A DNA stretch of 37,774 bases, from assembly GCA_012839805.1 (NCBI GenBank), contig DUMU01000011.1, forward strand, positions 1 through 37,774, read 5' to 3'. The notes beneath the pieces are model-generated. The model had not been told where the DNA came from and did not search any database. It saw nothing but the letters and a program-made list of their open reading frames with translations. This document shows, piece by piece, positions 1-37,774 of the stretch; the first letter of the stretch is position 1, and the number at the start of each line of letters is the position of its first letter. The position numbers were made by a program, and so were the translations under genes. The stretch is from Bacillota bacterium (GTDB lineage Bacteria > Bacillota > Limnochordia > Limnochordales > DUMU01).

Positions 1-1
1 T

Positions 2-499
2 ACTCTGGAGCAACTGGTGGTCACTCCGCTGCGCCCCATCGAACTGATGCTGGGCAAGCTGCTGCCGTACGTCCTGATCGCGGCCGTCGACTTCGCTTTG
101 GTGTTCCTGGCCGGGACCTACCTCTTCAATCTAAAGTTTGCCGGCAACCTGCCCCTGTTCCTGGCGTTAAGCCTGCTCTTTCTGGTCACCACCCTGAGCC
201 TGGGTCTCCTGATCTCCACCCTGGCGCAAAACCAGCAGCAGGCGATGCAGCTCGCCTTCTTCGCCATGTTTCCACAGATCTTGCTGTCAGGGCTCATCTT
301 TCCGCTCTCCTCCATGCCCAAGGTGATCCAATACCTGGCCTACCTGCTACCCTTCACCTACTACGTGCCCATCGCCCGCGGCATGTTCATCAAGGGCCAG
401 GAGCTGGCCCTGCTGGCGACGCCGGCCGGGCTGCTGGCGGCCTACGCCCTGGCCGCGGTGACGCTGTCCTCGCTGCGGTTCCGCAAGAGGCTGGGGTGA
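2..499 (+). CDS. ABC-2 type exporter permease, 3' part
   Basis: Integral membrane subunit of an ABC-2 exporter, C-terminal part only; the reading frame is open to the window edge. The visible protein begins TLEQLVVTPLRPIELMLGK. This is the cytoplasmic loop that precedes the last helices in YbhR/YbhS-like drug or polysaccharide exporters. Four to five hydrophobic segments follow, including a helix with the family pattern of small residues and prolines (around LSGLIFPLSSMP). The GTG at 17 is probably internal, because family similarity continues upstream of it. The stop codon overlaps the start of the ATPase gene behind it (GTG 496, TGA 497-499), so the two are translationally coupled. Substrate cannot be read from sequence. 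Confidence 0.85.
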   Translation, partial: TLEQLVVTPLRPIELMLGKLLPYVLIAAVDFALVFLAGTYLFNLKFAGNLPLFLALSLLFLVTTLSLGLLISTLAQNQQQAMQLAFFAMFPQILLSGLIFPLSSMPKVIQYLAYLLPFTYYVPIARGMFIKGQELALLATPAGLLAAYALAAVTLSSLRFRKRLG

Positions 500-1578
500 G
501 GCGGCTCATGTTAGAGAGGGGGCGGGCCGTGGCGCCGGCGATTCATCTGGTGCGAGTAAGCAAGCGTTTTGGCGCGACGGTGGCCGTAAGCGAGATCGAC
601 CTGGCGGTTCATCCCGGTGAACTGGTTGCCGCCGTCGGGCCGGACGGAGCGGGCAAGACGACGCTGGCAAGGCTGGCCGCCGGCGTGCTGGCCCCTTCGG
701 CCGGCCGGGTCGAACCCGATCCTCGCGGGAGGGTCGGGTACCTGTCAGGCCGCTTCAGCCTCTATCCCGACCTCACGGTGTGGGAAAACCTCACCTTTCT
801 GGCCCGGCTGAACGGCATGGCGCCCGGAGCGGTCGAGGCGGAGGCCGGCCGCCTGCTCCAGTGGACGGGACTCCTGCCTTTCCGGGGCCGGCTGGCCGGC
901 CAGCTCTCAGGGGGCATGCGCCAGAAGCTGGCCCTGGCCTGCGCGGTCATTCACCGGCCGCCGCTGCTCGTGCTGGACGAGCCTACCACGGGTGTGGACC
1001 CGGTGGCCCGGGCCGAGCTGTGGGAGCTCCTGCGCCACCAGGCGGCCGAGGGCCGGGCGGTGCTGATCACCACGCCCTACCTGGACGAGGGCGAGAGCTG
1101 CCACCGGGTGGCTCTCCTGTACCGCGGGCGGCTGCTGGCCGCCGGCAGCCCGGCGGCCTTGAAGGCCCGGTTTCCCTTCCAGACGGCCGTCCTGATACCG
1201 GCTGACGGGCAGTGGCGGCGCCGGGCCCTGGCCCTGGCGGCCGCACATCAGCTGCCCGGCGTGCGATGGGCCTACCCGCTGGGCGCCGGCGTGCGGGTGG
1301 CCCTTGAGCCGGGGCTCTCGCCCGTCCCCCCGCCGGGCTACCGGCTGGTTCCTTCAGCCCCCAACCTGGAGGACGTCTACGTCTGGTTGTCGGAGGGCGA
1401 CGGCCGGTCGGATGCAGCCGGCCGGGGGGAAGGCACATCTCGGGGCGGCGGGCGGCCCGACCGGCAGCAGCTCGACCGGCGGTGGCACGGCCGGTGGTGG
1501 CACAGCTGGCGATGGCACGGCCGGCGGTGGCACGGCCCGTACGGGCCTGACGGCCAGGGGGAGGTGCCGGCCCGGTGA
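496..1578 (+). CDS. ABC exporter ATPase, first half-equivalent of YbhF
   Basis: Nucleotide-binding subunit that powers the neighbouring ABC-2 permease. It has Walker A GPDGAGKTT (residues 48-56), signature LSGGM (about 137-141) and Walker B LLVLDEPTTGVD just behind it. The Walker A has D in place of the usual N, as in the N-terminal half of YbhF-type double ATPases. After the ATPase core (about 300 residues) comes a tail of about 60 residues. It is rich in Gly, Arg, Trp and His and contains a five-residue WHGRR-like repeat encoded by 15-bp repeats near 1479-1540. The start may be GTG 496, overlapping the permease stop, or ATG 508. The stop overlaps the next start (GTG 1575). The tail resembles a degenerate linker between two ATPase halves that have become separate genes. 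Confidence 0.85.
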   Translation: MRRLMLERGRAVAPAIHLVRVSKRFGATVAVSEIDLAVHPGELVAAVGPDGAGKTTLARLAAGVLAPSAGRVEPDPRGRVGYLSGRFSLYPDLTVWENLTFLARLNGMAPGAVEAEAGRLLQWTGLLPFRGRLAGQLSGGMRQKLALACAVIHRPPLLVLDEPTTGVDPVARAELWELLRHQAAEGRAVLITTPYLDEGESCHRVALLYRGRLLAAGSPAALKARFPFQTAVLIPADGQWRRRALALAAAHQLPGVRWAYPLGAGVRVALEPGLSPVPPPGYRLVPSAPNLEDVYVWLSEGDGRSDAAGRGEGTSRGGGRPDRQQLDRRWHGRWWHSWRWHGRRWHGPYGPDGQGEVPAR

Positions 1579-2309
1579 CCGCCGCGATCGAGACGCAGGG
1601 GCTGACCCGGCGCTTCGGGGACTTCACGGCCGTGGACGGCGTGACGATGGAAGTACCCGCGGGGACCATCCTGGGCCTGCTGGGGCCCAACGGTGCCGGC
1701 AAGACCACGCTGATCCGCCTGCTGCTGGGGCTCCTGGCTCCTACGGCCGGCCGGGGCCGGGTGCTGGGGTACGACGTAGTCCGGGAGGGCGAGGCGATCC
1801 GGGAGCGATGCGGGTACATGTCCCAGCGCTTCACCCTTTACCACGACCTGACACCTGACGAAAACCTCGACTTCTACGGCCGGCTCTACGGCCTGCGGGG
1901 CCGCGCCCTGGCCTCCCGCAAGGAGGAACTCCTCGCCTGGGCGGGGCTTAGGCCGTACCGCCACGCGCGAGCCGGCGCGCTGGGCGGCGGCCTGCGCCAG
2001 CGCCTGGCTTTCGCCTGCGCCGTCCTCCACTGCCCTCCCCTCCTCTTCCTGGACGAGCCCACCTCCGGGGTTGACCCGGCCTCCCGCCGCCAGTTCTGGG
2101 ACCTGATCTACGACCTGGCCGATGGGGGCACCACCGTGCTGGTTACCACCCATTTCCTGGATGAGGCCGAGCACTGCGACCTCCTCGGGATAATGCTGGG
2201 CGGGCGCCTGGCAGCCTTCGGCACACCGGCCGAACTGCGAGCCGCCTACGCGGGCGAAGAGGGGCTGGACCGGGTGTTCCTCCGGCTGGCCCAAGAGCCT
2301 GCGACATAG
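1575..2309 (+). CDS. ABC exporter ATPase, second half-equivalent of YbhF
   Basis: Second nucleotide-binding protein of the exporter operon, 244 residues, the usual length of a single ABC-2 ATPase. Walker A is GPNGAGKTT (37-45), and Walker B LLFLDEPTSGVDP lies about 115 residues later. The signature reads LGGGLRQ instead of LSGGMRQ, so the conserved serine that contacts ATP across the dimer is glycine here. One of the two composite ATP sites may therefore be weak, as in asymmetric ABC ATPases; this is inference. It starts at GTG 1575 inside the end of the previous ATPase gene (4-base overlap). It probably forms a heterodimer with that protein. Confidence 0.85.
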   Translation: MTAAIETQGLTRRFGDFTAVDGVTMEVPAGTILGLLGPNGAGKTTLIRLLLGLLAPTAGRGRVLGYDVVREGEAIRERCGYMSQRFTLYHDLTPDENLDFYGRLYGLRGRALASRKEELLAWAGLRPYRHARAGALGGGLRQRLAFACAVLHCPPLLFLDEPTSGVDPASRRQFWDLIYDLADGGTTVLVTTHFLDEAEHCDLLGIMLGGRLAAFGTPAELRAAYAGEEGLDRVFLRLAQEPAT

Positions 2310-2572
2310 GCGCGGAGCGCCCGGGCCGGTTTCGACGTCCCGCTCTCGGCCGCGACCGGTTCGACGTAGCTGCCTGTCACTATCATCGTTACGGGATTCT
2401 CAACTTGCACTGAATGTGCCAGACCAGCCCGTCTATCTGTCCGGGGAAACCGCAATAGCGGGAAAGTCCGTATCTCCCTGGCGTATTCGCATTCATACAC
2501 ACCTAAAGCTTCAGAATAGGTATGAGATCAATTCTCGTTTTCACACATCCATATTGCTTGTCCGACAAACAG

Positions 2573-2582
2573 TATATTGACA
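2573..2582 (+). promoter_or_regulatory. possible promoter elements for the ATPase leader
   Basis: TATATT (2573-2578) could be a -10 box giving transcription from about 2585, which would include the whole folded leader. A consensus -35 hexamer TTGACA overlaps it at 2577-2582. If that were the real -35, its -10 would fall near 2600-2606 and the transcript would lose the 5' strand of the closing stem. The two readings exclude each other, and only transcript mapping can decide. Confidence 0.3.
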
Positions 2583-2602
2583 CAGTAGGCCACCACATGG
2601 TT

Positions 2603-2683
2603 AGATATAAGTGTCAAGTCGGCGGGGATACTGCCGGCTGGGCTCGCAAGAGCAGCAGGGTAAGCCTGTGGGACGATGTCTCA
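2603..2683 (+). ncRNA. candidate metal-sensing riboswitch (NiCo-like)
   Basis: Leader RNA of the P-type ATPase gene. Visible stems: closing helix AGATAT (2603-2608) with ATGTCT (2676-2681); GTCGGC (2618-2623) with GCCGGC (2633-2638); GCTC-GCAA-GAGC (2642-2653), a GNRA-capped hairpin preceded by GGG; and CAGG (2656-2659) with CCTG (2665-2668), followed by TGTGGGAC. This gives a four-helix layout. GGG before the third hairpin and TGTGGGAC after the fourth resemble, from memory, the Co/Ni-binding NiCo (czcD) riboswitch. Those riboswitches lie upstream of cation exporters. The 5' part matches less well. The fourth stem and closing helix overlap the terminator, so folding of the sensor would prevent termination. 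Another metal riboswitch class, for example yybP-ykoY, is possible. Confidence 0.45.
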
Positions 2684-2693
2684 CAGGCTTTTT
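2662..2693 (+). terminator. intrinsic terminator in the leader
   Basis: A perfect 9-bp stem AAGCCTGTG (2662-2670) and CACAGGCTT (2682-2690) encloses an 11-base loop and runs into TTTTT (2689-2693). It lies 33 bases before the ATPase start, so it acts as a conditional attenuator rather than as the end of the previous operon. Its 5' arm shares bases with the fourth stem of the candidate riboswitch, and its loop holds the 3' strand of the closing helix. Confidence 0.75.
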
Positions 2694-2725
2694 ACGTCTA
2701 TTAACATACGTAAACACGGGGGGCC

Positions 2726-5341
2726 ATGTCCATGATAGTTAGCGATGAAACCCGGCCGCCAGTTTCAATTACGCGTGCAGGACTATCGCAAGAAGAGGCC
2801 GAGATCCGGCTGCGTAAATTCGGCCCCAACGAGCTGGCTGAGGATAGGCCTCCAAACCCGCTCTCCACGTTGGTCACCGTGTTCAAAGAGCCCATGTTTT
2901 TACTTCTTATAGCCGCTCTTTCCGTCTATCTCTTCCTGGGTGAGATTCACGAAGCTGCAACCATGGCAGTGTTCGTCTGCTTTGTGGTAGGAATCACTTT
3001 CGTACAGGAATGGCGCACCGAAAAGACCATTCAAGCTCTAAAAGATCTATCTGCACCTAAGGCCACGGTCTTACGCGGCGGTGAACGGCGTCGCATCCCC
3101 ACGCGTGAGGTAGTGCCGGGAGATATCCTCGTTCTCGAGGAAGGCGAACGTATCGCCGCCGACGGCCGTCTCCTGGAGGTGGCCGATCTGGCCGTCGACG
3201 AATCGGTCCTTACGGGTGAATCCGAACCGGTGTGGAAGGAAGCCGCTTCGGATACGGGACGTGATGGAAGCAGGAATGACGACACCGGCGAATTGTGGCG
3301 ACATGACCTGTGCTACGCCGGAACCATGGTGGTCCAGGGGCAGGGGCTGGCGGAAGTCGTGGCCACCGGCGCGGCGACGCAATACGGGCGCATTGCCAAG
3401 GCCCTAAAGGAAGTCGAGGATAGGCCTACGCCCCTCCAGATCAAGATCCGGCACCTGGTAAAAGGCACGGCCTGGCTGGGTCTTCTTCTGTGCCTGCTCG
3501 TGGTCATCGTGACCCTGGCCCGAGGCACGGGATGGGTCAACAGCGTGATCGCCGGGATCACTTTGGCCATGGCGATGATCCCTGAGGAATTCCCGGTGGT
3601 GCTCACCGTTTTTCTGGCGCTGGGAGCCTGGCGGCTGGGGCAAAACCGAGCCCTTATCCGTAAGACCCCCGCCGTCGAGACGCTGGGGTCTGCCACCGTC
3701 CTTTGCGTCGACAAGACCGGGACCCTTACGCTCAACCAGATGACCGTCAGGGGCGCCTATTTCCGCGGTCGGGACTGGCAGTCCGACGATCCCGAGTTTC
3801 CCCGGACGGCCCGCGAGCTCTTAGAGCTGGGGGTTCTCGCCTGTGAGACGGAGCCGTACGACCCGATGGAGAAGGCGCTTCATGACATGGCGCGCCGGAG
3901 CGGATGCGCACCCGAAAGCATCTATGAAGGGCGTGACTTCGTACACGAGTACCCGTTCACTCCTGCGAATAAGATGATGGGCCACATCTGGCAGCGTCGG
4001 GCAGCGGCAAGACCCGCGGGCGACGCCGAGCCCGCCGCGTTGCTGGCGGTTAAGGGGGCACCCGAGACCGTGCTGCCGCTTTGCCACTTGACCCCGGACG
4101 AGCGGGACGAGATCAACGCCGCCGTGTTGCGCCTCGCCCGGCAGGGCTGGCGGGTGCTGGCTTTTGCCAAGGCCGAAGGAGTGACCGTCCCCTTTGCCGC
4201 GAACATTTCTGATTACACGCTAACGTTCGTCGGGCTGATGGCCCTCGCTGACCCGCCTCGCCCCGGGGTGCGGGAGGCGGTCGCGACCTGCAGGCAAGCC
4301 GGGGTACGGGTCGTGATGATCACCGGTGACCATGCGGTTACCGCACAAGCCATCGGGCGGGAAATCGGCCTGGCTCGCTGGGAACGGGTCCTCACCGGAG
4401 CCGACATAGAGCGGATGAGCGATGCCGAACTAGCGGAGGCGGTCCGGCAGACGGACATCTTCGCCCGCGTCATTCCCCAGCACAAGTTACGGATCGTTCG
4501 CAGCTTGCGGCAGAACGGCGACATTACCGCCATGACCGGTGACGGCGTCAACGACGCCCCGGCGCTGAAAGAGGCGGACATCGGCATCGCCATGGGGCGT
4601 CGGGGGACGGAAGTCGCCCGCCAGGCGGCCGACATGATCCTGCTGGACGACAACTTCACGACGATAGTTCACTCGGTGGAAGACGGACGCCGGATCTACG
4701 ACAACATCCGGAAGGCCATCGCCTACATTATGATCATCCACATTCCTATCGCGGCGCTGGCCTTGCTCGTTCCGGCGCTGCAGCTGCCGTTGCTGCTGCT
4801 GCCGGTTCACATCGTGCTTCTGGAACTGCTGATCGACCCGACGTGCTCTATCGTCTTCGAGGCTGCACCGCCGGAAGAGAATGTTATGGCGAGGCCGCCG
4901 CGGCCGCCGCAAGAACCTCTGGTAAACCGGGGGATGGTCGCCCAGATTCTGTTGCAGGGAGCGACCGTCCTGTTGGCCGCCCTGTTGCCATACATGCATT
5001 TGCTAAATAGCGGAGCAAGTGTGGAGCTGGCGCGCACGGTGGCCTTTACCACTCTGGTTCTGTCCAACATAGGCCTGGTGTTGGTCAACGGCAGCGAAAC
5101 GCAGTTTGCTCTGCAAGGTCTGATCCGGGGGAAAAACAAGGCCCGTCTATGGGTCAACGGTCTTACGCTGGTTGCGTTAATCGGAATCGTGTACGTCCCA
5201 TTTCTGCAGAAAATGTTCGCCACCGCGCCGCTCAATCTGACGCAGGCTGGCTGGGCGGTTGGGCTCGCCATGGCCGCAACGTTCTGGTGGGAATTGGTGA
5301 AGGCCGCTCGCAGGTGGAGCAGGCGTTCACGACGTGGCTGA
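2726..5341 (+). CDS. P2-type cation-transporting ATPase
   Basis: Membrane pump of the Ca2+/Mn2+ (P2A, SERCA-like) branch, 871 residues, the usual length. In order: N-terminal cation-ATPase domain; actuator domain with TGES (about 164-167); helix 4 with PEEFP, which keeps the ion-binding glutamate of PEGLP; phosphorylation site DKTGTLT with Asp 329; nucleotide domain; hinge [11 protein letters not shown] (about residue 603); and six C-terminal helices. Helix 6 reads [11 protein letters not shown], where calcium pumps have N..TDG, so the ion is uncertain. The leader suggests metal-induced expression and therefore efflux of a metal such as Co, Ni or Mn. The start may be ATG 2732 rather than 2726: the GGGGGG at 2718-2723 sits 8 bases before 2732 but only 2 before 2726. 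Confidence 0.93.
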
Positions 5342-5440
5342 ACTGAAAGTGGCGACCCCCTCCCCCGGATTCGGTCGAAAGCAGCACCAACCTGGCTCCG
5401 TGACGGGGAGAACGCCGCGGCCGCGTTCCTGACACCGGCT

Positions 5441-6292
5441 ATGGCCGCTACGACCGCTGCGCCTGGTACGACCGTCTGCACCGACGGTCAACGACGCCTG
5501 CTGATCACATACCCCGCCCTAGCGGCAACCGCGAGACAGCTGCACCAAGTTCGGCAGGAAGCGGGGGTAGAGAGGGAAGTCAGGCCAAAACGAGTGGACA
5601 GCGCCGAGTGGTATGTATTGGAAGACGTGGTGCTTCGGAAGCCCATTCTCCGGTTCCAGTATGCTACGATATGGTTGAACCGGCTCGACTGGCGACGATA
5701 TGCCGAGTGGATCAACCCGGTGACTGCAGCGCTGCTGCCTTTCATGCAGCACGGGCCGGACGAGGCCTGGCAGCTGGCGGTGGCATTTCAGCGGATTCTG
5801 GCAGAGCTGTACCGCCGGCGCCTGGTAGAACCAGAGAAGCTGCGTTTCCTCGCCCATTTCTTTTCGGCGTACCTGCCGTTGACTCCGGAGCAGAAGCATC
5901 GGGTGCAGGCGGCCCTGAACGAACGTTACCCGGAGGAGGCGAAGGTGTTGGAAGAGTTCATCACACCGTGGCATGAGGAAGGGTTGGCAGCCGGCCTGGC
6001 TCAGGGACGGCAGGAGGGCTTGGCCCGGGGGCGGCAGGAGGGTTTGGCTCGGGGACGCCAAGAGGGCACCCAAGCGGTAGTGCTACACTTAGTCCGACGG
6101 CGATTTGGTAGGGTCCCTCAGGAAGTGGCACGCTCAATCCGAGCCCTCCCGACCCGCACTCTGGTGGCACTGGCGGGAGCGCTGCTCGAGATAGGCAGCC
6201 TCGAAGAGCTGCGCCGCTGGTTAAAGGCACGTGAGACCTCCGAGGGCCTGAGGCATAAGAAAAAGCCACACACGCCCGTTCCGCAACCGTAG
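5441..6292 (+). CDS. Rpn/DUF4351 family remnant lacking the nuclease domain
   Basis: The C-terminal part of a recombination-promoting nuclease (Rpn, YhgA-like, PD-(D/E)XK) or DUF4351 protein. From about residue 55 it follows the family: a strand ending in RFQYATIWLNRLDWRRY, a helical segment, then WHEEGLAAGLAQGRQEGLAR-like repeats (three units of an eight-residue GRQEGLAR motif, about 183-210). It ends in the DUF4351 segment with LVRRRFGRVPQEV and LLEIGSLEELRRWL. The N-terminal nuclease core is absent, and the first 50 residues resemble nothing recognised. Full-length members normally have about 300 residues with the nuclease, so this is best read as a 5'-truncated, decaying mobile-type gene. 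Its stop lies 15 bases from the convergent GH4 gene. Confidence 0.7.
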   Translation: MAATTAAPGTTVCTDGQRRLLITYPALAATARQLHQVRQEAGVEREVRPKRVDSAEWYVLEDVVLRKPILRFQYATIWLNRLDWRRYAEWINPVTAALLPFMQHGPDEAWQLAVAFQRILAELYRRRLVEPEKLRFLAHFFSAYLPLTPEQKHRVQAALNERYPEEAKVLEEFITPWHEEGLAAGLAQGRQEGLARGRQEGLARGRQEGTQAVVLHLVRRRFGRVPQEVARSIRALPTRTLVALAGALLEIGSLEELRRWLKARETSEGLRHKKKPHTPVPQP

Positions 6293-6307
6293 CCCGGGAG
6301 TTACCTT

Positions 6308-7603
6308 TCATGCGAACTGGGGCAGGTAGGGAGCATGAACCTCCAGCAACTCGTCGAGAGCGGCCCGGGCCGCTTGGTAGTTCCCCTTCACCACGGGATC
6401 GGCCAGGAGCGCCTGGAGAGCCAATGAACGATCCCCCCTGACCGCCGCCTCCACGGCCAGATCCTGAACTGCTATCTGCTGCGCGCACAGCGCGGCCGCG
6501 CCCCGGGGCAGTTCACCCATGCACAGCGGCTGAACGCCCGCCGCGGAGACCAGCGCCGGCACTTCCACCACGCAATCGGAAGGCAGGTTCGTGATGCACC
6601 CGTTGTTGGGTACGTTTACCGCCGGCGCCAGGAGGTTTTTGTCGGCCAGGATCGCCGCGATTATGTCGAATGCGATCTCCCCTGATCTCGCCTGCAGCAA
6701 GTGATCCACCGGTGCCTTACCGCTGGCATATTCGGCCATTTTCGCCCAGTGCCGTTCATACTCACGGTCGGCGGCATCGAAGTCATAGCCGTGGTGCTGG
6801 CACAACTTCCACGCGGCGGGCAGGTATTCTCCGATGTGGTCGTCCGACGGTGCCACCAGATAACCGAAGGTCTCCAGCATATGCCGGGTAAGGGGCATGA
6901 ACGAAGGGTCCTTCGCGGCCATCCCCTGGCGAAAGGCGGGATAGAGATCCTCCCCGGTATGTTTGTTCCTCATGTCGAGCACCCACAGGAAGTGGTTCAA
7001 CCCCGCCACCTTCACGTCCACATCCTCAGGCGATAAGCCGGTCACTTCAGCGACTAGGTCGCGTCCCATGAACACGCCGTGGCAAAGCCCCACCGCCTTG
7101 ATGCGAGTATGCCGCTTGATGGCGAGGCAAAGCCTGCTTTCGGGATTGGTGAAATTGAGCAGCAGCGCGTCCGGGCACAGCTCCTCCATGTCCCGGCAAA
7201 GATCAAGGATGAGGGGAACGTTGCGCAGGGTATGGGACAACCCGCCCGGGCCTCCGTTCTCCCCCAACACCTGCTCGAGCCCGTGTCGGAGCGGAATCTC
7301 CCAGTCCAGCTTCCAGAGTTCGTGGCGCCGGATCGCTATGGAACAGATTACGAAGTCGGCACCGGGCAGCGCCTCGCGGCGGTCGGTGGTGCGCTGGATG
7401 AGGAGGCCGGCCCCCGATTCCTCGTTCAACCTTTGAGCCAGCCGGTACTGGAGCTCCAAGTGCTCCTCGTTGGTATCCACCAGCACCAGCGTGCTCTCCG
7501 AGAGCTCCGGCGTGTGGATCGCATCCACGAGAGCTCCGACGCCGAACGACAGGCTGCACGCCCCTACATGGACGATCTTGGCGGCTCTCATTTTTCTTCT
7601 CAT
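6308..7603 (-). CDS. glycoside hydrolase family 4 (alpha-glycosidase)
   Basis: Cytoplasmic NAD+- and Mn2+-dependent glycosidase of family GH4, 431 residues. These enzymes cleave by oxidation, elimination and reduction. Visible features are an N-terminal Rossmann fold (IVHVGACSLSFG), GENGGPGGLSH (about 114-124), NFTNP (150-154), the metal-ligating Cys in GLCHG (Cys 174) and GLNHF (201-205). The subgroup with CHG and GLNH includes alpha-galactosidases, alpha-glucosidases and alpha-galacturonidases acting on unphosphorylated sugars; the exact substrate cannot be fixed. The start is supported by AAAGGAG 7 bases upstream. It is the distal member of the minus-strand carbohydrate cassette but is separated from the kinase gene by a 780-base region holding a repeat element, so it probably has its own promoter. 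Confidence 0.9.
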   Translation of the reverse strand: MRRKMRAAKIVHVGACSLSFGVGALVDAIHTPELSESTLVLVDTNEEHLELQYRLAQRLNEESGAGLLIQRTTDRREALPGADFVICSIAIRRHELWKLDWEIPLRHGLEQVLGENGGPGGLSHTLRNVPLILDLCRDMEELCPDALLLNFTNPESRLCLAIKRHTRIKAVGLCHGVFMGRDLVAEVTGLSPEDVDVKVAGLNHFLWVLDMRNKHTGEDLYPAFRQGMAAKDPSFMPLTRHMLETFGYLVAPSDDHIGEYLPAAWKLCQHHGYDFDAADREYERHWAKMAEYASGKAPVDHLLQARSGEIAFDIIAAILADKNLLAPAVNVPNNGCITNLPSDCVVEVPALVSAAGVQPLCMGELPRGAAALCAQQIAVQDLAVEAAVRGDRSLALQALLADPVVKGNYQAARAALDELLEVHAPYLPQFA

Positions 7604-7710
7604 CTCTTGAACTCCTTTCCTCGGTACTGGCTGGTGGGTCGAACTGGTCCGGAACGCTTCGGAACTCGGTGGAGCCGGGTTGAACCTGCGGGTTTCAGCA
7701 GACTATAGCA

Positions 7711-8236
7711 CCTTGATAGTACTGGATCTGCGTAACTCTAGCCATAGATGGGGTGCTTACGGCAAAAGGCCAGCTTGCGGCCGGCGGGTGAGGCTTGGGG
7801 GGCGCGGCGCCGTAGAAAAGCCGCCGCATCGGTGGATTTTCATGCAGCCGCTTCAGTCTGAATCCACAGACTTAAGGCTTCTACCAGCAGTTGGCCCGCC
7901 GGGCATGGCGTTCAGCTGCATGAAAATGGAATGTAGCTCTATTCTGAACTGCCGGTGAAGTCTGCAAACTCCTGCCGGGCAGCCGGTTCAAGCTGGGTCT
8001 GAACCGGAATCCGAACGATCGGGAAACCCGGAAAACGGTGGAATGCGGTTTTCCAAACTGAATACGGCAGCTGAGGATGCTTACGCGGAAGCGCAGCTCA
8101 AGATCGTTCGGATCTACTCCGTACGATCCTATGCCCCCGGCCCTCGATCGTTCGGCTTTTCGGCCGCGCTGTGCTCCCCTGTTAGTTCGCCGCGAGCGTA
8201 GCCGTCGGAGAGGGCGAGCAGGTAGCGGGACGGCCG
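7711..8236 (+). repeat. dispersed non-coding element, copy 1
   Basis: First copy of an element of about 525 bp, also present at 15091-15615 (same strand, roughly nine in ten core positions alike by eye) and at about 15915-16372 (inverted, more diverged). Internal inverted repeats: ATTTTCATGCAGC (7836-7848) with GCTGCATGAAAAT (7915-7927); CCGGTTCA (7983-7990) with TGAACCGG (8000-8007); CGGG-AAA-CCCG (8020-8030); GGAAAAC (8030-8036) with GTTTTCC (8048-8054); CCGAACGATCG (8011-8021) with CGATCGTTCGG (8145-8155). No frame stays open or shows codon-like substitution across copies. Strand is given in the orientation shared with copy 2. It lies between two minus-strand genes. Confidence 0.85.
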
Positions 8237-8340
8237 GCCCCGGGAGCATCAGCGGTTCCCACGGCGCCGTGTCCCCCTCGCCGTCCCCGCCATCTGCAGG
8301 CTTTTTGCCGCCAGCACTTCAACTATGTCCAGGGCGTCAA

Positions 8341-8365
8341 GTCGGTGCACGTGAGTTGCACCGAC
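8341..8365 (-). terminator. inverted repeat behind the kinase gene
   Basis: A perfect 9-bp inverted repeat, GTCGGTGCA (8341-8349) and TGCACCGAC (8357-8365), with a 7-base loop, lies 18 bases past the kinase stop codon. It could end the minus-strand operon, but no T run follows on that strand. It might instead be a factor-dependent terminator, an RNA-stabilising hairpin or an operator palindrome. The rest of 8237-8382 shows nothing recognisable. Confidence 0.35.
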
Positions 8366-8382
8366 CCTCAGCGGAGCCGGCT

Positions 8383-9372
8383 TCACGAATTGTCTCGGAA
8401 ATGCACCGCCACACTTCCGCCAAGTTGCTTCCTGATCGAACCGACAACGGAGTTTACGGGAACTCCGACCGCTTGGTATGCCAGAAACAGTGACCCAACG
8501 ACAGGGGGGAACTGAGATTTCTTTACGGTAACCTTAGGCAATAGTAGGCAAGTCTCTTCCTCTACCATGCGCAGGAGGATCTCACATTCAAAAAGACCTC
8601 CCGCGGCGAACACCTCGCCGTCAGTATCCATACCAGTCTTCCTTAGGACGGCAACGGCCGCCCTTGCCAGCTCCCTGGCCGCCGCCCGGATGATGCCAAC
8701 GGCTACCGCGTCCCCCTGTTTGGCACCCTCGCAGACGGCCGGGGCCAAACGGGCGATATCGCTTCTCCCCCACTCTTGCGAGTAAACACGCCGGTGCAGC
8801 TCCCACAGGTCGGCAAGGCCCGCCGCTCGCGGAAGCAGGGCTTGCAGCACGGTTGCGGCGCCTCGCCCGTCCTGCCCCCGGCAGGCGGCCGCTAGAGCCT
8901 CGCGAGCGACCCAATAACCGCTCCCTTCGTCTCCCATGATGTAGCCCCAACCGCCTGCAACGGCTCTTTCGCCAGCTTGGTTCTGGGCAAAAGCGATTGA
9001 GCCGGTACCCGCGATGATGATGGCACCCGGTGCCCCTCCCGTGGCCGCGAGCCAGGTAGTCACCGCGTCACCCTCCATGGCTATGGTGTCAACGCTGACC
9101 ATGCCCTTCACGAGCTCCGGCACGATCGAACTCACACCGGTAAGCCCAAGACCGGCGCAGGTGAAGCGGGTTTGGTTTAGGTCCAGTTTGGCTTCGGCAG
9201 CCGCCCCCAGTATGGCCTGTTGCAAGGATTCCCGGCAACGCTCGATAGCCCCAGCTTGGTGGAGATGGTTGCTCGGCCCCCCTTTTCCGCAGCCATAGAT
9301 GTGCCCGGCTTCGTCCGCGATCAACGCCAGGGTTTTGCTCTGGCCTCCGTCAATCGCAAGAAAGTAAGACAC
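8383..9372 (-). CDS. BadF/BadG/BcrA-type sugar kinase (GlcNAc kinase-like)
   Basis: Cytoplasmic ATP-dependent kinase of the ASKHA fold, 329 residues, the usual length for N-acetylglucosamine kinase-like proteins. It has phosphate-1 motif IDGGQSKT (7-14), an adenosine and phosphate-2 region with IIAGTGSIAFAQ, GGWGYIMGDEGSGYW characteristic of the GlcNAc-kinase branch, and a C-terminal FAAGGLFEC motif. The start is GTG 9372; a purine-rich AGGGGAG lies about 12 bases upstream. It sits 38 bases behind the SIS-domain gene on the same strand and is probably in its operon. The pairing of a BadF-type kinase with a SIS protein is common in amino-sugar utilisation (GlcNAc, MurNAc or glucosamine), which is the best guess for the substrate. 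Confidence 0.88.
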   Translation of the reverse strand: MSYFLAIDGGQSKTLALIADEAGHIYGCGKGGPSNHLHQAGAIERCRESLQQAILGAAAEAKLDLNQTRFTCAGLGLTGVSSIVPELVKGMVSVDTIAMEGDAVTTWLAATGGAPGAIIIAGTGSIAFAQNQAGERAVAGGWGYIMGDEGSGYWVAREALAAACRGQDGRGAATVLQALLPRAAGLADLWELHRRVYSQEWGRSDIARLAPAVCEGAKQGDAVAVGIIRAAARELARAAVAVLRKTGMDTDGEVFAAGGLFECEILLRMVEEETCLLLPKVTVKKSQFPPVVGSLFLAYQAVGVPVNSVVGSIRKQLGGSVAVHFRDNS

Positions 9373-9410
9373 GGTCAGAGATCTCCCCTCTCCTTGTCAA
9401 ATCTCCTTAA

Positions 9411-10118
9411 TCAAATGCCGCGCCGCTCAAAATCCGCGAGAGCTTCTTGAAAGGCCTCTGCCCCCCCAGGGATATTCACACTGGGGAAAATCGTCGGGTA
9501 TATGCCAGAGTTAAGAAGATTACCAACAGTTTGGGCAAGGACCATCCACAAGAGCACGGCCGAGGAGATCCCCGAAGCCGGTCCGAAGCGGTACTTGACG
9601 TTGGGGAAGTCGAGTAGCCCGTCCCCCGGCACCCCGCCTATATCCAGCACAAGATCGGCACATTCGTATAAGCGCTTACCCGATGGGTGAAGAGGAGGCG
9701 CTGCCTGCGATTGGGAAAGGGAAGTGAGAGCCATGACGTATACACCTCGCTCGCGGGCCAGCATCGCTCCATCGACCACTTCGCTACTCCGCCCCGACAC
9801 CGAGGCCACGATCAGTACATCCTGGGAACGGACGACTGCGGGCTCCTTGAGATCGTCCAGTTGAATACGGTGCAAGAAAGGTACGCCACCCGCTCGCTGG
9901 TAAAACTCGTTCCCCAAAAAATGACCATTGTCCAGCAGGTGAACCCGCCGCCCCTTCCGTAAGGCGTCAGCGATGACTGAAGCAGCCTTTGCCACCCGAT
10001 CGAGGGATTCGCGCGTTGTAAACCGGTGCAGTATTTCCAGTATCGCATCTAGATAACGTTGGGCGTCGCGAGTTTCCGCAGGCGAGCTGAGGCAGACTTC
10101 AGTTGAACTCCGGTTCAT
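9411..10118 (-). CDS. SIS-domain sugar-phosphate binding protein (UPF0309-like)
   Basis: A 235-residue sugar isomerase (SIS) domain protein. The fold is visible from HLLDNGHFLGNEF, where glycine and serine normally bind phosphate, through DVLIVASVSGRSSEVVDGA, the core SIS motif with serines contacting the sugar phosphate. Next come ALTSLSQSQ and HPSGKRLYECADLVLDIG, which is typical of the UPF0309 branch. Members of this branch are uncharacterised relatives of MurNAc-6-phosphate etherase. Start ATG 10118 has AGGAGGT 7 bases upstream and overlaps the end of the preceding gene by 20 bases, so translation is coupled. With the kinase gene behind it, it may isomerise, deaminate or cleave the phosphorylated amino sugar; this is inference. 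Confidence 0.85.
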   Translation of the reverse strand: MNRSSTEVCLSSPAETRDAQRYLDAILEILHRFTTRESLDRVAKAASVIADALRKGRRVHLLDNGHFLGNEFYQRAGGVPFLHRIQLDDLKEPAVVRSQDVLIVASVSGRSSEVVDGAMLARERGVYVMALTSLSQSQAAPPLHPSGKRLYECADLVLDIGGVPGDGLLDFPNVKYRFGPASGISSAVLLWMVLAQTVGNLLNSGIYPTIFPSVNIPGGAEAFQEALADFERRGI

Positions 10119-11190
10119 CGGGACGACCTCCTGACCATTCCTTGTAGATCGCGGCTACTTCGTCGAAGGCATCAGCATAGAAACCATCGTAATGGCCGTC
10201 AACCAGTAAGTCGCTCCAGAAATCCTCGCCCTTCTGATCCCAGGCAACAGCCGAGATGATCATCAAGTCCATGTTCAGCCCCGTTACTCCTGCTCGCCGA
10301 AAGACATCCGCTGCCTTTCGTTGCCGCCACCCCTCCAGCTTGCCGCCGTAGTCGTCGAGGATGATCAAATCTGCATCCACTTCGTGATAGGTATCTACCG
10401 CGCGCCGGCAATAGGCTTCCAGAGCATCCCAATCGCCATCGCGGATATACCCGTAAGTGTCCAGGCTGACTTTGTCCACGCCTGACAGCCACGGCAGACC
10501 GATTCCCCACGGCTGTTGGAAAGTCACCGCCAGTCTAGCTCTGGTCTCCGAGGCCAGATTACTGACCCACGCGGCTAGCACCTCGTCCGGCAAGCGCGGT
10601 ATGGTGCCCACGTTCCACGCAATAGAAAAGTCGTTGAACTCAAAGATACCCATCACTTCCGGCTTCACTGCCTCATCAAGCTTTCTAACGAAGTCGCGGT
10701 AGACAGCAACCACTTCTGGAACACGCGGATCAAGGATGATCCCGGTCCCGCTCCGATCTATCGACCCCAGGACGTAATCCCTGTGTTGCAGCCCGAAGGT
10801 GTTATTGACCAGAGAAACTACCGGGATGACTTCAACATTGAACTGTTTGCCGATCCTATCCCACAGCGTGAAGAGTAGCAGAGCACTGTCAAAGTCTTGC
10901 TGACCCGCATAGACAACATAGAGGGTATTGGCTCCGTAGTTTTCAGCCAACACACGCACTACCTTGCTGATATCGTGATGCAGCGGTTGGGGCCGAAAAT
11001 AAACGTCGTGGCCTACCACTATGTCGACTGTGTAGGCTGCGGTGGGCCGCCGTGAGGATGGCTCGCCGTGCAGGCCCGGGACGGCGCCAAGGACGGGCAC
11101 GGGCAAGCATACTGCTAAAATGGCCAGTATCATCGCTATGGCCACCAGTTCAGTTATGAGTTCAGTCATGGCCGGAGAGTTGAAACCCAT
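10099..11190 (-). CDS. exported protein of unknown function, TIM-barrel-like
   Basis: Not recognised. 363 residues with a hydrophobic N-terminal segment (about 9-36), either a signal peptide or an anchor, and a soluble domain of about 310 residues. The domain alternates strands and helices. Acidic residues sit at several predicted strand ends: GIFEFNDFSIAWN, DKVSLDTYGY, LIILDDYGGK and GLNMDLM. This is the pattern of a (beta/alpha)8 glycoside-hydrolase-like barrel, but no family signature could be assigned. Start ATG 11190 has GAGGAGGT 7 bases upstream; ATG 11169 would give a shorter signal. It lies in the same operon as the SIS protein (20-base overlap) and downstream of a sugar-binding protein. 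An extracytoplasmic glycosidase supplying that transporter is the simplest guess. Confidence 0.7.
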   Translation of the reverse strand: MGFNSPAMTELITELVAIAMILAILAVCLPVPVLGAVPGLHGEPSSRRPTAAYTVDIVVGHDVYFRPQPLHHDISKVVRVLAENYGANTLYVVYAGQQDFDSALLLFTLWDRIGKQFNVEVIPVVSLVNNTFGLQHRDYVLGSIDRSGTGIILDPRVPEVVAVYRDFVRKLDEAVKPEVMGIFEFNDFSIAWNVGTIPRLPDEVLAAWVSNLASETRARLAVTFQQPWGIGLPWLSGVDKVSLDTYGYIRDGDWDALEAYCRRAVDTYHEVDADLIILDDYGGKLEGWRQRKAADVFRRAGVTGLNMDLMIISAVAWDQKGEDFWSDLLVDGHYDGFYADAFDEVAAIYKEWSGGRPDEPEFN

Positions 11191-11390
11191 AGGTGGACCT
11201 CCTCGATAGTTGCTCGTAACAGTAGCAATTAAGGCAGCATGCTAAGCCATGGTGAGCGCTGCTTCAGGGGACAAGCGAAGTGAGGAAGGTGTAATGCACG
11301 AGAGTGCTTTCTACCCTCCCCCACTTCGCCGCCGCTCAACCTCCACTCTAACCTCCCCCGCGCCGCACCTGTCCGTACCTCGTCCTGCCG

Positions 11391-11420
11391 AAGATTGCCG
11401 AAGATTGCCGAAGATTGCGC
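11391..11420. repeat. 10-bp tandem repeat, three units
   Basis: Three perfect head-to-tail copies of AAGATTGCCG lie in the 265-base gap between the sugar-binding protein gene and the exported-protein gene, the last running into AAGATTGCGCC-type sequence. This could be a slippage product or repeated binding sites; no function can be assigned. Confidence 0.6.
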
Positions 11421-11455
11421 CGCGTTGCGCGCTACTTCAAACCAGTGGTTCTCAA

Positions 11456-12817
11456 CTAACGAGAAGCCTTCTGGTACCGGTCGATTATCGGTAACAAGGC
11501 TTCATGTCCTCTGCGTAGTGCTTCTTCAACGCTAAGCTTTCCTTGAAAAGCCTGGATGAGGGGCGGAGTTATGACTTTGACTGCGTCACCAATGCCAACC
11601 ATGGCAATGCCCGGACGGCCGTGGGCCTGTGATCCCGTGAGTGCCTCTACGACTTCACGCGGCGTCATACCGGAGGCTTTGGATAGACTCTGCGTAAACG
11701 GGCCTATGGCAGAAGCTCGGCTTGGTGCAAAACCCATCACCTCCGCATAGGCGCGCATAGCGTCCTTCCCGGTAATGAACTTGACGAACCGCCAGGCTTC
11801 CTCAGGGTGTTTAGTGGTCTTAGCCACTTTCCAGTGGTCGGTAAGGACCATAGTGGTGCGGCCCGCGGAAGTAAGCGGCAGAGGAGCTAACCCCCAGCGG
11901 AACCCTACTCGCAGGTCTTTCAGCGTAGAGGCGGTGAAGCCGCCTACCCACCACATGCCGACCATCTCGTTCACAAAGGCGAAGCTGGTAGGAGTGCTGG
12001 CCCAAGGGACGATTCCAACTGCGGTTCGCTTGTTTACGATCAGATCCACGACCTTCTGGTAGCCGGTAATAGTCTCAGGGTCAAGGAGTCTTGAGCCGTG
12101 AATACGCGCCGATCGGTAACTCTCCTCATCGAACCAGTCCCCACCCCAGTTCCAGGCGTACCAGATCATGAGTTGATCCTCCGCCCACGGGAACTCGATG
12201 CCTAGCCTCTCTGCTCGTCCCTGACCGTCGAGGCGCGTCAGCTTTCGAGCGTACTCCACCAACTTGTCCCAGGTAAACCCTGGATTCTCCCAGTCGGCCG
12301 GGATGCTTGGAAGTCCTACGGCGTCGAAGAGATCCTTGTTGTAGAAGATGAACGTGCCCATAGACGCGACTGGTAGCCCATACCATTTACCTTGGAACTG
12401 GGACGATAGCCGCGCCCCCGGGAAGAAATCCTGAAGGTCGATCTCTTCCTGGTCTCGCTTTACGAACGGCGTCAGGTCCAGGAACTCTTCCTCTACGCCC
12501 ACCCCTACTCCGGTATGGTCGAGGACGTCGGGTCCTAGTCCGGCCGCCCGCATGGTGGCCAATTTGGTCCAATACTCCTCACCGAGGCCTACCACTATCC
12601 GCTCTACCCCGATGTCAGGGTTACGCTTCTCGAATTCATTTATCATAGCTAGTTCCCACTTGAGTTCGGGGTCCCAGTTCCGCAGGTACACGCGAATGGT
12701 TGTCTTGGCAGCAGACGGTGAAGTTGTAAGCAGCATAGCTACGAGGAGCGAAGCGGCAAACGATACGAGAGCGACCAACGACAGGAGTCGGCAGGTCATC
12801 ATTCGCTTGTTCTCCAT
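11456..12817 (-). CDS. extracellular solute-binding protein, sugar ABC transporter (CUT1)
   Basis: Secreted sugar-binding component of a carbohydrate-uptake (CUT1) ABC transporter. It has a signal peptide (hydrophobic core about 10-30, cleavage near SPSAAK) and no lipobox cysteine. The mature protein has the family pattern: IRVYLRNWDPELKWELAM, DVLDHTGVG, GKWYGLPVASMGTFIFYNKD, PEEAWRFVKFITG. Length of about 453 is normal. The preferred start is ATG 12817, because AAAGGAGG lies 8 bases before it; the upstream ATG 12838 would include that site in the coding sequence. It is 83 bases behind the DeoR gene. No permease or ATPase genes for it are present in the window. Confidence 0.9.
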   Translation of the reverse strand: MENKRMMTCRLLSLVALVSFAASLLVAMLLTTSPSAAKTTIRVYLRNWDPELKWELAMINEFEKRNPDIGVERIVVGLGEEYWTKLATMRAAGLGPDVLDHTGVGVGVEEEFLDLTPFVKRDQEEIDLQDFFPGARLSSQFQGKWYGLPVASMGTFIFYNKDLFDAVGLPSIPADWENPGFTWDKLVEYARKLTRLDGQGRAERLGIEFPWAEDQLMIWYAWNWGGDWFDEESYRSARIHGSRLLDPETITGYQKVVDLIVNKRTAVGIVPWASTPTSFAFVNEMVGMWWVGGFTASTLKDLRVGFRWGLAPLPLTSAGRTTMVLTDHWKVAKTTKHPEEAWRFVKFITGKDAMRAYAEVMGFAPSRASAIGPFTQSLSKASGMTPREVVEALTGSQAHGRPGIAMVGIGDAVKVITPPLIQAFQGKLSVEEALRRGHEALLPIIDRYQKASR

Positions 12818-12838
12818 TACATTCGCCTCCTTTGTCAT

Positions 12839-12854
12839 TGTTTTGCGTAAAACA
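12839..12854 (-). promoter_or_regulatory. palindrome before the sugar-binding protein gene
   Basis: TGTTTT-GCGT-AAAACA, a 6-bp inverted repeat with a 4-base centre, lies just upstream of the Shine-Dalgarno site of the solute-binding protein gene. Position and symmetry suit a repressor operator, most simply for the adjacent DeoR protein. The same motif was not found in front of the DeoR gene, so the assignment is tentative. Confidence 0.35.
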
Positions 12855-12900
12855 TGTCTGGCCGGGCATCTCCAACTACTTCAGGGTCTGCACTATCTTT

Positions 12901-13692
12901 TCATCCCTCCTCTTCGGCAGCTGGAGTAACCATTGATATTTCCAGGCTTGCTGCTCTCAGCTGTTGCTGCCAGTTCGGTGACAAGGTTGTGTCAGAAATG
13001 ATGTGTTGCACTTCGTTGAGCGATGCAATCGGATACGGATAAGGGCGACTCCATTTGCTGTGGTCCGCCAGAACAATGACCTCGTCCGAAATGGCGATCA
13101 TTGCTTTACGTATTGAAGCAGTTAAGGGATTCCAGTCCGTCAGTCCGCTCTCGCTTGTGATACCCTTCGGTGAGATAAAGGCTTTGAGAGCACGCAGTCC
13201 GCGCAAAGTGGATTCCGCCAGCGGGCCGATGAAGGATGCCGACTCACGGTCGAAGCTGCCGGCGATGGCGACTAACTGGACATGTGTCGCGTCGGCCAGC
13301 TCGTTGATGACGCTCAAGCCGTTGGTTATCACGGTAATCCTCAGGTCATGACGAGCCTTGAGGAGGCGAGCCAACATACACACGGTTGAACTGGCATCCA
13401 AGACGATGGTATCGCCGCTTTGAACCAGTTCGCATGCAGCCCGGGCGATCGCCCGCTTTTCCTGAAGCATCAGGCGCGCCCCAACCGCGTAAGGGAGAAC
13501 TTCTTCCGCCTGCGGGCTTTCCAAGGCAAGAGCGCCCCCACGGGTCCGTTGAATCTTGCCCGCGGCCGCCAGCGTGTTAAGGTCGTGGCGAATGGTTGCC
13601 TGTGAAACACCCAGGCGGCGGCTGAGATCAGGTACCGTGACCAGTCTTTCCGCCCGGACGATGTCCAGAATGCGACTGAGGCGTGGCTCCAT
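12901..13692 (-). CDS. DeoR family transcriptional regulator
   Basis: Sugar-responsive repressor, 263 residues. The N-terminal winged helix (about 1-57) has VTVPDLSRRLGVSQATIRHD as the recognition region, then RTRGGAL. The C-terminal DeoR sensor domain has IARAACELVQSGDTIVLDAS, TVITNGL and DEVIVLADHSKW, the phosphosugar-binding fold of the family. Start ATG 13692 has TAGGAGGG 10 bases upstream. It is the first gene of the minus-strand cassette, so it probably controls that cassette and itself. The effector is likely a phosphorylated sugar made by the kinase in the same cassette. Two palindromes upstream are candidate operators. Confidence 0.92.
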   Translation of the reverse strand: MEPRLSRILDIVRAERLVTVPDLSRRLGVSQATIRHDLNTLAAAGKIQRTRGGALALESPQAEEVLPYAVGARLMLQEKRAIARAACELVQSGDTIVLDASSTVCMLARLLKARHDLRITVITNGLSVINELADATHVQLVAIAGSFDRESASFIGPLAESTLRGLRALKAFISPKGITSESGLTDWNPLTASIRKAMIAISDEVIVLADHSKWSRPYPYPIASLNEVQHIISDTTLSPNWQQQLRAASLEISMVTPAAEEEG

Positions 13693-13731
13693 CTTCGAGC
13701 GGCCCTCCTAACGGTCGCGAATGGCGACAAT

Positions 13732-13751
13732 CGCAAGCGGTGTCGCTTGCG
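13732..13751 (-). promoter_or_regulatory. palindrome upstream of the DeoR gene
   Basis: CGCAAGCG-GTGT-CGCTTGCG, a perfect 8-bp inverted repeat centred about 50 bases before the DeoR start codon. It is a candidate autoregulatory operator or a 5' leader hairpin. Confidence 0.4.
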
Positions 13752-13786
13752 GTATGTGATTCGGCGCTTGCGTCGACCTTCCTGCT

Positions 13787-13804
13787 GCTTTCGCAACCGA
13801 AAGC
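13787..13804 (-). promoter_or_regulatory. second palindrome upstream of the DeoR gene
   Basis: GCTTTCG-CAAC-CGAAAGC, a perfect 7-bp inverted repeat about 100 bases before the DeoR start codon. The TTTCG half-site resembles those of some DeoR-family operators. On the minus strand a TATACG/TACTAT stretch just upstream could be a -10 box, which would put this palindrome at the start of the transcript. Confidence 0.35.
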
Positions 13805-13963
13805 GTATAGTAGTTTTCACCAGATATGGGGGTACTAGCCTTACCCTCGCGGGAGAGAGCAGTCGAGTAAGCGCGGGTAGACCAGGACACAACCCCGAGA
13901 GCCTGAGCCGTCTCGGGATCGTCCGACCACCCTACCCGTGGCGGACTTGACGGCGGCCTAACG

Positions 13964-13991
13964 TGAACTCGGCGCTGTCTCAGGGTATACT
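13964..13991 (+). promoter_or_regulatory. possible promoter of the hemerythrin-thioesterase gene
   Basis: TATACT (13986-13991) matches a -10 box at five of six positions. TGAACT (13964-13969) is a weak -35 with 16-base spacing. The gene start is about 40 bases downstream. Confidence 0.35.
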
Positions 13992-14029
13992 CCTGACTTG
14001 GACACGCTTAGAAGGAGCAATGCAGCCTC

Positions 14030-15019
14030 ATGCGCCGGCATCCAGCACTCGTACCTTTGTCCGACGACCATCACCAGGGCTTGGTCCAGGCCCGCCATCT
14101 GTCGCTGGCCGGGACGCCGCAGGCCACGCTCTCGCCCCGCGAGACGGCCGCGGCGTTCTTGCGCTTGTGGACTGAGGACGGGGGGCAAGAACACTTCCGG
14201 CTGGAAGAGGAGGTTCTCTTTCCCGCCTATCAGCGCGAGACCCGCGCCGCGGAAAGCAACGAGGGCAACCAGGAGAGCCCGCACCCACGGCGCCGGATTA
14301 CCCCTCTGGCCGCTCCGATCATGCAAGTGCTGGCGGAACACGTCTACATCCGGGGGCTGGTGGCGGAACTGGCGGACAGTTTCCCCGCCCACGTCGACCT
14401 GGATCTGCTGCACACGCTGGGCGAGGCGCTTCACGACCACATCCGCCTGGAAGAGCAGGCAGTCTTCCCGCTTATCGAAGAGTCCCTGCCCGATCCAGTC
14501 CTCGCTCGCCTCGCCCCACGGCTCGAGTCCCCCCACTACCTGGCCCGGAAGACCAGGGAAGCCCCCCCGCCAGCCAAACCTGCAGAACAATTCACGCCCG
14601 TGTTTACGCCCGGGCTCTCCCACGAACGTACCTACGTGGTTGAACCGCAGCACACCGCGGCAGCAATCCATTCGGGCGGGATCGACGGCCTTTCCACGCC
14701 AGCCCTCCTCGCCTGGATGGAGAGCGTCGCCTTCGAACTGGCCGAAGACCGGCTGCCTCCGGGCCAGAGCACCGTGGGCGTGGCGGTCAACCTGCAGCAC
14801 ATCGCCCCCGCGCCGGTTGGGACGCAAGTTCGGGTGCGGGCCACGCTGACCGGGATCGAGGGCGACGGCCGCCGTCTGAACTTCAGCATCGAGGCCAGCG
14901 ACCACGTCGAGGTTATCGGCAGGGCCGACCACCAACGCTTCATCATCGACCGGGAGCGTTTCAACCGCCGCCTCGACCGCAAACGCTGCGCACCGGCCGC
15001 TCCAGGCACTCCGGCATGA
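14030..15019 (+). CDS. hemerythrin-like domain fused to FlK-type hotdog thioesterase
   Basis: Two-domain cytoplasmic protein, 329 residues. Residues about 5-155 form a hemerythrin/HHE four-helix bundle, with DDHHQG (His 14, 15), EHFRLEEEVLFP (His 55, Glu 59), EHVYIRG (His 104) and HDHIRLEEQAVFP (His 135, 137, Glu 141) as di-iron ligands. Residues about 188-315 form a hotdog fold like fluoroacetyl-CoA thioesterase FlK. Thr 223, Glu 231 and His 257 have spacings of 8 and 26, the same as the FlK triad Thr42, Glu50, His76. A Pro/Ala-rich linker joins the domains. GAAGGAG lies 12 bases before the start. The iron domain may sense or bind O2 or NO and gate acyl-CoA hydrolysis, or the protein may detoxify a reactive acyl-CoA. 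Function is inferred. Confidence 0.85.
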   Translation: MRRHPALVPLSDDHHQGLVQARHLSLAGTPQATLSPRETAAAFLRLWTEDGGQEHFRLEEEVLFPAYQRETRAAESNEGNQESPHPRRRITPLAAPIMQVLAEHVYIRGLVAELADSFPAHVDLDLLHTLGEALHDHIRLEEQAVFPLIEESLPDPVLARLAPRLESPHYLARKTREAPPPAKPAEQFTPVFTPGLSHERTYVVEPQHTAAAIHSGGIDGLSTPALLAWMESVAFELAEDRLPPGQSTVGVAVNLQHIAPAPVGTQVRVRATLTGIEGDGRRLNFSIEASDHVEVIGRADHQRFIIDRERFNRRLDRKRCAPAAPGTPA

Positions 15020-15090
15020 GTCGTGGAGGTTCGTAGCACTTCCGGTCCTGCGACGCCGGGCGGAGGCCAGGGGGTTCGGGGCGACCTAGG

Positions 15091-15615
15091 CCTTTGATAG
15101 CCTGCGTAGGTCTAGAGCCATAGGTGGAGTACTTACGGCAAAAGGCCAGCTTGCGGCCGGCGGGCGAGGCCGGGGGGTCGCGGCGCCGTAGAAAAGCCGC
15201 CGCATTGCTGGATTTTCATGCAGCCGCTTCCGTCTGAATCTACAGACATAACGCTTCTAGCAGCAGTTGGCCCGCTGAGCATGGTGTTCAGCTGCATGTA
15301 AATGGAATGTAGCTCTATTCTGAACTGCCGGTGAAGTCTGCAAACTCCTGTTGGGCAGCCGGTTCAAGCTGGGTCTGAACCGGAATCCGAACGATCGGGA
15401 AACCCGGAAACGGTGCAATGCGGTTTCCCAAACTGAATAGGGCAGCTGAGGATGCTCACGCGGAAGCGCAGCTCAAGACCGTTCGGATCTACGCCGTACG
15501 ATCCTATGCCAACTACCCTCGATCGTTCGGCTTTTTGGCGCCCTGTCCCGCCCCGCACGTTCACCGCGAACATAGCCGTTTGTGGGCGGAGAGCAGGTAG
15601 CGGGACGGGCGGCAG
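15091..15615 (+). repeat. dispersed non-coding element, copy 2
   Basis: Second copy, in the same orientation as 7711-8236. Stem equivalents: ATTTTCATGCAGC (15212-15224) with GCTGCATGTAAAT (15291-15303), one mismatch; GTCTG/CAGAC hairpin in both copies 1 and 2; GGAAAC (15406-15411) with GTTTCC (15423-15428). In copy 1 the last stem is GGAAAAC/GTTTTCC, so one base pair was lost from both arms together. This paired change argues that the stem itself is selected or was recently copied as a folded unit. Confidence 0.85.
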
Positions 15616-15675
15616 GCCCGCGGGCACGAATGCGGACGGGGACGGACGACGGACCGTTGGGTGTGGATGCGTATG

Positions 15676-15891
15676 GGGCCGGACGCCGGGTGTGAAGCAC
15701 CGGTGCGCATCGGGACAGTGGCGGGATGCGAAGCGCCGGCGCGGATCGGGAGGGCGGCGGAGCGTGAAGTGCCGGCACGCATCGGGACGGCGGCGCGGTG
15801 CGTAGCTCCGGGACGCACCGGGACGGCGGCGGGGTGTGAAGCGCCCGTGCGGACCGGGAGGGCGGCAGCCGGTGGAATCGCTCGTTGATCC
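15676..15891. repeat. 36-bp tandem repeat array
   Basis: About six head-to-tail units of 36 bases, each of the form GGGACGGCGGCG..GTG.GAAGCGCC..., imperfect, with boundaries near 15676, 15712, 15748, 15784, 15820 and 15856. It lies between element copies 2 and 3. The unit is a multiple of three and lacks stops in several frames, so a 12-residue repeat can be read on both strands. No start site or recognisable protein supports translation. Confidence 0.8.
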
Positions 15892-15914
15892 GGGCGCGGG
15901 CGGCTCGCCCTGGG

Positions 15915-16372
15915 AGCACCGAGAGGTTCAGGGAACACGGCACGCGGGCAGGACGGAAGAAAAGGCGAACGATTAGGGGGGACGGCGGGGAATTGTTCGG
16001 AGTAGGTCGAACGTTTTCTAGCTGCGACTCCGCGTAAGCATACTTAGCTGCTTCATTCAGTTGGGAAAGCCGCATGATACCGTTTCCCGTTTTCCCAATG
16101 TTCGGATTTCCGTTCCGGCCCAGCGTGAACTGGGGGCTGGGGAGGAGTTTGCTTACTTGGCAGACAGTTCAGAAAAGACGCGCATGCTATTTATATGCAG
16201 GTGAACTGAGGGTTCGGCAGACCGGGTGCTGGTAGACGTGTTGTGTGTGTATCTTCAGACAGAACTGACTGCATAGATATTCACGGATCAGGCGGTTTTC
16301 CTACGGCGACGCGACCCCCTCGCCTCCCTCGCCGCCTTGTAGCTGGGATTTCGGGGTAGGGACTCAGACTGT
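15915..16372 (-). repeat. dispersed non-coding element, inverted copy 3
   Basis: Reverse-complement copy, clearly homologous along most of its length but diverged. Anchors on the minus strand include GTCGCGTCGCCGTAG (near 16300), TCTACCAGCA, TTCTGAACTG, GCAAACTCCT, AATCCGAAC and TGCTTACGCGGA. The hairpin equivalent to GGAAAAC/GTTTTCC is GGGAAA (16063-16068) with TTTCCC (16083-16088), with a changed end pair. The long-range stem is CTGCATA (16269-16275) with TATGCAG (16194-16200), where copies 1 and 2 have CATGCAG/CTGCATG, so a C-G pair has become T-A. End points are approximate. Confidence 0.75.
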
Positions 16373-16379
16373 GCCCAGG

Positions 16380-16700
16380 CCTTGGCGGCAGCAGGGGCCA
16401 CGGCAAAAGCAAGGCTAGGGCAAGCCAAAGGTGAGGCAAAGGCGAGGCGAAGGCGGGGCAAAGGCAGGGCTGAGGGCAAGGACCGAGGCCGGGGCCATGG
16501 TTAGGACTAGGGCGAGGGCCGCGGCCAGGCTCAAGGCCAGGACCAAGCCCAAGGCCAGGGCCAGGATCAAGATCAGGGGTGGGGTCAAGGCCGGACCAGG
16601 GCCAGGGCCGAGGCGACGCCACCGCGTTGCCCCGCAGGACTTGTTTCCCCAACGGCGAAGACTGCTTGGGAGCTCGGCTCCCACCCCGTAAGGTCGGAAA
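16380..16700. repeat. purine-rich low-complexity region
   Basis: About 320 bases built from variants of AAGGCCAGG and AGGGCAAGG, strongly biased to A and G on the plus strand, with repeat periods near 6 and 12. It lies immediately upstream of the second sugar-binding protein gene. On the minus strand it reads as a Pro/Gly/Leu repeat open frame, which has no start site and is not called. Confidence 0.7.
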
Positions 16701-16742
16701 GCTGGAATAAAGGGAATAAGGCCAGAGCAAGGAGGGTCGCCG

Positions 16743-18353
16743 ATGCCGTTTCGCCCTTGTCTGAACCGGGTTCTCCCCACCACGCCGGCCACGCCGGAGA
16801 CCGGCGGCATGATGCTGCCGGTGCGATCGGCGCAGCCACTGCGGCCGCCGGAGCCGGGCCGGAGGGTCTACGAACCGTTGTCCGTGCTGCCAGTACGACC
16901 GGTGTCGAAGATCCGGCCGGAGCCGCCGGGGCTGCTCGCGCGGCCGGTGCGGAGGGCGGAGCCGCTGCCCCTACTGCCCCGGTTGCTGGCGGCGATACTA
17001 GCTCTGTCGCCGCTGCTGGTATCACTGCCGGGATCGCTGGCAACCGGGCTCGAGCCATGGTCCCCAAAGGTCTCGGCGGCGCCGGCCCCGGCGTCCTCGT
17101 CGATAACCCTCACCCTTTACCTCGAAGAACGGGATGCGGCCACCATGAAATGGTACGCCGAGACGGCGAAGAAGTTCGAGGTCGCGCACCCCGGAGTCAA
17201 GGTCAGCATCGTCACCAATGCCGGCACCGGCTACTACGACAAGCTGATGACCCTTTGGGCCGCCGGCATGCCTCCCGACGTGTGGGGACAGGGCGGCGCA
17301 CCCCGTTCATATCAACGGGAAGGCTGGCTCCTCGACCTCACCGATTTCGTCAAAGCCGACCTCGACGAACTGAACGTCAAGGACTTCTTCCCGGCCGCCT
17401 GGAAGGCATACGAGTGGGACGGGCGGGTGTGGGGATTGCCGTTCATTAGCGTAGCGTCGCCGCTCTTTTACAACGCGGATCTTTTCGATCAGCGAGGGGT
17501 GGTGCCCCCGCCCGCCACCTGGTCGGACGAAGGCTGGAGCTGGGCGGACATGGTGGCTACCGCCCGCAAGCTAACCGTGGCCGAGCCCGACGGAAGGCTG
17601 AAGCAGGCCGGCGTGGGCATTGACACGGACCCGTTGGGTTGGATCATCTTTTCTTACTTTTGGGGAGCGGACTGGTTCGATCGCGAGACGTACCGGACGG
17701 GGATCGTTCAGCGGACGACGCTGGACACCCCCGAGAACCGGAGGGCCTGGACGGAGGTGCGGGCGCTTTTGTGGCAGGACCACGTCGCCCCCCGCCTGGG
17801 CGACGGGTTCGATGCCTGGAGCGGATTCCAAACCGGCAAGGTAGGCATGCACCTGGGAGCTTCACCCTGGGTGATCATGGGTAAGCGGGACGTTTTGCGG
17901 TTTCGCTGGGGGATGGCGTCTCAACCGCAGACGCCCGTGGCTCGGCGGACCACCATCGTGTACACGGATGCCTGGCTGATCGGTTCGCAGACCCGCCACC
18001 CGAAGGAGGCCTGGGAACTGGTTAAGTTCCTGAGCAGCCCGGAGACGTTGAAGAGCTACGTGACCATAGCCGACTTCCCGCCGGCCCGCATCTCGGCCAC
18101 CGGCCCGTACATGCAGCGGATGGCCAGTTTCTCCGGGCTGCAGTCGGCCGAGCAGATCTTCCTCTGCCTGATGGGCGGGCAGCAATACGGCCGGGAGTGC
18201 TGGGCTCATACGATCGCCGGGTTCGTTGAGCTCCACCAGATCATCCCGCCTTTCCTGCGCGATATCATAAACAACAAGCGAGAGGTAGGAGAGGCGCTCC
18301 GGGCCGCGGCGGAAGCGGTAGAGGCCCATCTCAGACAGACGCGGCGGAAATGA
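16743..18353 (+). CDS. extracellular solute-binding protein with long N-terminal extension
   Basis: CUT1-type sugar-binding protein, 536 residues, about 90 longer than usual. The excess is at the N-terminus: residues 1-75 are rich in Pro, Arg and Glu. A hydrophobic signal segment follows (about 76-100), a cleavage-like SAAPA site and the mature domain from ITLTLYLEERD. Family features are DVWGQGGAPRSY, GRVWGLPFISVASPLFYNAD, YFWGADWFD, HPKEAWELVKFLSSP. Start ATG 16743 has AAGGAGGG 6 bases upstream, so the extension seems real and not a misplaced start. The next genes are an ABC-2-type pair, not sugar permeases. The protein resembles the products at 11456 and 34096 only at family level. Confidence 0.87.
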   Translation: MPFRPCLNRVLPTTPATPETGGMMLPVRSAQPLRPPEPGRRVYEPLSVLPVRPVSKIRPEPPGLLARPVRRAEPLPLLPRLLAAILALSPLLVSLPGSLATGLEPWSPKVSAAPAPASSSITLTLYLEERDAATMKWYAETAKKFEVAHPGVKVSIVTNAGTGYYDKLMTLWAAGMPPDVWGQGGAPRSYQREGWLLDLTDFVKADLDELNVKDFFPAAWKAYEWDGRVWGLPFISVASPLFYNADLFDQRGVVPPPATWSDEGWSWADMVATARKLTVAEPDGRLKQAGVGIDTDPLGWIIFSYFWGADWFDRETYRTGIVQRTTLDTPENRRAWTEVRALLWQDHVAPRLGDGFDAWSGFQTGKVGMHLGASPWVIMGKRDVLRFRWGMASQPQTPVARRTTIVYTDAWLIGSQTRHPKEAWELVKFLSSPETLKSYVTIADFPPARISATGPYMQRMASFSGLQSAEQIFLCLMGGQQYGRECWAHTIAGFVELHQIIPPFLRDIINNKREVGEALRAAAEAVEAHLRQTRRK

Positions 18354-18396
18354 GCCAGAGCCGATCCGGAATCGGTCCGGAATTCGGAATTAAGCA

Positions 18397-19230
18397 ATGA
18401 AGGAGAGTCTGTGCAGCGTGGCAAAGATGACGGGGACGATGGGAAACGGCGAGTATCTGATTGAGGTTCAGCAGATGACGAAAAGTTACGACGGGCGGAC
18501 GCTGGCCGTCGATCACCTGGACCTGGCCGTCCCTCCGGGCCAGATCTACGGTTTCCTCGGGCCTAACGGCGCCGGTAAGACGACGACCATCAAGGCCATG
18601 GTCGGACTTCTGCGCCCCGACTCGGGCACGGTGCGGGTGGCCGGGGTCGATGTGGTACGGAATCCGCTGGAGGCCAAGCGGCGCATCGGGTATATCCCCG
18701 ATACGCCATCGGTTTATGAACGGCTAACGGGCCTTGAGTACCTCAACTTCATCGCCGACGTGTTCGCCGTGCCGGCGCGGGAACGTCAAGAACGGATCGA
18801 GCAGGGGCTGGCCACCTTTGACCTGGAAGCGGCGGCCGGACAACTGATCGGTAGCTACTCGCACGGGATGAAGCACAAGTTACTGATCGTGGCGGCGCTG
18901 GTCCACAAGCCGAGGGTTCTGATCCTGGATGAACCCATGGGCGGGCTTGATCCGCGGGCGTGGTTCCGGTTCAAGCAAATGCTGAAACAGCACTGCGACG
19001 AAGGAAACACGGTCTTTTTCAGTACCCATCTCCTGGACATCGCCGAGAGACTGTGTGACCGGCTGGCCATCATCAACAAAGGCCGGCTCGTGGCGGAGGG
19101 AACGCTGGAGGAGCTGCGCAGCGGGCAGCACGAGAAGAGTGCCACGCTGGAGGAGCTGTTCTTGCAGCTGACCGAGGAAGCACAGGTAGGCGGAGAACAA
19201 GAAGGGGAAGCGAAAGGGAAAGTAAGGTAA
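18397..19230 (+). CDS. ABC transporter ATP-binding protein (ABC-2 exporter)
   Basis: Cytoplasmic ATPase for the permease encoded behind it. Walker A GPNGAGKTT (55-63), signature YSHGMKHKL (about 153-161) in place of LSGGM, Walker B VLILDEPMGGLDP, and an H-loop in FFSTHLLD. The YSxGM type of signature is seen in gram-positive exporters of the EcsA/YthP group. The start may be GTG 18418 instead of ATG 18397, since AAGGAG at 18400-18405 would then serve as its ribosome-binding site with 10-base spacing. The C-terminal 15 residues are Glu/Lys/Gly-rich and not conserved. It is 161 bases from the permease gene. Confidence 0.87.
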   Translation: MKESLCSVAKMTGTMGNGEYLIEVQQMTKSYDGRTLAVDHLDLAVPPGQIYGFLGPNGAGKTTTIKAMVGLLRPDSGTVRVAGVDVVRNPLEAKRRIGYIPDTPSVYERLTGLEYLNFIADVFAVPARERQERIEQGLATFDLEAAAGQLIGSYSHGMKHKLLIVAALVHKPRVLILDEPMGGLDPRAWFRFKQMLKQHCDEGNTVFFSTHLLDIAERLCDRLAIINKGRLVAEGTLEELRSGQHEKSATLEELFLQLTEEAQVGGEQEGEAKGKVR

Positions 19231-19243
19231 ACGAAGTAAGGCA

Positions 19244-19265
19244 CAGCACCGTAAGGACCGGTGCT
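19244..19265 (+). promoter_or_regulatory. intercistronic hairpin
   Basis: AGCACCG-taagga-CCGGTGCT forms a stem of seven to eight pairs between the ATPase and permease genes. There is no T run, so it is more likely an RNA-processing or stability hairpin than a terminator. Confidence 0.3.
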
Positions 19266-19391
19266 TCGCCTCGTCACGCCGGCAGGCAACCTGCAACCTG
19301 CACACTCCATAGCTACGGGCTGCAGCAGCGAGCACCGGCCGGGCCGACGGAGGCTGAGAGCGAGATCGCGATCTAGGGGGTTGGCGTTCCT

Positions 19392-21308
19392 TTGAGTGGA
19401 CTGCGGACGCTTTGGCGGTTGATCCGGCTTGAGATCAATGTGGTCATGGGCTTTTCGGCGTGGCGACACGGCGGCGGCCGGTTCGGGCGAGGTGGGCGTT
19501 GGGCGCTGCGGCGTTATGCCGTTTTCCTTCTTCCCCTTGCCTTCTTGCCGTTCCTCGGGACGTTGTACGCCGGTTCATCCTGGCTGCTGCAGCAGATTGC
19601 GCTGGTGGAGCAGATGGCAGTTCCACCAGGGGCAGGGCCGGGCGCAGGTCTGGGAGTAGAACCGGGCGCAGGAGCGAGCCCGGGCCTTGGGGTGGCCGGC
19701 GGCCCGGGCCTGGGCCTGGCCAAGGTGCTCATGGCGCTGGTTTTTGCAGGGATGATGCTCTTTACGCTGATAGTCTCGCTCCCGTACATCATCAACGTGT
19801 TCTACCTCAACGACGATCTCGAGATCCTGCTTCCGCTCCCCATCCCACCCTGGCAGGTGGTGGCCGCTAAGTTCGCGGTGGTCTGGGCGGGCGAGTGGGG
19901 GTTCACCCTTCTCTTTCTCGGGCCGTTCATCGCCGCCTGGCTCGTTTCCGGCCCGGTGAACGGCATTCTCCCTGCGGTCTACGCCGGTGTCATGCTGGTG
20001 CTGCTTACGGCTCTCCTGCCCGTGCTGCCGCTGGCCGCAGGAGCGCTGGTGGCCATCGCTTTCATGCGGGTGGTCAGCCCGAGCCGGGGGCGTTTCAAGG
20101 AGTATATGCAGGTATTCGGGGCCATGCTGGGGATCTTGGTGGCTCTGGGGTTCAATCTCGTCACCCAGCGGGTTGGACAGATGAATCCGCAGGAGATCAT
20201 GGAACGGCTGACCGAGCCGGGGGGGATGGTCGAGCTCACGACCCGGTACTTGCCGCCCGCCCGCTGGGCAGTGTGGCTGGCGGCGCCGGATAGCGTGGCC
20301 CAGGCCGTGACCGGAGGGCTCTTGCTGGTTGGTGCGACGGTCCTGGCCGTGGCCCTGGTCGGAGCATTTGCACAGCGCTGGTACTTGACCGGCCTGCTGG
20401 GCGAGACCCGCCCCGCCACCGTTCCCGGGCCGCTGTCCCGCACCCTGCCGAGCTCCGCGCCGAGCTCCCGACCGGCCTCCCGACCGGGCTCGCGGCCGAG
20501 CTCGCGGCCGAGCTCGGTGCCCCGCTCGGCCCCTCACGCCCTGACCCTGCCAAGGCCTCGGTCCTGGTTTGCGGCATTGTTCCTGAAAGAGTGGCTGGTC
20601 TTCTGGCGAACCCCCGGTTTTGCCATGTACGGGCTCGTCACCAGCCTCGCCATTCCCGTCAGCATGCTCTTGGTTTTCTTCTTCGGCGCCGCCCGTTCCG
20701 ACCTCACGAGGCTCCTCGCCGAGCTCCCCGAACTCACCGCCGGGCTTCCCGTGCCCCTGGCGCCCATCCTGGCCGGCGGCCTCACCCTGTTCACTGCGTT
20801 CAATCCCATTCTGATCGTGGGTTTCTCCCGGGAGGGGCACATGGCCTGGCACACCCTCGTGCTCCCTCTGCGCCCCTGGCAGACCGCGGCCTCCAAAGTA
20901 GCCTTGGCCGGCGCCGTGGCCGCGATACCACTTGTGGCGTTTGCCCTGCTCGCCGGCTACGTGCTGCGGCTGCCGGCCACGGCCCTGGCCGTTACCATCG
21001 CGTGGGGCATCGCCCTGAACGCAACGGGCCAGGCCCTGGCCCTGGCCGTCGATTTCATGCTGCCCAAGCTCGAGTGGAAAAACCCGATGTACGTAGCCCA
21101 AAACAGCATCGGCGGCTTCCTGGCCATGGTAGCAGCCGTCCTGCCGGTACTCATCCTGGGCGGCCTCGGCCTGTGTCTCTGGTACTTCGACGTGAAGGGC
21201 ACCCCCTGGGCCGCCGCCCTCCTCACCGCCACTGCGCTGCTGGCGGCCGTCGCCGGCCTGCTGCTCAGCCGCGCCGCCCGCTACCGCCTGGAGCGAGCAG
21301 GGATCTGA
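19392..21308 (+). CDS. ABC exporter permease with low-complexity insertions
   Basis: Large integral membrane protein, 638 residues, with about twelve hydrophobic segments in two halves, partner of the ATPase gene before it. It resembles the putative ABC exporter permeases of Bacillota (EcsB/YthQ-like size and arrangement). Two simple-sequence stretches interrupt it. One is a Gly/Ala/Pro repeat between the first two helices (about 78-113). The other is a Ser/Arg/Pro repeat (SSRPASRPGSRPSSRPSS, about 350-380) in the central cytoplasmic loop joining the halves. Start is TTG 19392 with AGGGGG about 11 bases upstream. Substrate unknown. A long open frame on the opposite strand is a codon-bias shadow. 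Confidence 0.82.
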   Translation: MSGLRTLWRLIRLEINVVMGFSAWRHGGGRFGRGGRWALRRYAVFLLPLAFLPFLGTLYAGSSWLLQQIALVEQMAVPPGAGPGAGLGVEPGAGASPGLGVAGGPGLGLAKVLMALVFAGMMLFTLIVSLPYIINVFYLNDDLEILLPLPIPPWQVVAAKFAVVWAGEWGFTLLFLGPFIAAWLVSGPVNGILPAVYAGVMLVLLTALLPVLPLAAGALVAIAFMRVVSPSRGRFKEYMQVFGAMLGILVALGFNLVTQRVGQMNPQEIMERLTEPGGMVELTTRYLPPARWAVWLAAPDSVAQAVTGGLLLVGATVLAVALVGAFAQRWYLTGLLGETRPATVPGPLSRTLPSSAPSSRPASRPGSRPSSRPSSVPRSAPHALTLPRPRSWFAALFLKEWLVFWRTPGFAMYGLVTSLAIPVSMLLVFFFGAARSDLTRLLAELPELTAGLPVPLAPILAGGLTLFTAFNPILIVGFSREGHMAWHTLVLPLRPWQTAASKVALAGAVAAIPLVAFALLAGYVLRLPATALAVTIAWGIALNATGQALALAVDFMLPKLEWKNPMYVAQNSIGGFLAMVAAVLPVLILGGLGLCLWYFDVKGTPWAAALLTATALLAAVAGLLLSRAARYRLERAGI

Positions 21309-21470
21309 TTCAGCCTGCCGCCCGCCGGTTCGTTCCCGGCGGCCGCTCCGTCACTCGCCGACGGCACGTCCCTCCGCGCCCCTCGTCGTAGGGCCGTCGC
21401 TCCCGTCCGTGGCCCGTCCGTGGCTGGTCGCCGGCCGGCGATCCGCTATCGCTTCTGCTACCCCCGGCCG

Positions 21471-21929
21471 TCACTCGCCGATGATCTTGACGACGACCCG
21501 TTTGGGCCGCTGGCCGTCCCATTCTCCGTAAAAGACCCGCTGCCACGGGCCAAAGTCGAGGCGGCCGCCCGTAATCGGCAGCACCACCTCGTGGCCCAGG
21601 GCCAGGCTTCGCAGATGCGCCGCCCCATTGTCTTCGCCAGTGTCGTTGTGCCGGTAGTCATCACCACGGGCCGGGTGATGACTCCACGGCGCCAGCGTGC
21701 CCTCCAGCCAATCCTTGATGTCCTGCCAGAGCCCCGGCTCATGGTCGTTCACGAAGACCGAAGCGGTGATGTGCATTGCACTGACCAGCATCAACCCCTC
21801 CTGAACCGGATGCTCCCGCAAGAAAGCTTCCAGCCGGTCGGTGATGTCGATGATCTCCTGCCTTTTGGCCGTATTGAACGTCAAGTAAGTCGTATACGAC
21901 TTCATGCTACCTTTCATCTCCTCCTCCAT
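21471..21929 (-). CDS. YjbQ/UPF0047 family protein
   Basis: Small cytoplasmic protein of the UPF0047 (YjbQ) family, known for weak thiamine-phosphate synthase activity and otherwise of unclear role. It has the family core [18 protein letters not shown], the metal-site pattern with His-Asn and Asp-Asn-Gly-Ala-Ala-His ([14 protein letters not shown]), [20 protein letters not shown] and the C-terminal VVVKIIGE. Length of about 153 is slightly above the usual 130-140. ATG 21929 with GAGG 6 bases upstream is preferred to GTG 21959, which lacks a ribosome-binding site; ATG 21902 would give the most typical length. Convergent with the ABC permease gene. It seems unrelated to its neighbours. Confidence 0.9.
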
Positions 21930-22073
21930 GACAGGCCTCACCGTATAAGACAGCCTCACGCTCTACGACGGCGGCTATGACCTCTCGCTCTCCCCCCGTC
22001 CGTGCGGAAGACCAGGTCGCCGTCGCCCTGCAGCGCCCGCCGGGGAGCCGCCGGTGAAGGCGAATCACCCTTC

Positions 22074-23372
22074 CTAGATGATGACCTCGGCGTTGGCCCA
22101 GTCGGCGTGGTCGAAGTCTTTGTTGTCGCCCCCGTCCGTGACCACCAGGGTTAACTCTTCGACTCCCCTTATGTCGACCTCCACTTCCCGGCCGGGCAAC
22201 CGCCCGGTGATCATCCCGCTATCGTAGACCTTGACCCCGTCGGCCCATACTTGGAAGACTACCGATCCCTGGTCGCCCACCTCGTCATCCACCCCGATCA
22301 CGGCCCGGAAGGTGGAACAGCGACCGCCAAGGTAATAGGTCACCCGTGACGGCGCGTGAACTCCCAGCCCCCTGGCATACGCCTGTCCCCCGATCCGGAT
22401 CGGGCGGCCGTCCGTGGGACCCGTTTCTCCGTTGCTCCGATCCCGTTCGACCGGTCCCCAGCCGTTGGTGGCGCTCACCCACTCCAGATCGCTCAGATAG
22501 GAAGTTCGGGTAGGCGCCGGCGGCGGGACGACCAGCACCATCATGACCTCCTGCTGCGCCCAGGCCGGGTCCGAACCCGTGGCCGAAACCCCCGTCGCGG
22601 CCGCCGCCGGCGCTGCCGGCGAAGCCGAACCCGCCGCCGAACCCGAGCTCGTGCCCGGAGCCGAGCCCGCGACCGAACCCGGGCCTGCGCTCGAAAGTCC
22701 CGCGGCCCGAGGCGCCGGCTCCGCATCGTAACGGTAGATAGCCCGGATGGGTACGGTCACCGTGCCCACCGGAGCTCCGGCGGGACTCGTGATCTCCCAA
22801 TCGATCGCCCGCGACTCCCCAGGGTGAACGACGGCCAGGCGGGCAACCGAAACCGGGGTATCAGCGCCGGCGACCTGTGAACCGCAGCAGCTCAACGGCC
22901 TTGCCGACCACCCCGGCGGCAGTGCCAGCTCCAGCCGCAGATCACGCGCAGAGACCGGCCCGTAGTTCACTACGGTCACGGTCACGGTCCGGGTCTCCCC
23001 CGCCGGCACGTACGTAGCCCCGGCGGCGCCCGGTCGCGGTTCAATCGTAAGCAGCAACGCGGGTGGGGCTTCCCCGGGAGCACCCCGGTGCACCCGGAAC
23101 ATAGCCACCCCGTGGGCAGGCACGAAAGCAACAATCTCACGCGCAACCGTGAAATCCCGGTGGGCCCACAGGTCACGCACTACATAGACACGGTCTTCGG
23201 CGGCCGGCTCGCCGACCACCTTTCCACGACGCGGCCGCTCCGGCCGCTCCGACCGCTCCGACCTGCCCGGCCTGCCCGGCTTCGCCGGCTCTGCCGACCT
23301 CCGCGAGCAACTGCAATCCCGCCTCCTCAACTTCCTCAACCGGCACCGCCATCCTTGCCGGCATCTCGCCAC
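22074..23372 (-). CDS. C-terminal part of split GH27 alpha-galactosidase (NEW3 and NPCBM domains)
   Basis: Frameshifted continuation of the GH27 gene upstream. The usable part begins near residue 60 with VYVVRDLWAHRDF, the last beta-domain motif of family 27 enzymes, then AFVPAHGVAMFRVHRG. A NEW3-type beta-sandwich follows (about 115-225: ETRTVTVTVVNYGPVSARDL, LPPGW). Then comes a Gly/Ser/Ala low-complexity linker (about 235-275) and an NPCBM carbohydrate-binding domain (about 290-432: TSYLSDLEWVSATNGWGPVE, RGLGVHAPSRVTYYL, WADGVKVYDSG). The first 55 residues, Arg/Pro-rich, are the wrong-frame reading of the tract where the shift occurs. There is no start site or signal peptide. One surplus base (or two missing) between about 23200 and 23300 separates the frames. 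Confidence 0.8.
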   Translation of the reverse strand: MARCRQGWRCRLRKLRRRDCSCSRRSAEPAKPGRPGRSERSERPERPRRGKVVGEPAAEDRVYVVRDLWAHRDFTVAREIVAFVPAHGVAMFRVHRGAPGEAPPALLLTIEPRPGAAGATYVPAGETRTVTVTVVNYGPVSARDLRLELALPPGWSARPLSCCGSQVAGADTPVSVARLAVVHPGESRAIDWEITSPAGAPVGTVTVPIRAIYRYDAEPAPRAAGLSSAGPGSVAGSAPGTSSGSAAGSASPAAPAAAATGVSATGSDPAWAQQEVMMVLVVPPPAPTRTSYLSDLEWVSATNGWGPVERDRSNGETGPTDGRPIRIGGQAYARGLGVHAPSRVTYYLGGRCSTFRAVIGVDDEVGDQGSVVFQVWADGVKVYDSGMITGRLPGREVEVDIRGVEELTLVVTDGGDNKDFDHADWANAEVII

Positions 23373-24810
23373 GGTTGAAAAACAGCACGGCCCGCTCGCC
23401 GTTCACCAGAGGCTTCACCCAGATCTCGTGGTCGCCGTCATCCCGGATCTTCCTCCCCTGAACCCCGAGCGGATCCTGGTTCACCGCGATGACCTCGCGG
23501 TTGGTCAGGATGGCCCGGGTGGCCTCCGACACGCTGCGAAGATCGTTGCCGGCCATGAGGGGCGCCGCCAGGATACACCACAGGCTGAAATGGGCCTGGT
23601 ACTCGGTCTCGCTCATGCCGCCGTTGCCCACCTCGAGCATGTCCGGGTCGTTCCAGTGGCCCAGCCCGGCGTACTTCTCGAGCCCTACCTGCCGGTCCAG
23701 GATGTTGAGGACGCTGCCCCAGTTATCCTGGATGTCTCCGGTCGTGCGCCAGAGATGGCCCACTTGCGCCCCCCAAAGCCAGGGAGAATGCGTGCCCCAC
23801 TCGCAGATGCTAAAGACGATCGGACGCCCCGTGGCCTGCAGAGCTTCGCTCATCTTCTTGTAATTCTGAACCGTTATCTCCCGGGTGGTATACGGATTAT
23901 AGAACTTGATAGTGTTTTTGCCGGCTTTGAGAGTGACCGGAATCGTCAACGTGTTGATCGCACTCCGTTGCCCGCCGGGATTGTTCAAGCGCAGCCGTTC
24001 ACCCGGACCATCATTAATGCTGATGAACACGGCCCGCGGATTGGCAGGATTCGTCGTATGAACGTAGGTGATCGTCAACTCGTACTGCCCATCGCTTGGA
24101 ACTTCTATATTGTTGAACTGCAGGCTTCCGCTACCTTCTCCAATTCCCATCACCGTACGCTTTCCAGAGCAGACCGACGAATACCGGATTCTCGCCCCTC
24201 CCGAGATCTCGTTTGCCGGGGACTCTGCTTCGTACTCGACTCCGGCTACCACAATCTTGTCAATCTCGCAGTCGGCCATCTCGGAGTAGCAAAAGTCGTA
24301 TTTCAGGTAGTCAACGCCCCACTCCGCAAAGGTCTGAGCATCCACCTCTTCGTAACCCAGGCTGGCCGGCAACCCCTGGCAGGTACGCAGCCCGTTCGAG
24401 GAATAGATCCCGGGCTTGAGGCCCTTGCTGTGCACGTAGTCGGCCAGTGCCTTGATCCCGCTCGGGAAGGTCGCGGGGTTGGCCTGGAGCCGCCCCTGGG
24501 CGTCTCGCACCGGGGCCATCCAGCCGTCATCGATCACTACGTACTCATATCCGGCGTCCTTCATCCCGGATGAAACCATGGCCTCGGCGATTTGCCGGAT
24601 GATGGCTTCATTGATCCGGGTGCCGAAACAGTTCCAGCTGTTCCATCCCATCGGGGGAGTACGGGCCAGGCCGTCGTCCCGCGCGAAGACGGCCGTTGCC
24701 CCCACCTGCCATCCCGCGGCGGTCGCAAACACAAAGAAGGGTAACGCAAGCATGAAAGCTGCGCGCGACCATGGAAACCAGGCTGTCGCTCGGTGGAATC
24801 GGGTTGACAC
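23173..24810 (-). CDS. secreted alpha-galactosidase, GH27 (frameshifted)
   Basis: Secreted retaining alpha-galactosidase or beta-L-arabinopyranosidase of family 27. Signal peptide about 1-43. The catalytic barrel starts at LARTPPMGWNSWN. The nucleophile is Asp 172 in YLKYDFCYS. Arg 355 and acid/base Asp 359 lie in WRTTGDIQDNW, followed by GHWNDPDMLEVGNGG. A beta-sandwich of about 130 residues (184-315, CBM35-like) is inserted in the barrel between the nucleophile and NYKKMSEALQ. After residue 490 the frame runs into a GEAGQAGQVGAVGAAG-type repeat and stops at 23173. The expected end of the beta domain is in the overlapping frame downstream. Start GTG 24810 follows GGGAGGGGCAGGTC. Either a broken gene, a sequencing error or slippage-expressed. 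Confidence 0.88.
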   Translation of the reverse strand: MSTRFHRATAWFPWSRAAFMLALPFFVFATAAGWQVGATAVFARDDGLARTPPMGWNSWNCFGTRINEAIIRQIAEAMVSSGMKDAGYEYVVIDDGWMAPVRDAQGRLQANPATFPSGIKALADYVHSKGLKPGIYSSNGLRTCQGLPASLGYEEVDAQTFAEWGVDYLKYDFCYSEMADCEIDKIVVAGVEYEAESPANEISGGARIRYSSVCSGKRTVMGIGEGSGSLQFNNIEVPSDGQYELTITYVHTTNPANPRAVFISINDGPGERLRLNNPGGQRSAINTLTIPVTLKAGKNTIKFYNPYTTREITVQNYKKMSEALQATGRPIVFSICEWGTHSPWLWGAQVGHLWRTTGDIQDNWGSVLNILDRQVGLEKYAGLGHWNDPDMLEVGNGGMSETEYQAHFSLWCILAAPLMAGNDLRSVSEATRAILTNREVIAVNQDPLGVQGRKIRDDGDHEIWVKPLVNGERAVLFFNRGEMPARMAVPVEEVEEAGLQLLAEVGRAGEAGQAGQVGAVGAAGAAASWKGGRRAGRRRPCLCSA

Positions 24811-25008
24811 GACCTGCCCCTCCCTTGCGCCTGATCCGCGAAAAAACTGTCCCTGTTACTCAATGGTTCGTGTCGCTTGCAGACGTTCCTTCCCCGGCCG
24901 CCGAGGCGGCGAGAAGGGTTCCCGCCGCGGCGGCGGTACAGGCCCCGCAGGTCGTGACGCCCCCGCCGGCTGCGCCGGTCCCGTTGACCCCTCTGACCAC
25001 GACGAGCA

Positions 25009-26148
25009 CTAGCGGGTGGAAGGTGCCCTGTTTCTGCCGGGCCGCCGGAGCCGCGGACCGGCAAACAATAGCACCAGCGGTAAGACGACCTGAAAGGACG
25101 CCGCGAACACGGGGTATACGTTGACGGCGAACTCGACCATCTCGCGGTTATTGGCGTAAAGACCCCCGGTCAGAGCGGCAACGACGAAGCCGAGGGCCAC
25201 CTCGAGCGGGGCCATTTCCGCGCGCCCCTGGAGGTCGAGCAGATCCCGCAGGCAACCGGCGGAGGCGAGGAGAACCACGGCCAGCTTTATGAAACCGGCA
25301 TTCACCCAAACGAAAAGGGCCAGGACATCGATTCTCTCGATGAACCGCCCCACACGGACCAGTTCGACCGACGCCAGCCCCGGGAAAACGTAGCGAGAAG
25401 CTTCCTCTACCCCCAAAGCGGTAACATTGCGCAGTGCCAGACCGGAGAGCAGGAGTGCTGACATCACGATCCCCCGGCGTATCATGGGTATCCCGTCGCG
25501 AGGTTCGGGTAGCCATAGCAGGACGGGAAGGAGGGCAACCAGTTCCAAGAACGGAAAGGTGATGGCAGTGGCGATTCCGTGAATGACGGGACGCCATCCC
25601 AGGTCAAGGAAGGGAAGCAGCCGGTCCAGGTGCAGGAGGCCGGGGGTCAGGAAACTGAGGATCAAGACCGCCCAGGAGGCAGCATAGGACGCGGGGATGA
25701 TGATCTCGGCAAGACGCGCCACTCCCTCGATCCCCTGCGAACTAGACCAGACTGCCATGGCGGCAAACAACAGGATGAGCACCGCCGTCGGCGTCGATGG
25801 TAGAACCGAGAGTCCGAGAACGGTTACCAGGTGCCGCATGACCAAAGCGGCCAGGCAAACGAAGTAAAAAAAATACGCTGCTGCCGCTACCCTACCCAGG
25901 ACCGGCCCTGCTAACAGGATCCAAAAACTTTCACCGAAGGTACCAGCATGCTGCGCCCGCCGGGCTCGTTCAACCAACGCGCCCCAGACCAGGGTGCAGA
26001 AGACTATCGCTATTAGAGCCGCGACCAGCAACACCCACCATTGGTCTGCCTTGGCAGGTGAAGCCGACGTGAGAACCGTGGAGGTGCCCACCAGCAGACC
26101 CACCGTCAATACCAGCACCTGCCTGGACGATATCCCCACCGGTCGCAT
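25009..26148 (-). CDS. gerAB: spore germination permease subunit, GerAB family
   Basis: Subunit B of a nutrient germinant receptor in the spore inner membrane, an APC-superfamily protein that binds the germinant. It has 379 residues with ten hydrophobic segments and the family features TFGESFWILLAGPVLGR, GIEGVARLAEII, and FPFLELVALLPVL. The start is ATG 26148; GGAG is only 3 bases away, so translation may be modest. Oriented opposite to gerAA, with 94 bases between the start codons, unlike the usual A-B-C order in one transcript. The intergenic space holds CATAATC (26209-26215), similar to a SigG -10 box on the gerAA side, but no convincing -35. Confidence 0.9.
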   Translation of the reverse strand: MRPVGISSRQVLVLTVGLLVGTSTVLTSASPAKADQWWVLLVAALIAIVFCTLVWGALVERARRAQHAGTFGESFWILLAGPVLGRVAAAAYFFYFVCLAALVMRHLVTVLGLSVLPSTPTAVLILLFAAMAVWSSSQGIEGVARLAEIIIPASYAASWAVLILSFLTPGLLHLDRLLPFLDLGWRPVIHGIATAITFPFLELVALLPVLLWLPEPRDGIPMIRRGIVMSALLLSGLALRNVTALGVEEASRYVFPGLASVELVRVGRFIERIDVLALFVWVNAGFIKLAVVLLASAGCLRDLLDLQGRAEMAPLEVALGFVVAALTGGLYANNREMVEFAVNVYPVFAASFQVVLPLVLLFAGPRLRRPGRNRAPSTR

Positions 26149-26242
26149 TGGCTCCGGGTGGCTCCTCTCGTGTCACCGTTGCCGTTCCCGGCAAACAGCC
26201 GCTCTGCCCATAATCCTCACCCTCCGGAGGCAAATTAATGCC

Positions 26243-28018
26243 ATGAGTTGGACCGCAATACGTCGGCGTTTGCAGCGGTGGTGGCCCGGCCCCTCGCCCC
26301 CGCAAAGAAAAGAACTGCCATCGTCGGGAACGCCTCTTCGTCCCCGGCCGGCGCCGGCACCGCCCCCCTCCGGGCCAGCGGGCAGTGATCAACAGCTCCT
26401 GCCCCTGCTTAAGTTACTCCGGGAGAAACTCGGTAACTCGGAGGATGTCCTGACGCGGGAGATTCGCCTCGGCCAGCAGCGACTCGGTTTGATCTTTATC
26501 GACGGGCTGGTGGACAGGGATAGCATCCAGAATCGCATAATCCAGCCGCTCGAGCGAGGTCCCGGAAGCACCGGCCTGCCGGCGAACCAGGAGCAAGGGC
26601 CTCTGTCTCCTCCGTTCTCGGCCCGGCAAGTCTACGAGCGGCTCATCGCGATCGCCGATGTCCGGGTTTCCGCCGATCCCGCCGAGATGATACAGGCAAT
26701 CCTGGAGGGGGCGACCGTGATGGCCTCCGATTCATGGCCGGAGGCCGTAATCGCTTCTACCGAAGGGTGGGAGAAACGGGACATCAGTGAACCGGATATT
26801 GAAGCGGTGGTCCGCGGACCGCGCGAGGGATTTACCGAGAATCTGAGGACCAACACGGCGCTGCTCAGAAGGCGCCTGCGCACCCCGAAGCTAACTTTCG
26901 CGCGGATGCGGATCGGTACGGTAAGCAACACGAACATCACGATCGCGTGGATACGGGGACTGGTGAATGTTGAGGTACTGAAGGAAGTTCACCAGCGGCT
27001 CGCCAGGATTGAAATGGAGGCCGTGTTTGAAAGCGGCTACCTGGAAGAGTGGCTGGAGGACCACCCCTGGTCGCCCTTCCCTCAGATCCTTCATACCGAA
27101 AGACCCGACCGGGTGGCCGGGGCGCTCCTCGAGGGCCACGTGGCGATCCTGGTCGACAACACTCCTATGGTTTTGATCGTGCCCGCTACCATCACGGTGC
27201 TTTTGCAGTCGTCGGCCGACTACTACGACCGTTCCTGGATCTCGGTGCCCGTCCGGGCTATTCGCCTGCTGGGCTTGCTCGTGACGCTGCTCGTCCCGGC
27301 CATTTACGTGGCCCTCACCTCTTTCCAGGTTGAGCTGATCCCCACCCCGCTCATGCTCTCCATTGCGGCCCAGCGAGAGCAGGTACCCTACCCGGCAGTG
27401 ATCGAGGCGCTCATCATGGGCGTGGTGTTGCAAATCCTGATCGAAGCGGGAGTGCGGCTGCCACGGCCGGTGGGTTCCGCCATTACCATCGTGGGAGCGA
27501 TAGCGATCGGTCAAGCTGCAGTCTCGGCCGGCCTGGTGTCGGCGGCCATGGTGATTGCGGGGTCCCTCACGGCGCTGGCCTCCTTCGCGATACCCGACTA
27601 CAGCCTGGGAGCCACGGTTCGCTGGCTGGCCCTGGCCATGTTGCTGCCGGCCGCCACCCTGGGGATCACCGGGATACTCCTCGCGGGGATAGCGCTTCTG
27701 ATCCACCTGGTATCGCTCCGCTCCTTCGGCGTGCCGTACCTCGCCCCCACGGCGCCTATCTACTGGGGTGGACAGGAGGACGTCATCTGGCGGGCACCCT
27801 GGTGGAAGCACGCCAAGCGCCCGCCATATCAGGTCAAGCAGGACGTCCGGCGGGTCGGCCGCGGCCGGCGGTCTTCCACGTGGAGCCCGCCCCAGCACCC
27901 GCCGGCCAGGTCTTCCCTCCGCCTTGAACTGGAACAGCAGCGGCAGCCACGGCAACCGGGTCGGCAACCTCCCGCAGAGCCGGGTGGCAGTGGTGAAGAT
28001 CATGAACCGGCAAGGTAA
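26243..28018 (+). CDS. gerAA: spore germination protein, GerAA family
   Basis: Subunit A of the germinant receptor, 591 residues from ATG 26243. This start follows CCGGAGG by 12 bases; the frame stays open further upstream but would overlap gerAB on the other strand. An Arg/Pro-rich low-complexity head (about 1-50) precedes the soluble N-terminal domains (DVLTREIRLGQQRLGLIFIDG and REGFTENLRTNTALLRRRLR, the core GerA motif). The membrane part then has four to five helices, beginning RLLGLLVTLLVPAIYVAL, with ELIPTPLMLSIAAQRE. The C-terminus (about 510-591) is basic and low in complexity. GerA subunits form the ion channel released on germinant binding. The gene overlaps gerAC by 17 bases. Confidence 0.92.
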   Translation: MSWTAIRRRLQRWWPGPSPPQRKELPSSGTPLRPRPAPAPPPSGPAGSDQQLLPLLKLLREKLGNSEDVLTREIRLGQQRLGLIFIDGLVDRDSIQNRIIQPLERGPGSTGLPANQEQGPLSPPFSARQVYERLIAIADVRVSADPAEMIQAILEGATVMASDSWPEAVIASTEGWEKRDISEPDIEAVVRGPREGFTENLRTNTALLRRRLRTPKLTFARMRIGTVSNTNITIAWIRGLVNVEVLKEVHQRLARIEMEAVFESGYLEEWLEDHPWSPFPQILHTERPDRVAGALLEGHVAILVDNTPMVLIVPATITVLLQSSADYYDRSWISVPVRAIRLLGLLVTLLVPAIYVALTSFQVELIPTPLMLSIAAQREQVPYPAVIEALIMGVVLQILIEAGVRLPRPVGSAITIVGAIAIGQAAVSAGLVSAAMVIAGSLTALASFAIPDYSLGATVRWLALAMLLPAATLGITGILLAGIALLIHLVSLRSFGVPYLAPTAPIYWGGQEDVIWRAPWWKHAKRPPYQVKQDVRRVGRGRRSSTWSPPQHPPARSSLRLELEQQRQPRQPGRQPPAEPGGSGEDHEPAR

Positions 28019-29435
28019 CAACGCCCGCCCGGATCGCACGAATGCGGGCAGGAGCATGATGGTGCTAGTGGCCCTCCTGACCGGTACGGCGGCATTGATC
28101 GGCGGGTGCTGGGACCGGCACGAAATCAACGAGCTGAGCGTCGTCCTCACCGCCGCCGTCGACCGCGACGGCGAGCAGTGGGAATTCTCGGTCGGCCTGA
28201 TCCGGACGACCGGTCAGCCCTCGGGAGGCCAAGCCCCGGGGGCGGGAGGAGGGGGCGCAGGTGGAGGTGCACCGGGTGTTCCGAGAGCTGCTTTCGTGGT
28301 TACCGCTCGAGGAAGTACCCTCGACGAAGCCATCCAGAACCTCAGACTGTATATCTCCAGAACACTTCATTGGGATCATGCGATCTTGCTGGTGATCGGG
28401 GAGGCCGCGGCTCGCTACGGAATCCAGGAACTTCTCGATATGTGGACCCGCCACGAAGCGATGCGAACCACGGCCACCGTCGTCGTCGTTCGCGGGAAAG
28501 CCAGCGATTTTGTCGCCTCTCTTCAAGTAGGACTGGGGAACACCCTCGCCGACGAAGTGACCAGGATAGTGGAACTCTCCCAGAAGGCCGCACTGACGCG
28601 GCAAGTCGCGGTACACGATCTGGCAGCGGCCCTGAGCGGGGAGGCCCACGCATCGCTGGTGCCGGTTTTCGGAGCGGTAGCTCTGCCTCAACCACCCGCT
28701 CCGGGAACCCCCCCTCCCTCAACAGCTGGCAAGAGGAGTACGAGCACGGGAAGGAGCAACACCGGGGCAAGTGGCGCCGAGCGAACTCATTCCGAACCGG
28801 CCCCCGCAGTACAGGAAGGACGTTACTTGCCTCCCTCCCAACCCCTGGCTTCGGCCCAGCTGCAGGGAGGAGCGGTTTTCTTACGGGATAAGCTCATCGG
28901 TTTCCTCGGTTTAACCGAAGTAAGGGGGGTGATGTGGGTGGTTTCACCACCGCGCGAAGCGATAGTGGCGGTCCCCTGTCCCGCGGCGGCGGCGTTGGAC
29001 CCGAACACCGGGCCGAAAGCCGATCTCGTCAGCGTGTCGGTGAGAAAGGTGATACCCCGAATCCGGGTCACCGCCGAAAGGGCCTCAATTGAACTTAGCG
29101 TCCAGGGCGTCCTGGAGAGCCAGGCGTGTTTCCGAGAGCACGAGATATTGGGCAGGGCAAAGGCGCAGGGAGCAGAAGCGGCGCTAAAGGTACTGGCGGA
29201 GGCGGTGAGCCGCCGCGTATCCCAGGAGGTCAAGCGCAGTATCGCCGTCACCCAGGCCATGGGAGCGGACGTTTTCGGGCTCGCGACCGTCCTCCACCGC
29301 CAGCACAAACAGGCGTGGCGGGCAGTTCAAGATCGGTGGGAGCAGGTTTACCGGACCTTACCGGTGGAAGTTACGGTTGTTTCCCGCATCTCGGCTACCG
29401 GTGAAACCATCCAGCCTCCGGATGTGAAGTTGTAA
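28002..29435 (+). CDS. gerAC: spore germination lipoprotein, GerAC family
   Basis: Subunit C of the germinant receptor, a lipoprotein on the outer face of the spore inner membrane. From ATG 28002 the protein has 477 residues with a signal helix and lipobox LIGGC (Cys 36), followed by WDRHEINELSVV, the usual GerC beginning. It then has GSTLDEAIQNL, LHWDHAILLVIGEAAARYGI, DMWTRHEAMR and ends with VTVVSRISATGETIQ. Two low-complexity insertions are seen: Gly/Ala near 75-95, and a Ser/Thr/Pro/Gly stretch of about 50 residues between ALPQPPAPG and ASAQLQGGAVF. ATG 28057 is a shorter alternative start. Coupled to gerAA by overlap. Confidence 0.9.
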   Translation: MNRQGNNARPDRTNAGRSMMVLVALLTGTAALIGGCWDRHEINELSVVLTAAVDRDGEQWEFSVGLIRTTGQPSGGQAPGAGGGGAGGGAPGVPRAAFVVTARGSTLDEAIQNLRLYISRTLHWDHAILLVIGEAAARYGIQELLDMWTRHEAMRTTATVVVVRGKASDFVASLQVGLGNTLADEVTRIVELSQKAALTRQVAVHDLAAALSGEAHASLVPVFGAVALPQPPAPGTPPPSTAGKRSTSTGRSNTGASGAERTHSEPAPAVQEGRYLPPSQPLASAQLQGGAVFLRDKLIGFLGLTEVRGVMWVVSPPREAIVAVPCPAAAALDPNTGPKADLVSVSVRKVIPRIRVTAERASIELSVQGVLESQACFREHEILGRAKAQGAEAALKVLAEAVSRRVSQEVKRSIAVTQAMGADVFGLATVLHRQHKQAWRAVQDRWEQVYRTLPVEVTVVSRISATGETIQPPDVKL

Positions 29436-29439
29436 GCTA

Positions 29440-29462
29440 CGCTACCCGGACTCCCAGTAGCG
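29440..29462 (+). promoter_or_regulatory. intercistronic hairpin in the ger operon
   Basis: CGCTAC (29440-29445) and GTAGCG (29457-29462) pair across 11 bases between gerAC and the small D-subunit gene. It has no T run. It probably affects relative expression of the D gene rather than ending transcription. Confidence 0.25.
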
Positions 29463-29480
29463 AGGGGACAAAGAGGTTTT

Positions 29481-29720
29481 ATGATCGCAGGTATCATATG
29501 GATAAGCTTGCTGGTCGTGGTGATCGGGGTTTGGGGAACCTGGCAGCTGGTGCAACGGCAAGCCTGGCGCGCCCTGGTGGCGTTCCTGGTATTACTGGCA
29601 CTGGGAAGTGCGATGGGGATCGCCGTAATCGCCGGGCTACCGGCGTTACCTCTGACGAGCTGGGTGACCCGCCTTTTCCTGCCCGTCGCCCGGTGGCTCT
29701 TCGGGCCGACCGTTCCCTGA
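29481..29720 (+). CDS. germinant-receptor D subunit-like small membrane protein
   Basis: 79-residue protein with two membrane helices (about 3-22 and 30-52) and a short C-terminal tail. It lies 45 bases behind gerAC with AAAGAGG 6 bases before ATG 29481. Small two-helix proteins encoded with germinant receptors are known as D subunits and modulate receptor activity in Bacillus. Size, topology and position match that class. Sequence similarity cannot be judged by eye, so the assignment rests on context. Confidence 0.75.
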   Translation: MIAGIIWISLLVVVIGVWGTWQLVQRQAWRALVAFLVLLALGSAMGIAVIAGLPALPLTSWVTRLFLPVARWLFGPTVP

Positions 29721-29775
29721 GCCCGGAGCAGCCGGAGCAAAAAACGGCCCCGCCGGAGCAGGATTCCCGGATGCG

Positions 29776-32073
29776 TTGGCCAATACCTGGAACGGTCGAA
29801 GGCAGAGGGGGTTGGCTGGGTTGGCTGTGCTGCCGCGTTCGCCCGTTGCTCTTCGGTTGGTGGCGGCTGCAGTGCTCGTGCTGGCGGCATTGGCCCTGAA
29901 CGCAGTGACGGCGTGGCCGGCGGTGGCCACCGCATCGGAGGATGGCGACGAAAAGGTGGAACTCGGCCCGAACCTGCTGCGCAATGCTTCGTTTGAACTG
30001 GATGCCAACCGTGACGGCCGCCCGGACGGTTGGACGATAGAGTGGATGTGGGTGAAGCCGCCCAACCGGGTGGAACTGGCCGCAGAGGCGGCCGAGGGAG
30101 AGCGGTCACTCCATGTGGTGGTCAAGGAGATCGGAGTACCGCAAGGCTGGGGCGGCCGGGCTTTCCAGGACGTGCTGGTGCAGCCCGGAAAGGCTTACCG
30201 GGTGAGTGCGTCTATCAAGATGAAGGGATGGCAGTCACTGGTCGCAGCGGAAGGCGTTTCTGTGACGGTAATCTGGCACTTCCGTGACGGTTCTTGGAGC
30301 GAGTCTCAGATACCGGTGACGGAAGAGCTGTTCGCGGGGGACTTCGATTGGAAACGGTTCGAAGGGCAGGTAGTAGCGCCGGACCGGGCCGACCGGGTCC
30401 GGGTGGCGGTCTGGGCCAACACCGGGACGGGGGAGATCTGGTTCGATGATGTGCGGTTTCAGGAGGTACGCGCGGGTGCAGCGGCAGTTGCGGCGGCAGC
30501 TGCGGGTGCGGGGGCCGGGGCCGGAGCCGGAGCGGCCCCGGCCGGCGGCGGGCCGGGCCGCAGGGCCGGCGCCGGGGCTGTGCCGTCACGGTCCGTAACC
30601 CTCAAACCTCGCCCGGCCGAGGCCCGGGCCGTCTGGGTGGACGATTACACGCTGGCTACGCTCAAAGACCGGCAGGACGTGGCCCGCCTCTTTGACCGGC
30701 TTGAGCAGGCCGGCGTCAATATGATTATGCCCTTTGTCTGGATAGGCGGCTATGCGCTGTGGAGAAGCGAGGTGGCGCCGCGGAATCCGGCGGTGGAGAC
30801 CTGGGGCAGGGCCGGCGACCGGGGTGCGGGCGAACCGGGCAGCCCGGGTGCAGCCGAGCGAGGCGACGTGAGCGCAGGCGAAGACCCGCTGCAGGTAATG
30901 GTCGAGGAGGCGCACCGCCGGGGAATGGAGATCCATCCGGTGGTCGTGGTCTTCATGGTCGGGTCGAAGAGCAACCCGGGGCCGATCGTCGCCGCCCATC
31001 CCGACTGGGTCGAGCTTGACCGTAACGGGCAGCAGGTGAGCGCGTATGACCTGATCTGGGTGTCGCCTGCCCTTCCCGAGGTGCAGGACTACCTGGCGGG
31101 TGTCTTCCGGGAGCTCGTCTCCCGTTATGACATCGACGGTCTGCAGCTGGATTACATACGGTACGAAATCAGTTCACCGGTACCTTTCGGTTACAACGCT
31201 CGTGAACTCTCTCTTTACCGGCAGGCCACCGGAGTGGATGCAAGAGAGCTCGCTCCGGGAAGTGAGGGGGAGTTTGCGTTTGCCCGCTGGCGGGCGGAGC
31301 AGGTAACCCGGTTCGTGGAACGGATTTCTACCGAGCTGCGCACCCTGAAGCCCCACCTCGTGCTGTCGGCGGCGGTGGCGGCGGACTATCGGAGCGCCCT
31401 CAGCCAGCGTTACCAGGACTGGAAGCTGTGGGTCGAGAAAGGGTATCTGGACCTGATCTTCCCCATGGCCTATAGCGACGACCTGAACGAGATCCGGGAG
31501 TGGGTGAAGACCGATCTCTACCTGGCCGGCCTGGGCGGGGGCAAGGCTCTGGTTTATGCGGGACTGGCCGCCTACACGGCACGGCAGCCCGGCGAGCTGG
31601 TAGAGCAGATCGAGCTCTGCCGGGGGCTGGCTGCACCCGGCATCGCTTTGTTTGCCACCTGGCATATGGATACGAGCGATTACGAGGCGCTGGGGGCGCC
31701 GGCAGGGCCGTTCCGGGCGGAGGCAGTAACGCCTCACGGTTCACCGGGGGAGGCGGCCGCCGCCAACCTGCGGGTGCTGGCCGGCGCGGTGAAAGAGCCG
31801 GTGGCGGCCGACCCGGCGCTCAAGGCGCTGGCTGATGACCTCGACCGATTGGCAGCGAAGGTCGAGGGCCTGGCCCGGTCGGAGGGCCCGCTTAGCACCG
31901 CGCCGGTCGAAGCGATTCGCCAGGCGCTGGCCGGAGTGCGGGAGGAGTTGAAGGCAACCGGTCGCTACGGGGCAGTCTTGAGCGATGAAAGCCGGCAGGC
32001 GATCCAGGTTGAACTGCTGGTCGCCGACCAGCTGCTCTGCTACTGGATGGCCCATCCGGCGACCGGCCGGTGA
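29776..32073 (+). CDS. secreted GHL10/YngK-like glycoside hydrolase with N-terminal CBM
   Basis: Secreted or anchored 765-residue protein. A signal segment (about 25-50) is followed by a beta-sandwich carbohydrate-binding domain of the CBM4/9 type (about 64-232: LLRNASFELDANRDGRPDGW to WFDDVRFQE). Next is a long Ala/Gly low-complexity linker (about 235-272). The GHL10 (DUF187, YngK-like) TIM barrel follows from RAVWVDDYT, with GVNMIMPFVW, RRGMEIHPVVVVFM, DIDGLQLDYIRY and LDLIFPMAYSDD. A helical C-terminal region (about 660-765) ends it. Acidic residues in LQLDYIRY are typical of this family; substrate unknown, possibly peptidoglycan or another glycan. The start is uncertain: TTG 29776 gives the longest frame, but AGAGGGGG at 29804-29811 favours TTG 29821. 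Confidence 0.82.
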   Translation: MANTWNGRRQRGLAGLAVLPRSPVALRLVAAAVLVLAALALNAVTAWPAVATASEDGDEKVELGPNLLRNASFELDANRDGRPDGWTIEWMWVKPPNRVELAAEAAEGERSLHVVVKEIGVPQGWGGRAFQDVLVQPGKAYRVSASIKMKGWQSLVAAEGVSVTVIWHFRDGSWSESQIPVTEELFAGDFDWKRFEGQVVAPDRADRVRVAVWANTGTGEIWFDDVRFQEVRAGAAAVAAAAAGAGAGAGAGAAPAGGGPGRRAGAGAVPSRSVTLKPRPAEARAVWVDDYTLATLKDRQDVARLFDRLEQAGVNMIMPFVWIGGYALWRSEVAPRNPAVETWGRAGDRGAGEPGSPGAAERGDVSAGEDPLQVMVEEAHRRGMEIHPVVVVFMVGSKSNPGPIVAAHPDWVELDRNGQQVSAYDLIWVSPALPEVQDYLAGVFRELVSRYDIDGLQLDYIRYEISSPVPFGYNARELSLYRQATGVDARELAPGSEGEFAFARWRAEQVTRFVERISTELRTLKPHLVLSAAVAADYRSALSQRYQDWKLWVEKGYLDLIFPMAYSDDLNEIREWVKTDLYLAGLGGGKALVYAGLAAYTARQPGELVEQIELCRGLAAPGIALFATWHMDTSDYEALGAPAGPFRAEAVTPHGSPGEAAAANLRVLAGAVKEPVAADPALKALADDLDRLAAKVEGLARSEGPLSTAPVEAIRQALAGVREELKATGRYGAVLSDESRQAIQVELLVADQLLCYWMAHPATGR

Positions 32074-32160
32074 CGGGGATTGGAGGGGCCGGGCGCGATG
32101 CCGCTCGGTTCGCAGCTCGACCAGGCCACCTCGGCCTTTGGTTCGGGCTTCATGTTGGCA

Positions 32161-32182
32161 CTTTGAGGCTCAAAGCTTGAGC
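32161..32182 (+). promoter_or_regulatory. overlapping palindromes before the oxidoreductase gene
   Basis: CTTTGAG-G-CTCAAAG (32161-32175) and GCTCAA-AGC-TTGAGC (32168-32182) overlap, 22 bases before the start codon of the Gfo/Idh/MocA gene. They could be an operator or two alternative RNA hairpins next to the ribosome-binding site. Confidence 0.35.
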
Positions 32183-32203
32183 TTAAAGGGAGGAAAATAA
32201 TCG

Positions 32204-33220
32204 ATGCTACGGATCGCGATGTTGAGCTACTGGCACGTTCACGCTCCGGACTATACCCGGCAGATCCAGCAGATCCCGGATACGAAAATCACCGTAGTTT
32301 GGGATGAGATCCCGAGCCGTGGCCGGGAGTGGGCCTCGCGGCTGGGCGCGGCCTTCGAACCCGACCTGGTGGCCGCGGTGGGCCGGGAGGATGTCGACGC
32401 CGTGATCGTGGACGCACCCACGAACCGGCATGCCGAGGTGATGGTGGCGGCGGCGCGAGCAAAGAAACACATTTTCACCGAGAAGGTCCTCGCCCCCACC
32501 GTGGCCGAAGCCGACGAGATAGTGCGGAGCGTGCGGGAGGCGGGGGTTCAGTTTTGTATTTCGTTCCCCCACCGAACCCGGCCGGCGATCCTCTTTGCCA
32601 GGGAGGCAATCGACCGGGGGTGGCTCGGGCAGGTGACGTTGCTCCGAGCCCGCATCGCCCATACCGGAGTGATCGACGCCTGGCTTCCGTCCCACTTCCT
32701 CGATCCGGTCGAATGCGGCGGGGGAGCGCTGATCGACCTGGGAGCGCACCCCATGTACGTGACCGAGTACCTGATGGGAATGCCGAAGCGGGTGAGCGCA
32801 CGGTTCAACAACGTGAAAAAGGAGATCCGGGTGGAAGACAACGCGGTGGCGGTGCTGGAGTACGAGAACGGGAGTCTGGCGGTCGTCGAGGCGTCGTTTT
32901 CGTCCCGGTTCAGCCCGTTCACGATTGAGGCCCATGGAACGGAAGGAACTCTCTTCATCGGCTTCCCGGGTGCGGCGGAGGTGATGATCCGCAGCCGGAA
33001 GATCGGCGGAGCGGTGGAGGGCTGGATCGTGCCCGAGCGCCTGCCGTCGCCGCTTCCCTCGCCCATGCAGCAGTGGGTTAACGCGATCCGGGGCGGTGAA
33101 CCGGCGAAGTTCGGGCTCGAGGCGGCCCGCAACCTCACCGAGCTGATGCAGGCGGCCAATGAATCGGCGCGCAAAGGCGAGCCGGTGGAGTTGCCGCTGT
33201 CGCACGATCGGCCCACTTAG
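32204..33220 (+). CDS. Gfo/Idh/MocA family oxidoreductase
   Basis: NAD(P)-dependent sugar or inositol dehydrogenase-type protein, 338 residues, the usual length. The N-terminal Rossmann domain begins MLRIAMLSYWHVHAPDY, with the glycine-rich GxGxxG loop replaced by SYWHVHA, a variant of some Gfo/Idh subgroups. VDAVIVDAPTNRHAEVM, HIFTEKVLAPT (position of EKP) and the catalytic region GGGALIDLGAHPMY with His follow. GGGAGG lies about 10 bases before ATG 32204. It is downstream of the secreted glycosidase gene by 130 bases and may process the released sugar. Cofactor binding could be altered by the missing glycines. Convergent with the nucleotidyltransferase gene, with stop codons overlapping. 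Confidence 0.9.
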   Translation: MLRIAMLSYWHVHAPDYTRQIQQIPDTKITVVWDEIPSRGREWASRLGAAFEPDLVAAVGREDVDAVIVDAPTNRHAEVMVAAARAKKHIFTEKVLAPTVAEADEIVRSVREAGVQFCISFPHRTRPAILFAREAIDRGWLGQVTLLRARIAHTGVIDAWLPSHFLDPVECGGGALIDLGAHPMYVTEYLMGMPKRVSARFNNVKKEIRVEDNAVAVLEYENGSLAVVEASFSSRFSPFTIEAHGTEGTLFIGFPGAAEVMIRSRKIGGAVEGWIVPERLPSPLPSPMQQWVNAIRGGEPAKFGLEAARNLTELMQAANESARKGEPVELPLSHDRPT

Positions 33221-33597
33221 ACCGGCTGGTGCCGTTCGGCATGCTCATAAACTAATCTCCCCTCGGTCAACGCAGCTTTCAAGACCGACCCAGGCTCGTT
33301 CCCACGAGACGCGATCTCCTTGGGATCCGTAACGATGATGTCCACTGGAACTGGGAAATCAGCGATAGCAACGCCAATCTCGATCGCGGTTTGCCGTTTG
33401 TTTTCTACATGCGGCAAGACAACCAGGAGGTCAATGTCGCTATGCGGGGTCTCCTGTCCCTTTGCTAAGGAACCGAACAGGATAACCTGCAACGGGCTGA
33501 ATCGCTGGACAATACGTGCCACTACACCGGGCAACCATTCTAAGAGAGTACGCTCATTGTAACGCCCGTTTATGAAAACAACTCGTCCCTGGGCCAT
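33217..33597 (-). CDS. MNT-type nucleotidyltransferase domain protein
   Basis: Small cytoplasmic protein of the minimal nucleotidyltransferase (MNT) family. The active-site motif is VILFGSLAKGQETPHSDIDL, with Gly-Ser and the two metal-binding Asp residues, then VDIIVTDPKEI. In many bacteria MNT proteins are antitoxins that AMPylate or inactivate a HEPN partner encoded next to them. No HEPN gene was found on either side here, so it is solitary or has lost its partner. ATG 33597 with GGGGGG 4 bases upstream is preferred over ATG 33618. Its last 4 bases overlap the end of the convergent oxidoreductase gene. Confidence 0.85.
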   Translation of the reverse strand: MAQGRVVFINGRYNERTLLEWLPGVVARIVQRFSPLQVILFGSLAKGQETPHSDIDLLVVLPHVENKRQTAIEIGVAIADFPVPVDIIVTDPKEIASRGNEPGSVLKAALTEGRLVYEHAERHQPV

Positions 33598-33618
33598 GGT
33601 GCCCCCCATGTAAGACAT

Positions 33619-34095
33619 GTCGGCTACTGCCGCCTTCTACCATAACATGCCCACCTAGCCGCGGCAAGCTTACCCGAGGCACGGAGCTGCCCTTATCTGG
33701 GACTCCGGCGACTGTGGGAGCCCCGGGAAGACCCCGGCTACTACTCTGTCCAGCTCCAAATACCTTGCGGCCAGTGGCCCCCCGGCACAACCGGCCTGAC
33801 CCGAGCGACCAGGGCGAACGGAAGTGATCTCCTGCCTCTTCGGGCAGCCCGACGTGGGAGGGGACAAGCCCACACGGGCACTGAGCAGAAAATGGGCGGA
33901 GGAGGATACCGGGCGGAAAAGGAAAAGCGGCCAGGCAATAAGGAAGGCTTCCGGCGGCGGACCGCCGAAACGGTCCGGCCCATACCGGAAGCCCATCCGG
34001 CCTAACCCCAACTGCCCAGGCCCCACTGTGTAGCCCCGACGGCATAACCCGAGTCCGTACCCCAAACGGCGCAAAGACGCCGACGAGACCAGACC
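33619..34095. other. intergenic region without a gene
   Basis: About 475 bases. Small hairpins are visible, such as CTGCC-tcttcg-GGCAG (33832-33847) and CGGACC-gccgaaac-GGTCCG (33957-33976). The latter lies about 120 bases past the end of the third sugar-binding protein gene and could end its transcript, though no T run follows. Open frames on the minus strand have no start site or recognisable protein. Confidence 0.5.
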
Positions 34096-35358
34096 TCACT
34101 TCGCAAGCCACGTGTTGATGTGCTGGTCAAGCTCCTGCAGCACCGTCTCGACCGGCTTTTGGCCGTTCCAAAGGTTGGCCATGATCGCGTTCTTTCCACG
34201 TACGATGCTAAACCAGTTCCTCGTGATCGGTTCAGGTCGCCCGACCAGCAGGGATTCCAGGAAGACCTCGTCGTGGGCGGGGCGAACCTTGGGCGAAAGG
34301 AAAGCCTCCGACCGTGCCACCTGCTGCAGGGCAGGGATGCTCAGCCCGCTGCGGGCAAAGAGCGCCTGCGCCTTCGGCCCGGAAAGGAATTTCAGCAGCA
34401 ACCATGCCTCTTGCGGGTGAGTCGTTCCGGCATAGATGGCATGTCCTGAGGAGGCAATTCGGGAAGCTCGCGTCCTGCCCGCGGGTAGGACGGCCACGTC
34501 GTAGTTGAACTCCATACTATTCAACACCATGCTGGCGGCCCGATTATCGTACATCATGCCAATGCGCCCGGCCTGAAGGGCCCGCCAGGCTGCGGAGGAA
34601 TCCGCCATCTCGCCCGGCGTGGGAGCCACCCGTTCTTTGTACATCAGGTTGTAGATCCACTGGTAAGCTTCAACGGTACGAGGATTGAGAACTGCGCTTT
34701 TCTTCCGATCGGCGGTGAGGAACTCCCCCTCATTCTGCCAGACGACCGTCAGATCGTACCCGTGGTAGGTAGGAGCAAACAAGCCCCATTTGCGTGCCGC
34801 TCCCTCGCCGCCGGTCATCTTGCGGGCGGCTCCTACCAGCGTAGTCCAGGCCCAAGACTTGTCTGGCGGTGTGAGGCCGACCTCTTCGAACCGGTCCTGG
34901 TTGTAATACAGAACGAGACTCGAGGTCTCTCTGGGCAACGCCACCTGCTCGCCCCCGTATTGGAATTCCCGGACCGGCGGGGAGAAATACGCGTCCAGGC
35001 TGAACTGCTGGTCGTTTTCGATGAACGAGTTGAGCGGGTAGAGTGCCTTGAGTGAGGCCAGATCAGCGACATGATAAGAGTGTATCCAAAAGACATCCGG
35101 CCCCGCGCCGCCCGCCGCCATCACTTGGAACTTCTCGAAGAGAGCGATGGCGTCACCTCCCTCCCAGACGATGTTCACTTCAATTTCCTTGTGTTCTTTC
35201 ATGAAATCCTGTATGAGCTCGTCGTAAACCGCCCGTTCCTGAGCCGTCCCCCGCCCCAGGAACGTAAGGGTCGTCTTGGCAGAGGCCGGGACTTGAGCGA
35301 GAGTGATCAATAACGCCAGAAAGCCGAAGACCATAACTCTCTGCACGACTCTTTGCAT
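34096..35358 (-). CDS. extracellular solute-binding protein, sugar ABC transporter (CUT1)
   Basis: Third sugar-binding protein of the window, 420 residues from ATG 35358. Signal peptide with core FGFLALLITLAQVPASA and no lipobox Cys. The mature domain starts KTTLTFLGRGTAQERAVYDE, with GPDVFWIHSYHVADLA, EQVALPRETSSLVLYYNQDRF and HPQEAWLLLKFLSG, all typical of family 1 binding proteins. ATG 35358 is preferred because AAAAGGGGG lies 6 bases upstream; GTG 35376 would place this site inside the gene. It lies 95 bases behind the LacI regulator gene on the same strand, which therefore probably controls it. No permease genes accompany it here. Confidence 0.9.
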   Translation of the reverse strand: MQRVVQRVMVFGFLALLITLAQVPASAKTTLTFLGRGTAQERAVYDELIQDFMKEHKEIEVNIVWEGGDAIALFEKFQVMAAGGAGPDVFWIHSYHVADLASLKALYPLNSFIENDQQFSLDAYFSPPVREFQYGGEQVALPRETSSLVLYYNQDRFEEVGLTPPDKSWAWTTLVGAARKMTGGEGAARKWGLFAPTYHGYDLTVVWQNEGEFLTADRKKSAVLNPRTVEAYQWIYNLMYKERVAPTPGEMADSSAAWRALQAGRIGMMYDNRAASMVLNSMEFNYDVAVLPAGRTRASRIASSGHAIYAGTTHPQEAWLLLKFLSGPKAQALFARSGLSIPALQQVARSEAFLSPKVRPAHDEVFLESLLVGRPEPITRNWFSIVRGKNAIMANLWNGQKPVETVLQELDQHINTWLAK

Positions 35359-35398
35359 AACTATCCCCCTTTTCACCGCATCTTAGCAGATCACTTTG

Positions 35399-35414
35399 TG
35401 CACCGGTTGGTGCA
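35399..35414 (-). promoter_or_regulatory. candidate LacI operator before the sugar-binding gene
   Basis: On the gene strand TGCACC-AACC-GGTGCA, a 6-bp inverted repeat, 40 bases before the solute-binding protein start. Nearly the same 15 bases occur at 37440-37454 upstream of the LacI gene (TGTACCAACCGGTGC), and a shorter form at 37211-37220. Shared presence before two genes of the same unit suggests a binding site for the LacI protein or another common regulator. It differs from the AACACGTGTT palindrome nearer the LacI start. Confidence 0.45.
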
Positions 35415-35453
35415 GCGGCCATCCGCACACTGCTCAGTTGAACTACCACCTCC

Positions 35454-36983
35454 TCATTTGACAGCAAGTCGTTCATCGGGGGGAGAGGTAGATTCTCTCT
35501 CTACCACCACAGGGTTTACTACCACCTGGCGGGTGGGCAGAGCGGGATCGGCCATACGTTCACTAAGAAGACGAAAGGCGGTGGCAGCCATGAACGAAAC
35601 GCGGGGTGAAATCGAGGTGAGCGGCGGCACACCGAAGCGGCTCATGGTGTCGTCGTATGCAATGAGGGATACATGGTCCGGGCAGCGCCAGCCCTGCCGG
35701 GTCAGTGCCTGGAGCAAGGCAAGGGCGATGGAGTCACTTGCGGCAAAGATCGCCGTGGGCCGCTGGGCTTCGGGCCGGGCGAAGATGGCGGCCACGACCT
35801 CGTTCGCCTGCACCGGGTCGGACACGTATACCCAGGTCGACGCCGCCCGATCCTCCGGCTTACCCGATTTGCCGTCGCCAGCGCCACTGCCGAAGCCACT
35901 GCCTTTGTCCCCGTGGCCGTCGTCGCCCACGTCGCCGCCATTGCCCCCGCTGACGCGATCGTCGCGGTTGCTGCGGTGGCCGCCGGCGCCGCCGTTGCCT
36001 TTGTTGTGCCCGTCACCGCAGTTGCTTGCGTTGCCGCCAGGGTCGAGGCCGGCGGCCGTAAGCGCGTCGAGGTAGCCCAAGTAGCGGGCACCGCCGCCTC
36101 TGGTGACGTCGATGGAGTTGGTGACGAACGCGATGCGCCGATGCCCCAGGCTCAAGAGGTACTCGGTGGCAATTCGCCCGCCCAGGCGGTTGTCGGTAAG
36201 GACGTAGTCACCGCCACCGGGAGTTTTGCCAGCGCCATCGCCACTGCCACCACCGCGGTCAGCGTCAGCTGGATCGTGGAGGCCAGCGCACGCGCCGGCA
36301 TCACTATGAGGCGAAGGTCCAGGATCAGGGCCACGATCAGAGGCCGAACCGACGCCAGGGCTAGAGACGAGGCCAGGACCAGCCTCGGGGGCAGGGTGAG
36401 TTTCGAGGCTAGGACCAGCCTCAGGGCCGGCGGCCGCTTCGGAAATCGACGTCCCGGGGCGGTAGGTCGGCTCGCGAACGGCATCTATCCAGACCCATGG
36501 GACGCGTTCCTCTGCGAGCTCAGACAGGATCGAATCCTCGGCACGCCGGCCCACGAAGAAAACAAGGCCGTCCACCCGGCGTGCCAGCAGGTGGTTCAAC
36601 AGGCGCTTCTCCCGTTCCTCGTTGTCACGGGTGTCCCCCAAAAGTACGGCGAAGCCTGCCTGCTCAGCCTCGTCTTCCAGCGCCTGAACCAGGCACGCCG
36701 CCACCGGATTGGCGATGTCCCGGACGACTACGCCGATGGTTTCGGTCCTACCGCGCACGAGGCTGCGGGCCAGAGCGTTGGGACGGTAACCAAGGTGGCG
36801 CGCGGCGTCAAGCACGCGCTGGCGGGTCGCCGGAGGGATTTGGGCCGCATAAAGGCCATTGAGCACGAAGGAGACCGTGGTACGGGAGACGCCGGCGAGC
36901 TTGGCCACATCCCGGCTGGTCGGATGCGGGTGGCGGCCGGTGCGGCTACCCGCAGTTCCAGGGTTACCACTCCTTACGCTCAT
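35454..36983 (-). CDS. LacI family regulator with two low-complexity insertions
   Basis: Sugar-responsive repressor, 509 residues against about 340 in the family. HTH and hinge: TSRDVAKLAGVSRTTVSFVL, PNALARSLVRGRTETIGVVV. The periplasmic-binding-like sensor domain is complete but interrupted twice. About 70 residues rich in Pro, Gly, Ala, Ser and Asp fall between VWIDAVREPTYRPG and DYVLTDNRLGGRIA. About 65 residues rich in Gly, Asp, Asn and Ser fall between DALTAAGLDP and STWVYVSDPVQANEV. The C-terminal motifs IFAASDSIALALLQAL and SLIAYDDT are intact. ATG 36983, with CAGGGG 5 bases upstream, is preferred over TTG 37004. The insertions lie at surface loops of the fold, so function may survive. 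The likely target is the solute-binding gene behind it, and itself. Confidence 0.9.
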   Translation of the reverse strand: MSVRSGNPGTAGSRTGRHPHPTSRDVAKLAGVSRTTVSFVLNGLYAAQIPPATRQRVLDAARHLGYRPNALARSLVRGRTETIGVVVRDIANPVAACLVQALEDEAEQAGFAVLLGDTRDNEEREKRLLNHLLARRVDGLVFFVGRRAEDSILSELAEERVPWVWIDAVREPTYRPGTSISEAAAGPEAGPSLETHPAPEAGPGLVSSPGVGSASDRGPDPGPSPHSDAGACAGLHDPADADRGGGSGDGAGKTPGGGDYVLTDNRLGGRIATEYLLSLGHRRIAFVTNSIDVTRGGGARYLGYLDALTAAGLDPGGNASNCGDGHNKGNGGAGGHRSNRDDRVSGGNGGDVGDDGHGDKGSGFGSGAGDGKSGKPEDRAASTWVYVSDPVQANEVVAAIFARPEAQRPTAIFAASDSIALALLQALTRQGWRCPDHVSLIAYDDTMSRFGVPPLTSISPRVSFMAATAFRLLSERMADPALPTRQVVVNPVVVERESTSPPDERLAVK

Positions 36984-37061
36984 CTGAACCCCTGCCGTGT
37001 CCAACTCTTGGTTCTCGTTCGGGGCCAGTTCGCCGGGCGCTCTGCGCCTCGGCCCCTATGC

Positions 37062-37073
37062 TAACACGTGTTA
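37062..37073 (-). promoter_or_regulatory. palindromic operator of the LacI gene
   Basis: TAACACGTGTTA, a perfect 12-bp palindrome with central CG, the symmetry typical of LacI-family operators. It lies about 80 bases before the LacI start and just downstream of a predicted transcription start, a position suited to autorepression. Confidence 0.55.
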
Positions 37074-37089
37074 ATAGCTCCTTGTTCCT

Positions 37090-37118
37090 ACGTTAATGCT
37101 TTCGCTCAACCGTGTCAA
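37090..37118 (-). promoter_or_regulatory. predicted promoter of the LacI gene
   Basis: On the minus strand a consensus -35 TTGACA (37118-37113) is followed after 17 bases by TAACGT (37095-37090), which matches three positions of the -10 consensus. Transcription would begin near 37083, ten bases before the palindrome. Confidence 0.5.
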
Positions 37119-37210
37119 CCGGTAGAAGACACATCAACAAATCTCTGCCTTTCGGCCTGTGCTTCTGCCCGCGCTTCCACCCGGGCGTTTGCCGCAACGG
37201 GTTACGGGCT

Positions 37211-37265
37211 GGTTGGTGCACCCCTGCACCAATTCTCCGGGCTTAGATGGTGCAAAACTGCTCCA
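37211..37265 (-). repeat. 55-bp repeat, copy A
   Basis: Matches 37445-37499 without gaps at 43 of 55 positions. The last 15 bases are identical (TGCAAAACTGCTCCA on the plus strand), and so is the CCTGCACCA block. Contains the inverted repeat TGGTGCA-CCCC-TGCACCA. Possible duplicated regulatory site upstream of the LacI gene. Confidence 0.6.
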
Positions 37266-37444
37266 TCTAGGTCTTACGGGGGTGCCGGGGAAGCGCGGGC
37301 AGTCTCCCGGCCGGCCCACGGCCATCACACCCCCAGGGAGCAGACCGGTAAAACCCCAGCTAGGGACGGGTAGGGCCCGTACACCTGATCTCCACCCCCA
37401 GTTTTGCGGCCGGCTCCCGTGGCCCTGCGGCGGTTCGTAGGCAC

Positions 37445-37499
37445 CGGTTGGTACATTCCTGCACCACTCTCACGAGCTTGGTGGGTGCAAAACTGCTCC
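37445..37499 (-). repeat. 55-bp repeat, copy B
   Basis: Second copy of the repeat at 37211-37265. Together with its flank it contains TGTACCAACCGGTGC (minus strand, 37454-37440), which recurs with one difference in front of the third sugar-binding protein gene. Confidence 0.6.
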
Positions 37500-37553
37500 A
37501 CGGGGAAGCTCGGGCGGGAACGGGCAGGCACAGGGGAGCTCGACCAGCACCGG

Positions 37554-37774
37554 CTACTCCCGCAGGACTTCGGCCGGAGAGATACGGCTCACCTGCCATG
37601 AGGGGACAAGGCCGAAAAGCAGGCTGAGGAGACCGCCCAGGGCGACGCCGGCGAGGAGCACCCAGGGATCGAGCTGGTAAGAGAGGGCGAGCTGGGCCCG
37701 GGAGGCTTCGGGTACGTTCCGGGTTTGCAGGAGGAAGAGCAGCCGGAGACCGGGGTAGGTGAGGATCGCCCCCA
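37554..37774 (-). CDS. FtsX/MacB-type ABC permease, C-terminal fragment
   Basis: The reading frame enters from the right edge of the window and stops at TAG (37556-37554). The 73 visible residues include a hydrophobic segment DPWVLLAGVALGGLLSLLFG and end in VPSWQVSRISPAEVLRE. This is the last helix and C-terminal PA-EALR motif of FtsX-like permeases (MacB, LolE and related ABC exporters). The N-terminal part and any ATPase partner lie beyond the window. Confidence 0.75.
   Translation of the reverse strand, partial: GAILTYPGLRLLFLLQTRNVPEASRAQLALSYQLDPWVLLAGVALGGLLSLLFGLVPSWQVSRISPAEVLRE

Follow-up and report, generated by a model that had tools for sequence, protein, structure and literature searches.

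The window, by which is meant the whole 37,774-nt stretch of DNA that was analysed, contains a gene for a P-type ATPase and, upstream of it on the same strand, a compact leader in which a predicted four-way RNA junction (helices P1-P4) overlaps an intrinsic terminator. The features of this locus are as follows:

2577..2582, + strand: putative -35 hexamer TTGACA, a perfect consensus, kept in the sister species Limnochordales bacterium Bu89 (locus L039)
2601..2606, + strand: putative -10 hexamer TTAGAT, weak (3/6), 18 nt after the -35 and likewise kept in L039
2604..2678, + strand: NiCo-type aptamer, the span matched by covariance model R1 (28.5 bits, E 2.5e-7), which is the sole R1 match in the window
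2612..2615, + strand: P1 5' strand (UGUC) of the fold, with its partner at 2672-2675
2617..2639, + strand: P2 hairpin (2617-2625/2631-2639) of the fold and of alignment A1, with A2617-U2639 instead of the usual G-C or G-U
2640..2642, + strand: GGG in the sequence, the likely counterpart, matched by position, of G45-G46-G47 in the solved NiCo RNA
2642..2653, + strand: P3 hairpin (2642-2645/2650-2653) of the fold, with a GCAA (GNRA) loop
2655..2669, + strand: P4 hairpin (2655-2659/2665-2669) of the fold; its 3' strand is common to the terminator
2670..2674, + strand: GGGAC in the sequence, counterpart of G87-G88 and of most of the P1 3' strand; common to the terminator
2662..2693, + strand: intrinsic terminator from the fold, with stem 2662-2674/2678-2690 and T run 2689-2693
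2718..2723, + strand: G-rich stretch that resembles a ribosome-binding site in sequence
2726..5341, + strand: P-type ATPase, 871 residues, a complete E1-E2 ATPase by Pfam

The minimum-energy fold of 2611-2680 (+ strand) is the four-way junction P1-P4 (-30.6 kcal/mol, z -3.2), and none of 200 shuffled sequences is as stable. This agrees with an earlier note on this DNA, made from the sequence, which had described four helices with a GGG (2640-2642) beside a GNRA hairpin and TGTGGGAC (2667-2674) after the fourth stem. P1 consists of four pairs, one of them U-G, and is continuous (UGUC/GACG), without the internal loop of A14/G15 against A that most NiCo members have. The terminator stem has 13 pairs, of which the lower nine are perfect and are followed by one G-U and then three more; it is worth -21.0 kcal/mol (z -6.5, 0/200 shuffles as stable), and the T run closes 33 nt short of the ATPase start (2726), just where a perfect 9-bp terminator with a T run had been placed. 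(A simple terminator scanner found none and leaves this terminator unlisted, probably because the stem occupies part of the T run.) The 5' arm of the terminator holds, or borders on, the P4 3' strand, GGGAC, and nearly all of the P1 3' strand, the shared positions being 2665-2674, and thus aptamer and terminator are mutually exclusive, as had been supposed for the fourth stem and the closing helix. When the 3' arm of the terminator is included in the fold, the terminator is the minimum-energy structure and the aptamer is displaced.

Judged from sequence, transcription would start near 2612, where P1 begins. In compact relatives, L036 and L033 among them, the same conserved C is preceded at 10-11 nt by the end of TTGACA-N17-TATAAT or TAGAAT. 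Folding of the whole stretch also gives a stem 2578-2583/2611-2616, and the earlier note had the element begin at 2573. A fifth RNA helix spanning 2577-2617 is possible, but its 5' arm is the perfect -35 hexamer, and because of this a stem extending as far as 2577 more likely represents promoter DNA than RNA; the closing helix is instead the short P1, 2612-2615/2672-2675. The palindrome TTGTCCGACAA (2558-2568), considered as an operator, is absent from L039.

Assignment of the leader to the NiCo (czcD) class begins with Rfam. When 4227 families were searched against 2480-2780, NiCo (RF02683) gave the sole match below E 1 (2601-2678, 23.1 bits, E 0.0051), in an alignment that spans the full model; the score lies below the Rfam cut-off of 37 bits, and a gathering-level Rfam scan of the window gave no match. 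The cut-off is a library threshold and not a structural trait, and it was not taken as defining, because the leaders of L008-L010, which precede genes for CDF exporters, miss it too (31.0-34.7 bits). For a second covariance model, R1, 30 NiCo RNAs from within the phylum were used, and the window and its sister (L012/L039) were deliberately excluded. R1 took 30 of 41 NiCo loci (L148, L150, L152, L156, L157, L158, L160, L163, L164, L170, and L011 were also omitted), and nine of its 30 rows precede an ATPase; these include at least the L050 and L080 leaders, which consequently match R1 by construction. In a search of the 2.78-Mb genome with R1, the leader is the best match at 28.5 bits, and the next reaches 19.5. 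One other place, C41:86540-86675, outscores the leader with the Rfam model (30.6 vs 23.1 bits) but falls to 17.3 bits with R1 and is without the GTGGGAC end, and it was taken as a chance match; it shows that sub-threshold rankings need caution where genomes are GC-rich. Weaker Rfam NiCo matches in relatives (E above about 0.005) were likewise set aside, since most are without the GGGAC end, the exception being L012, which is the sister leader.

Excerpts of PMC7689651 describe the metals as held by G46, G47, G87, and G88 (and G45) in 4RUM numbering, and the leader has guanines at the places aligned with these ligands (GGG 2640-2642 and GG 2670-2671, matched by position). GGGAC is present in 30/30 rows of A1, the alignment of 30 NiCo RNAs, and 13 of the 14 invariant columns of A1 are kept in alignments read by eye; in the remaining column G18 has become A, and its partner has become U. 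(Base-pair counts in NiCo RNAs come from an alignment that had itself been fitted to the model.)

The gene association was examined by searching 84,980 species genomes with the ATPase protein only, using six seed peptides (including MAMIPEEF and IAYIMIIH) and keeping the best 80 of 271 candidates. In 65 of these 80 relatives a NiCo RNA detected with R1 lies upstream on the same strand (64 full-length, and one, L037, cut by a contig end). The leaders lie outside the search seeds, as does transmembrane helix M6 of the pump, and both are thus unselected. The other 15 of the best 80 have no NiCo match; they include L084 and L102, with 0 and 41 nt of upstream sequence, and L082, whose leader is masked, yet its NiCo 3' half and terminator are visible. 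Upstream of 27 calcium-type ATPases from related genomes there are no R1 matches, the best stray being 15.2 bits and within a gene. The nearest relative outside the genus (L034, at G002:C45) has an ATPase of the same group, with the His/Glu/Cys site, and no detectable NiCo leader, and L115, which has the same ATPase as L034, has no upstream R1 match either. A scan for other riboswitches at 14 ATPase loci without NiCo found none at the Rfam gathering level (the scan had 15 sources, the fifteenth of which, L100, has NiCo). In the reverse direction, what follows the 41 NiCo loci detected by Rfam is a CDF gene in 26 cases, an ATPase of the same kind in 13, and an unassigned frame in two; across the phylum, NiCo matches with E no higher than 0.001 occur in 98 of 398 genomes. 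The NiCo riboswitch and this pump group are linked, and the link recurs in many bacteria.

Two further observations concern individual loci. L162 and L163 (about 1501-1596) have NiCo matches above 59 bits, and neither query, CDF or ATPase, matches the frames that follow. In L062 (Enterococcus pallens), an ATPase of the group occurs without NiCo, and on the opposite strand upstream there seems, by eye, to start a MerR-like regulator.

A separate observation concerns NiCo leaders of Clostridia (e.g. L061 at about 3095-3150, L058, L147, and L075), which carry a two-part 5' extension at or upstream of the 5' edge of the Rfam model. After short and identical leaders had been dropped, together with L037 and a chance match in L033, 101 of 106 leaders were counted, and among these 101 distinct leaders 55 have both parts (TTTGCRCTG and CAGTACAA), one has only the first, four have only the second, and 41 have neither. 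By their sequences the two parts could pair, UUUGCACUG with CAGUACAAA, and CAGUACAAACUG can fold back on the P1 5' strand, perhaps to act as an upstream relay in competition with P1; their co-occurrence may reflect shared ancestry. This extension is absent from the window.

The pump itself resembles calcium ATPases and departs from them at the ion site. Its scores against the NCBIfam calcium equivalogs fall under the cut-offs for the PMCA, SERCA, and PMR1 types (559.1/798.3, 447.8/703.4, and 387.5/507.05 bits). The motifs in question are PEEFP in M4 (286-290), HIPIA in M5 (672-676), and residues 699-708 of M6. Among the best 80 of 271 relatives, H672, I675, E700, D704, E288, and C707 are present in 80/80 and I703 in 79/80. 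At the places of H672, I675, E700, D704, and I703 the 27 calcium-type controls show N, mostly E, N, D, and T, and at those of E288 and C707 they show G and P, with 26/27 readable at most of these places. Two of the six search seeds fall in M4 and M5, so the uniformity seen there is partly selected, and that in M6 is not. The departure of helix 6 from calcium ATPases, which the earlier note had pointed out, is thereby borne out, with E700, I703, and C707 against N, T, and P in the controls. His, Glu, Asp, and Cys at the ion site would suit Fe2+, Co2+, or Ni2+, and the pump presumably moves a transition metal.

Which metal this may be is bound up with a dispute over the class, whose ligand was Ni2+/Co2+ in the original work and Fe2+ in later work, according to excerpts of PMC7689651 and PMC11477304. 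Chances appear about even that the riboswitch is the same but responds in the cell to Fe2+, with the ATPase exporting iron, which would make NiCo a misnomer here. The text available from PMC7689651 reports an affinity for Fe2+ and argues that Fe2+ and Mn2+ alone are sufficiently available, and that from PMC11477304 calls the class an Fe2+ riboswitch; however, the in-line probing of the original study, as told in that part of PMC7689651, saw no iron binding. The Fe2+ importer FeoB is present in both genomes of the genus, and the cobalt/nickel importers CbiM and NicO have no match in either, so that an excess of imported cobalt or nickel is less expected, but the comparison covers two draft genomes and, among Ni/Co importers (which also include, for example, ABC types), CbiM and NicO. 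The residues of the pump, for their part, would suit any of the three metals. Fe2+ is at least as likely as Ni2+ or Co2+ to be the ligand, and the importer content leans to iron. The two genomes also have CDF exporters (3 and 2 matches), and no other R1 place in the leader's own genome exceeds 19.5 bits, CDF genes notwithstanding. Since this pump group, with its distinctive ion site, goes together with the riboswitch (65 of the best 80 of 271 relatives), the cargo of the pump would reveal the metal of the riboswitch.

A weak P1, the lost internal loop, and the low Rfam score might instead mark a NiCo riboswitch that has decayed and lost metal sensing, and in the sister species (L039:4001-4400, corresponding to G001:C2 at about 122943-123374) the ATPase frame is shifted near codon 45, either by an assembly error or because the gene is broken. 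Decay is nevertheless quite improbable. L039, the nearest named relative, by which the organism falls in the Limnochordales, has an ATPase 83% identical to that of the window, and the aligned leader and gene together are also 83% identical, whereas 80 nt of the leader are kept with only five differences. Two of these are in the P3 loop, one is in the P4 loop, and the remaining two form a compensated pair, U2669-A2683 to C-G, which keeps a terminator pair and turns a P4 G-U into G-C. Moreover, the P1 form of the window (GUGUC vs GGGAC, no internal loop) is also found in L008, L009, and L010, before CDF genes. As these three leaders have the same P1, its departure is read as a lineage form rather than as decay, and as they too lack the internal loop, that loop, which is common and not universal, was not taken as defining.

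An ordinary intergenic terminator or constitutive attenuator that senses no metal is a reading that the stability of the terminator by itself (-21.0 kcal/mol) would allow, but it leaves unexplained the conserved junction, the guanines of the NiCo class, the top R1 score in the genome, and the association in 65 of the best 80 of 271 relatives, and it is very improbable. The chance that the leader belongs to another class of metal riboswitch (yybP-ykoY manganese or M-box) is close to nil, as neither of these families gave a match up to E 10 in 2480-2780 or at gathering level in the window, even though manganese riboswitches too precede P-type ATPases, as excerpts of PMC11477304 report.

Taken together, these results argued that the leader very probably belongs to the NiCo class, of which it is a divergent member and not something new in kind, and controls the ATPase by transcription attenuation. 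The NiCo identity put forward in the earlier note as a candidate is supported by RF02683 as the sole meaningful match (at 23.1 bits, under 37), the R1 ranking, the conservation in the sister species, and the linkage to the pump. The class works, in the account given in excerpts of PMC7689651, by metal-induced release from an intrinsic terminator, an ON attenuation, and a metal-on switch for the pump, by analogy, would fit that mechanism. Transcription would begin near 2612, and the P1-P4 junction would form, with guanines 2640-2642 and 2670-2671 binding at least two transition-metal ions (Fe2+, Co2+, or Ni2+). Once bound, the metal would hold P4 and P1 together and keep 2662-2674 out of the terminator, so that polymerase would continue into the gene of the pump; in the absence of metal, the terminator, as the stronger structure, would form at 2662-2693 and stop transcription. 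The pump, once made, would export the metal. The leader thus most likely lets the pump be made under an excess of iron, cobalt, or nickel.

With the curated NiCo family (RF02683) the leader has in common the four-way junction P1-P4, the GGG between P2 and P3, GGGAC after P4, an overlapping terminator, and a metal-transporter gene downstream; it differs in being shorter (about 65-75 nt against 96), in having no P1 internal loop, in an A-U pair where the family has G18-C47, and in the absence from the window of the frequent 5' flank ACAGUACAA. As the leader shows, compact GC-rich members can escape the curated model, so that counts of the class may be too low in some lineages, Limnochordia among them. 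Elsewhere in the same taxonomic class, the NiCo riboswitches that match clearly precede CDF (czcD-type) exporters (L002-L011 and L112), and among these the leaders of L008, L009, and L010 share with the window the GUGUC/GGGAC P1, the core, and the kind of terminator, but have a longer P2, a CDF exporter downstream, and a higher Rfam score. It is a tentative, and rather doubtful, extension of these results that ATPases whose helix 5 carries His and whose helix 6 carries Glu, Asp, and Cys form a group of dedicated Fe2+ (or Co/Ni) pumps apart from calcium ATPases, marked by a NiCo riboswitch in several phyla (as judged by record titles), and that the Limnochordia riboswitch has been tuned, with its remodelled P1, to another metal or affinity than those studied. 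The closest solved structures to the pump are those of the calcium ATPase LMCA1 (Listeria lmo0841) and its relatives (E 1.5e-131), but where LMCA1 and SERCA have a calcium site of N/E/N/T, the group of the window has H672, I675, E700, and I703, together with E288 and C707. Finally, according to excerpts of PMC7689651, in Listeria too a NiCo riboswitch stands before a P-type pump; the Listeria pump, however, is of the P1B type (PfeT-like), whereas that of the window belongs to a calcium-ATPase-like branch with an altered ion site.

Follow-up and report, generated by a model that had tools for sequence, protein, structure and literature searches.

Fusion of a hemerythrin-like domain with a predicted di-iron site to an FlK-type hotdog thioesterase domain in a little-known family of Bacillota

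Analysis of a 37,774-nucleotide stretch of DNA (the window; contig 36 of a draft genome of 2.78 Mb) from a Bacillota bacterium revealed a gene that joins a hemerythrin-like domain, of a kind reactive towards oxygen, peroxide or nitric oxide, to an FlK-type hotdog thioesterase domain in one polypeptide. The fusion is genuine, maintained by selection and restricted to its lineage, and the likeliest reading of the protein is an active acyl-CoA thioesterase to which a di-iron module responsive to redox state, NO or iron is tethered. The gene occupies window positions 14030..15019 (+) as a single uninterrupted open reading frame of 329 amino acids plus stop, and a likely ribosome-binding site, AGAAGGAG, was read directly at 14010..14017 (+), 12 nt 5' of the ATG. 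The earlier note had placed the reading frame and both domains correctly; the Pfam scores are 40.8 bits for PF01814 (Hemerythrin; curated cut-off 25.3) and 101.7 bits for PF22636 (FlK; curated cut-off 27), both above cut-off. An antisense open frame of 325 codons (window 13958-14935, -) covers nearly the whole fusion gene and probably stems from high G+C codon use. The gap downstream of the gene holds a G+C-rich tandem repeat of 36 bases in five copies (window 15688-15866; 76% match), and the Pro/Arg-rich open reading frames there on both strands are probably not genes.

The hemerythrin-like four-helix domain spans residues 12-149 (14063..14476, +; PF01814 E 3.8e-10). The His and Glu di-iron ligands noticed earlier in this half proved to form a complete predicted H-HxxxE-H-HxxxE set of four His and two Glu, namely H15 (codon at 14072..14074, +), which is the first ligand and adjoins His14, the pair H55xxxE59 (14192..14206, +), H104 (14339..14341, +) and the pair H137xxxE141 (14438..14452, +). 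All six residues are invariant in the two other fusions described below and in a stand-alone homologue of Salimicrobium (L003). This pattern is the one named for BRUTUS (PMC12022348) and YtfE-like bacterial proteins (PMC12753109), and in both BRUTUS (PMC12022348) and YtfE (PMC9268430) it gives rise to a di-iron centre that is redox-reactive; in YtfE, one iron is held by H84 and H204 and the other by H129 and H160, with E133 and E208 bridging (PMC9268430). The classical O2-carrier motif is H-HxxxE-HxxxH-HxxxxD (PMC9388753), whereas the fusion protein has R108 at the HxxxH position after H104 and ends with an HxxxE pair, which rules out a canonical five-His O2-carrying hemerythrin. As read from its residues, the predicted iron site, with four His and two Glu, belongs with those of YtfE, FBXL5 and BRUTUS and not with the 5-His oxygen-carrier site, and homology suggests that the N-terminal half would bind iron. 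When the hemerythrin half alone was searched against PDB sequences, no relative came up.

The likeness to the RIC/YtfE/ScdA proteins (TIGR03652) extends to the six-residue ligand pattern, the four-helix bundle and Glu103, which precedes His104 just as Glu159 precedes His160 in YtfE (PMC9268430). Unlike these proteins, the fusion has no ScdA_N domain, and it scores 19.4 bits against the RIC equivalog model TIGR03652, over residues 125-151 only, far below the cut-off of 204.7; it was rejected as a RIC/YtfE equivalog on both grounds. A true RIC/YtfE-type gene lies elsewhere in the same genome, on contig 37 (L062:3346-4113; TIGR03652, 251.7 bits), next to a divergent Rrf2-family regulator, which gives the genome a di-iron stress protein apart from the fusion.

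The C-terminal half carries the FlK-type hotdog thioesterase domain at residues 204-309 (14639..14956, +; PF22636 E 2.9e-29). Residues 222-319 align to FlK (PDB 3p3f) by phmmer with an E value of 1.5e-11, which improves to 2.5e-15 with a three-sequence profile; the two-domain observation as a whole lies far beyond chance. The alignment has no gap across the catalytic triad, so that Thr223 (14696..14698, +), Glu231 (14720..14722, +) and His257 (14798..14800, +) fall on Thr42, Glu50 and His76 of FlK; the spacings of 8 and 26 residues claimed in the earlier note were confirmed by direct reading. Gly250 corresponds by alignment to Gly69 of FlK, and every one of the 44 relatives compared shares T223, E231, G250 and H257. 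Hydrolysis of acyl-CoA by the hotdog may be expected from this homology. The fluoroacetyl-CoA character evoked by the earlier comparison was not borne out: Gly217 takes the place of Phe36, a specificity residue in the FlK lid, and Phe is absent from this position in all 44 relatives. With the triad invariant across these relatives as well, a specificity for fluoroacetyl-CoA is not indicated. The correspondence is placed six residues before the catalytic Thr and assumes that this short stretch is gap-free. Structures of an F36A mutant are present among the FlK entries of the PDB (3p3f, 3kv7 series), consistent with this role of Phe36.

An AlphaFold2 model was obtained from an input alignment of three rows (the window protein, L002 and L003). 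It places helices at residues 5-25, 36-49, 52-78, 95-117 and 124-152 of the hemerythrin half, and the pLDDT of the bundle is mostly about 81-92 (block means), with lower values in the loop 79-94. The pLDDT of the hotdog half is about 27-53 with this three-row alignment, a separate prediction of the C-terminal half was likewise poor, and neither interface nor active-site geometry can be claimed from a half of such low confidence. When the model was searched with Foldseek, FlK chains ranked first (E 7.8e-6, with the hotdog half at low confidence), FapR was among the weaker structural matches, and a weak match at rank 39 was to the hemerythrin-like protein NMB1532.

The fusion is found in three of three sampled genomes of the window's family, which represent two genera. 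The proteins of the two other genomes are 77% (G002, same genus) and 50% (G001, other genus) identical to that of the window and have the same domain order in one frame; the recurrence check suggested by the earlier note thus gave a positive result, and the refuting case it named, an architecture absent elsewhere with an erroneous junction, is excluded. When the window is compared with G002, residues 1-163 have a dN/dS of 0.17 and residues 199-319 one of 0.09, indicating that both halves are conserved as protein and are under purifying selection. An origin by assembly or frame artefact, in which two genes were merely joined, is accordingly rejected as next to impossible: no supporting point was found for it, and it conflicts with both the recurrence and the selection. 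The Pro-rich linker between the domains (residues 164-198; 14519..14623, +) is unconserved, with a dN/dS of about 1.6 over 28 codons in the same comparison and thus no sign of constraint, and its length and sequence vary between relatives. The G001 linker is longer, with many Pro and Ser residues, and the G001 protein also carries about 40 inserted residues of low complexity after helix 1.

Both halves occur in one frame in only these 3 of the 73 genomes of the class. The class yielded no further hemerythrin-FlK fusion, nor did a sample of 398 genomes of the phylum, in which FlK matches above cut-off occur in 126 genomes and hemerythrin matches in 245. Long frames with FlK matches in the phylum (L041-L047) contain no hemerythrin domain by Pfam, examined directly or via a same-genus member; their additional residues are accounted for by a Wzy_C domain, a second hotdog or read-through that lacks annotation, and in one of them (G348, L047:1465-2313) the FlK-type hotdog stands in tandem with a hotdog of the 4HBT_2 type. 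In a further class of the phylum, a search with the fusion profile gave separate halves only. Recurrence beyond the phylum was assessed by an exact-peptide scan of GTDB genomes, which picks up close relatives only. A viral contig search gave no match, and the matches listed from a plasmid search were to the FlK half only, none covering 80% of the query. Where such matches fall on Klebsiella, Raoultella and Pantoea plasmids (H3, H9-H25), a DsbA-family protein is the sole entry in the plasmid table; being incomplete, the table may leave a thioesterase gene there unlisted.

The closest stand-alone thioesterases belong to sister families of the same order (G066 and G064); they are 52-55% identical to the fused domain and, unlike the fusion, lack the hemerythrin domain. 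In a tree of 44 FlK domains the three fusions group with G066 (98/96) and less firmly with G064 (94/52). The simplest reading is that a resident FlK gene of the order would have gained a hemerythrin domain in an ancestor of the family. The clade of the three fusions has a support of 93/32, weak on one measure, and a single origin is for this reason likely rather than established. In a further genome of the same class (G005), FlK and hemerythrin (L009) are encoded by separate genes. In the G005 frame L010:1489-2187, about 100 residues with a CxC...CxH pattern precede the FlK domain; they have no match in Pfam and presumably resemble a SWIM zinc finger.

Upstream of the fusion the window has a DeoR-type regulator, a solute-binding protein and sugar-related genes, and downstream another solute-binding protein. 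In G002 the fusion lies among pyrimidine genes and a patatin-like gene (read from open reading frames), and in G001 beside an aldo/keto reductase and a Crp-type regulator. With no neighbour shared by the three loci, the context points to no particular substrate or signal. No heme-copper oxidase was found in the genomes of the family, and only G002 has a cytochrome bd match that exceeds the cut-off, both with the proviso that draft genomes may miss genes. With the same proviso, this pattern fits an organism that lives at low oxygen and for which O2, peroxide or NO would act as stresses.

In the mechanism proposed here, the C-terminal hotdog, most likely a dimer, would hydrolyse a short acyl-CoA or another acyl thioester via Thr, Glu and His, and the N-terminal bundle would carry a di-iron centre of the RIC/FBXL5 type, held to the hotdog by the flexible Pro-rich tether. 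The presence of two intact modules is established from sequence, and the domains, their complete residues, the recurrence and the selection support a two-module reading; crosstalk between the domains, like the nature of signal and substrate, is conjecture. That the di-iron centre acts as a redox-, NO- or iron-responsive module which modulates the thioesterase is the leading reading, at somewhat less than an even chance, O2 sensing being only one option for the iron site. A terminal position as a sensor module is common for hemerythrin domains (PMC9388753, PMC4919030), and FBXL5, BRUTUS, Bhr-DGC, Bhr-HD-GYP and DcrH likewise join a di-iron domain to an output domain (PMC9388753, PMC12022348), although the output domain here is a predicted acyl-CoA thioesterase. 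A stronger version, in which O2, peroxide, NO or iron would directly switch the enzyme through the di-iron centre and define a redox-gated class, is held only tentatively. Any coupling would require the bundle to dock directly on the hotdog dimer, since a rigid lever or signal transmission through so unconserved and length-variable a linker is unlikely. The differing gene neighbourhoods and the low-confidence model of the hotdog half also weigh against the regulated reading.

The same unconstrained linker would suit a bifunctional protein devoid of crosstalk, in which the bundle performs its own chemistry (removal of peroxide or NO, or donation or storage of iron) beside an independent acyl-CoA thioesterase, perhaps because both activities are needed under the same stress. 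Relatives of each half that stand alone, the hemerythrin-like ones in other bacteria (G005 L009 and Salimicrobium L003) and the FlK ones in the same order, agree with such independence, as does Mka HLP, a stand-alone hemerythrin-like protein that is an NO peroxidase (PMC8913304). This account is a serious but doubtful one, as every sampled member of the family, across two genera, has kept the fusion, which suggests some benefit of linkage, and an operon would suffice for co-expression alone. The roles might also be reversed, with the hotdog as a ligand-binding acyl-CoA sensor and the di-iron centre as output, following the logic of FapR, whose hotdog binds malonyl-CoA. Hotdog domains can indeed be sensors and FapR is among the weaker structural matches, but the full conservation of the catalytic triad makes this improbable. 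That the protein strictly matches FlK in function, detoxifying fluoroacetyl-CoA with an iron domain as an addition, is very unlikely in spite of FlK being the best solved relative, both from the glycine (Gly217) at the lid position, where none of the 44 relatives has Phe, and from the occurrence of FlK-type genes in about a third of the phylum genomes, a spread much broader than that of fluoroacetate biology.

Known signalling outputs under the control of hemerythrin-like domains include cyclic di-GMP enzymes, chemotaxis and ubiquitin ligases. The literature searched gave no relevant description of a hemerythrin domain paired with a thioesterase, in keeping with the earlier view of the pairing as non-standard; the parts are ordinary, and their combination is new as far as the searches reach. 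The fusion offers a handle on the FlK-like thioesterases of Bacillota-type bacteria, which are widespread and little characterised, and coupling between its halves would be simple to test in vitro. If the modules are coupled, one protein of a little-known bacterial group would suffice to pass iron or redox state on to acyl-CoA metabolism; if the di-iron switch holds true, the polypeptide would by itself tie redox or iron status to the CoA/acyl-CoA pool and represent a previously undescribed class of thioesterase.
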